Shown here one piece after another: positions 1 to 64,000 of a stretch of DNA of 64,000 nucleotides. Position 1 is the first letter of the stretch. Each line of letters begins with the position of its first letter. Under the pieces are notes generated by a model that had not been told where the DNA came from, ran no database searches, and saw nothing but the letters and a program-made list of their open reading frames with translations. Source of the stretch: Lachnospiraceae bacterium (GTDB taxonomy: Bacteria; Bacillota; Clostridia; Lachnospirales; Lachnospiraceae); assembly GCA_017509985.1 (NCBI GenBank), contig JAFWOE010000023.1, forward strand, positions 1 to 64,000, read 5' to 3'. The position numbers were made by a program, and so were the translations under genes.

Positions 1-140
1 CCCGATTTGGATTAGTCTCAATGGCTGACTACTACGCCGAGAGGCGAGTCACTTGTTAAGTTGATTGAACCGCCGCTTGCGGATCCGCATGAGCGGTGGT
101 GTGAGAGGTCGGGGAATTTAGATTTCCCCTCCTACTCGAT
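1..140 (+). mobile_element. 3' end of a group II intron (domains V and VI)
   Basis: This is the catalytic 3' end of a bacterial group II intron, recognised from its characteristic domain V/VI sequence. Domain V runs about 67-100: the strand ACCGCCGCT (69-77) pairs with AGCGGTGGT (92-100), capped by a TGCG-GATC-CGCA hairpin, followed by GTGTGAGAGG. Domain VI is the GGGGAA/TTCCCC stem near 110-130. The intron ends in CCTACTCGAT with the 3' splice site at about 140. Frame 1 ends with a TAG at 13-15, which could be the end of the intron-encoded reverse transcriptase, but too little is visible to say. The rest of the intron lies outside the window. The 3' exon is the non-coding stretch before the gene at 227. 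Confidence 0.82.
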
Positions 141-226
141 TGCCCAAATCCTTTTGAAAAAGTTTGACGTAGTTTCACCAAGTTTGACAGAAATTTAGTA
201 GTTAATTCTGGGGCAACGGGGCTAAT

Positions 227-478
227 ATGACGGATTATCTGTTCTTCCGCGTGCCGTTCGCGTTCCTGAATTATGACAAGGCCGGAGGACTGGTATTTCT
301 TGAAAACCTGCTGATGCTGTCATTCTGGGCTTTTATCGGAATTCAGGCAGCACGGATCTGCAGGAATGCGATACAGAAGGCTGAATCGAAAAAGAATCCG
401 CTGATCCCTGCAGCAGCCATCATGGCATCGGTGATCATCAGCGTCGTGCTGATGCTCCTGTTCCCGTCCGCAGATTAA
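227..478 (+). CDS. small membrane protein, function unknown
   Basis: A predicted 83-residue protein that I do not recognise. It has two hydrophobic stretches, about residues 24-42 (GLVFLENLLMLSFWAFIG) and 62-80 (AAAIMASVIISVVLMLLF), joined by a basic loop containing RICRNAIQKAESKK, so a two-pass inner-membrane protein is likely. The reading frame is closed upstream by a TAA at 203-205 and no strong ribosome binding site precedes the ATG. Either translation is weak or the 5' part was lost when the intron arrived just upstream. It lies 66 bases before a broken flavoprotein gene. Confidence 0.45.
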   Translation: MTDYLFFRVPFAFLNYDKAGGLVFLENLLMLSFWAFIGIQAARICRNAIQKAESKKNPLIPAAAIMASVIISVVLMLLFPSAD

Positions 479-544
479 CAAGGATCTTTCGGGAATACAG
501 CCTGGCTTGAAACGAACGGTATCAGTCGGTAACAGGAGGTTCAG

Positions 545-733
545 ATGAAGATCATTATGCTTATGGGAAGCCCGAACCGGAACGGTTCAACGGGTATTCT
601 GGTTGAAAACTTTAAAAAAGGAGCCGAAGAGGCCGGGCATACGGTGGAAGTCATTGATGGCTGCGGCACTCCCGGCATGACAAAACGGAGCAGATATCCG
701 CAGGAAGCGTATCTGCTGGGAAGGAGTTTATAA
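545..733 (+). pseudogene. internally deleted NADPH-dependent FMN reductase / flavodoxin-fold protein
   Basis: Only 62 codons remain of a protein family that is normally about 180-220 residues long. Residues 1-38 are a textbook start of an iron-sulfur flavoprotein/FMN reductase, with MLMGSPNRNGST as the FMN phosphate-binding loop. From residue 39 the sequence jumps to GCGTPGMTKRSRYPQEAYLL, which resembles the extreme C-terminus of the same family. The central flavin-binding and cysteine-containing part is therefore missing through an in-frame deletion near position 659. A good AGGAGG site precedes the ATG, so a short peptide may still be made, but it cannot be a working flavoprotein. Confidence 0.75.
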
Positions 734-736
734 GAA

Positions 737-1819
737 GTGAAAAAGAGTCTTAGGGTGATTGCTGCGTGTCTGGCGATAGGTCTCCTCCTGGCCGGATGCG
801 CAGGGAGTCATACAGGAACAGGAACCAGCACACAGTCTGCCGGGCAGCAGGCCGATAAAGAACCCGCTGCTGCATCGGTTGCGGTAACAAAAGAATCCGA
901 AGCTGAAGTTGCTGCGGATACAGCGGAAACCGCAGATGCTGCTGCCGCTGAAGCACCTGTCGTATACTTTACATCCGATATCTCTGCAGAAGGTCTGGTA
1001 AAGATCTATGACGCGCTCGGATGGACACCGGAAGGCAATGTGGCTGTCAAGATCTCGACCGGCGAACCACCGGCCAGCAATTATCTTCGTCCGGAACTGA
1101 TCGGTGATCTGGTAAAAAAGCTGGACGGCACGATCGTAGAATGCAACACGGCCTACGGCGGGTCACGATCGGGTTCTGCCATGCACAGGCAGGTTGCAGA
1201 GGATCATGGATTTACGGTGATCGCGGATTTTGACCTGATGGATGAAGAGGGCGAAGCAGAGTGGCCCATGACCGGCGGAACCAGACTTGACAGAGTCATC
1301 GTTGGCAGCCATGCGGAGAATTATACGGACTGGGTGATCCTTTCTCACTTCAAAGGGCATGCGATGGCGGGCTTTGGCGGAGCCATCAAGAATGTCGGTA
1401 TCGGCATCTCTTCCCCGAGCGGCAAGGTGTACGTCCATACGGCCGGTACCAAAACGAGCGGCAGCATCTGGTATAACGATCAGGACGCCTGGCTGGAAGC
1501 ACTGGCGGAGATGGTTTCCGGCTTCAGCAGCCACGTTGGGAAGGACCATATCATATACATCAACGTAATGAACCGCCTCTCCGTAGACTGCGACTGCGAC
1601 GGGCATCCTGCGGAACCTGATATTCACGACATCGGCATTCTGGCAAGTACGGATCCTGTCGCGCTGGATCAGTCCTGTGTGGATCTGGTTTATCAGGCAG
1701 AAGGAAATGCATCCCTGGTAAAGCGCATGGAATCTCTCCATGGCGTTCATACCCTTGAACACGCAGAGGAGATCGGCCTCGGCAGCCGGACCTATGAACT
1801 GGTAAGCATCGATGACTGA
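737..1819 (+). CDS. DUF362 domain lipoprotein
   Basis: A 360-residue exported lipoprotein. It starts with GTG behind an AAGGAG at about 720. The signal peptide ends in LLAGC with Cys21 as the lipidated residue. Residues 22-75 are an Ala/Glu/Thr-rich linker. The rest matches the DUF362 family, including HFKGHAMAGFGGAIKNVGIG. DUF362 domains are often fused to ferredoxin domains, but no CxxCxxC cluster is present here, so this is a DUF362-only extracytoplasmic form. Its biochemical role is not established. The stop overlaps the start of the permease gene by 8 bases, which suggests the two are translated together. Confidence 0.8.
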   Translation: MKKSLRVIAACLAIGLLLAGCAGSHTGTGTSTQSAGQQADKEPAAASVAVTKESEAEVAADTAETADAAAAEAPVVYFTSDISAEGLVKIYDALGWTPEGNVAVKISTGEPPASNYLRPELIGDLVKKLDGTIVECNTAYGGSRSGSAMHRQVAEDHGFTVIADFDLMDEEGEAEWPMTGGTRLDRVIVGSHAENYTDWVILSHFKGHAMAGFGGAIKNVGIGISSPSGKVYVHTAGTKTSGSIWYNDQDAWLEALAEMVSGFSSHVGKDHIIYINVMNRLSVDCDCDGHPAEPDIHDIGILASTDPVALDQSCVDLVYQAEGNASLVKRMESLHGVHTLEHAEEIGLGSRTYELVSIDD

Positions 1820-2723
1820 ACTTTTTGCAGTCCTCAGAAGAGAAATCATTTATATCTGGTACTACTTTGAGATCCAGTTCCGGCAGATCTGCTGGTACTG
1901 GATCCTCGGCATGCTGATTGGGTCTTTCATTTCTGTATTTGCAAAAGGAAGGATCCACGGCGCCTTTGCCGGAATGAAAAATAAAAAGTGGGGCCTGTTC
2001 GGAATCGTTCCGGCCTGTATGCTGGGCATTGCTTCACCTCTCTGCATGTATGGAACGATCCCGATCGCTGCGTCATTCCGGAAGCAGGGCATGAGGGAGG
2101 ACTGGCTTGCGGCTTTCATGATGGCCTCCATTCTTTTGAATCCCCAGCTGATCATCTACAGCACGGCACTGGGTACCGCAGCGCTGACCGTGCGTATCGT
2201 TACATGCTTTCTGTGCGGCTGCAGCGCCTGTCTTCTTGTTTTTCTGTTTTACCGGAACCGGGATTTCTTTGATTTCAGCGGTTTTGAAGAAAAAGCCGGT
2301 CATGATACGCATCCGAACCTGCTGATCCGGTACCTGCTGAATATCTGGAGAAACATGAAGGCAACCGGACTGTATTTTCTTTTCGGCATCCTGCTGTCCG
2401 CCCTGCTCCAGCGTTATATGCCGCAGAACCTGATGATAAGGGTATTCGGCGGAAACGAAGCGTGGGGCGTCCTGATGGCGGCAACGATCGGTGTGCCGCT
2501 CTACGCTTGTGGCGGAGGAACGATACCGCTTCTTCAGCAGTGGCTATGGGAAGGGATGAGCATGGGGAGTGCGGCGGCTTTTATGATTACCGGTCCGGCC
2601 ACAAAGATCACGAACCTCGGAGCCTTAAAAATCGCCATGGGCTGGCGGCGATTCGTTTTGTATATTCTGTTTGTTTTGATGTTTTCCTTCCTGTGCGGTA
2701 TGGCTGTGAACCTGATTGTGTGA
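1812..2723 (+). CDS. ArsP/YraQ-type permease
   Basis: A 303-residue multi-pass membrane protein of the ArsP_1 (DUF318, YraQ) permease family. Two inverted halves can be seen. The first carries GIASPLCMYGTIPIAASF and the second GVPLYACGGGTIPLLQ. Each has the cysteine plus TIP pattern that marks the family core, followed by GPATKITNL. Characterised relatives export trivalent organoarsenicals or are linked to metal/thiol stress, but the substrate here cannot be read from sequence. It overlaps the DUF362 lipoprotein gene and probably works with it at the membrane. Confidence 0.8.
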   Translation: MTELFAVLRREIIYIWYYFEIQFRQICWYWILGMLIGSFISVFAKGRIHGAFAGMKNKKWGLFGIVPACMLGIASPLCMYGTIPIAASFRKQGMREDWLAAFMMASILLNPQLIIYSTALGTAALTVRIVTCFLCGCSACLLVFLFYRNRDFFDFSGFEEKAGHDTHPNLLIRYLLNIWRNMKATGLYFLFGILLSALLQRYMPQNLMIRVFGGNEAWGVLMAATIGVPLYACGGGTIPLLQQWLWEGMSMGSAAAFMITGPATKITNLGALKIAMGWRRFVLYILFVLMFSFLCGMAVNLIV

Positions 2724-2799
2724 TCAGACAGAACAACAGCGATTTGAACAGCACCGATAATAATGTCCGGAACACTGCATAATTTCAGCTGTTTTTCTA

Positions 2800-2850
2800 T
2801 TGAAACCGGATGGATACTATGGTACGCTGTTAACCTACCGTTTTAGTAGG
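2800..2850 (+). promoter_or_regulatory. possible promoter with inverted repeat
   Basis: TTGAAA at 2800-2805 and TACGCT at 2823-2828 are 17 bases apart, followed at once by the inverted repeat CCTAC-N7-GTAGG (2834-2850). It is the best promoter-like element in the 207-base gap before the rhodanese gene, but the -10 is poor. Confidence 0.25.
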
Positions 2851-2930
2851 CGATTCACTGAATGTGTTTCACATCGAAAACGGCGAAAGCCGAATAGAAA
2901 ATCACATAATGTAGGAATAGAGGTTCAGCC

Positions 2931-3989
2931 ATGGAAGAATACAAGACGATCACAGCGGAAGAATTTGCCGCACTGGACAATTCACAATACACGATCATTG
3001 ACCTTCGCGAACCGGATGAGTTTACCGTGAGCGCTGTCGAAGGAGCGGTCAATATCCCGTTTTCTCAGTTTACGGAAAAGCTGGATACCGTGCCGAAAGA
3101 AAAACCGGTCATCGTCTATTGCCGTCGCGGTAATTCCAGCAAAGAGATCGCCGGAATCCTTGCCGAACGAGGGTATGACGTCACCCACGTAGAGGGCGGA
3201 TACAGCGCCTGCCGGGAATTCGCTCACGGCGGCGAAGCGGAGAAAAAGGCTTCTTCATCCGGGCAGCCCCGGGAATTCATCGATGCCAGGGGGCTCAAAT
3301 GCCCCGGGCCCATCGTCAAGGTTGCGGACTATCTGCGCGATAAGCCGGACGGAACGGCGATCCATGTAGAGGCGACGGAAGACGCATTTTATTCGGATAT
3401 TCAGATCTGGTGCGAGCGGACGGGAAGCAGGCTCGATTCCATCACTTTTGAGAACGGCGTGATACAGGCTGATATCACAAAATGCACCTCACCCGGAGAA
3501 ACCGTGCAGGTTTCGGAGAAGAATGACAAAACCTTTGTGGTCTTCTCCGGCGACCTCGATAAGACGATCGCCGCATTTATTATGGCAAACGGAGCGGCCG
3601 CTATGGGGCGCAGGGTGACGATGTTCTTTACCTTCTGGGGCCTGAATATTTTAAGACGTCCGGAAAAGGTGGGTGTTGCCAAAAGCTTTGTGGAAAAAAT
3701 GTTCGGTGCCATGATGCCCCGCGGCACGAAAAAGCTGGGCCTTTCCCGCATGAACATGGGCGGTGCCGGGGCGAAGATGATCCGCTGGATCATGAAAGAA
3801 AAAGGAATCAGCTCTCTGGAGGAACTGATCGACAGTGCGAAAGCCCACGGGGTACGCATCGTGGCGTGCCAGATGTCAATGGACATCATGGGTATTCACA
3901 AGGAGGAACTTCTGGACGGTGTGGAGCTGGGAGGCGTTTCTACTTTCCTCGGCTCCGGAGAGCAGTCGGATATGAGCCTTTTTATCTAA
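2931..3989 (+). CDS. rhodanese-TusA-DsrE three-domain sulfur carrier protein
   Basis: A 352-residue cytoplasmic protein with three sulfur-transfer domains in series. Residues 1-102 are a rhodanese with catalytic Cys64 in VIVYCRRGNSSKE. Residues about 114-185 are a TusA/SirA domain with the signature DARGLKCPGPIVK and Cys124. Residues about 190-352 are a DsrE/DsrF-like domain (KTFVVFSGDLDKTIAAF, then ACQMSMDIMG with a conserved Cys). In many Firmicutes these three domains are the C-terminal half of a CoA-disulfide reductase polypeptide. Here they stand alone, and a CoA-disulfide reductase with only a rhodanese tail is encoded at 40910. The likely job is relaying persulfide sulfur. No hairpin terminator follows. 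Confidence 0.9.
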   Translation: MEEYKTITAEEFAALDNSQYTIIDLREPDEFTVSAVEGAVNIPFSQFTEKLDTVPKEKPVIVYCRRGNSSKEIAGILAERGYDVTHVEGGYSACREFAHGGEAEKKASSSGQPREFIDARGLKCPGPIVKVADYLRDKPDGTAIHVEATEDAFYSDIQIWCERTGSRLDSITFENGVIQADITKCTSPGETVQVSEKNDKTFVVFSGDLDKTIAAFIMANGAAAMGRRVTMFFTFWGLNILRRPEKVGVAKSFVEKMFGAMMPRGTKKLGLSRMNMGGAGAKMIRWIMKEKGISSLEELIDSAKAHGVRIVACQMSMDIMGIHKEELLDGVELGGVSTFLGSGEQSDMSLFI

Positions 3990-4038
3990 AAAAACCGGAA
4001 TCGGAAGTGCAGGCGGCTGCGAGATGGAGGCTTTTCCC

Positions 4039-4094
4039 TTGATTTTCTCTCTTCATCGGAATATAATTAAGAATTAGTTAGAAGCCGCTAACTA
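4039..4094 (+). promoter_or_regulatory. promoter with GTTAG-N6-CTAAC operator at the start site
   Basis: TTGATT (4039-4044) and TATAAT (4062-4067) are exactly 17 bases apart. The predicted start site near 4074 sits against a perfect 7-base inverted repeat, TAGTTAG-N6-CTAACTA (4075-4094). A repressor bound there would block initiation. The same GTTAG-N6-CTAAC core recurs at 6187-6202. The 437 bases between 3989 and 4427 hold this element and a decayed regulator gene. Confidence 0.6.
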
Positions 4095-4261
4095 TTTCGG
4101 CTTTTATGGTTTTTTTATCCAGGATTTTCAACAGACAGAGGAGCAGATTGAAAGGGTATCTGTCAGTTCAGCAGAAAGCCTATAAATGGGGCGTTTTAGG
4201 CGCTCAGGGCCAAGAAGGCTGACTTTCCGATACCGGAATTCGACCGGCTGCGGCGCATGAA

Positions 4262-4409
4262 GCCCTCGCGGATTCGGAATACCTGCGCAAAGTCGGATAC
4301 TCCGTTCTTGTTCCCGGTTTCTGCTTCTGAAAGTAAAGAACGGGTGATTTCGCAAAAAGAGCTGAAGCAGATGAAGCATTCGGGAATGCCTATGGACATG
4401 CAGATATAA
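4262..4409 (+). pseudogene. decayed MerR-family regulator fragment (tentative)
   Basis: Two frames together resemble the N-terminal half of a MerR-family regulator. In one frame ADSEYLRKVGYSVLVP recalls the TLRYYEKIGLLxP helix. A shift near 4315 leads to PVSASESKERVISQKELKQ followed directly by MKHSGMPMDMQI and a stop, recalling the RxYSExDL and MKxxGMP motifs with a few residues missing between them. No intact frame exists, and no dimerisation helix or effector domain follows. It lies between the palindromic operator and the methyltransferase, where a cluster regulator would be expected. The resemblance is by eye only and could be chance. Confidence 0.3.
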
Positions 4410-4426
4410 GCGAAAGGGCTGATGCT

Positions 4427-5284
4427 GTGAAATATCACATTGAGAAAAATACGGTTCAGGAGACGCTGGTCATCCCGCTTTTCGGAAGACTGGTGTGTTC
4501 CGAACATTTTCCGGAGTTGTTTTCTGATCCTGAGGCCAGAAGGATATGCGGCTGTCTGGATTATGATTTTGCAGAAAAGCGGAAAAAGATGGAATCGGCG
4601 GCAGGACTTTTCGGTGCACTCGAAGTGGCTCAGCGGCAATACGACCTGCGCTGCGAAGCGGAGATGTATCTTAGGAAGCATCCGAAAGCTGCTGTCGTAA
4701 ACCTGGGCTGCGGTCTGGATGATACCTTCTCTAGGATCGATAACGGTGAGTGCAGGGGCTTTAACATCGACCTTCCGGATGTGATTCAGGTGCGAAATGA
4801 CCTTCTGCCGGCGGGCGAAAGAGAGACGAATCTTGCCTGTGATCTGAATGATTATTCCTGGATGGATAAGATCAATGCGACAGATGGAGCCGTCTTCTTT
4901 GCCGCAGGTGTTTTCTATTATTTCAGGACAGCCGAGATGAAAACTCTGTTTCGCGCTATGGCAGAGCAGTTTCCCGGAGGCGTACTGGCCTTCGATTCCT
5001 GCAATGAGCGAGGAGCAAAACTCATGAGGAAGACCTGGCTGAAGGAGGCGGGAATTACCGACGTCGGCGCCTTTTTTTCCCTGGAGGATGAATCGGAGCT
5101 TGCGGGGTGGAGTGAACATTTTGATTCTGTCACTGCCAAAAGCTACATGCGAGGATATCGGGATATTTACAGAAATGTAGGTGCACTCCATAAGCTGATG
5201 ATTCGTTTCTGTGATGGGCTGGTCAGGATGAAGATCGTTAAAATCGTTTTCGGAGGAAAAACGAATGGCACGAAAAGATTCTGA
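4427..5284 (+). CDS. LCM/PPM-type SAM-dependent O-methyltransferase
   Basis: A 285-residue soluble methyltransferase of the leucine carboxyl methyltransferase (PPM/Tcmp) type. Motif I is AAVVNLGCGLDDTF at about residues 88-101, followed by the acidic GFNIDLPDV. VFFAAGVFYYF is the motif IV region. Family members transfer a methyl group from S-adenosylmethionine to carboxyl or hydroxyl groups of small molecules. It starts with GTG after GAAAGG. Its 3' end overlaps the metallo-beta-lactamase-fold gene by 20 bases, so the two are co-translated. The setting beside a transport cluster suggests modification of a small transported compound, but the substrate is unknown. Confidence 0.75.
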   Translation: MKYHIEKNTVQETLVIPLFGRLVCSEHFPELFSDPEARRICGCLDYDFAEKRKKMESAAGLFGALEVAQRQYDLRCEAEMYLRKHPKAAVVNLGCGLDDTFSRIDNGECRGFNIDLPDVIQVRNDLLPAGERETNLACDLNDYSWMDKINATDGAVFFAAGVFYYFRTAEMKTLFRAMAEQFPGGVLAFDSCNERGAKLMRKTWLKEAGITDVGAFFSLEDESELAGWSEHFDSVTAKSYMRGYRDIYRNVGALHKLMIRFCDGLVRMKIVKIVFGGKTNGTKRF

Positions 5285-6131
5285 AAATCAAAAGAAAGGC
5301 ATGAGCAGACTGTTCCGAGGGAAAGCGATCTTCAAGCCGCTGAACACGGGCAGGATCGACGAGCGCGTAAGCTGCGTCCGGGAGTGGATCGCAAACATTT
5401 TTTTCTATACGAAGGACGGCACCACGATCATGATTGACGCAGGCTACAACTACGCGCGTTTGCAGGAAAAGATGGGCTGGCTGGACATTGATCCGGCATC
5501 GATCCGGCATATTCTGATCACCCATCAGGACACGGATCACGTCGGCGCTTTGGAGAGGGACAGCGAGCTTTTGTTCAGGAATGCGACGGTTTATATCGGC
5601 GAGATCGAAAACCGCTATCTGACCGGCGAAGTCCGAAGAAAGGTGTTCCACGGATTCTATAAACTGCCGATGGTCAGAACGGATAACCGACGGACACTGC
5701 TGAGAGACGGCGAAGTGATCCAAATCGGAGATATCAGGATCGAATGCATCCTGGTCCCCGGGCATACCTGGGGTCATATGGTCTACTTGATCGATGATGA
5801 GTATCTCTTTACCGGGGATACGATCTGGTTCGGAGCGGACGGCGGCTACAGCTTTATCAGCACGCTGGCGGAGGATAATAAGCTGGCAGTACAGTCCTTG
5901 GAGAAACTGGAGAAGAGCCTCCGGGGCAGAAAACAGCCAATCAGAATAATTACCGGACATACCGGCTGGACGGATGATCTGGACTTTGCTTTTAAGCACA
6001 GAACAGAGATCTGCAGGCCGTTCACAAAGAAATATACCGATCCCTCTGCACCTTACGACGGTTACTTAGAGGACGACGATACCGAAGAAAGTGCGGGAAG
6101 TGTTCTTCTCGGAAAGGCTGCGGTCAGATAA
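5265..6131 (+). CDS. metallo-beta-lactamase-fold hydrolase
   Basis: A 288-residue MBL-fold enzyme. The metal motif is ILITHQDTDHVG at residues 83-94. Relative to the classical HxHxDH, the second histidine is replaced, leaving His87, Asp89, Asp91 and His92. Further ligands are visible in PGHTWGHM, FTGDTIW and TGHTGW. That substitution usually alters the metal site, so the exact activity is unclear. It overlaps the upstream methyltransferase by 20 bases and is closed by a strong terminator seven bases after its stop, so the methyltransferase and hydrolase form a two-gene transcript. Confidence 0.8.
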   Translation: MARKDSENQKKGMSRLFRGKAIFKPLNTGRIDERVSCVREWIANIFFYTKDGTTIMIDAGYNYARLQEKMGWLDIDPASIRHILITHQDTDHVGALERDSELLFRNATVYIGEIENRYLTGEVRRKVFHGFYKLPMVRTDNRRTLLRDGEVIQIGDIRIECILVPGHTWGHMVYLIDDEYLFTGDTIWFGADGGYSFISTLAEDNKLAVQSLEKLEKSLRGRKQPIRIITGHTGWTDDLDFAFKHRTEICRPFTKKYTDPSAPYDGYLEDDDTEESAGSVLLGKAAVR

Positions 6132-6137
6132 ACAGAT

Positions 6138-6175
6138 AACGCTTTCCCGATCTGTATTATGAGAAAGCGTTTTTT
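6138..6175 (+). terminator. rho-independent terminator
   Basis: AACGCTTTC (6138-6146) pairs perfectly with GAAAGCGTT (6163-6171), followed by a T run. It ends the methyltransferase/hydrolase transcript just before the second palindromic operator. Confidence 0.85.
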
Positions 6176-6186
6176 ACCGATCTGGT

Positions 6187-6202
6187 GTTAGCCAGAGCTA
6201 AC
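6187..6202. promoter_or_regulatory. second GTTAG-N6-CTAAC operator
   Basis: GTTAGCCAGAGCTAAC is a perfect inverted repeat with the same half-sites and spacing as the element at 4077-4092. TATAGT (6213-6218) and TACTAT (6224-6229) just downstream may serve as a -10, with no clear -35. Its position suggests that the transporter genes from 6251 share a regulator with the methyltransferase pair. Confidence 0.55.
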
Positions 6203-6250
6203 TTTATTGGAATATAGTCTGCATACTATCAAAGAAAAGAGGTAATCATT

Positions 6251-6823
6251 ATGAAGAAAATCTCTGTAGTCCGCCTTCTGATCGCCGCAGTTATCTATAC
6301 GGCACTTTTTGTTCTCGGTTCCAGCTGCGGTCTGATCCATCCTGCCTGCTATGCTTATGTGGGTACGGTCATACCGCTGTTATTCAGCTTTGTGTATCTG
6401 TATACTGCGGCCGGTTTGCGCACTTTTGGAGCTGCAGCGATTCTGAATGGAGTGGCCCTTATTATTGGCCTGATCGCCGGAGAGGGGAATCCGGCTCTGA
6501 TTACAGGAATGATTATTCTTGCTCTGCTTGCGGAGCTTATCAGAAGAATGAACGGCTATGAAACGCTGAAAGGTGTCCGCAGGAGCTTTATACCGCTGGC
6601 GTTCTCGTTCTATGCATACTCCGCCCATTGGTGGACGAATACAGAGGAATCTTTGGCCGCAGCTGTGGAGGAAATGCCGGCAGGTTATGCTGATAAAATG
6701 GAGGCCGTTGTCCAAAACATCCCGGTGCTGATCCTCATGCTTGTCCTGACGATTCCGGTTGCCGTTCTGGGCATGAAGATCGCGGAAAAAGTACTGAAAA
6801 AGCAGGCTGTTTCTCTGGAATGA
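6251..6823 (+). CDS. MptD/Trep_Strep-type ECF transporter S component
   Basis: A 190-residue, very hydrophobic protein with about six membrane segments, matching the MptD (Trep_Strep) family of putative ECF substrate-binding S components. Features seen are the N-terminal KISVVRLLIAAVIYTALFVL, the GVALIIGLIAGEGNP loop, and PLAFSFYAYSAHWWTNTE before the last helices. In related genomes this family sits with ABC half transporters. Here no ECF T subunit or dedicated ECF ATPases are present between 4039 and 10405, so it may use a shared module or work with the two following ABC proteins. It has a good GAGGTAATC ribosome binding site. Confidence 0.75.
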   Translation: MKKISVVRLLIAAVIYTALFVLGSSCGLIHPACYAYVGTVIPLLFSFVYLYTAAGLRTFGAAAILNGVALIIGLIAGEGNPALITGMIILALLAELIRRMNGYETLKGVRRSFIPLAFSFYAYSAHWWTNTEESLAAAVEEMPAGYADKMEAVVQNIPVLILMLVLTIPVAVLGMKIAEKVLKKQAVSLE

Positions 6824-6867
6824 CGGAGCATCTATTCTGAATTCAACAGCAATAAGGCGGTGGTTTT

Positions 6868-8649
6868 ATGAAAGAAAAGAAAAAGAGTGATCTGGCAGTG
6901 CTGCTTGGATATGCAGGAAGCTATAAATGTCTGACATTTTTGGGACTTGGTTTATCTGCGGTAGCCATGGTATTTGGGATGCTCCCGTATATCTGCATCT
7001 GGCTGGTGGCACGGGACCTGATTGCAGTGGCGCCGAACTGGACTGCAGCTGCGGGGATCGCCCGCTACGGCTGGATGGCGTTTGGTTTTGCCGTAGCCGG
7101 GATTGCAGTCTATTTCGCGGCGCTGATGTGCACACATCTGGCTGCGTTTCGTACAGCTTCCAATATCCGTAAAACCGGCATGGCCCATCTGATGAAGACG
7201 CCGCTGGGCTTTTTCGATTCCAATGCTTCCGGCCTGCTGCGCAACCGTCTGGACGGGGCGGCCTCAGAGACGGAAACGCTGCTGGCGCACAATCTGGCGG
7301 ATATTGTGGGTACTGCGGCTATGTTTATTGCCATGCTGGTGCTGATGTTCATTTTTGACTGGCGGATGGGAGCTGCTTGCCTGCTGGCTGCAGTAATATC
7401 CATCGTTTCCATGTTCGCCATGATGGGAGGAAAGAATGCAAAGCTCATGAAGGAGTATCAGGCTGCTCAGGATGTGATGAGCAAAGCCGGGACAGAATAT
7501 GTCCGCGGCATTCCCGTTGTCAAGGTATTTCAGCAGACAGTCTATTCATTTAGGGCGTTTAAAGAGGCTATTGAGGATTACAGCACCAAAGCGGAACGAT
7601 ATACAGATGGCGTCTGCCGTGTTCCTCAGTCTGTGAATCTGACATTTACCGAAGGTGCCTTTATCTTTCTTGTTCCTTTGGCACTCCTCCTGGCACCGGC
7701 AGCACTTACTTCCGGCAGTTTTGCAGGCTTTGTAACAAATTTTGCTTTTTATGCCGTGTTCTCGGCCATCATATCCACAGCCTTGGCGAAGATTATGTTT
7801 GCGGCCAGCGGAATGATGCTTGCCGGCTCGGCTCTGGGAAGAATTAATGAGGTCATGAGTGCTCCTGTGTTGAAAATCATGGATCATCCGCAGGTCCCGC
7901 AAGACAACAGCGTGGAATTCAGGGATGTCTGCTTTACTTATGACGGAGCGGAAGTTCCCGCGCTTGATCATGTGTCATTTCTGGTGAAGCCCGGACAGAC
8001 CGTAGCCCTGGTCGGACCTTCCGGCGGAGGCAAAACAACGGCAGCCTGCCTGATCCCGCGCTTCTGGGATGTCAGTTCCGGCAAGGTCCTTGTCGGCGGT
8101 GTCGATGTCAGGGATGCCGATCCTCATGTGCTGATGGACCAGGTAGCTTTTGTCTTCCATAATAACAGGTTGTTTAAGACCAGCATTTTGGAGAATGTTA
8201 GAGCCTCCCGCCCTGAAGCAACACGGGAGGAGGTGAGGGCAGCACTCTCTGCAGCGCAGTGTGATGATATTCTTGAAAAGCTGCCGGACGGCATGGATAC
8301 GGTCATCGGAACGGAAGGCACTTATCTTTCCGGCGGCGAGCAGAAGCGAGTATCTCTTGCAAGAGCCATCCTGAAAGATGCACCGATCGTTGTACTGGAT
8401 GAGGCTACTGCGTTTGCTGATCCCGAAAATGAGGCAATGATTCAGAAAGCTTTTGCGGCGCTGACAAAAGAACGCACCGTGATCATGATCGCACATCGCC
8501 TGTCAACAGTCATCGGCGCGGATAAGATCATCGTACTGGATAACGGAAAAGTGGCGGAAGAGGGGACTCATACGCAGCTTTCCGCAGGAGGCGGTCTTTA
8601 CGCAAAAATGTGGGCCGATTACAACCAGGCTTTGAAATGGCGCATATAG
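6868..8649 (+). CDS. ABC half transporter (permease-ATPase fusion), first of a pair
   Basis: A 593-residue type IV (exporter-fold) ABC half transporter. Residues 1-325 form a six-helix transmembrane domain and 345-590 the nucleotide-binding domain. Visible motifs are Walker A GPSGGGKTT, signature LSGGEQKRVSLARA, Walker B IVVLDEATAF and the H-loop IAHRLST. It starts at an ATG behind AAGGCGGTGG. The next gene, 13 bases later, encodes a second half transporter of similar design, so a heterodimer is likely. Exporter-fold pairs of this kind include multidrug exporters and the IrtAB-like siderophore importers. The S component upstream makes uptake possible, but direction cannot be decided from sequence. 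Confidence 0.88.
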   Translation: MKEKKKSDLAVLLGYAGSYKCLTFLGLGLSAVAMVFGMLPYICIWLVARDLIAVAPNWTAAAGIARYGWMAFGFAVAGIAVYFAALMCTHLAAFRTASNIRKTGMAHLMKTPLGFFDSNASGLLRNRLDGAASETETLLAHNLADIVGTAAMFIAMLVLMFIFDWRMGAACLLAAVISIVSMFAMMGGKNAKLMKEYQAAQDVMSKAGTEYVRGIPVVKVFQQTVYSFRAFKEAIEDYSTKAERYTDGVCRVPQSVNLTFTEGAFIFLVPLALLLAPAALTSGSFAGFVTNFAFYAVFSAIISTALAKIMFAASGMMLAGSALGRINEVMSAPVLKIMDHPQVPQDNSVEFRDVCFTYDGAEVPALDHVSFLVKPGQTVALVGPSGGGKTTAACLIPRFWDVSSGKVLVGGVDVRDADPHVLMDQVAFVFHNNRLFKTSILENVRASRPEATREEVRAALSAAQCDDILEKLPDGMDTVIGTEGTYLSGGEQKRVSLARAILKDAPIVVLDEATAFADPENEAMIQKAFAALTKERTVIMIAHRLSTVIGADKIIVLDNGKVAEEGTHTQLSAGGGLYAKMWADYNQALKWRI

Positions 8650-8662
8650 GGGGGTGAAGTAT

Positions 8663-10405
8663 ATGTTCGGAAAAGATTTTCAGAGAAAATATGCTCTTAC
8701 CGATCAGGGCATCAGAAACACAAAACAAGGCACTTTCTGGACGGTCATCGTAAACCTCATCGTGATGGGCGGCATGGGGATCCTGTACCTGATGATGTCC
8801 AGGTATATGGCCGTCCTGACCGATGGAGCAGGACTGCCGAAAGCAGTCACTTTCATCCTTCTGGTGCTGGTTTTCCTGGTGTTATCGATTATAACGCATC
8901 TACAGCAGTACCGTACAACATACGGCCTGGTCTACGGTGAGGTCAAAGAAGTCCGTATCGGATTGGCCGAGCGTCTCCGGAAGCTGCCCCTTGGCTACTT
9001 CGGCAAGCGTGACCTGGCTGACCTTACGGAGACGATCATGGGCGACGTGAACCGTCTGGAGCATGTCTGGTCCCATTGCCTGGGATATCTTTATGGTTCC
9101 TATATCTCAACGGCGATCATAGCAGTTGGTATGCTTATCATAAACTTTCAGATGGCACTTGCCTGCCTGTGGGGCGTCCCGGTGGCTTTTGCCCTCCTTT
9201 TCGGAAGCAGAAAGCTGGCAAAGAAGAATTCCGAGATCACGAAAGCTGCAGGCATCCAGGTGTCTGACGGCATTCAGGAGACTTTGGAGAATATCCGGGA
9301 GATCCGGGCTGCAAATCAGGAAGAACGATTCCTGGATGACCTGAACGTCAGGATCGATCATCATGAAAAAACTATGATCAAAGGGGAGCTGTCTACCGGT
9401 ATCTTCGTCAATGCGGCCAGCGTGATCATGCGGCTGGGAGTGGCAACGACCATCCTCACCGGAACAAGTCTGATCCTGTCAGGCAGGATCGACTTTATGC
9501 TCCTGTTCATGTTCCTGCTGGTGATCACACGTGTCTATGCACCATTCGACCAGGCGCTGGCGCTGATTGCGGAGATGTTCATGTCTCAGGTCTCAGCGAG
9601 CAGGCTGATGGAGATCTTCGATGCGAAAAAGGCTGAAGGTGCTGACCATTTTGCTCCTTCCGGACATGATATCGTCTTTGAGAATGTCGAATTTGCATAT
9701 GATAATGAGCAAGTGCTTCGCGGAGTAAGCTTTACCGCAAAAGAGGGTGAAGTGACAGCCCTTGTAGGACCTTCAGGATCAGGAAAGAGTACCTGCGCAA
9801 GGCTTGCTGCCCGGCTCTGGGATATCGATAAGGGCACGATCCGCATCGGCGGGGTGGATAGCGCTTCCATTGATCCGGAGGTTTTGCTTACCGATTATTC
9901 CATGGTATTCCAGAATGTGGTGTTGTTTGACGATACGGTAATGGAGAATATACGTCTGGGGAAGCACGGAGCATCCGATGAAGAGGTTCTGGAAGCCGCC
10001 AGTGCAGCGAACTGTGACGAATTCGTCAGCAAGCTGCCGCAAGGCTATGCAACGCCTATCGGTGAAAACGGGGCAAAGCTTTCGGGCGGCGAACGTCAGC
10101 GTATCTCCATTGCCCGTGCTCTGCTGAAAGATGCACCGATCGTGCTTCTGGATGAAGCAACGGCATCTCTGGATGTTGAAAATGAAACCAAAGTACAGGG
10201 AGCTCTTTCCCGCCTGCTTTCCGGTAAAACGGTACTGGTCATCGCTCATCGGATGCGTACAGTAGAGGCTGCGGATAAGATCGTTGTTCTTGCAGACGGC
10301 AAGGTGGCAGAAGAAGGAAGTCCGAAAGAGCTGTTAAGCAATCCGGAAAGCATCTTCAGGCGTATGACGCAGCTGCAAAATGCCAGTGCCGGATGGAGCA
10401 TTTGA
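8663..10405 (+). CDS. ABC half transporter (permease-ATPase fusion), second of the pair
   Basis: A 580-residue half transporter with an N-terminal six-helix domain and a C-terminal ATPase. Motifs are GPSGSGKST (Walker A), LSGGERQRISIARA (signature), IVLLDEATASLD (Walker B) and IAHRMRT (H-loop). The ATG at 8663 is preferred over an in-frame GTG at 8654, because the GGGGGTG ribosome binding site would overlap that GTG. It follows its partner with 13 bases between stop and start, so the two should be made in equal amounts. Both signature motifs are intact, unlike the degenerate site of many heterodimeric exporters. Confidence 0.88.
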   Translation: MFGKDFQRKYALTDQGIRNTKQGTFWTVIVNLIVMGGMGILYLMMSRYMAVLTDGAGLPKAVTFILLVLVFLVLSIITHLQQYRTTYGLVYGEVKEVRIGLAERLRKLPLGYFGKRDLADLTETIMGDVNRLEHVWSHCLGYLYGSYISTAIIAVGMLIINFQMALACLWGVPVAFALLFGSRKLAKKNSEITKAAGIQVSDGIQETLENIREIRAANQEERFLDDLNVRIDHHEKTMIKGELSTGIFVNAASVIMRLGVATTILTGTSLILSGRIDFMLLFMFLLVITRVYAPFDQALALIAEMFMSQVSASRLMEIFDAKKAEGADHFAPSGHDIVFENVEFAYDNEQVLRGVSFTAKEGEVTALVGPSGSGKSTCARLAARLWDIDKGTIRIGGVDSASIDPEVLLTDYSMVFQNVVLFDDTVMENIRLGKHGASDEEVLEAASAANCDEFVSKLPQGYATPIGENGAKLSGGERQRISIARALLKDAPIVLLDEATASLDVENETKVQGALSRLLSGKTVLVIAHRMRTVEAADKIVVLADGKVAEEGSPKELLSNPESIFRRMTQLQNASAGWSI

Positions 10406-10467
10406 CTTTTTCAAAGGTTTTACCCCGGAGCAATCCGATAGAAATCCATTTTTTAATGTGATATTCC

Positions 10468-10496
10468 TTGACATAAATCCTCCCGGCCGATAAAAC
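10468..10496 (+). promoter_or_regulatory. promoter of the MATE gene
   Basis: TTGACA (10468-10473) and TAAAAC (10491-10496) are 17 bases apart. The predicted start near 10503 gives a leader of only about 15 bases that still holds the GCGAGGA ribosome binding site. Confidence 0.5.
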
Positions 10497-10517
10497 AGAT
10501 TATGCGAGGATTTGTGC

Positions 10518-11870
10518 ATGAATAGTCATACGGATTTTACAAACGGAAAGATCATCCCGTTACTTTTAAGATTTGTCGGGCCTGTTTTCCTTGCCCTTTT
10601 GCTTCAGATAATGTATGGTGCCGTAGACATGATGATCGTAGGAAAGTTTGCCGGTGCCGCCGATGTATCCGCTGTTGCAACGGGGTCCCAGATCATGTTT
10701 ACGGTCACCAGTTTTGTCAGTTCCCTTGCAATGGGTATAACGGTACTGATCGGGGAGAAGATCGGAATGGGCCTGCCGAAAGAGGGAGGGAAGATCGTCG
10801 GAAGCGGTATTTTACTGTTTGCTGCTGTGGCGATTGTCATGACGGCCATTCTGGCCCTGCTTTCGCCTCAGCTGGCGTCGGTTATGCTCGCTCCCCCGGA
10901 GGCTTTTTCGCGTACGACAAATTATATCCGGATCTGCGGTCTGGGTTCAGCGGTGATCATTGCCTATAACCTGATCGGAAGCATATTCCGAGGGCTCGGT
11001 GATTCGCGGACTCCCCTTATTACAGTCGCGATCGCCTGCGCATTCAATATTGCCGTGGATCTTTTGCTTGTCGCAGGATTTCATCTCGGAGCGGAAGGTA
11101 CCGCGGCAGCTACCGTTGCCGCACAGTTGGTCAGTGTTCTGGTCTCCCTGTGGTTAATAAAAAAGAAAACGCTGCCTTTTGATTTCAGCAGGGGATCGAT
11201 CCGCTGGGATGGAAAGATCGTAAAGAAGATCCTGAGCCTGGGAACGCCGATCGCCTTGCAGGATTTCCTGGTCGGCATTTCCTTTTTAGTAGTGCTGGCG
11301 ATCGTTAATTCTCTCGGACTGATCGCATCCGCCGGCGTCGGCGTAGCAGAAAAAGTGTGCGGTTTAATCATGCTTATCCCGCTCGCTTTCATGCAGTCCA
11401 TGTCCGCCTTTGTCGCGCAGAACCGCGGCGCAGGGAAATTGAAAAGAGCCGTTCAGGGACTCTGGAGCGCGATTGCGGTATCGACAGCCGCCGGGGTGGT
11501 CATGTTCTATGTTACTTTTTTCCATGGAAGCCTGCTCGCCGGCTTCTTTGCTAACGAGCCGGAAGTGATAGCGGCAGCGGCGGAATACCTGAAGGCCTAT
11601 GCGGTCGACTGCCTTCTGACTTGTTTCCTGTTCTGTTTTATAGGCTTCTTTAACGGCATGGAATATACCAGATTTGTTATGATACAGGGAATCGCCGGGG
11701 CATTTTTAATGAGGATTCCCGTTGCCTATTTCATGAGCAGGCAGACACCGGTCTCACTGTTCCGTGTGGGACTGAGCACTCCGTGTTCCACCCTGCTGCA
11801 GATCATACTGTGCTTTATATGCTTTGCGGTCTGGAAGAAAAAGAATCAGACTGTACAGCAGGTTTGCTGA
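10518..11870 (+). CDS. MATE family efflux protein
   Basis: A 451-residue, 12-helix transporter of the MATE family. It shows the typical N-terminal GKIIPLLLRFVGPVFLALLL, YGAVDMMIVGKFAGA in helix 2, IFRGLGDSRTPL in the first half, and the repeat signal FMQSMSAFVAQNRGAGK in the second half. These proteins export cationic drugs or metabolites using a sodium or proton gradient; the substrate is unknown. The ATG at 10518 is seven bases from GCGAGGA, so an in-frame TTG at 10512 is not favoured. It converges on the Hsp70-like gene with a gap of three bases and no terminator hairpin between them. Confidence 0.88.
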   Translation: MNSHTDFTNGKIIPLLLRFVGPVFLALLLQIMYGAVDMMIVGKFAGAADVSAVATGSQIMFTVTSFVSSLAMGITVLIGEKIGMGLPKEGGKIVGSGILLFAAVAIVMTAILALLSPQLASVMLAPPEAFSRTTNYIRICGLGSAVIIAYNLIGSIFRGLGDSRTPLITVAIACAFNIAVDLLLVAGFHLGAEGTAAATVAAQLVSVLVSLWLIKKKTLPFDFSRGSIRWDGKIVKKILSLGTPIALQDFLVGISFLVVLAIVNSLGLIASAGVGVAEKVCGLIMLIPLAFMQSMSAFVAQNRGAGKLKRAVQGLWSAIAVSTAAGVVMFYVTFFHGSLLAGFFANEPEVIAAAAEYLKAYAVDCLLTCFLFCFIGFFNGMEYTRFVMIQGIAGAFLMRIPVAYFMSRQTPVSLFRVGLSTPCSTLLQIILCFICFAVWKKKNQTVQQVC

Positions 11871-11873
11871 CGC

Positions 11874-13787
11874 TCAGCCAAGAGGGATCTCCACGACCTC
11901 TGCCATTTTGGTCAGGCACATCTCGATCTGGTTCGAGATGTCCTCGACCAGTTTTTTTGTAATATCTTCATTTTTTTCCTGCTCCAGCTTTTCGTATAAA
12001 CTGTCTTTAACCTCTTCGCTGATGCGGCCGACTCTGGAACGGAGATAACTCTTGGGCATCAGTCTGCGCATGGGCTTCGGTATGTTCATTTTGAGGAAGG
12101 CATTCTGCATGGGTTCTTTGCCGAGGGCAAGAATCAGTGCAGATATTACAAAGCCGATCAGGATCCCCTGTATACCGCTTGCTACAAGCGCCAGTCCCCC
12201 GCCTCCGCACAGCAGTCCCACGATGACGGAAACAATAGCGTCGATCAGCCAGGTGATCTCGTTGATCGCGAAGAGATCCTTCGCGTCTACATGGATATTG
12301 ATATCGGAAAGGGAAAGATAGGATGTCAGATCCAGCGCCGTGAAGGGTACATTGTGACGGACGCAGATCGGCATGGTGTATTCCTCAAGTCCGTAGGAAA
12401 CCTTTTTCAGCCAGGAGGCTACCGTTTTTGCCAGAAGTTCCCTGCCTTCATCCGAATGCAGATATGCATCGATATCCTGCTCGAGGATGGCGTCGATATC
12501 ACCAAGATGTTCGATCGAGCCGTCTCTCCACCGGTCGATGACCGGGATGGCGACCTTTTCCAGGATGGGGTCTACGATGTTGTCCACTGTTTTCCGGTAC
12601 AGTTCATCAATGTTTTTTTCGACGATCTCTTCGATCACCGTCGATTCGATCAGGGCGGAGATCTCCGCTTTGAAAGCGCGCAGTTCCTCGTCGATCAGGC
12701 CGCACTGCGCAAGGCCCTTGGCAACGGAAAATTCCGGTTCGCTGCCGCAGATGACAACAGCTTCGGGAAAAACTTCCCGGCACCAGTTTCTGAGTTCCTG
12801 CATTCTGGATACGCCGCCGGTCATGAAGATCAGTTCCGGCTGAAGTTCCGTTATGCTTTCACGCACCTGCTTAAGACTGTCGGTAAATACTTTGCGGAAA
12901 GACTGTCCGTCCAGACGGCTGACCTTTTTGTTTAAGAGTCTGTCCGCGATCTCCGGATTCATCGTCAACTTCAGCCGGACCGGGATAAGCTGTGTGCGGA
13001 TATTGATCGTCTGGGTCAGCGGTTCATTCTGCCAGAATTCGATGTCGGAATAATATTTCTCTTTCAGGCGGCGCGCGGCGAACTCGCAGTAGGTACGCCA
13101 GGCTTCATTTTCCGTGAATATCTTCCGAATCTTTGCCGGATCCGGAGAGGCATCGATGGCCTCCTCCAGCAGGATCTCGTCCATGACACCGCCGCCTAAA
13201 GCCACTTCTCCGCCGGTCTTCAGTTCTACCTCTTTGCCGCTCATAATATAGGCGAAATCTGTCGTGGAAGACCCGATGTCAACGACCAGGACCGGTTTGG
13301 AAAGGATATCATAACCGACCTGCAGATGCTTTGACCGGCAGGCACTGATCAGAGCGGCTCTGGATTCGGACACGATCTTCAGCGGGGGATAGCCGGCGCT
13401 CTCAAACAGGCCTCTGTATTCCTCGCGGTCGGCTTTATTCCATCCGGCCGGACAGCCGATGTAAAAGCACTGATCATCACCTCGGACAAGATCTCCGGAC
13501 AGGAGCAGCTCGCCGAGCACTCCTGCCGCAAAACTTTTTAAATCATTTTTTGCGCTGTTGTCCGTCAGAAACCGGCTTTTGAATCGAAGCTTCCGGACCA
13601 GCACATCCGGCTCATAGCAGGCGCCTTCTCCGATCAGCAGCTGGCCGTCCCGCTTCATTGCGTATGCGGTGATGAAGCTGCCGGCTTCCTGCACCGGTAT
13701 TACCTGAGGGTTTTCCCCTTCTTTTTTTATGATCCGGGTAACAGCGCTTTCCGCGTCGCCCAGGTCAAATCCGTAAAAGCGTTCCAT
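11874..13787 (-). CDS. membrane-anchored Hsp70/actin-fold ATPase
   Basis: A 637-residue protein whose first 365 residues are an Hsp70-type nucleotide-binding domain. Phosphate 1 is YGFDLGDAESAV (5-16), phosphate 2 is VLVVDIGSSTTDFAYI (166-181), and the adenosine motif is LIFMTGGVSRMQELRNW (319-335). The usual DnaK substrate-binding domain is absent. Instead there is a helical region (366-505), a glycine-rich hydrophobic segment (511-555, containing GLLCGGGGLALVASGI) and a basic, helical C-terminal tail. It is therefore likely tethered to, or inserted in, the cytoplasmic membrane. It follows its membrane partner by three bases in one operon. Function unknown; clients may be membrane-associated. 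Confidence 0.8.
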   Translation of the reverse strand: MERFYGFDLGDAESAVTRIIKKEGENPQVIPVQEAGSFITAYAMKRDGQLLIGEGACYEPDVLVRKLRFKSRFLTDNSAKNDLKSFAAGVLGELLLSGDLVRGDDQCFYIGCPAGWNKADREEYRGLFESAGYPPLKIVSESRAALISACRSKHLQVGYDILSKPVLVVDIGSSTTDFAYIMSGKEVELKTGGEVALGGGVMDEILLEEAIDASPDPAKIRKIFTENEAWRTYCEFAARRLKEKYYSDIEFWQNEPLTQTINIRTQLIPVRLKLTMNPEIADRLLNKKVSRLDGQSFRKVFTDSLKQVRESITELQPELIFMTGGVSRMQELRNWCREVFPEAVVICGSEPEFSVAKGLAQCGLIDEELRAFKAEISALIESTVIEEIVEKNIDELYRKTVDNIVDPILEKVAIPVIDRWRDGSIEHLGDIDAILEQDIDAYLHSDEGRELLAKTVASWLKKVSYGLEEYTMPICVRHNVPFTALDLTSYLSLSDINIHVDAKDLFAINEITWLIDAIVSVIVGLLCGGGGLALVASGIQGILIGFVISALILALGKEPMQNAFLKMNIPKPMRRLMPKSYLRSRVGRISEEVKDSLYEKLEQEKNEDITKKLVEDISNQIEMCLTKMAEVVEIPLG

Positions 13788-13790
13788 ATA

Positions 13791-14735
13791 TCATCCTTTT
13801 CCGGCAGAAGCCATGCCTTTCTTCAAAAGCTCTCCGTCCGCGGCGATCGCGGGACGTATCGTTCCCCCTGTGTAAGCCGGTATCATGTCGAACCATCCGC
13901 TGCCCTGTGTGATCGCGCCTTCCGCATCGGCCTTTCCTGCGTCTGCACTCCAGTCTACGACATCGATGTTTTTCTTATGCAGATAGAATTTGATCTGCGA
14001 GATCTCCTCGTCTGCCTGCTCATCTCTGCCTTTCCGGCCGTATGCGTCTTCCAGCAGCTGGGACAGAAGATCCAGTTCTGCCGGGTCTAAGCCGGCTCCC
14101 CGGTCTTTCAAACGCTCCCTCTCTTCCTGCCTGACGGAGTTCCGGACATCTTCCAGCTGCTTGTCGATAACCAGGATCACGGCAAGAAGATGATTGTATA
14201 TTTTGGAAGTATCCATCGTCGTTTCGGCATGCAGCGTCTCTTTTGAGGTCTCTTTTCTGCGTCGAAACAGCGTTCCGGCAAAGAAAAACAGAAGAACGGT
14301 CAGCAGCGGCACCAGCGCAAGGACATAGCGCGGCGGCAGTCCGGCAGACTGCCAGTCTGCCGACCCGGCGGCCGCGGAGGAGGCGATCAGCTGTGCGCCG
14401 ATCACCGTGGCAGCGGCACCGATCAGCCCGAGGATCAGAAGCAGGAGAAATCCCTTCGATACCTTCTGTTTGCCGGAGCCCGGTTTGCTGTAATCCGTCC
14501 GTCCATAGACTTTCGTTTCTCCGTCACTGTCGACCAGGGAGCAGGCCGCTTTTGCAACCTGTATCATCGAACCGGCGGCCTCCCGGACTCTGGCGTTTTC
14601 TTCCTGATCGTTAAATGTATAAAGTATACGGTCCAGTTCAGAATTCAGCGCGCGGGTCGCCGCAACGGCAGCTGTGCCGCTGATGGCGGACAGCAGGTGC
14701 TCTCTGTTCTGTTCAAAAATAGTCTGAAGTGTCAT
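13791..14735 (-). CDS. two-helix membrane partner of the Hsp70-like ATPase
   Basis: A 314-residue protein of no family I can name. The start is the ATG at 14735, six bases from GGAGGA; an in-frame extension upstream lacks such a site. Residues 1-70 are helical. Membrane helices lie at about 94-122 and 136-157, separated by a short extracytoplasmic loop and followed by FRRRKE. The C-terminal half (176-260) is a charged, coiled-coil-like region. The end, GTIRPAIAADGELLKKG, recalls the RPAxV strand at the end of GrpE, the DnaK nucleotide exchange factor. Its placement directly before the Hsp70-like gene makes a cofactor role reasonable, but this is inference. Confidence 0.6.
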   Translation of the reverse strand: MTLQTIFEQNREHLLSAISGTAAVAATRALNSELDRILYTFNDQEENARVREAAGSMIQVAKAACSLVDSDGETKVYGRTDYSKPGSGKQKVSKGFLLLLILGLIGAAATVIGAQLIASSAAAGSADWQSAGLPPRYVLALVPLLTVLLFFFAGTLFRRRKETSKETLHAETTMDTSKIYNHLLAVILVIDKQLEDVRNSVRQEERERLKDRGAGLDPAELDLLSQLLEDAYGRKGRDEQADEEISQIKFYLHKKNIDVVDWSADAGKADAEGAITQGSGWFDMIPAYTGGTIRPAIAADGELLKKGMASAGKG

Positions 14736-14899
14736 AAAAATCCTCCAATGGGAAGAATACAATTTTTCATTTTCATGATATCATATCTGGAAGGAAAACA
14801 ACAGCCGGAACGAAAGACCGGTCTGCGGGAAAGCAGTACTGTGTTTTTCAGGGAAAGAAAACGGGCTGGGCACAGTCCCGCAATGCGAGGGAAGAATAA

Positions 14900-15721
14900 A
14901 TGGATCAGCAGGAACGCCTGGACTACCTGGTTGAACGGTTCAAGGAGGACTCCGGGGATTATAAGGATCTGAAAACACCATCCGACAAAGAAGGGAAGGA
15001 ACGCATCCTCCGGTCTCTGATGAATATCCGTATGCCGAAAAGAATGGCGGCTTCCGTTCTCGCCGTGCAGGACGAATACCTGCAGGAGCGCAGCCGTGAA
15101 AACGGGATCGTATCTGCAGCTGAGATACCGACGATCGCCTCCCGGGACAGCAGCCATGCTTTTGCAGAGCAGCTTTCCGTCTGGCAGGGAGATATCACAA
15201 GGCTTGCTGTTGATGCCATCGTAAACGCGGCCAATTCGCAGATGCTGGGCTGTTTCATCCCGATGCATACCTGTATCGATAACTGCATCCATACTTTTGC
15301 GGGGATCCAGCTGCGGGCAGAGTGCAGCCGTCAGATGGAACGGCTTCGCGCAAAGTACGGCAGCGGTTACGAACAGCCGACGGCAGTGCCGATGCTGACA
15401 CCCGGATACAATCTTCCGGCAAAACATGTGGTCCATATCGTAGGGCCGATCGTACAGTATCAGCTCACACCGGAACTGGAGGAAGAGCTGGCTGCCTGCT
15501 ACAGCAGTACGCTGGATCTCTGCGAAAAGAAGAACATCCGGACCGTGGCTTTCTGCTGTATTTCCACCGGGGTATTCCGCTTTCCGAACAGAAGGGCGGC
15601 AGAGATCGCCGTAAAGACCGTAACAGACTGGCTTGGCAGACATACGGGCCGGATGGAGAGGGTGATATTCAATGTTTTTAAAGATGAGGACAGAAAATAT
15701 TATGAAGCAGAATTATTCTGA
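14900..15721 (+). CDS. zinc-dependent macrodomain ADP-ribosyl hydrolase
   Basis: A 273-residue protein with an N-terminal helical extension and a macrodomain from about residue 90. WQGDITRLAVDAIVNAANSQ (95-114) is the ADP-ribose binding core. The loop with Cys118, His123 and Cys125 in GCFIPMHTCIDNCIH carries the zinc-ligand pattern of the Zn-macro class found with class M sirtuins in Staphylococcus and Streptococcus. Those enzymes remove ADP-ribose from proteins. CCISTGVFRFPNRRAAEIA is the usual C-terminal substrate loop. The gene overlaps the sirtuin gene that follows, so the writer/eraser pair is translationally coupled. Confidence 0.88.
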   Translation: MDQQERLDYLVERFKEDSGDYKDLKTPSDKEGKERILRSLMNIRMPKRMAASVLAVQDEYLQERSRENGIVSAAEIPTIASRDSSHAFAEQLSVWQGDITRLAVDAIVNAANSQMLGCFIPMHTCIDNCIHTFAGIQLRAECSRQMERLRAKYGSGYEQPTAVPMLTPGYNLPAKHVVHIVGPIVQYQLTPELEEELAACYSSTLDLCEKKNIRTVAFCCISTGVFRFPNRRAAEIAVKTVTDWLGRHTGRMERVIFNVFKDEDRKYYEAELF

Positions 15722-16691
15722 ACTGCCAAACGGGTATCTCGAGACCATACAGAGAGGGATCGCCGGCGTCCGGAATTTCCGTGCCGGTATCTCCCGCGGA
15801 ACCGGCAGCCGGCAGGAAAATACAGAACGGCTGAAGAAAGAACTCACGACCGCCGGTGCTGTCGTGATCGGTGCCGGCGCGGGCCTGTCCACGGCAGCCG
15901 GTTTTACTTACAGCGGGGAACGATTCGAAAAGTATTTCGGGGACTTTGAGAAGAAATACGGCATCCGGGATATGTACTCCGGCGGTTTCTATCCATTTCC
16001 GGATGAGGAGACCCGCTGGGCCTGGTGGGCAAGGCATATTTACTGTAATCGTTATGTGGACGCTCCGAAACCGGTCTACCGGGATCTGCTGAAGCTGGTA
16101 CAGGACAGGGATTATTTCGTGATCACGACGAACGTGGATCATCAGTTCCAGACAGCCGGATTCGACAAAAAAAGACTCTTCTACACGCAGGGTGATTACG
16201 GCCTGTTCCAGAGCGTGGATGCACAGAACCGGAAAACCTACGATAACGAAGCGTGGACCATGGAAGCAATGGACGCCCAGGGCTTTGTAAGAGATACGGA
16301 CAATGTGTTTCAGCCGCCGGCAGACGGTGCCCTCCGGATGCAGATCCCGACCGAGCTGATCCCCAGATGTCCGGATGACGGATCCGATGTGACCATGAAC
16401 CTTCGTGCCGATGACAGCTTTGTCGAAGATGAAGGCTGGCATAAAGCCTCGGCAGCCTATCTGGATTTCCTGAACAGACATGAAGGCATGCATGTGCTTT
16501 TTCTGGAGATCGGCGTCGGTGCCAATACCCCGGTGATCATCAAGTATCCCTTCTGGCAGATGACGGACGAAAACGAAAAGGCAGTCTATGCCTGCCTGAA
16601 TTACGACGAAGCCTGCTGCCCCCTTCAGATCAAGAAGCGGTCCATCTGTATCGGCGGCGACAGCGGCGAAGTGATAAAGCAGCTTTTGTAA
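15672..16691 (+). CDS. class M sirtuin (SirTM), protein ADP-ribosyltransferase
   Basis: A Sir2-fold protein of the SirTM class, up to 339 residues. The NAD-binding signature is VVIGAGAGLSTAAGFTYSG and the central motif is VITTNVDHQFQTAGF. It lacks the deacetylase-type HG motif. Known SirTM proteins ADP-ribosylate lipoylated GcvH-L and are opposed by the Zn-macrodomain encoded next door. Three in-frame starts exist (15672, 15684, 15702). The first has the better spaced GAGG and overlaps the macrodomain gene by 50 bases; the last would give a shorter N-terminus. No gcvH-L or lipoate ligase gene lies in this window, which is unusual for the pair. Confidence 0.85.
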   Translation: MFLKMRTENIMKQNYSELPNGYLETIQRGIAGVRNFRAGISRGTGSRQENTERLKKELTTAGAVVIGAGAGLSTAAGFTYSGERFEKYFGDFEKKYGIRDMYSGGFYPFPDEETRWAWWARHIYCNRYVDAPKPVYRDLLKLVQDRDYFVITTNVDHQFQTAGFDKKRLFYTQGDYGLFQSVDAQNRKTYDNEAWTMEAMDAQGFVRDTDNVFQPPADGALRMQIPTELIPRCPDDGSDVTMNLRADDSFVEDEGWHKASAAYLDFLNRHEGMHVLFLEIGVGANTPVIIKYPFWQMTDENEKAVYACLNYDEACCPLQIKKRSICIGGDSGEVIKQLL

Positions 16692-16738
16692 GCCGGGGCC
16701 AGGAGAGAAGACAAGCTCCCTTATCCGGAGCTGTCAGC

Positions 16739-17455
16739 ATGTTTCATAAAAACTTATTACAGGTCAGACCAATAATGGATATTGAGCATTTTTACATAGA
16801 ACAGGGTGAAGGATATCCTTTGATCCTGCTCCACGGAAACGGTGAAAACGGTGAGTATTTCCGGGGACAGATCGGTGCGTTTTCAAAACAGTATCATGTC
16901 TACGCCCCGGACACCCGGGGACACGGAAAGACGCCGAGGGGAAATGCTCCCTTTACGATCCGCCGGTTTGCGGAAGACCTGCTGGGTTTTATGGATGAGC
17001 ATCATATTGAAAAGGCCCATCTTCTCGGATTTTCGGACGGGGGAAATATTGCAATGATCTTTGCAATGCGGTATCCGGAACGTGTGGACCGCCTGATCCT
17101 GAACGGCGCCAATCTGAATACAGACGGAGTGAAGCGGACCACGCAGCTGCCGATAGAGATCGGCTACCGGATTGCAAAACGGTTTTCGGATAAAAGCGAT
17201 TCCGCAAAAAAGAATGCGGAAATGCTAGGCTTAATGGTCAATGACCCGAACGTCGATCCGGGTGAACTTGCGGCGATAAAATCAAAGACCCTGGTCATAG
17301 CCGGGACCAGGGACATGATCAAAGAATCAGAGACGAGGCTGATCGCATCCATGATACCGGATGCCAAGCTCGTACTGATCAAAGGCAGTCATTTTATTGC
17401 GAAAAAGAAGCCGCAGGAATTCAACAGGGCGGTTCTGGAATTCCTTGAGGGCTGA
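16739..17455 (+). CDS. alpha/beta hydrolase
   Basis: A 238-residue single-domain alpha/beta hydrolase. The oxyanion region is LILLHGNGENGEYF, the nucleophile elbow is LLGFSDGGNIA, the acid is in VIAGTRDMI and the catalytic histidine is in IKGSHFI, so the triad is complete. The ATG at 16739 follows CCGGAGC at eight bases; an in-frame ATG at 16775 has no such site. It lies 47 bases after the sirtuin gene in the same direction and may share its transcript. The substrate cannot be inferred. Confidence 0.82.
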   Translation: MFHKNLLQVRPIMDIEHFYIEQGEGYPLILLHGNGENGEYFRGQIGAFSKQYHVYAPDTRGHGKTPRGNAPFTIRRFAEDLLGFMDEHHIEKAHLLGFSDGGNIAMIFAMRYPERVDRLILNGANLNTDGVKRTTQLPIEIGYRIAKRFSDKSDSAKKNAEMLGLMVNDPNVDPGELAAIKSKTLVIAGTRDMIKESETRLIASMIPDAKLVLIKGSHFIAKKKPQEFNRAVLEFLEG

Positions 17456-17501
17456 ATCCTGTAAACCTGCCTGAACGCAAGGTCCGGATCCGGAAAACCG
17501 A

Positions 17502-18326
17502 TCATATCTTGATCTGCAGCGGGCAGTCCGAAAGAACAACATGTTCTGCCAGCCGGTTCAGGGACAGATCCCGCAGATAATCCTGGAGAATGGACGGGGA
17601 TTGTGTGGATTCGGGACCGATGATGATCTCGGAGATCAGATCCTCTATCGTGTACCCCGCACGGCTGCACATTTCTTCCAGATTCAGCGGGTAGTATTTT
17701 TTGATCCTTTCCTTCGCAACATGATAACGGGGCTTCACATCGAAATCCTCCGCATTAAAGGGCATGACTACCAGCCGGATCTCGTTCTCGCTGGAAAAAG
17801 ACGGATGTTTGAAAGATGCGGAATTCTGCCAGGCCTCCCGCAGCTTTTCCCAGAGTACGGGGTTGTATTCGGAAAGATCACTGTCGCGGATCAGGTCATG
17901 GATCTCATTGACCAGCGGATGCGATGCCACATCGTCCTGATAAAACACTTTTTTCAAAGAGATCGCACCGCCCGTAAGTTCCTCCAGGATCTCAAGCCGG
18001 AACGCCAGACAGACGCCTTTTCCGCGGTATGCGTACCGCTCCCACTGGGCCGCGTCGTCCCGGAAAGTCGAAAAGCAGGCGGCGTAGGCCGAATACTCAA
18101 AACGCTTTCTGCTCAGCTCTTCATACTTCGTCTGCAGCCGGAGCGCTTTTTCGGTCTCTCCCTCGTCTACGAGACGCTGCCATATGGCCGTGAATACGCC
18201 ACGCAGGAACAGCTGCATCTCTTCCGCGTCGTTCATGTTCAGAACATTGTTGACCCGGAGTTCCTTCTCGCACAGGATGCCGTTCAGTGCGTAAAAATCG
18301 GTATAATGATATAAGATCCTGCTCAT
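17502..18326 (-). CDS. DUF2971 protein
   Basis: A 274-residue soluble protein of the DUF2971 family. Features seen are the N-terminal LYHYTDFYALNGIL, the central ACFSTFRDDAAQWERYA followed by GKGVCLAF, and SSENEIRLVV further on. The order of a His-Tyr near the N-terminus, a GKGV strand and a late Glu superficially resembles ADP-ribosyltransferase-like folds, but I cannot confirm this. It starts at an ATG behind AAGGAG and follows the NUDIX gene by 11 bases, so the two are one minus-strand operon. Function unknown. Confidence 0.7.
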   Translation of the reverse strand: MSRILYHYTDFYALNGILCEKELRVNNVLNMNDAEEMQLFLRGVFTAIWQRLVDEGETEKALRLQTKYEELSRKRFEYSAYAACFSTFRDDAAQWERYAYRGKGVCLAFRLEILEELTGGAISLKKVFYQDDVASHPLVNEIHDLIRDSDLSEYNPVLWEKLREAWQNSASFKHPSFSSENEIRLVVMPFNAEDFDVKPRYHVAKERIKKYYPLNLEEMCSRAGYTIEDLISEIIIGPESTQSPSILQDYLRDLSLNRLAEHVVLSDCPLQIKI

Positions 18327-18337
18327 TCGACCGCTCC

Positions 18338-19063
18338 TTATTCCTTACCGTATTTCCATAAGAAATATCCTAAAACACTCCATGTCGACAGTGAAAAGAA
18401 GTTTCCGTAGCGGTCACGGCCGACTGTAAACAGCCTTTCGGCCTCCGCGGTATCGATCAGTTCAAATCCTGCGAACAGTTCGGTTCCGACGGCTCCGTCC
18501 TGCCGGACTTCACCGATATCGTCCAGCCGTATTTCCGCACACAGGAAAGCGTTGCTCTCGTCACTCATGCCGGGAGTGGAAAACGCGCAGGGATTGATCA
18601 CATGGATCTCATCTGTCGGCTTCAGCGTGATCCCGATCTCTTCCTGGATCTCGCGGACAGCGGCCCGGACAAGAGGATCCTCGGTCTCGCGGTCTTCCGG
18701 GTCGATCAGTCCGGCAACCGGGCTTAAGAGATATTGGCCCACAGGATAGCGGTATTCGTAGTTCATCAGAAGCTTCGGCGGCTCGTCCGGACAGACCACC
18801 ACGACAGCGATCGTCACCGCATCCGGAAGCATGGAACGGAATCCTTCATCCGATTTAAGCGCGACAAGGTCCTTCACCGTCCTGCGCGAAGCATCGAAAT
18901 AATGCCGGCCTTCGGCATACTGGAGATCATACAGCCGAAGATACCGGGCATCGGAGACCGTTTCTACCCGGCTTTCATCATAGCAGGGCCTTCCGCCGCG
19001 CAGATCGGCTTCATACTCCTGCCCGTCAAGTATGATCCTGCTTTTATTTTTTGCATCATTCAT
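18338..19063 (-). CDS. NUDIX hydrolase
   Basis: A 241-residue NUDIX protein. The NUDIX box is GLIDPEDRETEDPLVRAAVR continuing to EIQEEIGI, with a few extra residues between the first glycine and the REIQEE core. The surrounding layout resembles ADP-sugar pyrophosphatases more than small MutT enzymes. The ATG at 19063 lies eight bases from AAGGAG, so the longer in-frame N-terminus (to 19102) is not used. Its neighbours, a DUF2971 protein and upstream a macrodomain/sirtuin pair, make ADP-ribose or a related nucleotide a plausible substrate, but that is inference. Confidence 0.8.
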   Translation of the reverse strand: MNDAKNKSRIILDGQEYEADLRGGRPCYDESRVETVSDARYLRLYDLQYAEGRHYFDASRRTVKDLVALKSDEGFRSMLPDAVTIAVVVVCPDEPPKLLMNYEYRYPVGQYLLSPVAGLIDPEDRETEDPLVRAAVREIQEEIGITLKPTDEIHVINPCAFSTPGMSDESNAFLCAEIRLDDIGEVRQDGAVGTELFAGFELIDTAEAERLFTVGRDRYGNFFSLSTWSVLGYFLWKYGKE

Positions 19064-19167
19064 GATAAAAAACTCCTTCTCCGGGCATTGACCGGCAGGC
19101 ACATTTCAACTTCAAGGTTAATATACAGTATAATCCTGCGTATTCTATATTTTCTCATTCCGACGAA

Positions 19168-22100
19168 TCAGGATTTCTTTCTCCGGAAGAGTATTACAAC
19201 AATGATCGCTGCCAGGGCAGCGGCCGCCAGGATCAGGGCTATGGCCCAGGTTTTGGGGCGGTTGGGGTCGCCCGTGGGGGCTCCGCCTTTGTCCGGAGCC
19301 TTGCCGGAATCGGCGATCGTGATCTTTGTATCCACTTTTCCGTTGTCAAATTCGATCGAAGCGTTGTGTTCTCCGGCTTGGAGGGCCTCCAGAGCTTTGG
19401 GAAGGATCTTAACGATCGTACTTCCCTGCGATACGGTATAGTCCGATTCCCGGATCAGGGTATATTCATCGATCTTCACCCCGGTAAACCGACGGAAGCT
19501 GTCATCCTCGGAAGCGTTGCTTTTCACGACGATCACGAGGTTTTCACTGCTGCCTTTTGTCCAGGTCGTCATGTTCATGGCGGTTACGGAATAAACGATT
19601 TTGGCCGGAGAAGGTGCAGCAGTCGGTGTGGCGGTCGGCGTCGCTGTCGGAGTCACCGTGGGCGTAGTCGTCGGAGTCGCCGTGGGTGCAGCGGTCGGAG
19701 GCGCTGTGGGTTTTGTGGTCGGCGTTGCTGTAGGCGTTGCAGTCGGGGTCGCCGTGGGCGTTGCAGTCGGGGTCGCCGTGGGCGTTGCAGTCGGAGTTGC
19801 CGTAGGTGTGACGGTCGGGGTTACCGTGGGCGTTGCAGTCGGAGTTACGGTAGGCGTCTCTGTCGGTGCGGCAGTCGGAGTTACGGTAGGCGTCTCTGTC
19901 GGTGCGGCAGTCGGAGTCACGGTAGGCGTTTCTGTCGGCGCTGCAGTTGGAGTCACGGTAGGCGTTTCTGTAGGTTCGGCTGTCGGAGTGGGCTCCGGAG
20001 CGTCTTTTGATACAGTTACGTTCACTTCTGTTTCCAGTACGGTGTCCGGTTCTCCCTTCGTCGTTGTTTTGATCAGGATTCGGGTCTGGCCTTCTCCGGC
20101 TGCTTTGACCACACCGTAGGAATCCACTGTCGCTACACTTTCATTTTCGGAAGAGTATTCAATGGAGTCGATGCCTGCGAGACTCGGCTGTGTAGTGATC
20201 ATGACCGGGACCGTATCGCCGATCTTCAGCTCAACCGTTTCCTCTTCAGGAGCGACGGATTCGGGAACAGGGATCGGTTCATCCGTGATGGTAAGGGTGA
20301 ATTTCCGGACTTTGCCGTTCTTCAGTCTGGCGGTCAGCGTGACCTGGCCGGGGCCGTTATAGGACACTACGCCGTCGGAATCCACCGTCGCGTAGCTTTC
20401 GTCGGAAGACGTCCATTCGATCTCTTTTTCCTGTGCATCTGCCGGGATTATTTCATAGTCGGTGTAATAGTGATTGAAATACATGTTGTAAGGCCGGATA
20501 TCGAAGTCCTTTCGGAGCGCAATATCCTCGATGTGAACGGCTTCACCGTCAGGGATATATTTTGCTGTCAGGACCATGTCTCTGGTAACTTCGATTTCGG
20601 AATCAAGAATGTTTCCGTCTTCGTCGGCCCACCCTAAGAAGATCATTCCTTCCTTGTCGGGATGCTTTTCCCTGTCGGAAACATACTCTCCCTTTTCAAG
20701 ATAGTATAGATGGTATGTTTCTCCGTCAACGACATATTTCACTTTATAAATCAGGCTGTCCAGAACGGAAATGTTCTCATCAAACCATGCCAGTCGTTTA
20801 CGGATCCAGTTTTTGAGATTATCCACATCGGCGCGGTAGCTGTAGTCCGTATCTTCGGGATATTCCAATAGATGGTTCTGCAGGGCGGAGGCTTTTGTTT
20901 CCTCATAATACTGATCGATGATGCCGCCGTCCCTGATCAGCTCTGTAATGCAGGCACGCAGGGCCGGCCACTGCTCTTTGACTTCTGCGACAAAGCCGCC
21001 CGGTCCCCTGTCATAAAGCATGGGTTTGAGCCACGGGTGTTCGGCGCGGATCGCCCGTACGGTGGAGATGTTGGAATCCCAGGCGAAGTCATAGTCCCAC
21101 ATCGGACCCCAGTAAAGCCTGCTGACAGCACCTGCGTCGCGCTTTTTGTAAATGTAGGTGCTGCCTGTCCGATACCCGTCGACGTTGCTGCAGAATTCGT
21201 TGATCAGCCAGTATTTGGCAGCGGATTCGACATCGATCAGATCCCGGTAGCCCGTACCTTCTTCGAACAGGGCGTCTTCGACCGTCTGGATATAGTCCTG
21301 AATATACTGCTGCTGCGCCGGATTTACATAGGCGTCGCCAAGTTCCGGATCAGGAAAATTTTCTTCCGGTACGGCTGCGCCGGATCCTTTCAGCGGGGCG
21401 TTGCTGAAGTTCCCGTCGGCTGAGGTATCAAAGGACGGGGTATGGGTCGCCCAGTCCACGCCGCGGCTGGTATAGAAGCGGTCCGGAGATCCTTCACGGA
21501 CCTGTGCGGCGTTCTGAAGAAGATATCCGCCGGTAATCTTTGGCAGCTCGGTATCGTCTTCATCCAGCTCTTCGATCTCCAGGCGGCCTTTGTCGACACG
21601 GACGTTCTCGCTGAAATAGTAGCTGCCCAGATAATGGCTGCCGAACTGTTCGCCGGTCATGACCAGATCTACCGGCACGCCGCGGGGTGTATATTCAAAA
21701 TCCATCTGATCGCCGATCCATGCAGAGATCCGGTCCCTTAAAAGAGAGGGATCCAGCGCATTGGCAACGAGAACCCAGTGTTTGTTCTTTCCGAGGCCGA
21801 ACAGATCCGTTTTGTCATCCAGTTTGATTTTGAACGGCTTTTTGTCCGCCCGTACCCAGGTGGAGTTTCCCCTGCCGCGGATGCTCATGGAAAGATCCGT
21901 TACGCTTTCGCAGGGAAGATTCGGGAAATCCGAATAATGAAAACCTTCAGGCACTTCGATACTGACCGTGCCGTAGCAGTAAACACTGTGATCGTCACTT
22001 TTGATCATGTCCTCAACCGTGCCCCGGGATTCATCGATGCGAAGATAGACTACGGGAATACCGTTGTCGGGCTTCACCTCATCTTCTCCGTCCGCGCGTG

Positions 22101-22191
22101 CGGTTACGGAAAGGCACAGTAAGGAGAGCAGGAGAAAGCAGGAGAAAGTCAGGACAGTAAGGATATGATTTCTTTTAAATAATTTGTTCAT
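19168..22191 (-). CDS. CotH-kinase-domain surface protein with Big2 repeats and Thr-Pro stalk
   Basis: A 1007-residue exported protein. Residues 1-33 are a signal peptide. A CotH-type atypical kinase domain follows, with [50 protein letters not shown] and the hallmark [14 protein letters not shown]. Next come an InlB/Listeria-type B repeat ([13 protein letters not shown]), two Big2-like domains ([15 protein letters not shown] and [16 protein letters not shown]), a Thr-Pro repeat stalk of about 130 residues, a final beta domain and a C-terminal membrane helix with RRKKS. CotH in Bacillus spores phosphorylates coat proteins; here the protein is displayed on the cell surface. A GAPTGDP sequence before the helix is only a weak sorting-signal match. 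Confidence 0.85.
19612..19996. repeat. Thr-Pro coding tandem repeat
   Basis: A degenerate minisatellite inside the CotH-type gene. It has several roughly 36-base units encoding [12 protein letters not shown] and a more homogeneous block of 24-base units encoding TATPTATP around 19740-19800. The reading frame is kept throughout. The near-identical units make length change by slippage or recombination likely. Confidence 0.85.
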
Positions 22192-22245
22192 TTCATCATC
22201 CCTTCTTTTGTATTCAGAGCCTGAGGGTTTAATGAATGATTTAAT

Positions 22246-22273
22246 TTTATAGCATTTCTCGATGGGGAGTCAA
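22246..22273 (-). promoter_or_regulatory. promoter of the CotH-type gene
   Basis: On the minus strand TTGACT (22268-22273) and TATAAA (22246-22251) are 16 bases apart, with a TGC before the -10. The leader is about 50 bases and contains GAAGGGATGATGAA before the ATG. Confidence 0.55.
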
Positions 22274-22379
22274 GAACAGGAGAAAGACCGGACAGGCCGG
22301 ACATAGAACTGTAGAACACTATTTGCGGCCGGTATTAAACGGTTTATGGAAAATTAACAGAATTATCAAAGAAATACTA

Positions 22380-22408
22380 TTGTGAAATATTTTTTTTCAT
22401 TGTATATT
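22380..22408 (+). promoter_or_regulatory. promoter of the cystatin-like lipoprotein gene
   Basis: TTGTGA (22380-22385) and TATATT (22403-22408) are 17 bases apart in an AT-rich stretch, 40 bases before the ATG and its AGGGAGG site. Confidence 0.55.
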
Positions 22409-22449
22409 CCAGTTGTATTTAAAGATCGGCCAGGGAGGTTGAAAAAATA

Positions 22450-23226
22450 ATGAAAAAGAGATCAGTTATAGCTTTGCTTCTTATCGGCTGCATGACATTT
22501 GCACTCGCAGCCTGCGGCAGCAAGAACAAACAGGAAGAAAGCGCAGCTTCGGCTGCATCCCAGGCTTCATCGGAGCCCCAGACATCGGAGTCTCAGACAT
22601 CGGAGACCGGAGAAAATCCTGCGGTCGGCGGATGGGAGATCTGTGAAGACGGACCGGCGGCAGTTCCCGCGGATGCGCAGGAAGCTTTTGATAAAGCCAT
22701 TCAGGGTTATACGGGAATGAACTTTGAGCCGAAGGCCCTGCTTGCGACGCAGGTGGTTTCCGGAACGAATTATGCGTTTCTCTGCCTCGGCGAGAGAGTT
22801 GTGCAGAACCCGGTAAAGGGCTGGTATGTTGTCGTTGTTTATCAGGATCTGCAGGGCGAAGCAAAGATCACCAGCGCAGAGGAGATCGAAATTCCTGAGA
22901 TCGAAACAAAAGAAAACGTTGACGGACCGATGGTCGGCGGATGGACGGTTCCGGAGCCTTCCAATGCGATCATGCTGGAAGAATCCATTTATGAGGCTTT
23001 CCAGGCTGCGGCTGAAAAGAACCTCGGCGTGACCTTAACTCCGGCAGCTCAGCTTTCACGTCAGCTTGTAAACGGAAATAATTATCTGATCCTCTGCCAG
23101 GGGACGACCGTTACCAAAGAGCCGGTCACTTCGCTCTATATCGCGACCCTTTATGTCAGCCTGGACGGAGAAGGTGAACTGACAGACGTAGAACTGTTCG
23201 ACCTGACTGCGTATATCGACAACTGA
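22450..23226 (+). CDS. lipoprotein with two cystatin-like repeats
   Basis: A 258-residue lipoprotein with lipobox ALAACG (Cys22), a Ser/Gln/Glu-rich linker to about residue 57, and two homologous units of about 95 residues. Each unit has VGGW near its start, a long helix, then a QxVxG-like loop (QVVSGTNYAFLCLG in the first, RQLVNGNNYLILCQG in the second) and paired beta strands ending near DLQGE or SLDGEGE. Glycine near the N-terminus, a helix, QVVxGTNY and a beta sheet are the layout of cystatins, the cysteine protease inhibitors. I infer a cystatin-like fold; inhibition is not proven. It has its own promoter and terminator, so it is a monocistronic surface protein. Confidence 0.6.
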   Translation: MKKRSVIALLLIGCMTFALAACGSKNKQEESAASAASQASSEPQTSESQTSETGENPAVGGWEICEDGPAAVPADAQEAFDKAIQGYTGMNFEPKALLATQVVSGTNYAFLCLGERVVQNPVKGWYVVVVYQDLQGEAKITSAEEIEIPEIETKENVDGPMVGGWTVPEPSNAIMLEESIYEAFQAAAEKNLGVTLTPAAQLSRQLVNGNNYLILCQGTTVTKEPVTSLYIATLYVSLDGEGELTDVELFDLTAYIDN

Positions 23227-23258
23227 CGCTTTGCCGGAACGCATGACATCATAAAAAA

Positions 23259-23313
23259 GACGGTTCTTCTGCCGGCTGCTTTTCAAAGCCTGACAGAAGA
23301 ACCGTCCTTTTTT
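23259..23313. terminator. bidirectional terminator
   Basis: GACGGTTCTTCTG (23259-23271) pairs perfectly with CAGAAGAACCGTC (23294-23306). It is flanked by an A run on the left and CTTTTTT on the right, so it can end both the lipoprotein transcript and the converging SpoIIE/STAS operon. Confidence 0.9.
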
Positions 23314-23323
23314 ATGCCCTTAC

Positions 23324-25618
23324 TCAGATCTTTTTTCGGATCGTGAGGATATTCTTTCCGCCGAGATAGTGGTATTCCACTTCATCCATCGTCTTCTTGA
23401 CGATAAAGATGCCAAGGCCGCCGATCTGCCGGTCTTCGGCACTGGCGGTGATGTCCGGTTCCGCACGTCTGGTAGGATCGAAGGGTATGCCGCGGTCGGT
23501 AAAGACGACTTCGATCGTCCGCGCCTCCTCATCGAAGGAGATATCGATCCGGGTGTCTTCATCCCGCCCGCCGTAGGCGTAGCTGGCGATGTTTACGAAG
23601 ATCTCCTCAACTGCCAGGATCATGTTGAAAAGTACGTCGTCCGGACATCCGAATTCTTTCAGATGTTCCTCGGTAAAACGGGTCACTTCGTCAAGACGGT
23701 CCACACGGGAAGAGATCGTTAAGCTGTACTGCTTTTTCTGCTTTTGCACATGCGAATCCGGACCCATATACTTCAGGCACAGCATGGTAATGTCGTCAAA
23801 CTGCGGCGCTTCATTTACAAAGGAACGGATTCCCCTGTATACGCCGTCAACGATCTCTTTCGTTGTTCCTGCGGCATTTTCGTCCAGCGCCTGCACAAGC
23901 CGTTCTTCCCCGAACTCTTCCATCTCCGTATTCGTTCCTTCGGTGACACCGTCCGTATACTGGAAGAGGGCATCTCCGGGTGCCAGCGTAAACTCATATT
24001 CGCGGAAGCTTAAGCCGTCCCGGACGCCGAGGGGCGGATCATGACGCCCTTTCATTAGTTCAAACTTTTCGCCGTTTCGCAGGATCGCAGGATACTCATG
24101 GCCGGCATTGGCGGCAACGATCTTTCCGTTCGTCAGGTCGAGAATTCCCAGCCAGACGGTACAGAACATCATGGAATCGTTGTTTTGACTGAGCTGGTGG
24201 TTTACATAAGATAATATCTCTTTCGGTGTGCCGCCCAACAGGGCGTGGTTCTGGATAAGTGTTTTTGAAATGACCATGAAAAGTGATGCCGGGACGCCCT
24301 TTCCGGATACGTCGGCGATGACCAGCACCAGATGGTTGTCATCAACAAAGAAGAAATCGTAAAAATCTCCGCCGACTTCCTTGGCAGGCGTCATGCTTGC
24401 GTACAGATCGATCTCAAAACGGTCCGGGAAAGGCGGGAAGATGCTTGGCAGCATATCCTGCTGGATATTCGACGCGACATCCAGTTCGGTGCTGATACGT
24501 TCTTTTTCTGCCGTTACATGCTCGAGATTCTTCGTATAATTGTCGATCTCTTCCGCCATATTGACGCAGGTCCTTGTAAGAGTGCTGACCTCACCGTAGC
24601 CGTAGCGATACGGCCGGCATTCGGTTTTTACCTGTTCCGGATCGAATACGCCTTCATCGTGTGTTGAATACTTTTCCAGAACATCGCCCAGATGGATGAT
24701 CGGTTTCGTCACTTTTTTCTCGATCGAACGCATGAAGATCGTTTCAATGATCAGCAGAATATTGAGCATGACGGTGATGATCACGTAGAACCAGTTCCAG
24801 TAGTTTATATAACGATAGAGGACCTGTTCGGCATTGTTCTGATCAAAGATGTCGGATCCGGCAGTCTGGAAAATCGCATCGTAATCGTCAAAAAGGTCCG
24901 GCTCAAGATATACCGTTAAGCGGTAGATCAGAATGGCGCAGAGTGTGGTAGCGATCACACCGATAATCAGGAAGGTGAGGACCATCCGTTCATTGATGGT
25001 GATCGTCCGGGTTCGGATCACGGAAATAATGATCGCGATCGGAATACTGATGATCAGCACGACACCCAGATACTGCATGAACTCCATGACAGAGTCCGTA
25101 AAGGATGTGTTAAGAATGTCATCCAGAGCATCCTGCAGGGCCCGGGAAGCGACATAAACGGCGATCGTGATCACCATGATCAGATAATATTTGATGACGT
25201 GGGCGGAGGTATCCAGCCTTGGAAAAGAGGCCCGTTCCTCACCCTTCAGCGGAAACGCGTACCAGAGCATGGAAGGCAGCGCACAGTAGATGATCAGCGA
25301 AATGATCGCTACGATATAATAGGAAGTGGGCAGGACAAAATCATACGCACGAAACGTTATCAGGATCGTAGCGGTCCCGATAAAAAACTCGATAAAAGAC
25401 CCTAAGATCCCCCATATGCCCAGAAAGAACCCGATAAACGGCATGATTGCGATGGAGAAATCAAGAGTGGAGAACATTCTTGCCCCCGCAAGAAGAGCGC
25501 TCAGCCGGTCCAGTCCCAGACACAGAAGATAACCTGCCGCTATTGCAAGCAGGTTTTTCTTCCAGCCGAAATTACGGAACAGGCCGAAGCCGTTTCTCAG
25601 ATAGTCTTTTTTTTTCAT
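23324..25618 (-). CDS. SpoIIE-like PP2C phosphatase with membrane domain and RsbW-type ATPase domain
   Basis: A 764-residue signalling protein. About the first 330 residues carry multiple membrane helices, followed by a HAMP-like linker and a coiled coil. The PP2C/SpoIIE phosphatase domain (about 390-620) shows EVGGDFYDFF, LVIADVSGKGVPASLFM, AGHEYPAIL, QYTDGVTEG and FDDITML, so the metal-binding aspartates are present. The C-terminal RsbW-type HATPase (about 640-764) has LAVEEIFVNIASYAYGG (N box), FTDRGIPFDP and IGGLGIFIVK. One protein thus holds both a phosphatase and a kinase-like domain of a partner-switching pathway. It starts four bases after the STAS gene. Confidence 0.88.
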   Translation of the reverse strand: MKKKDYLRNGFGLFRNFGWKKNLLAIAAGYLLCLGLDRLSALLAGARMFSTLDFSIAIMPFIGFFLGIWGILGSFIEFFIGTATILITFRAYDFVLPTSYYIVAIISLIIYCALPSMLWYAFPLKGEERASFPRLDTSAHVIKYYLIMVITIAVYVASRALQDALDDILNTSFTDSVMEFMQYLGVVLIISIPIAIIISVIRTRTITINERMVLTFLIIGVIATTLCAILIYRLTVYLEPDLFDDYDAIFQTAGSDIFDQNNAEQVLYRYINYWNWFYVIITVMLNILLIIETIFMRSIEKKVTKPIIHLGDVLEKYSTHDEGVFDPEQVKTECRPYRYGYGEVSTLTRTCVNMAEEIDNYTKNLEHVTAEKERISTELDVASNIQQDMLPSIFPPFPDRFEIDLYASMTPAKEVGGDFYDFFFVDDNHLVLVIADVSGKGVPASLFMVISKTLIQNHALLGGTPKEILSYVNHQLSQNNDSMMFCTVWLGILDLTNGKIVAANAGHEYPAILRNGEKFELMKGRHDPPLGVRDGLSFREYEFTLAPGDALFQYTDGVTEGTNTEMEEFGEERLVQALDENAAGTTKEIVDGVYRGIRSFVNEAPQFDDITMLCLKYMGPDSHVQKQKKQYSLTISSRVDRLDEVTRFTEEHLKEFGCPDDVLFNMILAVEEIFVNIASYAYGGRDEDTRIDISFDEEARTIEVVFTDRGIPFDPTRRAEPDITASAEDRQIGGLGIFIVKKTMDEVEYHYLGGKNILTIRKKI

Positions 25619-25622
25619 ATGC

Positions 25623-25922
25623 TTATTCCAGTGTCAGGAAATTGTCAAATCCGGTGATCTTAAAGATGTTGACGATATTCTTTCCGGCGCCGCGGATGAG
25701 CATGGTGCCGCCTTTGGCATCCATCCAGTTCTGGGCAAGCAGTACCACGCGAAGCCCGGCCGATGAAATGTATCCGACGTCGGTGAAGTCCAGGATCAGG
25801 TCGGTCACGCCTTCGATGGAGTTTTGGATCGCATCCTGGAGATCCGGGGCGGTCTGGGTGTCGATGCGTCCTTCGATCGCCATGGTTAAAGCTGTACCTT
25901 CCGGTTTGTTTTGAATCGTCAT
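25623..25922 (-). CDS. STAS-domain anti-sigma factor antagonist
   Basis: A 99-residue SpoIIAA/RsbV-type STAS protein. GRIDTQTAPDLQDAI and LILDFTDVGYISSAGLRVVL are the family signatures, with a phosphorylatable Ser in ISSAG. The ATG at 25922 is eight bases from GGAGG; the frame extends further but without a site. It lies directly before the SpoIIE-like phosphatase, which should dephosphorylate it, and after the acyltransferase. No sigma factor gene is present in the window, so the downstream output is unknown. Confidence 0.9.
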   Translation of the reverse strand: MTIQNKPEGTALTMAIEGRIDTQTAPDLQDAIQNSIEGVTDLILDFTDVGYISSAGLRVVLLAQNWMDAKGGTMLIRGAGKNIVNIFKITGFDNFLTLE

Positions 25923-25941
25923 ATCGTTGTCCTCCTTATAT

Positions 25942-27153
25942 TTACTCCGGCAGCAGATAATCATTCCATACATTCGCGAATTCGGTAATCCTCGGGTACG
26001 CGTACGCCGTGATCGCCACGGTCGCGGCCCAGACCGCAACTGCGAAGATGATCATCTGCCTGCCTTTGAGAGTCGCAAAGTGAATATGCCAGTGCTTTAT
26101 GTTCATTTCGATCAGGAAATAGCATGCGGCCACTACGCCGGTGGCATAAAGCCAGGGCAGTACCTTTCCCGGCATCCGGTTCCCGGTCGCGGCGATCAGG
26201 ATCGTCTGCACCGGCAGAACAAAAAGATAGTGGACACAGTAGTAGCTGTTGATATTTGCGGAAAGATGCATGACGAATTTCGGCAGTCCGTTTTTGAAGA
26301 GGTTCGCAACCTTGACGAGAACGGCCAGGAAACCAAGCGTGAACAGGCAGGTCGCGATCGCATCCGGTGTCGGTTTCATGTTGTACTGCAGGTCGCTGCC
26401 CAGCTCCGGCAGGTAGGACCACTCAAAGATGAACCGGCATACATAGTAGATCGCCGCCAGCGGGAAGCAGATCGCCATGATGCGGTTTGCCAGTGCATCC
26501 TTGTCTTTGATCTTCGGATAGTAGCCGCCGATGAAATAGCCGAACGCTACGAAGATAAAATAGCAGAAAAGCGGGAAATACGCTTCGGCATCCGTGATTA
26601 CGATAAAGCCCAGCAGCTGGCGGAAAAGATAGCTTTCCGGTAAAGTGATCTGGTGCCACATGATCAGGGAAGCCAGGCTCAGAAGGAGACCGACGCCTAA
26701 AACCGCGGTATTGTTCAGCTTCAGTTTTTTAAGCAGGGCCATCAGCAGAAAAGACAGGCCTGCAAGGGACAGAATGTCCGACTGAAGGATCAGAAGCGAG
26801 TTGGCAATAAAGAAGTTGCCGCCGATGATCCAGTAGGCGATCAGGTTCGGGATACAGTTGCGCAGGATGTTCAGGAACTGGCCGATGGTCAGAAGGCCGA
26901 AGCCCCTCGTGAGATAAGAGGATGGCGACTGCTTCCGCATGTAGCACATGCCGATGCCCATACAGATCATGAACGTCGCGGCCCCGAAAAATTCCGTTAA
27001 GTAATCATCAATAACCGTCGGCATGACATCCTTCCCCAGGTCCAGAAAGACGTGGACGAAGATCATACCGAAAACACAGAGTGCTTTCAGAATGTCAAGC
27101 TCTGGCTGCCGGCCTGTATTTATTTTCTCATCCGAGAAAAACTTACCGCTCAC
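25942..27153 (-). CDS. multi-pass membrane acyltransferase
   Basis: A 403-residue membrane protein with about ten helices. RQPELDILKALCVFGMIFVH near the N-terminus is the conserved start of acyltransferase-3 and DUF1624-type membrane acyltransferases, which move acyl groups from acyl-CoA or similar donors to surface sugars or lipids. It starts with GTG behind AAAGGGAG. It sits between an acyl-CoA ligase gene (58 bases upstream) and the STAS gene (19 bases downstream). This suggests that the ligase supplies the acyl donor and that the signalling genes control or sense the modification. Confidence 0.7.
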   Translation of the reverse strand: MSGKFFSDEKINTGRQPELDILKALCVFGMIFVHVFLDLGKDVMPTVIDDYLTEFFGAATFMICMGIGMCYMRKQSPSSYLTRGFGLLTIGQFLNILRNCIPNLIAYWIIGGNFFIANSLLILQSDILSLAGLSFLLMALLKKLKLNNTAVLGVGLLLSLASLIMWHQITLPESYLFRQLLGFIVITDAEAYFPLFCYFIFVAFGYFIGGYYPKIKDKDALANRIMAICFPLAAIYYVCRFIFEWSYLPELGSDLQYNMKPTPDAIATCLFTLGFLAVLVKVANLFKNGLPKFVMHLSANINSYYCVHYLFVLPVQTILIAATGNRMPGKVLPWLYATGVVAACYFLIEMNIKHWHIHFATLKGRQMIIFAVAVWAATVAITAYAYPRITEFANVWNDYLLPE

Positions 27154-27211
27154 GCTGGTTCACTCCCTTTACAGATTCAAAAATGCCGCATTGTCGAGAC
27201 AACAGGAGATA

Positions 27212-29218
27212 TTAAGCTCTGTCCCTGTATTTCATCAGATAGTCCTTTACATTGAAGTCGTTCAGGTACTGATAATCCAGGCAGTATTCCGTCTTTCCGG
27301 TTTCGTCTTCGCCGCTCGAGTAGATATCGACGTTGGCCAGGATGATCCTGGCACTGATGGAAGCGTCTTCGGATTCCAGGGAGTATTTCCTTCCGGTATC
27401 GGTAAAGCGCAGGCGCATCCACTGGGCCATCAGGAGGACTTCCATGCGGATCACGCCGTTCTCTTCGAAGGCGTTGTCGATTCGGTCCGTGAGCATCTCC
27501 TCGACGCTGAGACGGATCCTTTCCGCGTTTTCTTCGTCAAAGCCGAGCTGGTCGGCAAGCTGCTGGATCATCGAACATGCCGGCACGATCGTATAACGCT
27601 GGTTCTTCACGGTAAGATCCATGATCCGCAGGCCTTCGTTGACGGCTTCGGTCAGGTTCAGCTCGTACAGACGGGTGAGCATATCGGCGGAGAGGGCTCT
27701 CTGGTTCAGCTTCCCGTTCTCGTTTAAAGGGAAGGAATCGTAAATAAAGAAATGAGACGGAACCTTGAAGGAAGCAAGCCTCTGCTTCAGGCGTGCGCGG
27801 AACTCGTCTTCATCGATCGGGCTTTTTAGGGACAGGCAGGCCTCGACGCTTTCGCCCCAGATCGGATGTCTGGCGCCCAGGACCTTTGCCTCACGGACTT
27901 CCGGCTGTTCCAGAAGAACTTTTTCGATCTCGATCGGGGTGATGTTTTCACCGCTGCGGATAATGATATCTTTGATACGGCCCGCGAACTGCAGCATTCC
28001 GTCCGGGTCGAAACGGCCCAGATCGCCGGTATGGAGCCAGCCGTCCTTATCGATCGCCTGCTTTTCTTCCGGCAGTCCGTAGTATCCGTTCATCAGGCTC
28101 GGGCCTTTGACGATGATCTCGCCGACTTCGCCCTCGTCCGCAAATCCTGTGCCTTCATTCCAGATCCGGACTTCGTGATTGGGCAGGCTGCGTCCTACGG
28201 AGACAGCCCTTCTTTCCAGCGGGTCCGCAGGAGTTTCGACGGTAATGACCGGGGAACATTCGGTCTGGCCGTAGCCGCAGAGCAGTTTTCCGCCGCCCAG
28301 GAGTTTTTCAAATCGCATCATCTCGACCGGCGTCGTAAAACCGCCGCCGACGATGCAGAACCTTAACTGGCCGGAGAGCTTTTCCTGAAACTCCGGCATG
28401 GAGGTCAGCATTCCGTAGATCGCGCCGACCGAGCACATATCGGTGATCTTGTGTTCACAGATCATGTTTAAAAGGGTATCCGGCTTTAACAGCGGGGTGA
28501 CATGAACGTGTGCGCCCATGCTGAGGTAGGTGTGCATGACCATCAGGCCATAGCTGTGGAAAGTCGGAAGAGCCAGACATAAGGAAGGCCCCATATCCTG
28601 CCCGAGCATCATGATGCAGCCTTCCGCATTGCTTAAGATGGAACAGGAGGACTGAAGAACAGCTTTAGGAAGGGAAGTGGTTCCGGAAGTATAGATGATG
28701 ACCTGTGAATCTTTCGGATCGATCTTCGCAGCGGCTTCTTCCAGAAGTTTCTGATCTTCTGCGGAAACCGGGGCAAAAGCGTCTGCTTCCACAAAAGCGG
28801 TTGCAGGGAAAACGTGCTGCACCGGAACGCCGCCCTCGATCAGGACTTTCGCTGCGGCCTGCGGGTCGGCAATGCTGATGGTATTGCCGCCGATGATGCC
28901 CCAGGAGGCGTCGACCATTTTTGTAAGGACGCTTACGTCCGGACCTTTCAGGCCGTAATTCATTAGGGAAGCGACACCCCCGGCCTGTGTAATGCCGAAG
29001 AAGGCAACCATCCATTCGATTCCGTTAAAACCCCAGAGGATCGCCTTGTCACCCTTTTTAAAGCCGGCTTTTAAAAGCTTCAGCGCACAGTTGTCTGCAG
29101 CCAGTTTCAGCTGACCGTAAGTCACCGTTTTGTCGCGGCAGGTCAGGGCCGGCCGGTCCGGATATTCTTTTGCCCCGTCTGTCAGTGCCTGTGCAAACTG
29201 TTTTGTCTCAAAACTCAT
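27212..29218 (-). CDS. acyl-CoA ligase (AMP-forming) fused to an RsbW-like HATPase domain
   Basis: A 668-residue fusion. Residues 1-515 are an ANL-family acyl-CoA synthetase: IIYTSGTTSLPKA (174-186), YGQTE (316-320), HTGDL (396-400), GRIKDIIIRSGENI (413-426) and NGKL with catalytic Lys503. Residues about 536-668 match the anti-sigma/RsbW HATPase layout, with IRLSVEEMLTDRIDNAF (568-584) as N box and FTDTG (605-609) as G1. The usual N-box Asn is Asp578, so ATP binding may be weak. The ATG at 29218 follows GGAGG. This is the first gene of a four-gene operon with an acyltransferase, a STAS protein and a SpoIIE phosphatase. The RsbW-like tail could bind the STAS protein. Confidence 0.8.
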   Translation of the reverse strand: MSFETKQFAQALTDGAKEYPDRPALTCRDKTVTYGQLKLAADNCALKLLKAGFKKGDKAILWGFNGIEWMVAFFGITQAGGVASLMNYGLKGPDVSVLTKMVDASWGIIGGNTISIADPQAAAKVLIEGGVPVQHVFPATAFVEADAFAPVSAEDQKLLEEAAAKIDPKDSQVIIYTSGTTSLPKAVLQSSCSILSNAEGCIMMLGQDMGPSLCLALPTFHSYGLMVMHTYLSMGAHVHVTPLLKPDTLLNMICEHKITDMCSVGAIYGMLTSMPEFQEKLSGQLRFCIVGGGFTTPVEMMRFEKLLGGGKLLCGYGQTECSPVITVETPADPLERRAVSVGRSLPNHEVRIWNEGTGFADEGEVGEIIVKGPSLMNGYYGLPEEKQAIDKDGWLHTGDLGRFDPDGMLQFAGRIKDIIIRSGENITPIEIEKVLLEQPEVREAKVLGARHPIWGESVEACLSLKSPIDEDEFRARLKQRLASFKVPSHFFIYDSFPLNENGKLNQRALSADMLTRLYELNLTEAVNEGLRIMDLTVKNQRYTIVPACSMIQQLADQLGFDEENAERIRLSVEEMLTDRIDNAFEENGVIRMEVLLMAQWMRLRFTDTGRKYSLESEDASISARIILANVDIYSSGEDETGKTEYCLDYQYLNDFNVKDYLMKYRDRA

Positions 29219-29336
29219 AGTCTTTCCTCCGAAATTCTTTTTATTGTAAAACCGGTGCATCTTATCCATATGTTTATTTTTATGAAAGATAAGACGTTTC
29301 CTGATTTTTATTCCTGATATTCAAAAATACTAATCT

Positions 29337-29345
29337 ATTATATCA
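29337..29345 (-). promoter_or_regulatory. extended -10 promoter of the ligase/SpoIIE operon
   Basis: On the minus strand TGATATAAT is an extended -10 with a perfect TATAAT (29337-29342). The upstream -35 (CTTTAT) is poor. The leader to the ATG is about 110 bases. Confidence 0.45.
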
Positions 29346-29403
29346 CTTATGCAGAATGAATAAAGTGTATTCTGAAAAACAATGTCTCATGGGTCATCAC
29401 GGA

Positions 29404-31230
29404 TCATCCGGCCGTTCTGTTCCTGTTTTTGATCTTTTTTCTTTTCCTGAGCTTCACGACCAGCAGAATCACGGCATTCGCGGCCGCAACGACAAGCAGT
29501 ACCCGGATCACACGGCTTCGCAGGTAGATCAGTGCATAGTCGACTGCCAGATAATAGCCGTTGAAATGATACTTTAAAAGAGGTTCGATCAGTGTCCTCT
29601 GCAAAGATAAAGGATCGGATTCCATCCGGATCTCATCTCCCAGGAACAGGGTCTGCCTGGTGTAATGGACATACGGCTTCCAGGGATGCCCGTCGGTGGA
29701 CGGATCCCCGGTCTTTGCAAAATTCACCCACATTTCCTGGACAGTCTGCGCCAGGGACTCATCCGCGGGTTCGCCGGTGAAGATCGTATCCTCAAGATTG
29801 TTGAACACATAGGAAAGTTCCACGGCGTGGGCAGCCCCAAAGTGCTCGATCGCCGATTCCTTGGCCCAGTAGTACATATAGCTCCGGCCCCCGTTTGCTG
29901 CGTGTAGTTCTGCCTGACGGATCGCCGGTACGCGGAAGAGCAGATCGTTCAGAAATTCGGTCTGCGCCCAGATGGCCTCCTCATCCTGAAGGGCCAGAAA
30001 CGCTTCGGCCAGGGGCCGGTCTTCTTCATTCAGCCGTTCAACGGTACTGCCGTACAGCAGCCGGCCGGCCAGCCGGTAGATCGGGTATCCGCCGACTTCT
30101 TCGATCCAGTAGCGGACTTCGTCCGCGTTGGTGCCGGAGAGCATATCGATGTGCGAAGCCTTTCCGGAAGCATAGGCTTCATAAAGGTCCTCCGGAAGGA
30201 GGATGCCGTCCCTTTCCGGGAAATTGTTGTAGTCATTCAGGCCTTCGTTAAGCTTCATCAGGTCGGCTTCGCTTAAGGCCAGCAGGTCGTCCATCGTTTT
30301 GGCCTTTGCCTTTTTTAAAAGCATTTCCGTGAGAGCCTGGGCCTCTTCACGGCTGTAGGTCAGAGCCAGCGAGCCGCTCTGGGCGATCACACGTTTGAAA
30401 AGTCCTTCAGAATCCGGAATCAGGGGCAGCAGGGACACGCTGGCTGCACCGGCAGACTCCCCGAAGATCGTAACGTTTTCCGGGTCGCCTCCGAACTGTT
30501 CGATATTGCGATTGACCCAGCGCAGGGCGCTGAGCTGGTCCAGAAGTCCCAGGTTCCCGCTTTCTTTATAGTCGTCCCCGCCTTCGACAGCCGAAAAGTC
30601 GATAAAGCCCATCAGGCCGATACGGTAGTTTGCGGTCACGAGTACGATATCCGGATGTGCTTCCGCAAAATTCTGGCCGTCGTAGATCGGATCGGCGGTC
30701 CCGCCCCAGCCGAAGCCGCCGCCCGGGAAGAAGACCATGACCGGCTTTTGGGAAGAGGTGTCGGAAGAGGCGGCCGTCCAGACGTTCAGCGTCAGGCAGT
30801 CCTCCCCCTGGTCATAAAGCGAAGCCCGTTCCGAAGCAGCTTCGGTCTGAATCCCGGACTTCCCGTAATAAAGGGCTTCATAGACTCCGTCATCTTTCCC
30901 GGCATCGACGGGTGCTTTCCAGCGAAGGTCTTCAACGGGTGGTTTTGCAAAGGGGATCCCCCGGTAGGAGCGTACGTCGTTTTCCATACGTCCCACAAAA
31001 GTTCCGTTATCGCAGGTTACCGCGAGCTTTTTATCATAACTGTTTCCGCTGAGCTCTTTGTTTTCCCCTTTCAGTGAAGCCATTTCCGCCCGGGCAGCTT
31101 CCAGCTTCCGGTCTTCCTGCTGAAAAGTAACCAAAAGGAAGATCCCGATAAAAGCCGCGTTGGCAAGGATCAGGATCAGAAAGCCGTTCAACAGTCTTCG
31201 TTTGATGCTTTTTTTAGCCATTTGTTTCAT
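29404..31230 (-). CDS. membrane-anchored type B carboxylesterase
   Basis: A carboxylesterase/lipase family protein of about 608 residues. The catalytic core has YRGIPFAKPPV, EDCLTLNVW, FFPGGGFGWGG (oxyanion hole) and IFGESAGAASV (nucleophile Ser); the late histidine is in GAAHAVELSYVF. An N-terminal membrane helix after KKSIKRR and a C-terminal helix (VIRVLLVVAAANAVILLVV) followed by KLRKRKK are extra to the family and suggest both ends are anchored with the enzyme outside. Start choice is uncertain: ATGs at 31230 and 31221 and a GTG at 31254 all lack a good ribosome binding site. The ester substrate is unknown. Confidence 0.82.
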   Translation of the reverse strand: MKQMAKKSIKRRLLNGFLILILANAAFIGIFLLVTFQQEDRKLEAARAEMASLKGENKELSGNSYDKKLAVTCDNGTFVGRMENDVRSYRGIPFAKPPVEDLRWKAPVDAGKDDGVYEALYYGKSGIQTEAASERASLYDQGEDCLTLNVWTAASSDTSSQKPVMVFFPGGGFGWGGTADPIYDGQNFAEAHPDIVLVTANYRIGLMGFIDFSAVEGGDDYKESGNLGLLDQLSALRWVNRNIEQFGGDPENVTIFGESAGAASVSLLPLIPDSEGLFKRVIAQSGSLALTYSREEAQALTEMLLKKAKAKTMDDLLALSEADLMKLNEGLNDYNNFPERDGILLPEDLYEAYASGKASHIDMLSGTNADEVRYWIEEVGGYPIYRLAGRLLYGSTVERLNEEDRPLAEAFLALQDEEAIWAQTEFLNDLLFRVPAIRQAELHAANGGRSYMYYWAKESAIEHFGAAHAVELSYVFNNLEDTIFTGEPADESLAQTVQEMWVNFAKTGDPSTDGHPWKPYVHYTRQTLFLGDEIRMESDPLSLQRTLIEPLLKYHFNGYYLAVDYALIYLRSRVIRVLLVVAAANAVILLVVKLRKRKKIKNRNRTAG

Positions 31231-31294
31231 TCTCAGAGTGCCCGGTGTTATCACATCGCGGTCTGTTTCCGCAGCTGCCGGGCTGCTGTCCGGC

Positions 31295-32224
31295 TCATCG
31301 CGAAAACATCCGCCTTATGTACTCGATCCGCATTGCAGCCATTTTCCGGGTCGTAGGGGCGGTCAATTTGGTATCGAAACCGTGGATCGTGCCTTTGGTT
31401 TCGTGAAGTTCCGTTTCGATTCCTTCGCGTTCCAGAAGCCTGGCGTACAGGACACCGTCGTCGTGCAGACTGTCAAATTCCGCGACTTCGATATAAGCCG
31501 GCGGCATTCCCGCCAGGGTTTCCGCTTCCACCGGAGAGTGCCACGCCAGAGGGATCTCCTCCGGATGCGGGTTGATGATCGGACCGACGTTTTTGGAGAG
31601 AGAGGAGTTCCACATGGGCGTATCGTTATAGCGTTTACAGGAGTCGCTTCTGTTCCGGTCGTCGAGCCAGGGGTAAATCAGCAGCTGGAAAAGCGGACGC
31701 ACGGCGTCACCGCGGTCCCTGGCGATCAGGCAGGAGGTTACGGAAAGCGTTCCGCCGGCGCTGTCGCCGCCGATGCCGATGCGTGAGGGATCGATCCCCA
31801 GTTCCCCGGCATGCTCAGAGACCCAGCGCAGAGCCGTATAGCAGTCTTCCTGCGGATAGGGGAAGGGGTAGTCCGGCGCGAGACGGTAGCGGACATAAAC
31901 AACTTTGCATTTTGCTTCTTTTGCGTAGCGCATGGCCAGCCGGAAGTGGCTGGTGTGTCCTTCATAGACAAAGCCGCCGCCGTGAATGCAGATAAAACAG
32001 GGCAGGGGAAGAACCGCCTCTTTGGGCGTGAGGATATACAGTTCGATCTCGCCGCCTTTATATGCGGGGATACGGTGCATTTCTGCGTCCAGAAGAGGAT
32101 CCTTCCACAGGAATCCCGGAACCTTCATAAACTTCTGTGCGGCCCGGATCGACCGAAGATCCACCGGCGCCGTAAAGTGCGTGAACGGGAAGAATTCTTT
32201 GCTGATGGGATACTTTGTATTCAT
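31295..32224 (-). CDS. alpha/beta hydrolase, hormone-sensitive-lipase family
   Basis: A 309-residue esterase. ICIHGGGFVYEG is the HGGG oxyanion motif and IGIGGDSAGGTLS the GDSAG nucleophile elbow of the HSL family. Asp in EFDSLHDD and His in GTIHGF complete the triad. The ATG at 32224 is preceded by AAGGCGGT; a much longer in-frame N-terminus lacks a site and reads as non-coding. It lies 64 bases before the carboxylesterase gene on the same strand and diverges from the fructosamine-kinase-like gene. Confidence 0.85.
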   Translation of the reverse strand: MNTKYPISKEFFPFTHFTAPVDLRSIRAAQKFMKVPGFLWKDPLLDAEMHRIPAYKGGEIELYILTPKEAVLPLPCFICIHGGGFVYEGHTSHFRLAMRYAKEAKCKVVYVRYRLAPDYPFPYPQEDCYTALRWVSEHAGELGIDPSRIGIGGDSAGGTLSVTSCLIARDRGDAVRPLFQLLIYPWLDDRNRSDSCKRYNDTPMWNSSLSKNVGPIINPHPEEIPLAWHSPVEAETLAGMPPAYIEVAEFDSLHDDGVLYARLLEREGIETELHETKGTIHGFDTKLTAPTTRKMAAMRIEYIRRMFSR

Positions 32225-32347
32225 GGAAGTACCGCCTTTTTGCTGCGTTGGTACCGGAGGCCTTTCCATCCGGCAGGCTGCTACATGCTTAAAATACCAT
32301 ATCAGTGGGTAAAAAGAAATCAAAAGGGAAAGGATACAGACAACAAA

Positions 32348-32376
32348 TTGAAAAAGGGCGGAAAGGCGTGTAAACT
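32348..32376 (+). promoter_or_regulatory. promoter of the fructosamine-kinase-like gene
   Basis: TTGAAA (32348-32353) and TAAACT (32371-32376) are 17 bases apart, about 27 bases before the ATG. Confidence 0.45.
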
Positions 32377-32402
32377 GCAGGGTAGAAGAAAGGGAAAAGT
32401 GT

Positions 32403-33302
32403 ATGGAGTCGATCTCAATCATGAATATTAGCTTTCCCGAGGCGCTTGAGAAATGCTTTGGGGCAGGCGTGAGCGTTTCGGAGCGCCGGCCGGTATCCGG
32501 AGGAGATATCAACCGGGCCTATGCGCTGACCCTTTCAAACGGGATGCGTCTTTTTATGAAGGCGAACCGAAAGGAGAACCGGGACTTTTTCCGTGCGGAG
32601 GCCGAAGGCCTGGAAGCGATGCGAAGGACCGGGACGATCTGTGTGCCGGAGGTTCTGGCTGCCGGCTGGGATGCGGACGGATCTTTTCTTTTGATGGGAT
32701 TTATTGAGGAAGGACGCAGAAGCAAAGCTTCTTCTGAAGAGCTGGGGAGAAGGCTGGCGGCGATGCATAAGGCAGACACTTCCGGCTTCGTAAAAGGCGG
32801 AAAGTTCGGGTTCCTTCGGGATAATTATATCGGTGCAGGCGTGCAGATCAACACGCCTGCGGAAACATGGGCGGAGTTTTTTACTCAAAAAAGACTTGTC
32901 CCGCAGTTTGAGCGGGCAGCAGGTTATTGGGATAAAGCCTTTCGCAAAAAGATCGAAGCGCTCGTTGCAGGGGCAGACCGGATCCTTACGGAGCCGGAGC
33001 ATCCTTCGCTGCTGCACGGCGACCTCTGGGCAGGAAATTATATGATCGACCGCAGCGGGACTCCCTGGCTGATCGATCCGGCGGCGTACGTAGGCCATGC
33101 GGAAGCGGATCTGGCGATGACAGAGCTTTTCGGCGGCTTTGACCGTGCCTTTTATGATGCGTACAAAGAGGCGGCAGGCATCGACGCAGGCTATCGTGGA
33201 CGCAGGGATTTTTACAATCTCTACCATCTGCTGAACCACCTGAACCTGTTTGGAGGAAGTTATCTGTATGCTGTGAAAGAGATCGTGGACCGGTATGTGT
33301 GA
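32403..33302 (+). CDS. fructosamine kinase family protein
   Basis: A 299-residue kinase-like protein of the fructosamine-3-kinase/aminoglycoside phosphotransferase superfamily. RPVSGGDINRAYAL near the start is the glycine-rich region, LFMKAN gives the ATP-binding lysine, HPSLLHGDLWAGNYMID is the catalytic loop and PWLIDPAAYVGHAEADLAM is the metal-binding segment specific to the fructosamine-kinase family. Family members phosphorylate sugar adducts on amines so that they can be removed. It is followed closely by a NUDIX gene, consistent with a damage-repair theme. Confidence 0.88.
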   Translation: MESISIMNISFPEALEKCFGAGVSVSERRPVSGGDINRAYALTLSNGMRLFMKANRKENRDFFRAEAEGLEAMRRTGTICVPEVLAAGWDADGSFLLMGFIEEGRRSKASSEELGRRLAAMHKADTSGFVKGGKFGFLRDNYIGAGVQINTPAETWAEFFTQKRLVPQFERAAGYWDKAFRKKIEALVAGADRILTEPEHPSLLHGDLWAGNYMIDRSGTPWLIDPAAYVGHAEADLAMTELFGGFDRAFYDAYKEAAGIDAGYRGRRDFYNLYHLLNHLNLFGGSYLYAVKEIVDRYV

Positions 33303-33327
33303 AAATACCTGCAAAGAAGGTGAATAA

Positions 33328-33750
33328 TTGAATTCCGGACTCAATCCTGATGCAAAAGAATCAAAGAAAAAGATTAAAGTCGCTGCGGCGGTCATCCGGG
33401 AAGGCGACAGGATCTTCGCGACCCAGCGCGGTTACGGAAACTATAAAGACTGGTGGGAGTTCCCCGGCGGAAAAGTCGAGCCCGGGGAAATGCCGGAAGA
33501 AGCCCTGATCCGGGAGATAAGGGAAGAACTGAATACGAAGGTCGGGATCGACGGATTTCTGATCTCCGTGGAGTACGACTATCCCGAGTTCCATCTCTCC
33601 ATGGACTGCTTCTGGTGCCATGTTGAGGAAGGTGAGCTCACACTTCTGGAGCACGAAGCCGCAAAGTGGCTGCCTGTTTCCGACCTGCGGCAGGTCCGGT
33701 GGCTGCCTGCGGATATCGAGGTGCTGGAAGAAATCGAAAAGAGCAGATAA
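33328..33750 (+). CDS. MutT-type NUDIX hydrolase
   Basis: A 140-residue NUDIX protein. FPGGKVEPGEMPEEALIREI continuing to REELN is an intact NUDIX box, and WWEFPGGK plus the closing WLPADIEVLEEI are typical of 8-oxo-dGTP/CTP pyrophosphatases that clean the nucleotide pool. It starts with TTG six bases after AAGAAGGTG, 25 bases from the fructosamine-kinase-like stop. Confidence 0.88.
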   Translation: MNSGLNPDAKESKKKIKVAAAVIREGDRIFATQRGYGNYKDWWEFPGGKVEPGEMPEEALIREIREELNTKVGIDGFLISVEYDYPEFHLSMDCFWCHVEEGELTLLEHEAAKWLPVSDLRQVRWLPADIEVLEEIEKSR

Positions 33751-33765
33751 TTTTCCGGCAAAGTA

Positions 33766-33793
33766 TTTACCCCTGTACAAAATATAGTATGAT
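33766..33793 (+). promoter_or_regulatory. promoter of the glycyl radical enzyme gene
   Basis: TTTACC (33766-33771) and TATGAT (33788-33793) are 16 bases apart, with a leader of about 50 bases to the AGGAGGG site. Confidence 0.45.
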
Positions 33794-33848
33794 AAAATCA
33801 AAGGACAGAACTGCAGAATAACTTCCCGTGACCGCATAGGAGGGATGA

Positions 33849-36272
33849 ATGATGGCCTGGAGTGAGATCACGCCGAGAGTGGCGAAAATGAGGCAGCGCT
33901 ATCGGACGACCGAGCCGAAACTGGATACGGCACGGTTCCGGATCGTGACGGATTTTTACAGGGATAATCCGCAGCTGACAGGGATCCTGAAGAGGGCGAA
34001 GAACCTGAAGAACCTGTGCGAAAAACTGCCGGTCCTGATCAATGAGGATGAGCTGATCGCGGGCGAGATGGTCACCAGCTACCGCGGCAGCGCGATCTTT
34101 CCGGAGGTGACGTTTGCCTGGCTGGCAGACGAGCTGGAAAACGGAGATCCGGGCGCGAGGGAATCCGATCCGTACATCGTTTCCGAAGAAGATAAAGAAT
34201 ACATCCTTTCAACAAAAGATTTCTGGCTCCGGAACAATATGAGCGCAATGTTTGACGAGTATCTTCCGGAAGGCTACAAGCCCCATGCCGGCAACGGAAT
34301 GCTGATGTTCCAGGAAAAGGGGAACACCAATACGCCGGTCGGACATTTTGTCGTGAATTACTGGAAGGCCACAAGGAAGGGCTTTGGCGCGATCCGCGCC
34401 GAGGCGCTGGAGAAGATGGCCGAAATGGAAGCTGCCGGCATCATGGGCGGCAGCAATAAAAAATACAGCTTTTACAGAGCCGTCTCGATCGTCTGCGAGG
34501 CGCTGATCCTCTGGAGCAAACGCTACGGGGAAGAGGCAGAACGCCTGGCGCAGACAGAGACGGATGAAAAGCGAAGGGCGGAGCTCCTGGAGATGGCAGA
34601 CAGCTATAACCGGATCATGGAGAATCCCTGCCGCAGTTTCCGGGATGCGATCCGCTGCATCTACCTGTATCATCTGTCCCTGTGTCTGGACGGGCAGCTG
34701 CACGGCCTGAGTCTCGGCCGTCTGGATCAGTATCTGGGCGAGTATTACGAAGCTGATCTTGCGGCGGGAGCGATCACGCCGGAAGAAGCGCAGGAGCTGG
34801 TCGATCTGTTCTGCCTGAAACTGGCGGAGAACAACAAGATGTGCCAGTACAACCCCGCCACGATCGCGAATCCGGGCTACACCAGCGGTACGCTGATCAC
34901 ACTCGGGGGCGTTACGAAGCAGGGCGAAGACGCTTCCAACCCGATCACCTATATGGTCCTGGAAACGGCCGCCCGTCTGAAACTGCATTCCCCGCCCATG
35001 GCGCTCCGGATACATGAAAACACACCGGACAGCCTCTGGGAGACTGCGATCGAAACGACGAAGATCGCCGGCGGCGTGCCGACCTTCGAAAATGACGGTG
35101 TGATCATCCCTGCCCTGATGAAGCGCGGGCTGCCGCAGGAAAGCGCGAGAAATTATACGCTGATCGGCTGCGTAGAGCCTTCCGGCTGCGGAGACGAATG
35201 GTCCCAGCCCGGCGGGACGGGATGCGAATCCTATATCAACCTTGTGGGCGCAGTCCTTCTGGCCATGAACAACGGGACGAATCCCATGCCCGGCCCGGAC
35301 GGAAAGGTCAAAGAACATACCGGGCTCCAGCTGGGTTATCTGTACGACTATAAGACGTTCGAAGAGTTTCAGGATGCAGTAAAGCAGCAGATCGAATATT
35401 TCTGCCGCTGGCATGTTGCCTGTGAGAATATGTGGGAGAGCGTCGCAGAGCAGAACCACCCGCTTCCTCTTGTTTCCGCGACGATGGACGGATGCATGGA
35501 AAGCGGAAAAGACGTTATGTCCGGCGGCGCGAAATACAATTCCACCGGCAACTCCGCGATCGGTATCGGCAGTGTGGCCGAGTGCCTCAACTGCATTAAA
35601 TACGCGGTTTATGATCATCATCTGTGCACTGCAAGGGAAATGTACGAAGCGGTCATGGCAAACTGGGAAGGCTATGAGGACCTGCACCAGATCATCGTGG
35701 GCAAGGTGCCTCATTTCGGCAACGGCATTGAAGAGTGCGACCGGTTCTCAAGGTGGACGGCCAATGTTTACGCGGATGTGATCGATTCGTCGACCGGCCC
35801 GCGCGGCGGCTGGGCTGCCGGCTGCTATCCGGTAACACTCAATACCGTTATGGGATGGCACACCTGGGCTACCCCGGACGGAAGAAAGGCCGGAACACCG
35901 CTCTCCGACGGCATCTCGCCGGTCCAGGGGTATGATAAGAGCGGGCCTCTGGCAACGATCAATTCCGTGCTCGGATACGACCAGACCAAATTCAGCAACG
36001 GGACACTGTTCAACATGAAGTTCCATCCGACCGCGCTGCGCGGCGAAGAGGGGAATAAAAAGCTTCGCTCTGTTATGCAGACGTATTTCAAAGGCGGCGG
36101 GATGGAAATGCAGCTGAATATCATTTCTTCGGAGACCCTGCACGATGCGCAGGACCATCCGGATGAATATAAGGATCTTGTGGTGCGTGTTGCCGGCTTC
36201 TCCGCGTACTTTGTAGAAGTATTCAGGGAGTGTCAGGACGACCTGATCCGCAGGACGGAAATGTCGATCTGA
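33849..36272 (+). CDS. glycyl radical enzyme, PFL/diol-dehydratase family
   Basis: An 807-residue glycyl radical enzyme. The thiyl-radical cysteine is Cys441 in TLIGCVEPSGCG, with Glu443 as the base seen in dehydratase-type members. The radical-bearing residue is Gly783 in VRVAGFSAYFVEVF near the C-terminus. The N-terminal PFL domain is complete, including LPVLINEDELIAGEMV. The GCVEP motif argues against pyruvate formate-lyase itself and for an eliminase, dehydratase or decarboxylase, but the residues that set the substrate do not match a class I can name. Its radical-SAM activating enzyme is not in the window. It has two adjacent ATG codons after AGGAGGG. A small cysteine-rich protein gene follows. 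Confidence 0.9.
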   Translation: MMAWSEITPRVAKMRQRYRTTEPKLDTARFRIVTDFYRDNPQLTGILKRAKNLKNLCEKLPVLINEDELIAGEMVTSYRGSAIFPEVTFAWLADELENGDPGARESDPYIVSEEDKEYILSTKDFWLRNNMSAMFDEYLPEGYKPHAGNGMLMFQEKGNTNTPVGHFVVNYWKATRKGFGAIRAEALEKMAEMEAAGIMGGSNKKYSFYRAVSIVCEALILWSKRYGEEAERLAQTETDEKRRAELLEMADSYNRIMENPCRSFRDAIRCIYLYHLSLCLDGQLHGLSLGRLDQYLGEYYEADLAAGAITPEEAQELVDLFCLKLAENNKMCQYNPATIANPGYTSGTLITLGGVTKQGEDASNPITYMVLETAARLKLHSPPMALRIHENTPDSLWETAIETTKIAGGVPTFENDGVIIPALMKRGLPQESARNYTLIGCVEPSGCGDEWSQPGGTGCESYINLVGAVLLAMNNGTNPMPGPDGKVKEHTGLQLGYLYDYKTFEEFQDAVKQQIEYFCRWHVACENMWESVAEQNHPLPLVSATMDGCMESGKDVMSGGAKYNSTGNSAIGIGSVAECLNCIKYAVYDHHLCTAREMYEAVMANWEGYEDLHQIIVGKVPHFGNGIEECDRFSRWTANVYADVIDSSTGPRGGWAAGCYPVTLNTVMGWHTWATPDGRKAGTPLSDGISPVQGYDKSGPLATINSVLGYDQTKFSNGTLFNMKFHPTALRGEEGNKKLRSVMQTYFKGGGMEMQLNIISSETLHDAQDHPDEYKDLVVRVAGFSAYFVEVFRECQDDLIRRTEMSI

Positions 36273-36394
36273 ACCGGGCCTGACTTTTTGATGCCGGGCT
36301 GAACCCGGAGCGGACCTGCAGAATCATATTATTGAGGGGAATGAAAACCGGTTGTAAGAAACAGTAATAAAATGACCATGAGGAGGATCAGAAC

Positions 36395-36706
36395 ATGAAG
36401 AAAATGAAAGTTGTCCCGGGCGTCTGCGGTCTGACCTGCGTGATCACTGCGGAAGCAAACGACGATGATGAAATCAATATCCAGGTTGAGACAGCCTGTC
36501 CTGCCGTGAAGAATATGATCGAGGCACTGGACCAGCCGCTGGATCCTTATGAGGTCTGTTTTGTCAAGCCCGGAAACGGCCCGGTCTACGAAGCGGCAGA
36601 GAATCTGGCACACGGAGCATGTCCGATCCCTTCCGCGGTCATAAAATGCATTGAGGCCGAAAGCGGACTGGCGCTGCCGGCCAATGTATCGTTTGAATTT
36701 GAGTAA
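36395..36706 (+). CDS. small cysteine-rich protein (DUF6951-like)
   Basis: A 103-residue protein with six cysteines in conserved-looking positions: PGVCGLTCVITAE at the start, VETACPAVKNM in the middle and AHGACPIPSAVIKCIEAESG near the end. It looks like the small DUF6951 family of anaerobes, whose function is not known to me. The cysteines could bind an iron-sulfur cluster or metal. It has an AGGAGG ribosome binding site and is the first gene after the glycyl radical enzyme, 122 bases downstream. Confidence 0.7.
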   Translation: MKKMKVVPGVCGLTCVITAEANDDDEINIQVETACPAVKNMIEALDQPLDPYEVCFVKPGNGPVYEAAENLAHGACPIPSAVIKCIEAESGLALPANVSFEFE

Positions 36707-36710
36707 AGAT

Positions 36711-36914
36711 ATGAAGAATCCTTTTGATCCGATTAATAATTTTGATGAATGGATCCAGAACGACTGGGAATCCGATGATTTTATCGAGAATCAGAACCGC
36801 AGCCAGCTCCCGGAACAGGATCCGGGAACAGGCGCGACGATCGCGGCGCTGATCATTGTTATCGGTGTCATTCTGGCGGTCATATTCGGATTAAAAGCCT
36901 GCATTTTCAGCTGA
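36711..36914 (+). CDS. small single-pass membrane protein
   Basis: A 67-residue protein: an acidic, Asn/Asp-rich N-terminus (MKNPFDPINNFDEWIQ) and one membrane helix at about 43-63 (ATIAALIIVIGVILAVIFGL) ending in KACIFS. The ATG is four bases after the stop of the cysteine-rich protein gene, so translation is probably coupled. The longer in-frame start at 36651 lies inside that gene and is unlikely. No family recognised. Confidence 0.6.
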   Translation: MKNPFDPINNFDEWIQNDWESDDFIENQNRSQLPEQDPGTGATIAALIIVIGVILAVIFGLKACIFS

Positions 36915-36938
36915 ATGAAAGAAACCGGAGACTGATCC

Positions 36939-37532
36939 ATGATTTATATCGTCCGTCACGGACAGACAGAAAAGAATAAGGCGCGGCTGCTTCAGGGGAG
37001 GACCAACGCTCCGCTGAATGATGCCGGCCGGAAGCAGGCGGAAGAAACGGCGGCACGGCTTCGGGAAGCGGGAATCCGCTTCGACAAGGTCTACAGCAGC
37101 CCGCTGATCCGCGCGGTCACGACAGCCGGGATCCTGGCACCGGAGGTTCCTCTGTTTATCGATGAACGGCTGATCGAGATCGATTACGGGCCGTATGACG
37201 GAACGGATCTGATCAATCCGGTTCCGGAGATCCTTTACTTCTTTAAGGATTTTGTGAACCATCCCGCACCGGAAGGCGTTGAGCCTCTTCAGAAGATCGT
37301 CGCCAGGCTGGGTGATTTCCTGGAAGAGATCCGCCCGGAAGCAGAGGAAAAAAACATTCTGATCTCAACCCATGCAATTGCCATGAAAGGTGCGCTGGAG
37401 TATCTGACCCCGGAATCCCGCGGGGGCTACTGGAATAAGTTTATCGGCAACTGCGCAGTCTATACTGCGGAAGTACTGCCGGATGGCAAATGGGCGGCAA
37501 AAGCCCTGTATGAAACGTACGGACTCCCCTGA
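36939..37532 (+). CDS. histidine phosphatase family protein
   Basis: A 197-residue phosphoglycerate-mutase-like phosphatase. YIVRHGQTEKNKARLLQGR is the catalytic RHG motif with the phosphohistidine, VYSSPLIRAVTTAGI the second conserved arginine, LIEIDYGPYDG the acid and ISTHAIAM the second histidine. Such enzymes remove phosphate from sugars or small metabolites; specificity is unknown. It sits 24 bases after the small membrane protein gene. Confidence 0.88.
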   Translation: MIYIVRHGQTEKNKARLLQGRTNAPLNDAGRKQAEETAARLREAGIRFDKVYSSPLIRAVTTAGILAPEVPLFIDERLIEIDYGPYDGTDLINPVPEILYFFKDFVNHPAPEGVEPLQKIVARLGDFLEEIRPEAEEKNILISTHAIAMKGALEYLTPESRGGYWNKFIGNCAVYTAEVLPDGKWAAKALYETYGLP

Positions 37533-37619
37533 CATATTTATTGGGGATATTCCTGTTTGACAGGGAGATCTTTTTCGCTTCCCCAAAATGATTGAATGAG
37601 TCCGGCTGTTGAATGATCT

Positions 37620-38195
37620 ATGGAATGGCTTGATGTTGTTGATGAAAACGGAATACCTGTCGGAGAGACTGTCAGCCGGGATGAAGCACATGAAAAAGGA
37701 GTGCCGCACCGGACTTCCCACGTCTGGATCCTGCGGATGAAAAACGGCAGGCTTCAGATCCTTCTGCAGAAAAGAAGCGATGAGAAGGATTCTTTTCCCG
37801 GCTGCTATGATATTTCCAGCGCCGGACACATTCCGGCGGGAGAGGAGTATATACCCTCGGCGATCCGCGAACTGGAAGAGGAACTGGACGTACAGTGCAG
37901 GCAGGAGGACCTGGTATACTGCGGGATGAGGCGCATCCGCTTCGACCGCGAATTCCACGGAAAAATGTTTCATGACCGTCAGGTAACGAAAGTCTTTCTG
38001 CTGTGGCTGGACAGACAAGAAGAGGAATTCGTACTTCAGAAGGAAGAGATCTCGGCTGTAAAATGGTTTGATTTTGAAGAATGCCTTGCTGCCGTGAGGG
38101 GAAATACCATCCCCCACTGCATATATGAAGAGGAACTGAAAATGGTTGGCGATCATGCGAACCTCATAAAGGAGGATACGATAAATGGCTTTTAA
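37620..38195 (+). CDS. NUDIX hydrolase, IPP-isomerase-like (YfcD type)
   Basis: A 191-residue NUDIX protein. The start EWLDVVDENGIPVGETVSR followed by HRTSHVWI is the pattern of the isopentenyl-diphosphate-isomerase-like NUDIX group. SSAGHIPAGEEYIPSAIREL continuing to EEELDV is the NUDIX box. True isomerase catalytic residues are not evident, so a hydrolase of unknown substrate is more likely. Its 3' end overlaps the next small gene by 11 bases. Confidence 0.85.
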   Translation: MEWLDVVDENGIPVGETVSRDEAHEKGVPHRTSHVWILRMKNGRLQILLQKRSDEKDSFPGCYDISSAGHIPAGEEYIPSAIRELEEELDVQCRQEDLVYCGMRRIRFDREFHGKMFHDRQVTKVFLLWLDRQEEEFVLQKEEISAVKWFDFEECLAAVRGNTIPHCIYEEELKMVGDHANLIKEDTINGF

Positions 38196-38409
38196 TCCCT
38201 TAAGCCTGATCCAGCTGAAACAGAAGTTTCAGATTTTCAGGAAAGACCATCCGAACATGCCTGTTTTCGGAAAGGCTTTAAAACGCAGCGCATTGAAAGT
38301 GGGCTGCCAGTACCGGCTGACGGTGACCACGCTGGACGGTGAGGTCCTTGAGGACGGGATCACCCTGACGGAAAATGATGTGGAAATGATCCGGATATTT
38401 GTGAACTGA
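38185..38409 (+). CDS. conserved small protein, function unknown
   Basis: A 74-residue soluble protein (MAFNPLSLIQLKQKFQIF...) with no motif I recognise. A strong AAAGGAGG site precedes the ATG, which overlaps the end of the NUDIX gene, and a hydrolase gene follows after 27 bases, so it is a real operon member. Predicted helix then beta strands (QYRLTVTTLDGEVLEDGI). Confidence 0.65.
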   Translation: MAFNPLSLIQLKQKFQIFRKDHPNMPVFGKALKRSALKVGCQYRLTVTTLDGEVLEDGITLTENDVEMIRIFVN

Positions 38410-38436
38410 AGCGTTGATGTCCGGAAGGAGGTTTTT

Positions 38437-39072
38437 ATGAATACGGAGAATATCACGATCAACACTCACAGCAGTATAAGGATTGCGGGCAGCAGGATCC
38501 TGTATTTTGACCCATACGAGATCACGGAATCTGCACATGACGCGGACCTGATCTTTGTCTCGCATTCGCATTATGACCATCTGGATGAGAAGTCGATCGC
38601 GAAGATCTCAAAGGCAGATACCATGTTCTTCGCACCGGCGTCGATCCGTTCGGACATGGACAAAACCGCCGGCTCCCGAAAGGTCTTTTACCTGGCCCCG
38701 GGCGGGATGGCTGAAGCTGACGGCATTGTCTGCAGGGCCGTGCCGGCATACAACAAACTCAAACCTTTCCACCCGAAGAAGAACGCCTGGGTCGGGTATC
38801 TGGTCACCATGGACGGCGTGACATATTATGTTGCCGGCGATACGGACGCCCTGAAAGAGAACGAAAGTATTTCCTGCGATGTCGCCCTGGTGCCGGTCGG
38901 AGGGACGTATACGATGAATGCCTCCGCTGCGGCAGAATTCATCAACGCGATCCGTCCGGCGGCCGCGATCCCGACACACTACGGAAGCGTTGTCGGCAAG
39001 CCGGAAGACGCGGAAGTTTTCCGGAGGAATGTGGCAGAAGATATTCAGGTCGACTTTAAGATCAGGTTCTGA
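38437..39072 (+). CDS. MBL-fold metal-dependent hydrolase (UPF0173-like)
   Basis: A 211-residue metallo-beta-lactamase-fold hydrolase. FVSHSHYDHLDE is the full HxHxDH zinc motif, YYVAGDTDAL the bridging aspartate and IPTHYGSVVG the last histidine, as in the UPF0173/UlaG-like group. The substrate is unknown. It starts behind GGAAGGAGG, directly after the small protein gene. Confidence 0.85.
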   Translation: MNTENITINTHSSIRIAGSRILYFDPYEITESAHDADLIFVSHSHYDHLDEKSIAKISKADTMFFAPASIRSDMDKTAGSRKVFYLAPGGMAEADGIVCRAVPAYNKLKPFHPKKNAWVGYLVTMDGVTYYVAGDTDALKENESISCDVALVPVGGTYTMNASAAAEFINAIRPAAAIPTHYGSVVGKPEDAEVFRRNVAEDIQVDFKIRF

Positions 39073-39081
39073 CACAGCGGT

Positions 39082-39807
39082 ATGGAGAGAGTTGCAGATC
39101 AGTGGATCATGAGAGGCATAAGCCGGAACGATCCGGACAGAATACGGTCGTGGCGGGAGCTGACCGGCCTTATTAATAAGATCGGTTTTATTCCGCTGTT
39201 CGCCAACGAAGCAGCCGGCTTTTCCGTAGAAGAGATGGTCACTCCTTTCTGCTGGTGGACCGGCGATTCGGAGACGGATCCGTGGATGTGGCGCGAGATC
39301 ATCGCCGGAGAAGGCGACGTGGCGTACGGGAAATTTTTTGATAACAAAGCCGGGTTTATCTCCCGGGAATGGTTTCCGTATTTTGCGAATGCCCGGCGCG
39401 ACGGCTACGATTTTGATGCGGCCTGGGACGATGAACTCATCCAGCGAAGATACAAGGCGATCATGGACATCTGTGAGGACGGCGGACTTCACCCGGGTTT
39501 TGAACTGAAGCCGGCAGCCGGATTCGGAAAGAACGGCTATAAGAATTTCGACGGATGCATGACAGCCCTGCAGATGCAGACCTACCTGATCATCCGGAGG
39601 TTCGAGCGTCGGAGAAATAAAAAGGGAATGAGTTACGGGATGCCGGTCGCATACTATCAGAAGCCGGAGATCCTGTGGGGCTATGACCATGTGACAGGTG
39701 CTTACAGGGAAGAACCGCAAAAGTCTGCTCAGCGCATACTCTCCCGGGCGAAAGAATGTTTTCCGGATGCGGCGGAAGCGGCGCTGAGGAAGATGCTGAG
39801 ACAGTAA
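39082..39807 (+). CDS. AlkZ/YcaQ-related protein
   Basis: A 241-residue protein that recalls the AlkZ-related group. Features seen are LINKIGFIPLFANEAAGFSV, CWWTGDSETDPWMWRE and AYGKFFDNKAGFISREWFPY. Related AlkZ/YcaQ proteins are DNA glycosylases that unhook cross-links, but this shorter group lacks a proven activity and I cannot see the catalytic residues with confidence. It starts nine bases after the metallo-hydrolase stop with only a weak ribosome binding site and ends at a terminator. Confidence 0.6.
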   Translation: MERVADQWIMRGISRNDPDRIRSWRELTGLINKIGFIPLFANEAAGFSVEEMVTPFCWWTGDSETDPWMWREIIAGEGDVAYGKFFDNKAGFISREWFPYFANARRDGYDFDAAWDDELIQRRYKAIMDICEDGGLHPGFELKPAAGFGKNGYKNFDGCMTALQMQTYLIIRRFERRRNKKGMSYGMPVAYYQKPEILWGYDHVTGAYREEPQKSAQRILSRAKECFPDAAEAALRKMLRQ

Positions 39808-39823
39808 AAAGAAAACAATAAGG

Positions 39824-39864
39824 GAGGCAGTTCTCCTGCATGGAAGGCTGCCTCATTCTTTTTT
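39824..39864 (+). terminator. rho-independent terminator
   Basis: GAGGCAG (39824-39830) pairs with CTGCCTC (39848-39854), then ATTC and a six-base T run. It ends the gene set that runs from about 36395, and it faces the bicupin gene on the other strand. Confidence 0.75.
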
Positions 39865-39874
39865 ATTTCAGCAG

Positions 39875-40711
39875 TTATTCTTTTTTATAATCACTGTTGT
39901 TCCCGCCGGAGAAATGCAGGCAGGGATGGTTCATTTCAACGATCTCAAACGGGTTGTGGGGAACACCGCGCGGTATAAAGAGAAGACAGGACTTTTTCAG
40001 GTCGATCGGCTTTCCGTCCACATAAAAAATGATATGGCCGTCCAGCTCTTCCGGATGTTCCGGATCCGTTCCGGCAAAGAAGATCAGTTCATTTAAACGG
40101 TGGACATGGGCTTTTAAAAATGCTTTCGTGGGAATGTTGAACCAGACAGACTCAAAATACGGTGCACCCGGAACACGCCGGCTGTCCAGATAATAGAGGC
40201 GTGTCATGACCGCGTCATCGACTTCCGGGAGCTGTACTCCGGCCGTGTCAAAACGATCCACGAAATTATTGGTATAGGTTCCTGCCGCGGCAGCGGGAAC
40301 CGCGGGTTCTTCCTGATAGGTGTCCGTGTCCGTATGACAGACCACAAAAAGCACCGGGCGTTCCAGATACCGGATCTTTACGTTGCCGTGGGCGGCTCCT
40401 GCCGGAACATACAGCGCACAGGTCTTTGTGAAGGTCAGGACATCATTCTCGATCTGAAATTCGATTTCGGCGTTCAGAGATTCCGGATGTTCATGATCAC
40501 TTCCGAGAAACATGACGACCTCTTTGGAATCGTGTTTGCGGAGACCGGGCACTTCAAGCGGGGCGGTATACCATCCGGCTGTTGTACAGATGCAGCCTTC
40601 GATCGCGCTCTTATCCAGTGCGGCGATGCGGATCTCTGCCTCCGGGGGGACAGCCTTGATCTCCGGCCCCGGGACCTCTCCGGAAAAAACAACATATTTT
40701 TCCTTTTTCAT
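39875..40711 (-). CDS. bicupin-like duplicated protein
   Basis: A 278-residue soluble protein made of two similar beta-barrel halves. EVVMFLGSDHEHPESLNAEI in the first half corresponds to ELIFFAGTDPEHPEELDGHI in the second. LYVPAGAAHGNVKI and LFIPRGVPHNPFEI are the cupin motif 2 equivalents with their histidine. It is therefore a bicupin, probably metal-binding, of unknown activity. An AAAGGAAG site precedes the ATG, with an extended -10 (TGCTATTAT) about 60 bases upstream. It diverges from the CoA-disulfide reductase gene. Confidence 0.7.
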   Translation of the reverse strand: MKKEKYVVFSGEVPGPEIKAVPPEAEIRIAALDKSAIEGCICTTAGWYTAPLEVPGLRKHDSKEVVMFLGSDHEHPESLNAEIEFQIENDVLTFTKTCALYVPAGAAHGNVKIRYLERPVLFVVCHTDTDTYQEEPAVPAAAAGTYTNNFVDRFDTAGVQLPEVDDAVMTRLYYLDSRRVPGAPYFESVWFNIPTKAFLKAHVHRLNELIFFAGTDPEHPEELDGHIIFYVDGKPIDLKKSCLLFIPRGVPHNPFEIVEMNHPCLHFSGGNNSDYKKE

Positions 40712-40813
40712 ATTCTTCCTTTCGGTACGGCCTTACGATTATTGTATTCTGCCGCTATCATAATAGCACAGACCTTTGTTTTGAAAAAGTGATGTCGGCT
40801 TTTTTAGTTTGTA

Positions 40814-40822
40814 TGGTATAAT
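40814..40822 (+). promoter_or_regulatory. extended -10 promoter of the CoA-disulfide reductase gene
   Basis: TGGTATAAT is an extended -10 with a perfect TATAAT (40817-40822). No -35 match is visible. The leader is about 80 bases. Confidence 0.5.
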
Positions 40823-40909
40823 TACAAAAACGCTTCTGTATATGGAATTCCGGATTACGGAAGCAGATCAGATACATCATGGAAGACAGAAACGGGAGAC
40901 AGGAATGAT

Positions 40910-42544
40910 ATGAAGATCATCGTAGTCGGCGGCGTGGCTGCCGGAGCGTCCGCAGCAGTGCGTGCAAGGCGCATGAATGACAGTGCGGAAATAAAAATCT
41001 TTGAAGCGGGTCCGTATGTTTCATTTGCCAACTGCGGCCTGCCTTATTATGTGGGCGGCGAAATAAAGAAAAGAGAGAACCTCCTGCTGGTTTCGCCGGA
41101 GCTTTTCCGCGGCCGGTTCCATATAGACGTAAAGCTGAATCACCGCGTTGCGGCCATTGACCGGAAACGGAAGGCCATTACCGTGGAAGCCGGCGGCGAA
41201 CGGTTTGAAGAAAACTATGACAAACTGATCCTGGCTCCCGGATGCGAACCGCTGATCCCGCCGATAAAAGGAGCACGGCTCGGAAATGTCAGCACGGTCT
41301 TTACGATCGATGATGTGGACAGAATTATGGAAGCGCTTGATGAAGGCGTGAAGTCTGCCGTGGTGATCGGCGGGGGATTCATCGGTCTGGAAACAGCGGA
41401 AGGCCTTAATAAGCGGGGCATCTCCACCGTCGTGGCCGAAATGCAGAACCAGCTCATGACGATCTTTGATCCCGAGTTTTCCATCCCCATGGAAAAGCAT
41501 CTGAACGCGGCGGGCATCGGAATCCGGCTGGGTGTAAAGATCCGTGAGATCTGCGGGGAAGAAAAGGTTCGTTCGGTCGAACTGGACAGCGGCGAAGTGC
41601 TTCCGGCGGATCTGGTCATCGTATCGGCAGGAATCCGGCCGAGAACCGAACTGGCCGAAAATGCCGGACTCCGGATCGGGATAACCGGAGGGATCGTTGT
41701 GGATGAAAGAATGCAGACTTCCGATCCGGATATTTTTGCTGCAGGTGATGCCACAGAGTCGTGGCACCGGGTCAGCGGCGCGAAGGTCCGGCTTGCACTG
41801 GCGTCCAATGCAAATCGTCAGGGACGTGTCGCCGGCGACAATGCCGCAGGCGGTTCCCTGCGTTATCAGGGCTCCGTGGCGACCTCTGTCATACGTCTGC
41901 ATGACCTGACGGCGGCCCGGACAGGCCTTTCGGAGAGCGAGGCAAAGGCAGCCGGGATCGACTGCTGCCGCGTATACATACCGGAAGCAGACCATGCTTC
42001 CTATTATCCGGGTTCCAGTATAATGATCCTGAAAGTCATATGGGAAAAGAAGAGCGGAAAGATCCTCGGAGCCCAGGCCGTCGGAAAGCAGGGCGTGGAC
42101 AAGCGCATCGATGTACTTGCGACAGCGATCTATGCCGGACTGAAAGTGACGGATCTCGAGAACCTGGACCTGGCCTATTCCCCGCCGTATTCTTCCGCCA
42201 AAGGGCCGGAGATCATGGCCGGGATGGCGGCATCCAATGTATTCCGCGGTGAAGAGCGCGTGGTCACGCCTTTTGAGCTGGAAAGCTTCCTGAAAGAAAA
42301 TGATGCGGAAGTGATCGATATACGGACCCGGGGCGAGTGGGACGCGGGACACATCCCGGGGGCGCGGCACATCGTTATGGAAGAACTGAGAAAAAATCCC
42401 GGACTTCTGGATCCGGGAAAGAAATATGTTGTCTGCTGCGGCGTCGGAAAGAGGGCGCACACAACCTGCCGTTTCCTGCTCCAGAACGGCCTGGATGTCC
42501 GGAACCTGACCGGAGGCTGGAAAGCCTTCAATATGGATGTGTAG
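40910..42544 (+). CDS. CoA-disulfide reductase with C-terminal rhodanese domain
   Basis: A 544-residue flavoprotein. VVGGVAAGASAAVRARR binds FAD. Cys42 in SFANCGLPYY is the single redox cysteine of the CoA-disulfide reductase/NADH oxidase group, VVIGGGFIGLETAE binds NAD(P)H, and DIFAAGDATES is the second FAD contact. Residues about 450-544 are a rhodanese with Cys510 in CCGVGKRA. The enzyme would reduce CoA disulfide or CoA/polysulfide persulfides with NAD(P)H. Longer relatives continue with TusA and DsrE domains; those are encoded separately at 2931. A TetR gene on the opposite strand ends seven bases away. Confidence 0.9.
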   Translation: MKIIVVGGVAAGASAAVRARRMNDSAEIKIFEAGPYVSFANCGLPYYVGGEIKKRENLLLVSPELFRGRFHIDVKLNHRVAAIDRKRKAITVEAGGERFEENYDKLILAPGCEPLIPPIKGARLGNVSTVFTIDDVDRIMEALDEGVKSAVVIGGGFIGLETAEGLNKRGISTVVAEMQNQLMTIFDPEFSIPMEKHLNAAGIGIRLGVKIREICGEEKVRSVELDSGEVLPADLVIVSAGIRPRTELAENAGLRIGITGGIVVDERMQTSDPDIFAAGDATESWHRVSGAKVRLALASNANRQGRVAGDNAAGGSLRYQGSVATSVIRLHDLTAARTGLSESEAKAAGIDCCRVYIPEADHASYYPGSSIMILKVIWEKKSGKILGAQAVGKQGVDKRIDVLATAIYAGLKVTDLENLDLAYSPPYSSAKGPEIMAGMAASNVFRGEERVVTPFELESFLKENDAEVIDIRTRGEWDAGHIPGARHIVMEELRKNPGLLDPGKKYVVCCGVGKRAHTTCRFLLQNGLDVRNLTGGWKAFNMDV

Positions 42545-42550
42545 GATACG

Positions 42551-43192
42551 TTATTCCAGCGACTTCAGCCACAGCGTCAGGTATTCCCTCGTTGCGGCGC
42601 GGAGATCGTAGCAGCCGTCCTGCGTGACCCAGTTGTAGATCAGTCCCCGGGCAGAGATCATCAGATAGTCCGATATGGCGTCGGATGCCTTCTGATCATC
42701 ACGGCTTCCGGATCCCGGCGAGATATTCATCTGAAGGATATTGCTGTGCGGCTTAAGCACCCCGCTTTTCAGTCCGCGTGAGACAATGTCGCGCAGAACC
42801 TGCTGCATCCCGCTGTGGGGATCCCGGTTAAAGCATTTGTTGTTCGCGTTGAACAGGACTTTGGTCTGGGAAGGCGAAGTGAACTCGCTGGAATAGCGGG
42901 CATATTCGTCAAAAAACAGGAAGATCTGTTCCGTAATGCTTAACCCTTCCAGCCGGGGGGCGACTTCTTCAACAAAATATGCGTCGGAATAAACGTAGGT
43001 TTCGTAGTATACATCCCACTTGGTTTTGTAGTAGTTATAGAAGGTTCCGATCGAGATATTGGCGGCGGCCACGATGTCGCGGACAGTGATCTTTTCAATA
43101 TCTTTATTGTTTAACAGTTCCAGGGCCGCGTTGAAGATCTGCTGCCGGGTCTCCATCGCCTGGAGCTGTTTTGCGGATTTCTGAGCTTCCAA
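42551..43192 (-). CDS. TetR/AcrR family regulator
   Basis: A 213-residue TetR-type repressor. The helix-turn-helix is ITVRDIVAAANISIGTFYNY after TRQQIFNAALELL. The C-terminal ligand-binding domain is unclassified. I choose the TTG at 43192, seven bases from GGAGGG; the frame continues upstream to a TTG at 43342 but without support. It is transcribed away from the CoA-transferase/acyl-CoA dehydrogenase operon. The palindrome TGAAC-N2-GTTCA just downstream of that operon's promoter is its likely operator. An acyl-CoA or related effector would fit, as inference. Confidence 0.85.
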   Translation of the reverse strand: MEAQKSAKQLQAMETRQQIFNAALELLNNKDIEKITVRDIVAAANISIGTFYNYYKTKWDVYYETYVYSDAYFVEEVAPRLEGLSITEQIFLFFDEYARYSSEFTSPSQTKVLFNANNKCFNRDPHSGMQQVLRDIVSRGLKSGVLKPHSNILQMNISPGSGSRDDQKASDAISDYLMISARGLIYNWVTQDGCYDLRAATREYLTLWLKSLE

Positions 43193-43370
43193 TATTCTGC
43201 CCTCCTGTTGGTCGTTCCGGTGTATATATTCATCTGAAAATGCCGGTTTCCGGCCCTGCGGCTCCGGCCTTTTCCGGAAAAGGTAAAACGGTTTTTCAGC
43301 CATGCAGTTCCGAGGTGCTGCCGGTACGTATCCGCACGGCAAAAAACCTCATAAATCAGCTTATTTTTCC

Positions 43371-43399
43371 TTGTAAAGTTTGCGCAGATATAGTATAAT
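43371..43399 (+). promoter_or_regulatory. promoter of the CoA-transferase/Etf operon
   Basis: TTGTAA (43371-43376) and TATAAT (43394-43399) are 17 bases apart. The predicted start is near 43406 and the leader about 68 bases, ending in AAGGAGG. Confidence 0.65.
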
Positions 43400-43408
43400 A
43401 TGCGATGA

Positions 43409-43420
43409 TGAACACGTTCA
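43409..43420. promoter_or_regulatory. probable TetR operator
   Basis: TGAACACGTTCA, that is TGAAC and GTTCA separated by two bases, begins about three bases after the predicted start site of the CoA-transferase operon. Its place and symmetry suit the divergently encoded TetR protein. Confidence 0.45.
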
Positions 43421-43474
43421 CCTAAAACATATCATACATACTCACAAAAGTCAAAATAAACAAGGAGGATGGTT

Positions 43475-45037
43475 ATGGCAAAATTCATTACCGCCCAGGA
43501 AGCCGCAAAGCTGATCCCCGATCATTCCACAGTCGGAGTCGGCGGTCAGGGCCTTGCAGGATGGCCGGAAGAACTGGGCCTGGCAATTCGTGATAATTTT
43601 GCGGAAACCGGACACCCCTGTGATCTTAACGTGAAACAGGGCTGTGCAATGGGCGACTGGGGCAAAAAAGGTATCACACACCTTGGAGAGGCCGGCCCCG
43701 GACTTGTCACCAGATGGTGCGGCGCGCACGTGGGCAGCGCATTTGCCCTCCGCGACCTCGCTATGGAGGACAAGCTTCAGCTGCATTGTCTGCCGCAGGG
43801 CGTCATCGTAAACCTGTGGCGTGAGATCGCAGCAGGCCGCCCCGGACTGATCACCAAAGTCGGTCTGGGAACTTTCGTCGATCCGCGATTCGGCGGCGGC
43901 AAGATCAACGATGCGGCGACGGATGACCTGGTAGAACTGATCGAATTCAAAGGCGAAGAATATCTGTTCTACAAATCATTCAAGCTGGATGTAGCGCTTG
44001 TGCGCGGAACTACTGCTGATGAAAACGGCAACATCACAATGGAAGATGAGAGCCTGATCAACGAAGGCTATCACCTTGCATGCGCTGCGAAGAACAGCGG
44101 CGGAATCGTCATTGCCCAGGTTAAAAACCGCGCGAAGGCCGGAACACTGAATCCCAAAGATGTCCGTATCCCTGGCGTTCTTGTGGATTACGTCGTTCAG
44201 TGCACCGATCCCGAGTATCACTGGCAGACCGAGGGCGAATATTTCGAGCCGGCATTCTCCGGTCAGATCAAAAAACCGCTGGATTCCCTTCCCGTTATGC
44301 CTTTCGATGAGCGGAAGGTTCTCTGCCGCCGCTGCGCGATGGAGCTGAAAAAAGGCTACGTCGTCAACATGGGCGTCGGTATTCCTGCCGATATGGCAAA
44401 GATCCTCAATGAAGAAGGCTACCTTGATTACGTATCCACCAGCACCGAGGTCGGAAACTTCGGCGGGGTTTCTTCCGCGCTTCCCAACTTCGGAGCTGCT
44501 TACAATGCGGATGCTTCCGTAGAGCACGGCTATATGTTTGACTTTATCGACGGCGGCGGTCTCGACATGACCTGTCTCGGGCTCGGTGAAGTCGACGCAG
44601 ACGGAAACAACAACGTCAGCTACCTCGGCAAGATGGTAACCGGCCCCGGCGGATTCATCAACATCACCCAGTCTACGCCGAAAGTCGTATTCTGCGGCAC
44701 GTTCATGAACAAGGCTGTCCTCAAGGTCGGCGACGGGAAACTTGAAGTCGTGGAAGAAGGCAACCGCCGTAAGTTTGTGGAGCACGTTAAGCAGATAACC
44801 TTTGCCGGACAGTATGCCGGAGAAGACCAGACCGTCCTTTATATTACAGAACGTGCGGTCTTCCAGCTGATCGATAAGAAAGTCACCCTTATCGAGATCG
44901 CTCCCGGAATGGATCTGGAAAAGGATATTCTGGCCAACATGGACTTCCGTCCTGAGATCTCCCCGGACCTCAAGACCATGGATCCCGGTATCTTCAACGA
45001 AAACTGGGGCGGTCTCGGAGCGTATATCGAGGAGTAA
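43475..45037 (+). CDS. acyl-CoA:acetate/propionate CoA-transferase
   Basis: A 520-residue fused alpha-beta class I CoA-transferase, close in length to propionate CoA-transferase (Pct). VGVGGQGLAG is in the first half. Glu325 in STSTEVGNFGG is the catalytic glutamate that forms the glutamyl-CoA intermediate. GLGEVDADGNNNVS and FCGTFMNKA are conserved. It would swap CoA between acetyl-CoA and another short acid. The ATG at 43475 is seven bases after AAGGAGG. An acyl-CoA dehydrogenase and EtfBA follow, so it probably activates or releases the acid handled by them. Confidence 0.88.
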   Translation: MAKFITAQEAAKLIPDHSTVGVGGQGLAGWPEELGLAIRDNFAETGHPCDLNVKQGCAMGDWGKKGITHLGEAGPGLVTRWCGAHVGSAFALRDLAMEDKLQLHCLPQGVIVNLWREIAAGRPGLITKVGLGTFVDPRFGGGKINDAATDDLVELIEFKGEEYLFYKSFKLDVALVRGTTADENGNITMEDESLINEGYHLACAAKNSGGIVIAQVKNRAKAGTLNPKDVRIPGVLVDYVVQCTDPEYHWQTEGEYFEPAFSGQIKKPLDSLPVMPFDERKVLCRRCAMELKKGYVVNMGVGIPADMAKILNEEGYLDYVSTSTEVGNFGGVSSALPNFGAAYNADASVEHGYMFDFIDGGGLDMTCLGLGEVDADGNNNVSYLGKMVTGPGGFINITQSTPKVVFCGTFMNKAVLKVGDGKLEVVEEGNRRKFVEHVKQITFAGQYAGEDQTVLYITERAVFQLIDKKVTLIEIAPGMDLEKDILANMDFRPEISPDLKTMDPGIFNENWGGLGAYIEE

Positions 45038-45148
45038 TACCTGTTGTGAGTCTGAAGCGGATGCATGAAAACGTCCGTTTGGACAAGTCGGATTCAGATC
45101 AGCAGACATGCTGTTGTTGAGTAAATCAGAACAGAAAGGAACAGAATA

Positions 45149-46294
45149 ATGATTTTAGACGAAAAACATGCAATGTTACAGAAACTGTATCGTCAGTTTG
45201 CAGAGACAGAGTTCACAAAAGAACTTCTGGACGATCTTGACGAGACCGGCGAATTCCACAGGGAGATCCTTGAAAAGATGGCCCGTTATGGATTCACAGG
45301 CGTTAAGATCCCCGTTGAATACGGCGGATCCGGCGGAGACTATCTCGCATATGCCCTCCTGATCGAAGAGTTCGCACGTGTTTCACCGGTTCTTTCCGTC
45401 TATGTAAACACTTCCAACTCTCTGGGCGGCGGCCCCCTGATGCTGGCAGGTTCCGAAGAGCAGAAACAGCGCTTCCTTCCTCCGGTAGCCAAGGCAGAAA
45501 AGATCATCGTTTTCGCACTTACCGAGCCGGGCGCAGGCTCCGATGCCGGCGGCACGACGACAACGGCGATTCAGGACGGAGACGACTTCATCCTTAACGG
45601 AAGAAAAACATTCATCTCCGGCGCACCGATGGCAGACGACTGTATCGTATTTGCAAAGACCGATACATCCCAGAAGGGTTCCCGCGGAATTTCCATGTTC
45701 ATTATGGATATGAAGTCCGAAGGCGTTTCTCTCGGAAAACCCGAGAAGAAGATGGGTATCAAGGGATATCCGACCTGCGACGTTGTTATGGAAGATGTAC
45801 GCGTTCCGAAAGACCGTCTCGTAGGACCGCTTCACAAAGGCTTCCAGTACGCCATGAAGACCCTTGACGGCGGACGTCTCGGCATGGCTGCACAGGGCGT
45901 AGGTATTGCCCAGGGCTGTCTGGAAGAAGCTGTTAAATACGCGAAGGAAAGAAGACAGTTCGGACGTCCGATCGCACAGTTCCAGGCGATCGCTTTCATG
46001 CTTGCAGATATGGCGACCGAAGTTGAGGCAGCACGTCAGCTCGTTTACCATGCGGCAGAATTGATGGATGCTCACAGCGACGAAGCGACCATGGCCTGCT
46101 CCATCGCGAAATACTATGCCGCAGAAGCCGCAAACCGTGTAGCATACAAGGCTGTACAGATCCACGGCGGATACGGGTTTATCAATGAATACAAAGTAGA
46201 GAGAATGTATCGCGATGCGAGGATCGTTCCGATCTACGAAGGCACCAGTCAGGTACAGCAGCTCGTCATTTCCGGCAAACTGCTCAAAGACTGA
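45149..46294 (+). CDS. acyl-CoA dehydrogenase
   Basis: A 381-residue flavin-dependent acyl-CoA dehydrogenase of the short-chain type. [13 protein letters not shown] and [10 protein letters not shown] are the FAD/substrate loops, the C-terminal helices carry [12 protein letters not shown], and [16 protein letters not shown] contains the catalytic-base glutamate. Between the CoA-transferase and EtfBA, the arrangement resembles acryloyl-CoA reductase of the acrylate pathway or butyryl-CoA dehydrogenase; the residues seen do not separate them. The 111-base gap before it contains the hairpin GTCC-GTTT-GGAC. Confidence 0.9.
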
Positions 46295-46355
46295 GACTGA
46301 AAACAGCATTGAAATAACAGCTTAAGCCCGTATTAAGGCGGAAATGGAGGAAACT

Positions 46356-47159
46356 TTGAAAATATATGTATGTGTAAAACAGGTTCCGGATACCACCGGA
46401 AAAGTTGCTGTAAATGAGAACGGCACACTGAACAGAGCGTCTATGGCTACCATCACCAATCCGGATGACCTTAACGCCGTAGAAGCAGCCCTGGCTTTAA
46501 AGGATCAGGTTGAAGATGCAAAAGTCATCGTAGTCTCAATGGGACCGCCCCAGGCTTCCTCGATGCTGAAAGAGCTCCTCGCAATGGGAGCGGACGAGGC
46601 AGTTCTGATCTCCGGAAGAGAATTCGGCGGATCCGATACATTTGCGACCAGCCAGATCATCGCTGCAGGTATTTCCCATCTCGGACTTACCGATGAAGAC
46701 CTTATCTTCTGCGGAAGACAGGCTATCGACGGAGATACCGCCCAGGTCGGCCCGCAGATCGCTGAAAAGCTGAACCTTCCGCAGATCACTTATGCTGCAG
46801 ACATCCAGAAAGATGGAAAAACAGTCACCGTTAAACGCGCACTGGAAGATGGTTATATGACCATTCAGGTTCCGATGCCCTGCCTGATCACCTGCATCAA
46901 GGAGCTCAACGAGCCGAGATATATGTCGGTTCAGGGTATCCTTGGATACGATCAGAAACCGATCACTGTACTGGATTACGAAGCTCTGAAGGACGAGCCG
47001 CTTATCGAGCCGGATACCATCGGCCTGAAAGGTTCTCCTACGAACATCTTCAAGTCCTTTACACCGCCGGTCAAGGGAGCAGGCAGAATGCTTGCCGGTA
47101 CTGAGAAGGAAATGGCGGAAGAACTGGCAGCCTGCCTGGCGAAAAAGCATGTGATCTGA
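46356..47159 (+). CDS. etfB: electron transfer flavoprotein beta subunit
   Basis: A 267-residue EtfB. I choose the TTG at 46356, five bases from GGAGG, because it gives the family start MKIYVCVKQVPDT; an ATG at 46344 overlaps the ribosome binding site. FCGRQAIDGDTAQVGPQIAE is the flavin/AMP-site region and ELNEPRYMSVQGIL the recognition loop area. With EtfA it carries electrons to or from the acyl-CoA dehydrogenase encoded just upstream. Clostridial forms of this kind often bifurcate electrons between acyl-CoA and ferredoxin, but that is inferred from the family. Confidence 0.92.
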   Translation: MKIYVCVKQVPDTTGKVAVNENGTLNRASMATITNPDDLNAVEAALALKDQVEDAKVIVVSMGPPQASSMLKELLAMGADEAVLISGREFGGSDTFATSQIIAAGISHLGLTDEDLIFCGRQAIDGDTAQVGPQIAEKLNLPQITYAADIQKDGKTVTVKRALEDGYMTIQVPMPCLITCIKELNEPRYMSVQGILGYDQKPITVLDYEALKDEPLIEPDTIGLKGSPTNIFKSFTPPVKGAGRMLAGTEKEMAEELAACLAKKHVI

Positions 47160-47175
47160 TAGGAGGAGAGAAAAA

Positions 47176-48285
47176 ATGGCTGAATATAACAGTGCGGCAA
47201 TTGAAGAATTTAAAGATATATGGGTATTCTGCGAGCAGCGCGGAGGCAAGCTTATGAACACAGACTTCGAGCTGATCTCCGAAGGACGTAAGCTCGCAGA
47301 CGAAAGAGGCTCCAAACTGGTAGGCCTTCTGCTCGGAAGCGGAATGGAAGAGACCGCTAAGGAACTTGGCGGATACGGCGCTGACAAAGTCATCTTCTGT
47401 GATGATCCCGCCCTCGCTGTATACAACAACGAAGCGTACACAAAGGTCATCTGCGACGTTGTCATGGAGAAAAAGCCGGAAGTTCTGCTGATCGGCGCTT
47501 CCAACATCGGACGTGACTTAGGCCCGAGATGTGCGGCAAGACTTCACACCGGACTTACCGCAGACTGCACACATCTGGATATCGATATGGATAAATATGT
47601 GCAGTTCCTTTCCGAGGCTTCCACGATCGACCTCTCCACACAGAAGTTCGACATGGAAGACACCAACCTTAAGATGACCCGTCCGGCATTCGGCGGCCAC
47701 CTTATGGCGACGATCATCTGCCCGCGTTTCCGTCCGTGCATGTCCACAGTACGTCCGGGCGTTATGAAGAAGAACGTGTTCGATGAAGCGAAAGCTGCAG
47801 CGTGCGAGATCGAAGTGATCAAACCGGGTCTTGACGAAGCAGCCCTTAAGGAGAAAGTACTTGAAGTTGTTAAGGAAGCCAAAGAGCTTGTTGACCTGAT
47901 CGGTGCAGACGTCATCGTTTCTGTCGGCAACGGTATCCGTAAGGATCCCGAAAAGGGCATCGCCCTTGCCAAGGAACTGGCGGATGCTTTCGGCGGCGGC
48001 GTTGTAGGATCTTCCAGGGCTCTGGTAGATGCAGGCATCCTTTCACCCGACCATCAGGTAGGACAGACCGGCAAGACCGTTCATCCGAAAGTATATGTAG
48101 CTCTCGGCATTTCCGGTGCGATCCAGCACAAGGCCGGCATGCAGGATTCCGAGCTCATCATCGCTGTCAACAAGAGCGAGATCGCTCCGATCTTCGAGAT
48201 CGCCGACTACGGCATCCAGGGCGACCTGTTCAAGGTCGTTCCGCTGATGATCGATGCGGTAAAAGCAGCGAAAGCAGCGAAATAA
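47176..48285 (+). CDS. etfA: electron transfer flavoprotein alpha subunit
   Basis: A 369-residue EtfA. GVVGSSRALVDAGILSPDHQ, VGQTGKTVHPKVYVALGISG and GAIQHKAGM form the FAD-binding C-terminal domain. The N-terminal domain carries EVLLIGASNIGRDLGPR. It starts behind AGGAGGAG, 16 bases after etfB, and is the last gene before a terminator. No ferredoxin-type extension is present. Confidence 0.93.
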   Translation: MAEYNSAAIEEFKDIWVFCEQRGGKLMNTDFELISEGRKLADERGSKLVGLLLGSGMEETAKELGGYGADKVIFCDDPALAVYNNEAYTKVICDVVMEKKPEVLLIGASNIGRDLGPRCAARLHTGLTADCTHLDIDMDKYVQFLSEASTIDLSTQKFDMEDTNLKMTRPAFGGHLMATIICPRFRPCMSTVRPGVMKKNVFDEAKAAACEIEVIKPGLDEAALKEKVLEVVKEAKELVDLIGADVIVSVGNGIRKDPEKGIALAKELADAFGGGVVGSSRALVDAGILSPDHQVGQTGKTVHPKVYVALGISGAIQHKAGMQDSELIIAVNKSEIAPIFEIADYGIQGDLFKVVPLMIDAVKAAKAAK

Positions 48286-48310
48286 TCTGCATAGCTAAAG
48301 CAGGTTTTAA

Positions 48311-48354
48311 CCCCGGGGCAGTCAGACGGACTGCGCCGGGGCTTTTCTTCTTTT
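48311..48354 (+). terminator. rho-independent terminator of the etf operon
   Basis: CCCCGGGGCAGTC pairs with GGACTGCGCCGGGG across an AGAC loop (48311-48341), followed by a T-rich tail. Confidence 0.88.
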
Positions 48355-48382
48355 GACATTAAAACGGCCGTTCTGCTATACT
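48353..48382 (+). promoter_or_regulatory. promoter of surE
   Basis: A perfect TTGACA (48353-48358) and an extended -10 TGCTATACT (TATACT at 48377-48382) are 18 bases apart, right after the etf terminator. Confidence 0.75.
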
Positions 48383-48429
48383 TGCAAAATAATGATCGGA
48401 AAACGGAAAGAACAGCGGGGAGACACGGA

Positions 48430-49149
48430 TTGAGGAAGATACTGATTACAAACGATGACGGCATTTATGCGGATGGATTGATCCGGCTGGTAAAGGCTGC
48501 AAAAAAATACGGGGAGATCTGTGTCGTCGCACCGGAGTCCCAAAGAAGCGCTTCCTCGCACAGCATCACTTTGCATTCAACACTGGATGTTTTCCCCGCA
48601 GATTTTCCGGATAAGGATGTAAAAGCTTTTTTCTGCTGCGGAACGCCCGCCGACTGCGTGCGCGTGGGACTGCGGTATATCCTGTCAGAAAAACCGGATG
48701 CCGTTTTGTCCGGGATCAATTTCGGCTATAACGTAGCGACCGACCTGCAGTATTCCGGCACGGCTGCCGCAGCGCTGGAAGCGTCTTTCCAGGGCATTCC
48801 GGCCATTGCGTTTTCGGAAAATGCGTCCGCCCTTCATGAAGTGACGGATCACTATCTGGAGCCGATATTAAGCAGACTGCTTCTCATGCCGGCGGGAGAC
48901 CAGAAAATCTGGAATGTGAATTTCCCCGGCTGTCCGCTGTCGGAATGCCGTGGGGTCCTTTATGACCGAAAGGTCTCCGGCGGAAAGATCTTTGACGATC
49001 ACTATATCAGGCAGGAAGAAATAGAAAACGGAGGGGTCCGCGTTCTGGTCAGGGGAGTCCGCGACGAAAGAGCGGAAGAAGGAACGGACCTTCACGCTGT
49101 GAACAATAATTATGTTTCGGTAGGGAAAGTGAATAATATCGGTTTTTAA
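48430..49149 (+). CDS. surE: SurE 5'-nucleotidase
   Basis: A 239-residue SurE. KILITNDDGIYADGL holds the metal-binding Asp-Asp pair, VVAPESQRSASSHSIT the conserved serine and substrate loop, CCGTPADCVR and LSGINFGYNVATDLQYSGT the Asn that completes the metal site. It removes phosphate from nucleoside monophosphates. The TTG at 48430 is seven bases from GGGGAG; the in-frame ATG-like start at 48382 falls on the -10 element and is unlikely. Confidence 0.93.
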   Translation: MRKILITNDDGIYADGLIRLVKAAKKYGEICVVAPESQRSASSHSITLHSTLDVFPADFPDKDVKAFFCCGTPADCVRVGLRYILSEKPDAVLSGINFGYNVATDLQYSGTAAAALEASFQGIPAIAFSENASALHEVTDHYLEPILSRLLLMPAGDQKIWNVNFPGCPLSECRGVLYDRKVSGGKIFDDHYIRQEEIENGGVRVLVRGVRDERAEEGTDLHAVNNNYVSVGKVNNIGF

Positions 49150-49171
49150 AAGAATCGTTTTTTCATCCGGG

Positions 49172-49180
49172 TGCTATACT
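49172..49180 (+). promoter_or_regulatory. extended -10 directly before an ATG (leaderless start)
   Basis: TGCTATACT is an extended -10 whose TATACT ends at 49180. The predicted start, seven bases on, coincides with the ATG at 49188. No ribosome binding site lies between. Confidence 0.5.
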
Positions 49181-49187
49181 TAAAGAC

Positions 49188-50399
49188 ATGGTACGATTTG
49201 ATACTTTAGATAAAAAACCAAAACTGTACAACATTGCCGTGCTCAGCGCGGTGATGGCTGCAGTCGCTGTCTGCCTGCTCCGTTCCAATATGGAAAACAA
49301 GGCATTCGGCATCTGTCTGGCGCTGGATGTTTATCTTGCACTTGTGATCCTGCTTCTGGTCCGTGCGCTGATCCGTCAGATCCGCTATAACCCCTATTCC
49401 TACAATACGATCTATTACAACGGCTTTGCTCTCTTTCTGTTCTCGCTGCTGATAACATTTATTGTACTTGCCGTAAATGCGGCAAAAGACCCCGGAAATT
49501 ATGGATTGGAAGCGGTCATAAGCCACCTTCACAGTTCTTCCTCCTATTTCATGGTCTTCTCACTGCCATTTATTATTGTATTCTCAGCGGCGCTTTGTGT
49601 TTCAAATATTTCACTGATCCGTCACGAAGGGAAAAGGCTCGTCAATCTGCTGGGCATCATTCTTTCCGTGCTCATGGTCGGCAGTGCGCTGATCTTTATA
49701 AGGATCGATTTTTATGTCAGCGGCAGTGCACTTGAGGTCATGATCCATGAACTGGTCATGAACATATTCTATTCGCTTTATCTATACTTTGAATGCATGC
49801 TGATCGGGGCGATCGCTGCCGATATTATCTCGGCAAGGTACGAGCCCGATCCGGATAAGGATTTTCTGATTATCCTGGGCTGCGGGATCCAGAAAGACGG
49901 AAGACCGACGCCGCTGCTTCGCGGCAGGATCGACCGGGCGCTGGATTTTTACCGGCGGCAGAAGGAAAAGACCGGGAAAGAGCTGATCTTCGTTCCTTCC
50001 GGAGGACAGGGGCCGGACGAGGTGATCCCGGAAAGCGCGTCCATGAAGCAGTACCTTATGGAACAGGGGATTCCGGAAGAGCAGATCATCGAAGAAGATC
50101 AGTCTGCTGATACTTTTGAGAATATGAAGTATTCCAGAGAGAAGATCTGGGCAAAAGATCCGGGCGCGAAAGTGGCATTTTCCACGACAAACTATCACGT
50201 GTTTCGCGGCGGGCTTTATGCCCGACGGGTTAAGATGAGGGCTGTGGGCATGGGCGCGAAGACAAAATGGTATTTCTGGCCGAACGCTTCTGTCCGCGAA
50301 TTTGTCGGCCTGCTCACAGAGCACAGGGTCAAGCAGGCGGTTGTCTTTGTCAGCATCATAGCAGTCTATACGATACTGACGCTGGCAGCATACCTTTAA
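49188..50399 (+). CDS. DUF218 (YdcF/ElyC-like) membrane protein
   Basis: A 403-residue protein with about seven membrane helices in the first 220 residues and a DUF218 domain after them. The domain carries FLIILGCGIQKDGRPTPLLR, FVPSGGQGPDEVIPESASMK, DQSADTFENM and FSTTNYHVFRGG, the conserved Arg, Gly-Gly-Gln-Gly, Glu-Ser and His patterns. A last helix closes the protein. Relatives affect cell-envelope metabolism (ElyC, SanA), but their chemistry is unsettled. It seems to be translated from a leaderless message. Confidence 0.82.
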   Translation: MVRFDTLDKKPKLYNIAVLSAVMAAVAVCLLRSNMENKAFGICLALDVYLALVILLLVRALIRQIRYNPYSYNTIYYNGFALFLFSLLITFIVLAVNAAKDPGNYGLEAVISHLHSSSSYFMVFSLPFIIVFSAALCVSNISLIRHEGKRLVNLLGIILSVLMVGSALIFIRIDFYVSGSALEVMIHELVMNIFYSLYLYFECMLIGAIAADIISARYEPDPDKDFLIILGCGIQKDGRPTPLLRGRIDRALDFYRRQKEKTGKELIFVPSGGQGPDEVIPESASMKQYLMEQGIPEEQIIEEDQSADTFENMKYSREKIWAKDPGAKVAFSTTNYHVFRGGLYARRVKMRAVGMGAKTKWYFWPNASVREFVGLLTEHRVKQAVVFVSIIAVYTILTLAAYL

Positions 50400-50460
50400 A
50401 CTGTAAATAAACAGCAGCTTTTAAGCGATCGCAGAGTGATCATAAGGAGCGTAGAAAAGC

Positions 50461-51309
50461 ATGAAGATCGGACTGGTACTGGAAGGCGGAGCCATGCGCG
50501 GAATGTTTACCGCCGGCGTTCTGGATATTCTGATGGAGCATAATATTGATTTTGACGGTGCTGCGGGCGTTTCTGCCGGCGCAGTCTTCGGATGCAATTT
50601 TAAATCAAAACAGAAAGGACGTGCGATCCGCTACAACATCCGCTTTTCGAAAGACAAGCGGTACTGCTCGGTCCGTTCTCTGATAAAGACCGGTGATCTG
50701 TACGGAGCACAGTTCTGTTATGATGAGATCCCCAACCGTCTGGATAAAATGGACTATAAAGCCTACAGAGAGAACCCGATGGACTTTTATGCGGTCTGCA
50801 CCGATGTTCAAACCGGAAAGGCGGTTTATCCGAATTTAAAATCCCTGGAAGGGAACGGGATGAGGTGGCTCCGGGCATCGGCTTCCCTCCCCGGAGTATC
50901 ACGGCCTGTTAAGATCGGCGACGGGGAATATCTGGACGGAGGCCTGGCCGATTCCATTCCTCTGGAATTCATGCAGAAGCAGGGATTCGAAAAGAATGTG
51001 ATCGTCCTTACCCGGCCGGAGGGCTATGTGAAAAAGCAGGACGGCGGTACAAGGTTTATGACCCGCTTCGTCAGAAACTATCCGAATCTTGTCAGAACGA
51101 TGCTGGACCGCCATATTATGTACAATGACGAACTGGAATATGTCCGGGAAGAAGAGAAAAAAGGCAGAGTCTTTGTGATCCGCCCCGAAGAGGCGCTTCC
51201 GGTTAAGAAAACCGAACACAATCCCAAAAAACTCCGGATAGCATACAATATCGGACGGAAAACCATGCTGGATCAGCTGGAGGAACTGAAGGCTTTTCTG
51301 AAGGAATAG
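50461..51309 (+). CDS. patatin-like phospholipase family protein
   Basis: A 282-residue patatin-family hydrolase. LVLEGGAMRGMFTAGVLDIL is the glycine-rich oxyanion region, AAGVSAGAVFG the GxSxG nucleophile and YLDGGLADSIP the DGG catalytic aspartate. A Ser-Asp dyad is therefore complete. It resembles the RssA/YjjU group acting on lipids inside the cell. It starts behind AAGGAG. Inverted repeat AAGCGG/CCGCTT (51316-51339) follows the stop but lacks a clear T run. Confidence 0.88.
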   Translation: MKIGLVLEGGAMRGMFTAGVLDILMEHNIDFDGAAGVSAGAVFGCNFKSKQKGRAIRYNIRFSKDKRYCSVRSLIKTGDLYGAQFCYDEIPNRLDKMDYKAYRENPMDFYAVCTDVQTGKAVYPNLKSLEGNGMRWLRASASLPGVSRPVKIGDGEYLDGGLADSIPLEFMQKQGFEKNVIVLTRPEGYVKKQDGGTRFMTRFVRNYPNLVRTMLDRHIMYNDELEYVREEEKKGRVFVIRPEEALPVKKTEHNPKKLRIAYNIGRKTMLDQLEELKAFLKE

Positions 51310-51437
51310 ACAGTTAAGCGGAGTTAAAGTGCCCCGCTTTAAACAGCGTTCCCTGCCTGAATTCCGGTATGCCGTAAGAAATGTCTCCTTTTATCTGTAA
51401 GTTGTAAAATGTACAGAATAAAGGGGCATTTTTTTCG

Positions 51438-51466
51438 TTGCGGAAAATACGGATTCCACCTATAAT
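51438..51466 (+). promoter_or_regulatory. promoter of the transhydrogenase operon
   Basis: TTGCGG (51438-51443) and TATAAT (51461-51466) are 17 bases apart, about 60 bases before the first start codon. Confidence 0.55.
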
Positions 51467-51526
51467 AAAAATATAAAATTACATATCGGAAACAGAGTGG
51501 ATTGTATCATATGGAGGCCAGAATAT

Positions 51527-52027
51527 ATGAGCGAATGTTGCTGTGCTAACAAAACAAGCGATCTGTCTCTGCTTGATGATGTAATGGAGAAATATGCATC
51601 GGTCGAGGGCAGTCTGATCACCATCCTGCAGCATGCGCAGGAGATCTACGGATACCTTCCTATTGATGTCATCTATTACGTTGCCGGCAGAACAGGAAAC
51701 TCACCTGCGAAGGTCATGGGTGTCGCGACCTTCTATACCCAGTTCCGGCTGCAGCCGGTCGGAAAACACCTTATCATGCTGTGCAAAGGCACGGCCTGTC
51801 ATGTCAACGGCGCGAACAGCATTGAAAAAGCGATCTGCGAAGAGCTGAAGATCAAAGACGGAGGCACTACGGAAGACGGACTTTTTACACTCAAAACGGT
51901 TGCCTGCCTGGGATGCTGCTCGCTTTCTCCGGTCATGATGATCGGCGAGGAAACATACGGATCTCTTACACCGGCGAAAGCGGTCGAGATCCTTGGTGAT
52001 ATTCGGGCAAAGGAGGCGGCACAATGA
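51527..52027 (+). CDS. nuoE: NuoE-type [2Fe-2S] subunit of an electron-bifurcating transhydrogenase
   Basis: A 166-residue thioredoxin-like ferredoxin subunit (NuoE/HndA/HydC family). The cluster ligands are CKGTAC and CLGCC. The ATG at 51527 is nine bases from GGAGG; an upstream in-frame GTG at 51497 is not supported. The gene overlaps the next by four bases. It is not part of complex I: no other nuo genes are present. The three-gene set matches the Sporomusa-type Nfn (Stn) complex, where this subunit relays electrons to or from the NADH site. Confidence 0.88.
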   Translation: MSECCCANKTSDLSLLDDVMEKYASVEGSLITILQHAQEIYGYLPIDVIYYVAGRTGNSPAKVMGVATFYTQFRLQPVGKHLIMLCKGTACHVNGANSIEKAICEELKIKDGGTTEDGLFTLKTVACLGCCSLSPVMMIGEETYGSLTPAKAVEILGDIRAKEAAQ

Positions 52028-53772
52028 TGAAAGCGATCGTCGGAGAAGGCAGCTGCGGACTCGCAGCGGGAGCCGGAAAAGTATATGCTGCCCTTGAGGC
52101 CAGAAACACCGGCAAATATGAGATGGGCGTAACGGGATGCATCGGCATGTGCTTCCTGGAGCCTATTGTGGACATTTATGAAGGAAAAGAACTGAAGCAG
52201 CGGCTGGTCCGCGTAACGGAAGGCGACGCGGAAGATATCGCCGCCGCAATGGAGAGCGGAGATCTTTCGGGCGTGGAAAGGCTCTTTATTCAGGATGAGG
52301 ACGCGGATTTCCTGAACCAGCAGACGCGTATCGCCTTAAGGCACTGCGGACTGATCGATCCCACAAGCATTGACGCCTATATTGAGGAAGGCGGTTATGA
52401 GGCGATACGGAAGGTCCTGACGACCATGACCCCGGAAGAAGTTATTGAAGAGATCAAGATCTCAGGTCTGGCCGGACGAGGCGGAGCAGGTTTCCCGACC
52501 TGGTTCAAGTGGAATGCCTGCCGCCAGGCTGCGGGCGAGCCCAAGTACCTTATCTGCAACGCGGATGAAGGCGACCCCGGCGCGTTCATGGACCGTGCCG
52601 TTATCGAGTCCGATCCCCACAACCTCATCGAAGGCATGCTGGTAGGCGCTTATGCGATCGGTGCAGCCGAGATGGTCGTTTACGTCCGTGCGGAGTACCC
52701 GCTGGCGATCGTCCGTCTGGAGAAGGCGATCGCTCAGGCAAGGGAAAAGGGCTTCTTAGGTGAAAATATCATGGGAACCGGCTTTTCCTGTGACATGCGC
52801 ATCAAGGCCGGCGCAGGCGCCTTTGTCTGCGGTGAAGAAACAGCCCTGATCGCTTCCCTGGAAGGCAAGCGCGGTATGCCCAGACTGAAACCGCCGTTCC
52901 CCGCGAACAGCGGCTATAACCTTAAACCTTCGAACATCAACAACGTGGAGACCTACGCGAACGTCGCATGGATCATGACCAACGGCGGAGCCGCTTTCTC
53001 GGCTATGGGTACCGAGAACAGCAAGGGCACGAAGGTATTTGCACTTACCGGTAAGGTAAAGCGCGGCGGACTGGTTGAGATCCCGATGGGCAAGACCCTG
53101 CGCGATGTTATCTTCGGCATCGGCGGCGGCATCCGGGAAGACAAGGAGTTCAAGGCCGTTCAGATGGGCGGACCTTCCGGCGGATGTATCCCGGCATCGC
53201 TTCTGGATACGGTCATCGATTATAAAGCCCTGGCGGCTACCGGAGCGATCATGGGCTCCGGCGGTATGGTCGTTATGGACAGCTCCACCTGCATGGTGGA
53301 AATGACGAGATTCTTCCTCAATTTCACGACGAATGAAAGCTGCGGCAAGTGCGTACCGTGCCGTCTGGGCACAAAGCGCATGCACGAGATCCTCACGAGG
53401 ATCGTCAGCGGAGAAGGAAAGGAAGGCGACATTGAGCTTCTCGAAGAACTCTGCCTTGCGATCAAGGACGGAGCGCTCTGCGGACTCGGACAAACGGCCC
53501 CGAACCCGGTTCTGACCACGATCCGGTATTTCCGCGACGAGTATGAAGAGCATATCAAAAACAAGAAATGTCCGGCTAAGGAGTGCACGGAACTCCTGCA
53601 GTACAGGATCGTGGAAGACGCCTGCAAGGGCTGTACCGCCTGCGCACGGAAGTGCCCGGTCCAGTGCATTTCCGGAGAAGCCAAGAAGCCCCATGTCATC
53701 GACCAGAGCAAGTGCATCAAGTGCGGCAACTGTATTGCTACATGCCGCTTCGATGCGATCGTCGTGGAGTAA
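52024..53772 (+). CDS. nuoF: NuoF-type NADH-binding flavoprotein subunit with extra ferredoxin domains
   Basis: A 582-residue subunit of the NuoF/HydB/HndC type. An N-terminal thioredoxin-like segment carries GSCGL and GCIGMC. GLAGRGGAGFPTWFKW and NADEGDPGAFMDR bind NADH and FMN. ESCGKCVPCRLGT binds a [4Fe-4S] cluster. The C-terminus adds two ferredoxin-type clusters (CKGCTACARKCPVQC and CIKCGNCIATC). In bifurcating hydrogenases and Stn/Nfn complexes this subunit oxidises NADH and holds the bifurcation machinery. Overlap with nuoE by four bases indicates coupled translation. Confidence 0.9.
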   Translation: MMKAIVGEGSCGLAAGAGKVYAALEARNTGKYEMGVTGCIGMCFLEPIVDIYEGKELKQRLVRVTEGDAEDIAAAMESGDLSGVERLFIQDEDADFLNQQTRIALRHCGLIDPTSIDAYIEEGGYEAIRKVLTTMTPEEVIEEIKISGLAGRGGAGFPTWFKWNACRQAAGEPKYLICNADEGDPGAFMDRAVIESDPHNLIEGMLVGAYAIGAAEMVVYVRAEYPLAIVRLEKAIAQAREKGFLGENIMGTGFSCDMRIKAGAGAFVCGEETALIASLEGKRGMPRLKPPFPANSGYNLKPSNINNVETYANVAWIMTNGGAAFSAMGTENSKGTKVFALTGKVKRGGLVEIPMGKTLRDVIFGIGGGIREDKEFKAVQMGGPSGGCIPASLLDTVIDYKALAATGAIMGSGGMVVMDSSTCMVEMTRFFLNFTTNESCGKCVPCRLGTKRMHEILTRIVSGEGKEGDIELLEELCLAIKDGALCGLGQTAPNPVLTTIRYFRDEYEEHIKNKKCPAKECTELLQYRIVEDACKGCTACARKCPVQCISGEAKKPHVIDQSKCIKCGNCIATCRFDAIVVE

Positions 53773-53784
53773 GGGGGTGCGAAT

Positions 53785-55821
53785 ATGAGCGATACGATCA
53801 AAATCACAATTAACGGCATTGAGTGCGAAGGCGCGAAGGGGGAGACCATCCTTTCGATCGCGACGAGAAACGGGATCGAGATCCCCAATCTCTGCCATAA
53901 CGAAGAAGTTAAAGTTTACGGCGCATGCTCTCTCTGCGTAGTGGAAGGCGAAGGAATGCCGAAGCTCATGAGAGCCTGTGCGACCATCCCGCAGGACGGA
54001 TGGAAAGTCAGCTCGGAGACCCCGAGGGCAAAACAGTCCAGAAAGATCGCACTGGAGCTTCTGATGTGTGACCACGAGGGCGACTGCAAGGGACCGTGTT
54101 CCCTGGAGTGCCCTGCCGGGACGGACTGCCAGGCCTATGTAAAACAGATCGCCCTGGGCAACGATAAAGAAGCGGTCCGGATTATTAAAGAAAAGCTGCC
54201 GCTGCCCGCCTCGATCGGACGTGTATGTCCGCATCCCTGCGAGACGAAGTGCCGGCGCCAGCATGTTGAGGAGCCGATCTCCATAGCATTCCTGAAATAC
54301 TTTGCGGCGGACAACGATCTGAAATCCGGCGACACCTTCCGTCCGGAAGTTGCCGCACCCACAGGAAAGACTGTCGGCATCATCGGCGGCGGACCTGCCG
54401 GTCTGACTGCAGCTTATTTCCTGGCAGTCAAAGGCCATAAAGTCACCGTTTTCGATGCCATGCCGAAGATGGGCGGTATGCTTCGCTACGGTATTCCGGA
54501 GTATCGTCTGCCGAAGGCAGTCCTCGACCGCGAGATCGCCGAGATCGAAGCACTCGGCGTGGAATTAAAGAACGATTACAGGATCGGCCGCGATATTTCC
54601 TACGCGGATTTCAAAGCACAGTTTGACGCGACCCTGATCGCGATCGGTGCATGGACCAGTTCCGGCGTAGGCTGCCCCGGTGAAAAAGACACAGAAGGCG
54701 TATTCGGAGGCATCGATTTCCTTCGTGCAGTCAGTCTTGGAAACCGGCCTGAGATCGGGGACAGCGTTGTGATCGTCGGCGGCGGAAATACCGCGATGGA
54801 TGCCTGCCGTACCGCGGTCCGTGTCGGTGCGAAAAACGTCTATGTTGTATACCGTCGTACCGAAGCCGAAATGCCGGCGGAACAGGTCGAGATCGACGAA
54901 GCGAGAGAAGAAGGCGTGGAATTCAAATTCCTGCGCAACCCCGCGGAGATCATCAGTGAGAACGGCCATGTCGCCAAAGTAAAGCTGCAGGTCATGGAGC
55001 TCGGAGAGCCCGATGCTTCCGGCAGAAGGGCACCGGTCCCGGTAGAAGACGAATTTGAGACGATCGAAGTATCTTCCGTGATCGCTGCGATCGGCCAGAA
55101 AGTCAATCCGGCCGGATTTGAAGGCGTTGAACTGAATAAGAAGGGCATCATTGCCGCGGATGAGGCGACCTTCCGGACTTCGGAAGAAGGCGTTTTCGCA
55201 GTCGGTGACGCGACAAACAAGGGCGCCGGAATCGCGATCGCCGCGATCGGCGAGGCGAACAAGGCTGCCGGCGTGATCGATTCCTATCTGAACGGGGAGA
55301 TCATTCCTTACAAGGCTCCCTTTGTTTCAAAGAGAGAGGCAGAAGATATTGACTTCACGATCTATGATAAGAGATCACGCATCCGCATGCCGCAGCTTTC
55401 TCCGGAGGAGCGGAAGACCAACTTTAAGGAGGTCAATCTGGGCTTTGATGAGAAAGAGGCAAGAGAGGAAGCAAAACGCTGCCTGGAGTGCGGCTGCTGG
55501 GATTACGACGACTGCCGCCTGATCAAGGCTGCCAACAGCTGCGATATCTGTCCTTCCAGACTGAAGGGTGAAAAGCACAGTCGTTTCGTGGAGCAGAAGC
55601 TTGTTTCGATCGAGCGTGATCAGGGCAAATGCATCCTCTGCGGCCTGTGCGTCCGCGTCTGCGACGAGGTCGTCGGCAAGGGCCTTCTGGACTTTGTCGG
55701 AAGGGGCTTCGGCACGGTGATCAAGCCGGAATTCAATTCTCCGGAAATGATCGCGGTCTGCAAAGACTGCCACAAGTGTGCCGAGATGTGTCCGACCGGT
55801 GCGCTGAAGATCATCGGATAA
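53785..55821 (+). CDS. GltD/NfnB-like flavoprotein fused to [2Fe-2S] and [4Fe-4S] domains
   Basis: A 678-residue fusion. Residues 1-80 are a NuoG-type [2Fe-2S] domain (NLCHNEEVKVYGACSLCVVE). A cysteine-rich GltD-like region follows (CPHPCETKCRR), then a two-site pyridine nucleotide oxidoreductase with VGIIGGGPAGLTAAYFLA for FAD and VVIVGGGNTAMDACRTA for NAD(P)H. The last 90 residues hold [4Fe-4S] motifs CILCGLCVRVC and CKDCHKCAEMC. No hydrogenase H-cluster is present. This is the expected third subunit (StnC-like) of a ferredoxin- and NADP-linked transhydrogenase. It follows nuoF by 12 bases and ends at a terminator. Confidence 0.88.
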   Translation: MSDTIKITINGIECEGAKGETILSIATRNGIEIPNLCHNEEVKVYGACSLCVVEGEGMPKLMRACATIPQDGWKVSSETPRAKQSRKIALELLMCDHEGDCKGPCSLECPAGTDCQAYVKQIALGNDKEAVRIIKEKLPLPASIGRVCPHPCETKCRRQHVEEPISIAFLKYFAADNDLKSGDTFRPEVAAPTGKTVGIIGGGPAGLTAAYFLAVKGHKVTVFDAMPKMGGMLRYGIPEYRLPKAVLDREIAEIEALGVELKNDYRIGRDISYADFKAQFDATLIAIGAWTSSGVGCPGEKDTEGVFGGIDFLRAVSLGNRPEIGDSVVIVGGGNTAMDACRTAVRVGAKNVYVVYRRTEAEMPAEQVEIDEAREEGVEFKFLRNPAEIISENGHVAKVKLQVMELGEPDASGRRAPVPVEDEFETIEVSSVIAAIGQKVNPAGFEGVELNKKGIIAADEATFRTSEEGVFAVGDATNKGAGIAIAAIGEANKAAGVIDSYLNGEIIPYKAPFVSKREAEDIDFTIYDKRSRIRMPQLSPEERKTNFKEVNLGFDEKEAREEAKRCLECGCWDYDDCRLIKAANSCDICPSRLKGEKHSRFVEQKLVSIERDQGKCILCGLCVRVCDEVVGKGLLDFVGRGFGTVIKPEFNSPEMIAVCKDCHKCAEMCPTGALKIIG

Positions 55822-55850
55822 GTCATCCTGCAGGAAATACAGTTTTCATG

Positions 55851-55883
55851 AAGGCCGCGGAGAGTTATCTCTGCGGCCTTTTG
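55851..55883 (+). terminator. rho-independent terminator
   Basis: AAGGCCGCGGAGA (55851-55863) pairs with TCTCTGCGGCCTT (55868-55880) around a GTTA loop, with a short T tail. It closes the transhydrogenase operon. Confidence 0.85.
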
Positions 55884-55975
55884 AATGCAGGGAAAACCGC
55901 CGGATGAATTCCGGATATGGTATAATAAACATACAGACCTGCAGTGCCGTCGGGACAACACTTGAGGAGGAGACT

Positions 55976-56767
55976 ATGAAGATTGCGGTTTTAACAGAGA
56001 ATACAGCCTGTTCGCCGGAATTCGGGTGCGAGCATGGACTGAGTCTTTATATTGAAGCGTGTGGACACCGGCTGCTGTTTGATTCCGGACAGTCGGGGCT
56101 GTTTGCCGGCAATGCGAAAATTCTGGGGATCGATCTGGAAAGTGCGGATACGGCTGTCCTCTCCCACGGTCATTATGATCACGGCGGCGGTCTGGAACGG
56201 TTTCTGGAGATCAATAAAAAAGCCCGGGTTTATATGAATATTCATGCGTTTGAAGGACATTTCGGGGGAGACGGACGCAATATCGGACTGGATCCGGGCC
56301 TGAAGGAATCGGACAGGATTGAGTATACGGATAAAGAAACAGAATTATTTGACGGGGCAGTTCTTTTCCCGGCCGGAGGGCACGGGCTGGCTTATCCGGT
56401 GGACAGCAGCGGATTAAAAACTGTAAGGAACGGTTCGCTTCTTCCGGAAGATTTTATTCACGAACAATACCTTCTGATCAAAGAGAACGGAAGACAGATC
56501 CTGATCAGCGGCTGTTCGCATCGCGGGATCTTAAATATCATGAACCGCTTTGCACCGGATGTTCTGATCGGGGGATTCCATTTTATGAATATACCGACAG
56601 AAGGGGAAGGGGCCGAAAGGCTGAATTATGCAGCAAATGAGCTGATGCAGTATAATACCCGGTATTATACCGGCCACTGCACCGGACGGGAGCAGTTTGA
56701 TTTTCTGAAGAAGATCATGGGAGACAGGATAGAATACATTTCCGCGGGGATGAGATTTGAGCTGTAG
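55976..56767 (+). CDS. MBL-fold hydrolase (MptA/dihydropterin-phosphate-synthase-like)
   Basis: A 263-residue metallo-beta-lactamase-fold protein. LSHGHYDHGGGLERF is the full zinc motif, ISGCSHRGILNIM and TGHCTGREQF supply later ligands. This arrangement is typical of the group annotated as ribofuranosylaminobenzene phosphate synthase-like proteins, which are widespread in anaerobes and mostly uncharacterised. The ATG at 55976 follows GAGGAGGAG; a longer frame to 55904 crosses the promoter-like region and is not used. Confidence 0.82.
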   Translation: MKIAVLTENTACSPEFGCEHGLSLYIEACGHRLLFDSGQSGLFAGNAKILGIDLESADTAVLSHGHYDHGGGLERFLEINKKARVYMNIHAFEGHFGGDGRNIGLDPGLKESDRIEYTDKETELFDGAVLFPAGGHGLAYPVDSSGLKTVRNGSLLPEDFIHEQYLLIKENGRQILISGCSHRGILNIMNRFAPDVLIGGFHFMNIPTEGEGAERLNYAANELMQYNTRYYTGHCTGREQFDFLKKIMGDRIEYISAGMRFEL

Positions 56768-57605
56768 GCAGTTCCCTCAAAAAGAAAGAAAAAGAAAGCA
56801 GAAGGGAGCCGCTGCGGCTGTCCTGCTTTTTCTTGCGTTTAGTCTGGCTCTGCTCCTGAACGGCTGCAGCCGGGACACGTCCGGCTTTCGGCAGGAAGAC
56901 AAAAAGGAAACGGAAGCGGCTGCGGCTTCGGAACTATCAGCGGAAGGCATCAGTACCGCCTCGTACAGCAGTTCGGCACTCCCGGATGATAATGACAGCC
57001 AATCTTTTGAAGAATTTGTTTTCCCGGAGTATGCCGGAGAGCCGTTTGTCATTTTGAATAATAATGTCCCGGATTTTTCAAAAGAAGATCTTGCCTCCGT
57101 TACCGGGGAGAATTATTCCGATCTGGACTCTTTGGGCCGCTGCGGAAAGGCTGAAGCACGGCTGGAACGTTCCATGATGCCCCGGGAGGAACGCGGTGAG
57201 ATCGGAGATATAAGGCCGTCCGGCTGGAATCAGGAAAAATATCCGGGACTGGTGGATTCCGAACCTCCGTTCCTTTACAACCGCTGTCATCTTATAGCGT
57301 ACGGACTCACCGGCCAGAATGCCAACGAAAGGAACCTGATCACCGGCACCCGGTATCTGAACATGGAAGGGATGCTGCCGTTCGAAAGGCAGGTCATTTA
57401 TCATCTGTACCGTCCGGGTGTGCATGTCCTGTATCGTGTCACGCCGCGCTTTTGCGGAGATGAACTTGTGGCCCGAGGCGTCGAGATGGAGGCCTGGTCC
57501 ATAGAAGATGACGGAGCCGGACTGAGCTTTCATGTCTATGTCTTCAATGTCCAGCCCGGCGTGGAGATCGATTATGCAGACGGCTCCAGCCGCCGTATCG
57601 AATGA
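56757..57605 (+). CDS. DNA/RNA non-specific endonuclease, lipoprotein
   Basis: A 282-residue secreted nuclease. A basic start (KERKRKQKG) leads to a membrane segment and the lipobox LLLNGC (Cys37), then a Ser/Glu-rich linker to about residue 90. The nuclease domain has YNRCHLIAYGLTGQNANERN followed by LITGTRYLNMEGM, the His-Asn pattern of the EndA/NucA beta-beta-alpha metal fold. RCHLIAY differs slightly from the usual DRGHL. It starts with TTG and overlaps the previous gene by 11 bases. It probably degrades nucleic acid outside the cell for nutrients or uptake. Confidence 0.85.
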   Translation: MSCRQFPQKERKRKQKGAAAAVLLFLAFSLALLLNGCSRDTSGFRQEDKKETEAAAASELSAEGISTASYSSSALPDDNDSQSFEEFVFPEYAGEPFVILNNNVPDFSKEDLASVTGENYSDLDSLGRCGKAEARLERSMMPREERGEIGDIRPSGWNQEKYPGLVDSEPPFLYNRCHLIAYGLTGQNANERNLITGTRYLNMEGMLPFERQVIYHLYRPGVHVLYRVTPRFCGDELVARGVEMEAWSIEDDGAGLSFHVYVFNVQPGVEIDYADGSSRRIE

Positions 57606-57650
57606 GTACTGAAAACAGAAAACTGGTTTTATTCGGGATGGTCTGAACCT

Positions 57651-58325
57651 ATGGGGTTTAAAGAATTTTTATTCGGCGATAAGACAGCGGATACGCTTCT
57701 TGTCCAGATGGTGGATGATCACGATCTGGAGTTTATCGGGAGGGAAGTATCTTTTATCCGTGAATTGTCGGACGGAAAGGATTTCTGTCTTAAAGCTTTT
57801 CGGGTAAACAGCTGGAACCGGGACCTTTCGCCCTGGCCGGCACCGGCGGTGTTCGGCAGCGAGGGATTCGGCGGCGGGGCAGCCGAAACGCTGGACTGCC
57901 TTCTGAAAGCAATACCGGATCGGAACGATACGGCCGGGATGAAAGAAGACGGATCCAAAGGATATCAGAGGATCTTCATCGGCGGATATTCCCTGGCCGG
58001 CCTTTTTGCACTCTGGGCAGGATATAATACCGACCGCTTTTCCGGGATCGCAGCCGCCTCGCCTTCGGTATGGTTTCCGGGGTTTACGGATTACATGGGC
58101 AGGAACACGCTTTATGCAGAATCCGTCTATTTAAGCCTCGGGGACAGGGAGGAAAAAACGAAAAACCCGGTCATGGCCCGGGTAGGAGATGCGGTCAGGG
58201 CAGGATACGCCCAAATCAAATCCGAAGGGAAAGACTGTATACTGGAGTGGAATCAGGGAAATCATTTTAAGGAACCGGATCTTCGCACCGCGAAAGCCTT
58301 TGCCTGGCTGATGAACCGGAAATGA
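57651..58325 (+). CDS. alpha/beta hydrolase-fold esterase-like protein
   Basis: A 224-residue protein with the esterase nucleophile elbow FIGGYSLAGLFALWA, the following AAASPSVWFPGF strand and LSLGDREEK, and a late His in QGNHFKEPD. That gives a Ser, Asp/Glu, His set as in putative esterases of the Fes/IroE type. It starts with ATG without a strong ribosome binding site. It converges on the sugar kinase gene 25 bases away. The substrate is unknown. Confidence 0.75.
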   Translation: MGFKEFLFGDKTADTLLVQMVDDHDLEFIGREVSFIRELSDGKDFCLKAFRVNSWNRDLSPWPAPAVFGSEGFGGGAAETLDCLLKAIPDRNDTAGMKEDGSKGYQRIFIGGYSLAGLFALWAGYNTDRFSGIAAASPSVWFPGFTDYMGRNTLYAESVYLSLGDREEKTKNPVMARVGDAVRAGYAQIKSEGKDCILEWNQGNHFKEPDLRTAKAFAWLMNRK

Positions 58326-58350
58326 GCCGGAAAATGTGAAAGACAGCCGT

Positions 58351-59295
58351 TCAGGCTTTGCCGTGTTCCCGCAGGAATTCCAATATCTGCTCCCGTCCTT
58401 TCAGTGCGGTGCATGCACCGACGGCGGTCGAGCAGACTGCTCCGCAGGCATTGGCAAAGGTCAGGGCTTCTTCCTGTGTGCTTCCGCGCAGGAGTTCCGA
58501 TACGAAGCCTGCAATGAAGTTATCGCCCGCACCGGTGGAATCAACGGCACGGATCTTAAAGGCATCCAGCCGGATGGATTTTTCCCGGTTCCTGAAAAAG
58601 CATCCCTTATCACCGAGTTTGATAATAACGTTTGAGATCCCGTACTCCAGAAAAACGCCGGCCATCGCTTCCGGCTGGTCCTTGCCGGTATAGTATCTCC
58701 CTTCATCTTCGTTCGGCGTGATGTAGTCGATCAGAGGAAGACTCTGCGCAATGTCTTCCAGCCGCAGCGGATGAAAATTCGGGATCTTGGTGTCCGCGAA
58801 GACCGTCATGCCTTTTGCTTTTGCAGCCGTCAGAACGGAATGAATGACTTGCGGATCATCAAAGGGTGCGCGGAACAAAGAGCCTAAAAGGACTGCTTTT
58901 GCATCCATCGCTTCAAAACCGCGGGCTTCCGGATGAAAATTGTATTTATGAGCCTGATTGGTAACGGACATGCGCGTCCCGTTCTCCCGGACGAACATCG
59001 TGGTGACCGGCGTAGGGTGTTCTTTTTCCCGGACGATCAGGCCGGTATCCACGCCGGCTTCCGAAAGCTTCTTTTCAATCAGAACTCCGGCATCATCTTC
59101 CCCGAGATAACACAGAATTCCGGTTTTTACGCCCAGTTTTGCCAGGGCGGAGGATTCATTTACGGCTTCTCCGCCGACATTTACGGATCCGGATTCCGCT
59201 CTGAATCCGGAAACAGAGACCGGCTCCGGGTCAAATCCGCGGAGAATGGAATCCAGAAGAGCTGTACCTATGCAGATCACATCATATTTATCCAT
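58351..59295 (-). CDS. PfkB-family carbohydrate kinase
   Basis: A 314-residue ribokinase-like kinase. GGEAVNESSALAKLG is the PfkB N-terminal signature and AVDSTGAGDNFIAGF the second signature with the catalytic Asp and anion hole. TPNEDEGRYYTG and IIKLGDKGCFF are conserved between them. The sugar is not predictable. The ATG at 59295 is preferred: it is six bases from a perfect TATAAT, which suggests a leaderless message, while an in-frame ATG at 59331 is placed directly against AGGAGG with no spacer. Confidence 0.87.
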   Translation of the reverse strand: MDKYDVICIGTALLDSILRGFDPEPVSVSGFRAESGSVNVGGEAVNESSALAKLGVKTGILCYLGEDDAGVLIEKKLSEAGVDTGLIVREKEHPTPVTTMFVRENGTRMSVTNQAHKYNFHPEARGFEAMDAKAVLLGSLFRAPFDDPQVIHSVLTAAKAKGMTVFADTKIPNFHPLRLEDIAQSLPLIDYITPNEDEGRYYTGKDQPEAMAGVFLEYGISNVIIKLGDKGCFFRNREKSIRLDAFKIRAVDSTGAGDNFIAGFVSELLRGSTQEEALTFANACGAVCSTAVGACTALKGREQILEFLREHGKA

Positions 59296-59301
59296 ACCCG
59301 A

Positions 59302-59307
59302 ATTATA
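59302..59307 (-). promoter_or_regulatory. -10 element directly before the kinase ATG (leaderless start)
   Basis: On the minus strand TATAAT ends six bases before the ATG at 59295, so transcription should begin at the A of the start codon. TGGACT lies 17 bases upstream as a moderate -35. Confidence 0.5.
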
Positions 59308-59368
59308 GATAATAATCCGCGGGAAGTCCATCCTCCTGTGAAGAATACGCCGGATCCGTGCTTTAATC

Positions 59369-59383
59369 TGATAATCATTCCCA
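59369..59383. promoter_or_regulatory. secondary Fur-type half-matched box
   Basis: TGATAAT-C-ATTCCCA shares its right half with the main box at 59419. Its left half is the classical Fur half-site. It overlaps the region just upstream of the -35 of the fur operon and lies between the divergent genes. Confidence 0.45.
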
Positions 59384-59389
59384 AATTCG

Positions 59390-59418
59390 TTGACAATACC
59401 GGCCTCCGCCTCTATAAT
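59390..59418 (+). promoter_or_regulatory. consensus promoter of the metal operon
   Basis: A perfect TTGACA (59390-59395) and a perfect TATAAT (59413-59418) are 17 bases apart. Expression should be strong unless repressed. Confidence 0.88.
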
Positions 59419-59433
59419 TGGGAATCATTCCCA
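59419..59433. promoter_or_regulatory. Fur-family operator, 7-1-7 palindrome
   Basis: TGGGAAT-C-ATTCCCA is a perfect 7-1-7 inverted repeat starting at the base after the -10 and covering the start site. It has the geometry of Fur/Zur/PerR boxes. Autoregulation by the following gene is the likely control. Confidence 0.75.
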
Positions 59434-59452
59434 TATTTGTCGGAGGCGGGTT

Positions 59453-59872
59453 ATGAATTCGCGTTCAAAATATAAGACAAAACAAAGAGAGATACTGATC
59501 CGTTATCTGGAAAGCGTGCCGGGAGTCCATATTACTGCCGGCGATGTTGCGGATTATTTCAGAAAACAGGGCTCAGCCATCGGTCAGTCGACGATCTACC
59601 GTCAGCTGGAAAGCCTGGTCGATGAAGGGATCATCAACAAATATGTTATTGACGGAAACAGCCCGGCCTGTTTTGAATACATCGGGGCAGAATGCCATGC
59701 AGAAGCGGAGACCTGTTTTCACTGTAAATGTGAAAAATGCGGAAAACTGATTCACCTGCATTGTGATGAACTTGAAGAGATTCAGGAGCATTTATACGCG
59801 GAGCACCGGTTCCGGATGGATCCGCTTCGGACTGTTTTTTACGGCCTCTGTGACGAATGCCTGCAGAACTGA
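59453..59872 (+). CDS. Fur-family transcriptional regulator
   Basis: A 139-residue Fur/Zur-type repressor. YRQLESLVDEGIINKY is the recognition-helix region after GQSTIYRQL. FHCKCEKCGKLIHLHCDEL supplies the first structural Cys pair and the metal-binding histidines, and YGLCDECLQN the second Cys pair. The ATG at 59453 follows GGAGG; an in-frame extension upstream would run through the promoter. As first gene of an operon with an ABC metal importer and FeoAB, it is probably a metal-responsive repressor for iron or manganese, with zinc not excluded. Confidence 0.9.
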   Translation: MNSRSKYKTKQREILIRYLESVPGVHITAGDVADYFRKQGSAIGQSTIYRQLESLVDEGIINKYVIDGNSPACFEYIGAECHAEAETCFHCKCEKCGKLIHLHCDELEEIQEHLYAEHRFRMDPLRTVFYGLCDECLQN

Positions 59873-59894
59873 AGCTTTGAAAGAGAGTATCGCA

Positions 59895-60899
59895 ATGACC
59901 GGCTGCAGGAGATTAAAACTGAATAGTATGGCCTTCGTCCTGCTGCTTGTCCTGCTGGCGGCAGGCCTTTCTTCCTGCGCTTCCGGGAATTTCCGAAACA
60001 ACAGCGCGGACGGAGGACAGGATACGCTCCGGATCGTTACGGACATATTTCCAGCATATGACTGGGTCCGGGTCATTTGCGGGGAGAATCCGGGAAACGC
60101 GGAAGTGACGATGCTTTTGGATAACGGGGTGGACCTTCACAGCTTCCAGCCGACAGTGGATGACATTCTTCAGATCAGTACCTGCGACCTGTTTATCTAT
60201 GTCGGAGGAGAATCGGCTGCCTGGGCAGAGGATGCCATTGCAGAAGCGGCAAATGAAGATCTGGTCGTGATCAACCTGCTCGAAATACTGGGAGATGAAG
60301 CCAGAGAAGAGGAGCTGGCCGAAGGCATGAGGAAAGCAAGAGGTGAAGGTGAAGAGGAACCGGAGAAGGATGAGCACGTATGGCTGTCGCTTAAAAATGC
60401 TGCATTCTTTACGGACTGCATAGCAGAGACGCTTTCCGGGCTCGACAGTGAAAATGCGGACGTCTACAGAAACAATGCAGATGCTTATGAAGAAAGACTT
60501 TCGGAACTGGATGAAGAATACCGTCTGGCGGTATCGGCTTCCAAAGTTAAAACACTTCTGTTTGCGGACCGCTTCCCGTTTCGTTATCTTTTTGATGACT
60601 GCGGTCTTGATTATTACGCAGCTTTTGCCGGCTGTTCCGCTGAGACGGAAGCCAGTTTCGAAACGATCGTATTCCTTGCGGACAAGGTGAATGAACTGTC
60701 TCTTCATTCGATCCTGATTATAGACGGAAACGACGGAAAGCTGGCGGGGACAGTCCGCAGCAATACCGGTACAAAAGATCAGAAGATCCTGACGCTGGAT
60801 TCTATGCAGTCTGTTGCAAAAAAGGATGCGGCCGGAGGCGTTTCCTACCTTTCCGTTATGGAAGACAACCTCGAAGTACTGAAGGAAGCATTGAAATAG
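59895..60899 (+). CDS. metal-binding lipoprotein of an ABC importer (cluster A-I)
   Basis: A 334-residue solute-binding lipoprotein of the ZnuA/MntC/PsaA class with lipobox LSSC (Cys28). Likely metal ligands are His82 in DLHSFQP, His161 in DEHVWLS and, where ZnuA has its third histidine, Asp225 in FADRFPFRYL, with an Asp in IIDGNDGK as the fourth. Two His plus two acidic ligands is the pattern of Mn/Fe-binding members rather than Zn-binding ones. The ZnuA-type His-rich loop is replaced by a Glu-rich loop (about 137-160). The ATG at 59895 is chosen; the frame extends into the fur gene without a site. Confidence 0.83.
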   Translation: MTGCRRLKLNSMAFVLLLVLLAAGLSSCASGNFRNNSADGGQDTLRIVTDIFPAYDWVRVICGENPGNAEVTMLLDNGVDLHSFQPTVDDILQISTCDLFIYVGGESAAWAEDAIAEAANEDLVVINLLEILGDEAREEELAEGMRKARGEGEEEPEKDEHVWLSLKNAAFFTDCIAETLSGLDSENADVYRNNADAYEERLSELDEEYRLAVSASKVKTLLFADRFPFRYLFDDCGLDYYAAFAGCSAETEASFETIVFLADKVNELSLHSILIIDGNDGKLAGTVRSNTGTKDQKILTLDSMQSVAKKDAAGGVSYLSVMEDNLEVLKEALK

Positions 60900-60961
60900 T
60901 TTTATACGCAGGACGGTTTACCGCCGGCCGGCAGTTATATTGAAATGAGGATGTATATATT

Positions 60962-61675
60962 ATGGCTCTTCTTACGGTTAAGGATCTATCCCTGGGATAT
61001 GATTCCAATGTTATCGTAAAGAATCTGAATTTTTCCGTAAATGCCGGAGATTATCTGTGCATTGTCGGGGAGAACGGTTCCGGTAAAACGACACTGATGA
61101 GAACACTGCTTCAGCTGCAGGATCCGGCCGGCGGCGAGATCCTTATCGGCGACGGAATTAAAAAGAATGAGATCGGGTATCTTCCGCAGCAGACGGTCGT
61201 GCAGAAGGATTTTCCGGCTTCCGTGAGAGAAATCGTTTTATCCGGGTGCCAGGGAAGTCTCGGGCGAAGATTTTTTTACAATAAAGATGACAAACGTCTT
61301 GCAGAAAAGAATATGGAACGTATGGGAATTGCTGATCTGGCAGACCGCTGCTACCGGGAACTGTCCGGCGGCCAGCAGCAGCGCGTCCTTCTGGCAAGAG
61401 CCCTGTGTGCGACAGGAAAGCTGCTGCTTCTGGATGAGCCGGTAGCCGGTCTGGACCCGAAAGTAACGGTTGAAATGTACGAACTGATCTCGGAGCTGAA
61501 CAGGGAAGGGGTTACGGTGATCATGATCTCTCACGATATTTCAGCGGCACTCCGTTTTGCGAGCCATATCCTCCATATCGGGGCTGTTGAGTTCTTCGGA
61601 ACAAAAGAAGAGTATCTTGCCAGCGACATCGGCCGGGCTTTTCTGACGCAGCAGAAGGACGGTGATGAACAATGA
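60962..61675 (+). CDS. ABC metal importer ATPase
   Basis: A 237-residue ATPase: CIVGENGSGKTTLMRTLL (Walker A), IGYLPQQTVVQKDFP (Q-loop), ELSGGQQQRVLLARAL (signature), LLLLDEPVAGLD (Walker B) and MISHDIS (H-loop). It has the length and RELSGGQQQR form of ZnuC/MntB-type importers. It overlaps the permease gene by four bases. Confidence 0.92.
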   Translation: MALLTVKDLSLGYDSNVIVKNLNFSVNAGDYLCIVGENGSGKTTLMRTLLQLQDPAGGEILIGDGIKKNEIGYLPQQTVVQKDFPASVREIVLSGCQGSLGRRFFYNKDDKRLAEKNMERMGIADLADRCYRELSGGQQQRVLLARALCATGKLLLLDEPVAGLDPKVTVEMYELISELNREGVTVIMISHDISAALRFASHILHIGAVEFFGTKEEYLASDIGRAFLTQQKDGDEQ

Positions 61676-62520
61676 TCGAAAAACTTGCAATGTATCTTCA
61701 GTATCCGTTCGTCCGGTATGCGCTGATCGTCGGGATACTGATCGCCCTGTGTTCTTCCCTGCTCGGAGTAACGCTGGTCCTGAAAAGATTCTCATTCATC
61801 GGTGACGGGCTTTCCCATGTAGCTTTCGGCGGCATTGCCATCGCCAGTGTCATAAATCTTTCGAATAATATGCTTGTGGTGCTCCCGGTCACGGTGATCA
61901 GTGCGGTCCTGCTTTTAAGGACAGGACAGCATACCAGGATCAAAGGGGATGCGGCCATTGCCATGATCTCTGTCGGGGCGCTGGCGTTCGGGTACCTGAT
62001 CATGAATATTTTTTCAACATCTTCAAATCTTTCCGGTGATGTCTGCAGTACACTGTTCGGTTCCGTGTCCATTCTGACACTCACGTACCGGGAAGTATGG
62101 ATCTGTATTGTAATGTCTGTTGCGGTAGTGGCACTTTTTGTATTATTCTATAATCGGATTTTTTCCGTAACATTTGATGAAGATTTTGCAAAAGCAGCAG
62201 GAACGAATGCCGAGAGATACAATCTGCTGATCGCCGTGATGATCGCTCTGATCATCGTTCTCGCGATGAACCTGGTCGGGTCCCTTCTGATATCCGCACT
62301 TGTGATCTTTCCGGCGCTTTCCGCCATGAGGCTTTTCGGCAGTTTTAAAAAGGTAACGATCTGTTCGGCCATACTTTCGGTGATCTGTGCGTTCGCCGGA
62401 CTGATCATTTCGATCCTGGCCGGGACGCCGGTCGGTTCGACGATCGTCGCCGTTGATGTGGCGGCTTTTGCGGTCTGCTATTGTACAGGAAGATTGACAG
62501 GAGGTCTGCAGAGGGGATGA
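61672..62520 (+). CDS. ABC metal importer permease
   Basis: A 282-residue ABC-3 type permease with about eight membrane helices. LGVTLVLKRFSFIGDGLSHV is the conserved early motif, FDEDFAKAAGTNAERYN the cytoplasmic coupling loop and LVGSLLISALVIFPALSAMR the late signature of the ZnuB/MntB family. It completes the importer with the lipoprotein and ATPase. FeoAB starts 20 bases after its stop. Confidence 0.92.
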   Translation: MIEKLAMYLQYPFVRYALIVGILIALCSSLLGVTLVLKRFSFIGDGLSHVAFGGIAIASVINLSNNMLVVLPVTVISAVLLLRTGQHTRIKGDAAIAMISVGALAFGYLIMNIFSTSSNLSGDVCSTLFGSVSILTLTYREVWICIVMSVAVVALFVLFYNRIFSVTFDEDFAKAAGTNAERYNLLIAVMIALIIVLAMNLVGSLLISALVIFPALSAMRLFGSFKKVTICSAILSVICAFAGLIISILAGTPVGSTIVAVDVAAFAVCYCTGRLTGGLQRG

Positions 62521-62539
62521 CCCGCGGCAGAAGGAAATA

Positions 62540-64000
62540 ATGACAGTAAGGGATTTACAACCGGGCCAGAGCGCCAGAATACAGAACGTCGGCGGCGAAG
62601 GGGCGCTTCGGCAGCATTTTCTGGATATGGGCGTGATACCCGGCGCGGAGATCACATTGATCAAACTGGCTCCCATGGGCGATCCCATGGAGCTGCGTCT
62701 TCACGGCTATGAACTGACGCTTCGCCTGGCTGACGCGGAAAAGATCGATGTCGTTCCGGTGGAAGCTGCTCAGAGCTCACCGGAAAAAGCGCCTCGGAAC
62801 CGCGAAGCGGATCACCCCGGACTGGGCGAAGAAGGCAGATTTCATCCGAAAGGAAGCGGAACACCCCTTCCGGAAGATACCCTGCTGACTTTTGCACTGG
62901 TCGGCAACCAGAACAGCGGAAAAACGACGCTTTTCAACCAGCTTACCGGTGCCAATCAGCATGTCGGCAATTTCCCCGGCGTCACGGTAGACCGGAAGGA
63001 CGGTGCGATCCGCGGGCAGGCAAACACTTCCATTACCGATCTGCCCGGCATCTATTCCATGTCTCCTTATTCCAGTGAAGAACTGGTATCCCGTAATTTT
63101 GTCCTGGAAGAAAAACCGAAAGCGATCATCAACATTGTTGATGCGACCAATATAGAGCGAAACCTGTACCTGACCATGCAGCTGCTGGAAATGGATATCC
63201 CGGTAGTGGTGGCCCTGAACATGATGGATGAAGTTCGCGGAAACGGCGGCTCTATCGACGTGAACCGGATGGAAGCCATGCTGGGGACTCCGGTCGTTCC
63301 GATCTCGGCCGCCAGGAACCAGGGCGTGGACGAGCTGGTCCGTCATGCGATCCATATCGCGAAATATCAGGAAAAACCCGCACGGCAGGATTTCTGTGAC
63401 TCGACCGATCATGGCGGCGCCGTGCACCGCTGCCTGCACGCGGTGAAGCATCTGATCGAAGACCACGCGGAACAGACCGGTATTCCGGTCCGGTTTGCGG
63501 CAGGCAAGCTGATCGAAAACGATGAACAGATCCTGAACAGACTGGCCCTGGATACAAACGAAAAGGAAATGCTGGAACATATCGTGCTGCAGATGGAAAA
63601 AGAACGCGGCCTGGACCGCAGTGCCGCGATTGCCGATATGCGCTTTGCTTTTATTGAAAAAGTCTGCGACCAGTGTGTGGTAAAACCCCGCGAAAGCAGG
63701 GAACATCTGCGCAGCCAGCGGCTCGACCGGATCCTGACCGGGAAATACACGGCGATCCCGGTCTTCATTGCTGTGATGGCACTGGTGTTTTATCTGACTT
63801 TCGAGGTGATCGGTGCCTGGCTTCAGGATGTTATGGCATTAGGGATCGAGAATCTTACCGGGATCGTTGACGCTGCCCTGACAGCCGGGAATGTGAATGA
63901 TGCGATCCACGGCCTGATTATCGACGGTATTTTTGAAGGCGTCGGCAGCGTGCTCAGTTTCCTGCCGATCATTGTGACCATGTTCTTCTTTCTTTCGATC
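62540..64000 (+). CDS. feoB: FeoA-FeoB fusion ferrous iron transporter (3' truncated by window)
   Basis: 487 codons are visible and the frame is still open at the window end. Residues 1-75 are a FeoA SH3-like domain (MTVRDLQPGQSARIQNVGG, LRQHFLDMGVIPGAEI). A charged linker of about 40 residues follows. From 113 comes the FeoB G domain: P-loop VGNQNSGKTTLFNQLTG (G1, with Gln where Pro is usual), VGNFPGVTVDRKDG (G2), DLPGIYS (G3) and NMMDE (G4). Membrane helices begin at about 405 (IPVFIAVMALVFYLTFEVIG). It imports Fe2+ powered or gated by GTP hydrolysis. Start ATG follows AAGGA. Placement in the fur-led operon links iron to the ABC system. Confidence 0.92.
   Translation, partial: MTVRDLQPGQSARIQNVGGEGALRQHFLDMGVIPGAEITLIKLAPMGDPMELRLHGYELTLRLADAEKIDVVPVEAAQSSPEKAPRNREADHPGLGEEGRFHPKGSGTPLPEDTLLTFALVGNQNSGKTTLFNQLTGANQHVGNFPGVTVDRKDGAIRGQANTSITDLPGIYSMSPYSSEELVSRNFVLEEKPKAIINIVDATNIERNLYLTMQLLEMDIPVVVALNMMDEVRGNGGSIDVNRMEAMLGTPVVPISAARNQGVDELVRHAIHIAKYQEKPARQDFCDSTDHGGAVHRCLHAVKHLIEDHAEQTGIPVRFAAGKLIENDEQILNRLALDTNEKEMLEHIVLQMEKERGLDRSAAIADMRFAFIEKVCDQCVVKPRESREHLRSQRLDRILTGKYTAIPVFIAVMALVFYLTFEVIGAWLQDVMALGIENLTGIVDAALTAGNVNDAIHGLIIDGIFEGVGSVLSFLPIIVTMFFFLSI

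Follow-up and report, generated by a model that had tools for sequence, protein, structure and literature searches.

The window (the whole 64,000-nucleotide stretch of DNA analysed here) carries two closely spaced genes on the minus strand, of which the downstream member, gene A (11874..13787, from the ATG at 13787 to the TGA at 11874), encodes a predicted membrane Hsp70-type ATPase of 637 aa, and the upstream member, gene B (13791..14735), a two-helix membrane partner of 314 aa when read from the ATG at 14735. The TGA stop of gene B (13791–13793) is separated from gene A by an intergenic spacer of three bases (13788–13790), as the initial annotation of this DNA had claimed. The longest open reading frame of gene B begins at a TTG at 14762 and gives 323 aa, and this frame is used to number its residues below; the ATG at 14735, which is exactly the end coordinate given in that annotation, is the likely start, with a GGAGG ribosome-binding site in front of it (14742..14746, minus strand; TTGGAGGATTTTTATG).

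The pair lies between a MATE transporter gene (plus strand) on one side and a divergent macrodomain gene (start at 14900) on the other. Two ABC exporter half-transporter genes precede the MATE gene (6868–10405 for all three, plus strand), and the macrodomain gene encodes an ADP-ribose hydrolase of the PRK04143 type, with a divergent sirtuin-like gene immediately behind it (14900–16691 for the two, plus strand). These last two resemble macrodomain–SirTM ADP-ribosylation pairs; they are divergent from B and are not kept beside it elsewhere. A DUF2971 protein encoded further along (17502–18326, minus strand) weakly matches PDC-S31, a PADLOC candidate.

Domain structure of the ATPase

Residues 1–368 of A (12684..13787, minus strand) form an actin/Hsp70 nucleotide-binding domain, recognised by invariant columns, DnaK alignment and structural matches. 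Pfam HSP70 (PF00012) matches residues 110–364, the nucleotide-binding part only, at 34.6 bits against a cut-off of 20.6 and is the sole family above its cut-off for A, and phmmer aligns residues 1–370 with DnaK 4rtf (E=1.5e-8), in agreement with the three Hsp70 nucleotide motifs read from the sequence earlier; with the NCBIfam DnaK and HscA models, A scores far below the cut-offs. Residues D8-L9-G10, E13, K70, E141, D170, T175/T176 and G324-G325 are invariant in this domain (K70 is taken as the catalytic lysine from a DnaK alignment whose register is off by one residue), and the motifs DLG, E141, D170-[IV]-GSSTTD and TGG-V-S are invariant or nearly so, with the phosphate signature reading DLG-[DH]-[AG]-E-[ST] where DnaK has DLGTTNS. 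The AlphaFold2 model of A (pLDDT 80) has a core of actin type by both structural searches, with a Foldseek match to an Hsp70 at E 4e-14 and VIA matches to Hsp70s at Z values of about 29–31 over about 330 residues. The best of these is Ssz1 (Z 31.4, 3.2 Å over 334 residues), tied with other Hsp70s, and DnaK scores about 29–30; by structural alignment the domain is approximately 19% identical to DnaK and about 20% identical to any solved Hsp70.

An all-helical stalk follows (residues 369–500, 12288..12683, minus strand; modelled helices 351–381, 384–421, 428–443 and 446–477) and stands where DnaK has its linker and beta-sandwich substrate-binding domain. Neither was found in A: the Pfam HSP70 match stops at position 374 of the 599 in the profile, and as no beta strands follow residue 347 in the model, the DnaK beta-sandwich is absent. 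The stalk leads into a glycine-rich hydrophobic hairpin at residues of about 504–560 (12108..12278, minus strand), identified from sequence and modelled with a pLDDT of 40–50, and a basic helical tail (residues 561–637, 11877..12107, minus strand) which ends in ...EVVEIPLG. Both the lack of a substrate domain and a glycine-rich membrane segment, then placed at 511–555, had been pointed out in the initial annotation, and the hydrophobic residues in fact extend over 505–560 and are kept in 73/73 of the full-length A-family sequences tested. DnaK-type Hsp70s are soluble proteins, from which A differs by this predicted membrane hairpin. We conclude that A is a member of the Hsp70/actin superfamily which stands outside the DnaK-type family because it has no DnaK substrate-binding domain.

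Protein B and its association with A

The model of B (pLDDT 88) consists of an N-terminal helical domain with a strand at 80–89 (residues 10–99 of the 323-aa frame, 14466..14735, minus strand; pLDDT mostly over 90), a two-helix transmembrane hairpin flanked by two strands (residues 100–168, 14259..14465, minus strand, from model and sequence, with hydrophobic stretches at 100–131 and 140–168), and a C-terminal half in which a long helix is followed by two short ones and a small beta domain (residues 185–323, 13794..14210, minus strand). Positive charges lie on both sides of the hairpin (KQKVSK and FRRRK), as expected if both ends of B are cytosolic. B evolves much faster than A (24–68% versus 54–86% identity), and its five invariant residues are all in the C-terminal part, four of them within the motif FD..P.....TIRPALv.DG.LL.KG (family form F-[DE]-x-x-P...T-I-R-P-A-L-V-x-D-G-x-L-L-x-K-G). 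No fitting family for B was found in Pfam, NCBIfam, PADLOC or PHROG, the scattered profile matches look transmembrane-driven, and B is assigned to no family.

We compared 78 loci from genome contigs, mostly from metagenome-assembled Lachnospiraceae and Erysipelotrichaceae and with a ruminant gut site named as the source in many of the record titles, plus one genus relative (L006). B was found directly upstream of A on the same strand in 73/79 of these loci, with gaps ranging from –4 to 179 bases. Five of the six remaining loci are cut at or near a contig end and were left out, giving 73 of 74 informative loci with B upstream; the only clear orphan among them is L044, in which A has no recognisable B adjoining it. 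(This orphan gene has its own TATAAT-like box and GGAGG site within L044:4500–8000.) A further 397 genomes drawn evenly from the family included ten with A, and B was adjacent in 10/10. There was no convincing case of B without A in this sample, in which five other B matches scored 25–27 bits over the transmembrane stretch of large frames. When we asked whether the two genes occur independently, they were found paired in both sets with a single orphan A, and this pairing is not due to chance.

The near-perfect pairing extends across deep divergence. A conjugative plasmid of Calothrix carries, among integrase genes, an A homologue with 29% identity and a membrane hairpin, and a 268-residue two-helix protein is encoded upstream of it. 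A third version of A occurs in G1001, from another Clostridia family, where the upstream gene encodes a 307-residue membrane protein ending in PAVVKDDSIIVKGRVDKPAK. The A proteins of both also keep FK, E-[SK]-[RK]-AA or ESKAA, and D-[IF]-GSSTTD, and E141, D170 and the GSSTTD and TGG motifs are likewise retained at this distance. Amongst about 750 other proteins, the Calothrix upstream gene was the best non-B match to the B N-terminal soluble profile (E 0.036) and the G1001 upstream gene the best non-B match to the C-terminal soluble profile (E 0.004). The evidence that these are counterparts of B is modest in each case, and both times the candidate has the identical operon position.

The C-terminal half of B can be compared with the Hsp70 exchange factor GrpE, as the elements predicted for B 183–323, a long helix, then two shorter ones and a small beta domain, come in a GrpE-like order. 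VIA aligned this region with GrpE 1dkg_A at Z 7.6 and 6.0 Å over 128 residues, and with 4ani_A (6.9), 9a81_A (6.8), 9bls_B (6.4), 9blt_B (6.3) and 3a6m_A (4.8), all of which are Z values below 8 and within the range seen for unrelated folds; the six entries align to nearly one range of B. VIA also found SynDLP (Z 8.3) and F-BAR helices, which we regard as generic matches between helical proteins, and with Foldseek alone B had no significant match. B differs from GrpE in its membrane hairpin and extra N-terminal domain, its shorter beta domain and the lack of a sequence-profile match. The window B did not match the GrpE models, the 25 families listed for 44 B proteins did not include PF01025 (GrpE), hhalign against 16 GrpE proteins from relatives gave a probability under 1% even with trimmed C-terminal profiles, and our own profile–profile alignment was no better than shuffled; we therefore rejected B as a GrpE by sequence.

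The initial annotation had noted that no DnaJ or GrpE gene lies nearby. This holds by sequence, as GrpE and J-domain protein genes are absent from the window's contig (C16), the only GrpE found in the genome adjoins dnaK on contig C22, and J-domain proteins are encoded solely on C22 and C43; but in predicted fold the C-terminal half of B is GrpE-like, and therefore the missing exchange factor may be B itself. The GrpE-like alignment, which alone is not significant, would fit the genetic pairing with an Hsp70-type ATPase, and we regard the GrpE-like reading of this half as tentative, with the balance tilted against it. The Calothrix partner protein is apparently without the C-terminal beta domain, so B would not serve in exchange everywhere.

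Two further kinds of protein were seen in these searches. Loci L105, L106, L107 and L108, in genomes of the same order, encode large helical proteins of about 280–650 aa with a divergent GrpE head at their end, which may represent a second type of GrpE-tailed protein that has been little studied. An Hsp70 substrate-binding domain that stands alone (220 aa, without an ATPase part) is encoded beside ribosomal protein genes in the genome of the window, G000 (contig C46:62713–63372; L002:1489–2151). We rejected it as a part of the system acting in trans, since its matches in other A-carrying genomes lie in full-length DnaK-sized frames and G535 has no match; judging also by the longer versions in genus relatives, it is probably a truncated second DnaK.

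Distribution and genomic context

A is sparsely distributed, being found in 2/7 sampled genomes of the genus and about 2.5% of the family (10/397 genomes), with one distant homologue in a class sample of 391 genomes and no A besides the window's own in a phylum sample of 398 evenly drawn genomes. The A tree intermixes loci labelled Lachnospiraceae, Oscillospiraceae and Erysipelotrichaceae, and the window A is closer to Erysipelotrichaceae copies (63–68% identity) than to the copy of the genus relative G004 (59%), which suggests a history of horizontal transfer or repeated loss. The G479 copy is decaying through a deletion with a frameshift. We had considered a programmed frameshift between the ATPase and membrane parts, to which G479, L069 and L072 seemed to point, but rejected this as L069 contains assembly Ns and L072 has an in-frame insertion.

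The flanking genes are rarely alike from locus to locus (118 of them fall into 98 families) and no third gene recurs across the 78 loci, and therefore the module consists of two genes only. The macrodomain and sirtuin-like genes were rejected as a part of the system, since they do not recur in the 78 loci and the genus relative G005 has the macrodomain gene without A. A defence-island context was similarly not supported, as the matches to defence models came from single neighbours and were mostly general helicase or nuclease homologues, and a phage origin was rejected, as phage and viral records yielded no relatives.

Interpretation and comparison with known systems

Together, A and B look like a real machine of two proteins in the cell membrane. 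Because A has a helical stalk and hairpin and no peptide clamp, it is most simply read as a switch driven by ATP that would act on the membrane or its proteins. The nucleotide-binding domain of A would lie in the cytosol and act as an ATP/ADP switch, driving the stalk and membrane hairpin instead of a peptide-binding domain, and therefore the probable site of its target is in or at the membrane. As the near-obligate partner, B would be held in the same membrane by its own hairpin, its two soluble domains facing the cytosol, most likely binding A and setting its nucleotide cycle; its GrpE-shaped C-terminal half could be a built-in exchange factor, and a constant partner of this kind would supply both recruitment and control of the cycle. 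For the overall reading of A as an Hsp70-type ATPase switch embedded in the membrane and controlled there by B, we consider the case evenly balanced. The more specific proposal, that this is the first fully membrane-embedded Hsp70/exchange-factor machine, with a GrpE-like membrane-anchored B and no J protein, we find doubtful at present. An earlier suggestion of a self-contained membrane chaperone or actin-like machine with a cofactor is borne out in part, by the actin/Hsp70 core, the hairpin and the co-inherited partner.

A might instead be an actin-like scaffold or filament (like FtsA, PilM or MreB) seated on its own hairpin, with B as a membrane adaptor, the role that PilN has for PilM, and with ATP controlling assembly and not a chaperone cycle. 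The MreB profile matches A at 24.8 bits, below the cut-off of 27, the Calothrix and G1001 A proteins have their best profile matches to ParM, MreB and FtsA, again all below cut-off, and MreB5 is among the Foldseek matches of A (E 2e-12); the coupling of an actin-like ATPase with a partner in the membrane is also known, from PilM/PilN. We nonetheless think a filament unlikely, as Hsp70s fill the VIA matches of A (Z 28–31), only Pfam HSP70 scores above its cut-off (FtsA reaches 12.2 bits versus 31.8), and no division, pilus or cell-shape genes recur beside the pair.

An accessory protection or stress effector, in which the ATPase would sense a trigger such as phage or membrane damage and the glycine-rich hairpin would disturb or seal the membrane, appears less probable still. 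Its patchy distribution, a tree which does not follow species, the decayed G479 copy and the plasmid-borne relative among integrase genes are all traits of an accessory module, but there is no credible PADLOC match (the best for A is an isolated 12-bit match with E 0.019, and there is none for B), many of the genes directly beside the pair serve metabolism, translation or transport, and no relatives were found in phage or viral records. We consider it very unlikely that A is a membrane-localised regulator reduced to a nucleotide-binding domain which competes for or recruits the cell's DnaJ and GrpE, a kind of regulator described for HSPA13, with B only an anchor. The genome does encode standard DnaK, GrpE and DnaJ on C22, but with only about 19% identity to DnaK the conserved J-protein surfaces are unlikely to be retained in A, a B that did no more than anchor A would make one of two hydrophobic hairpins superfluous, and the conserved residues of B sit in its soluble parts.

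The reading of A and B as a membrane-embedded switch and its partner can be set against known Hsp70s. The three prokaryotic types, DnaK, HscA and HscC, all have a substrate-binding domain, and HscC probably acts at the plasma membrane with the tail-anchored J proteins DjlB and DjlC (PMC8215388). A shares with them the fold and motifs of the nucleotide-binding domain, but they have the linker and beta-sandwich and are not membrane proteins themselves, whereas in A these are replaced by an all-helical stalk and a membrane hairpin, and no J protein is encoded close by. HSPA13/STCH is a metazoan Hsp70 of the ER consisting only of a nucleotide-binding domain, 39% identical to that of BiP, and indicates that an Hsp70 of this kind can have a function (PMC9691929). 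Neither publication (PMC8215388, PMC9691929) ascribes to its Hsp70s a hairpin integral to the membrane together with a membrane partner inherited alongside, and we found no description of a membrane-anchored bacterial Hsp70 with such a partner in the open-access literature. A resembles HSPA13 in having an Hsp70 core without a substrate-binding domain and, by prediction, a function at a membrane compartment, but HSPA13 is eukaryotic and located in the ER, and its 39% identity to BiP compares with about 20% between A and any solved Hsp70. We know of no obligate two-helix partner gene for HSPA13.

Ssz1 of the ribosome-associated complex (5mb9, 4gni), the best structural match of the core, is an Hsp70 in a fixed complex with one partner, as we propose for A and B, but it is soluble and ribosome-bound, keeps its substrate-binding beta domain, and has a J protein as its partner. 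PilM–PilN and FtsA are likewise actin-fold ATPases coupled to a membrane protein, as A would be to B. PilM and FtsA reach the membrane through a partner or an amphipathic helix and not by an internal hairpin such as that of A, and pilus or division genes do not recur near the A/B pair. The module is small, with two genes, and testable in the laboratory; if our reading is true, it would widen the use of the Hsp70 switch, known for gripping peptides, to action on the membrane, and A would be a natural bridge between chaperone-type uses of the actin fold and those of the cytoskeleton type.
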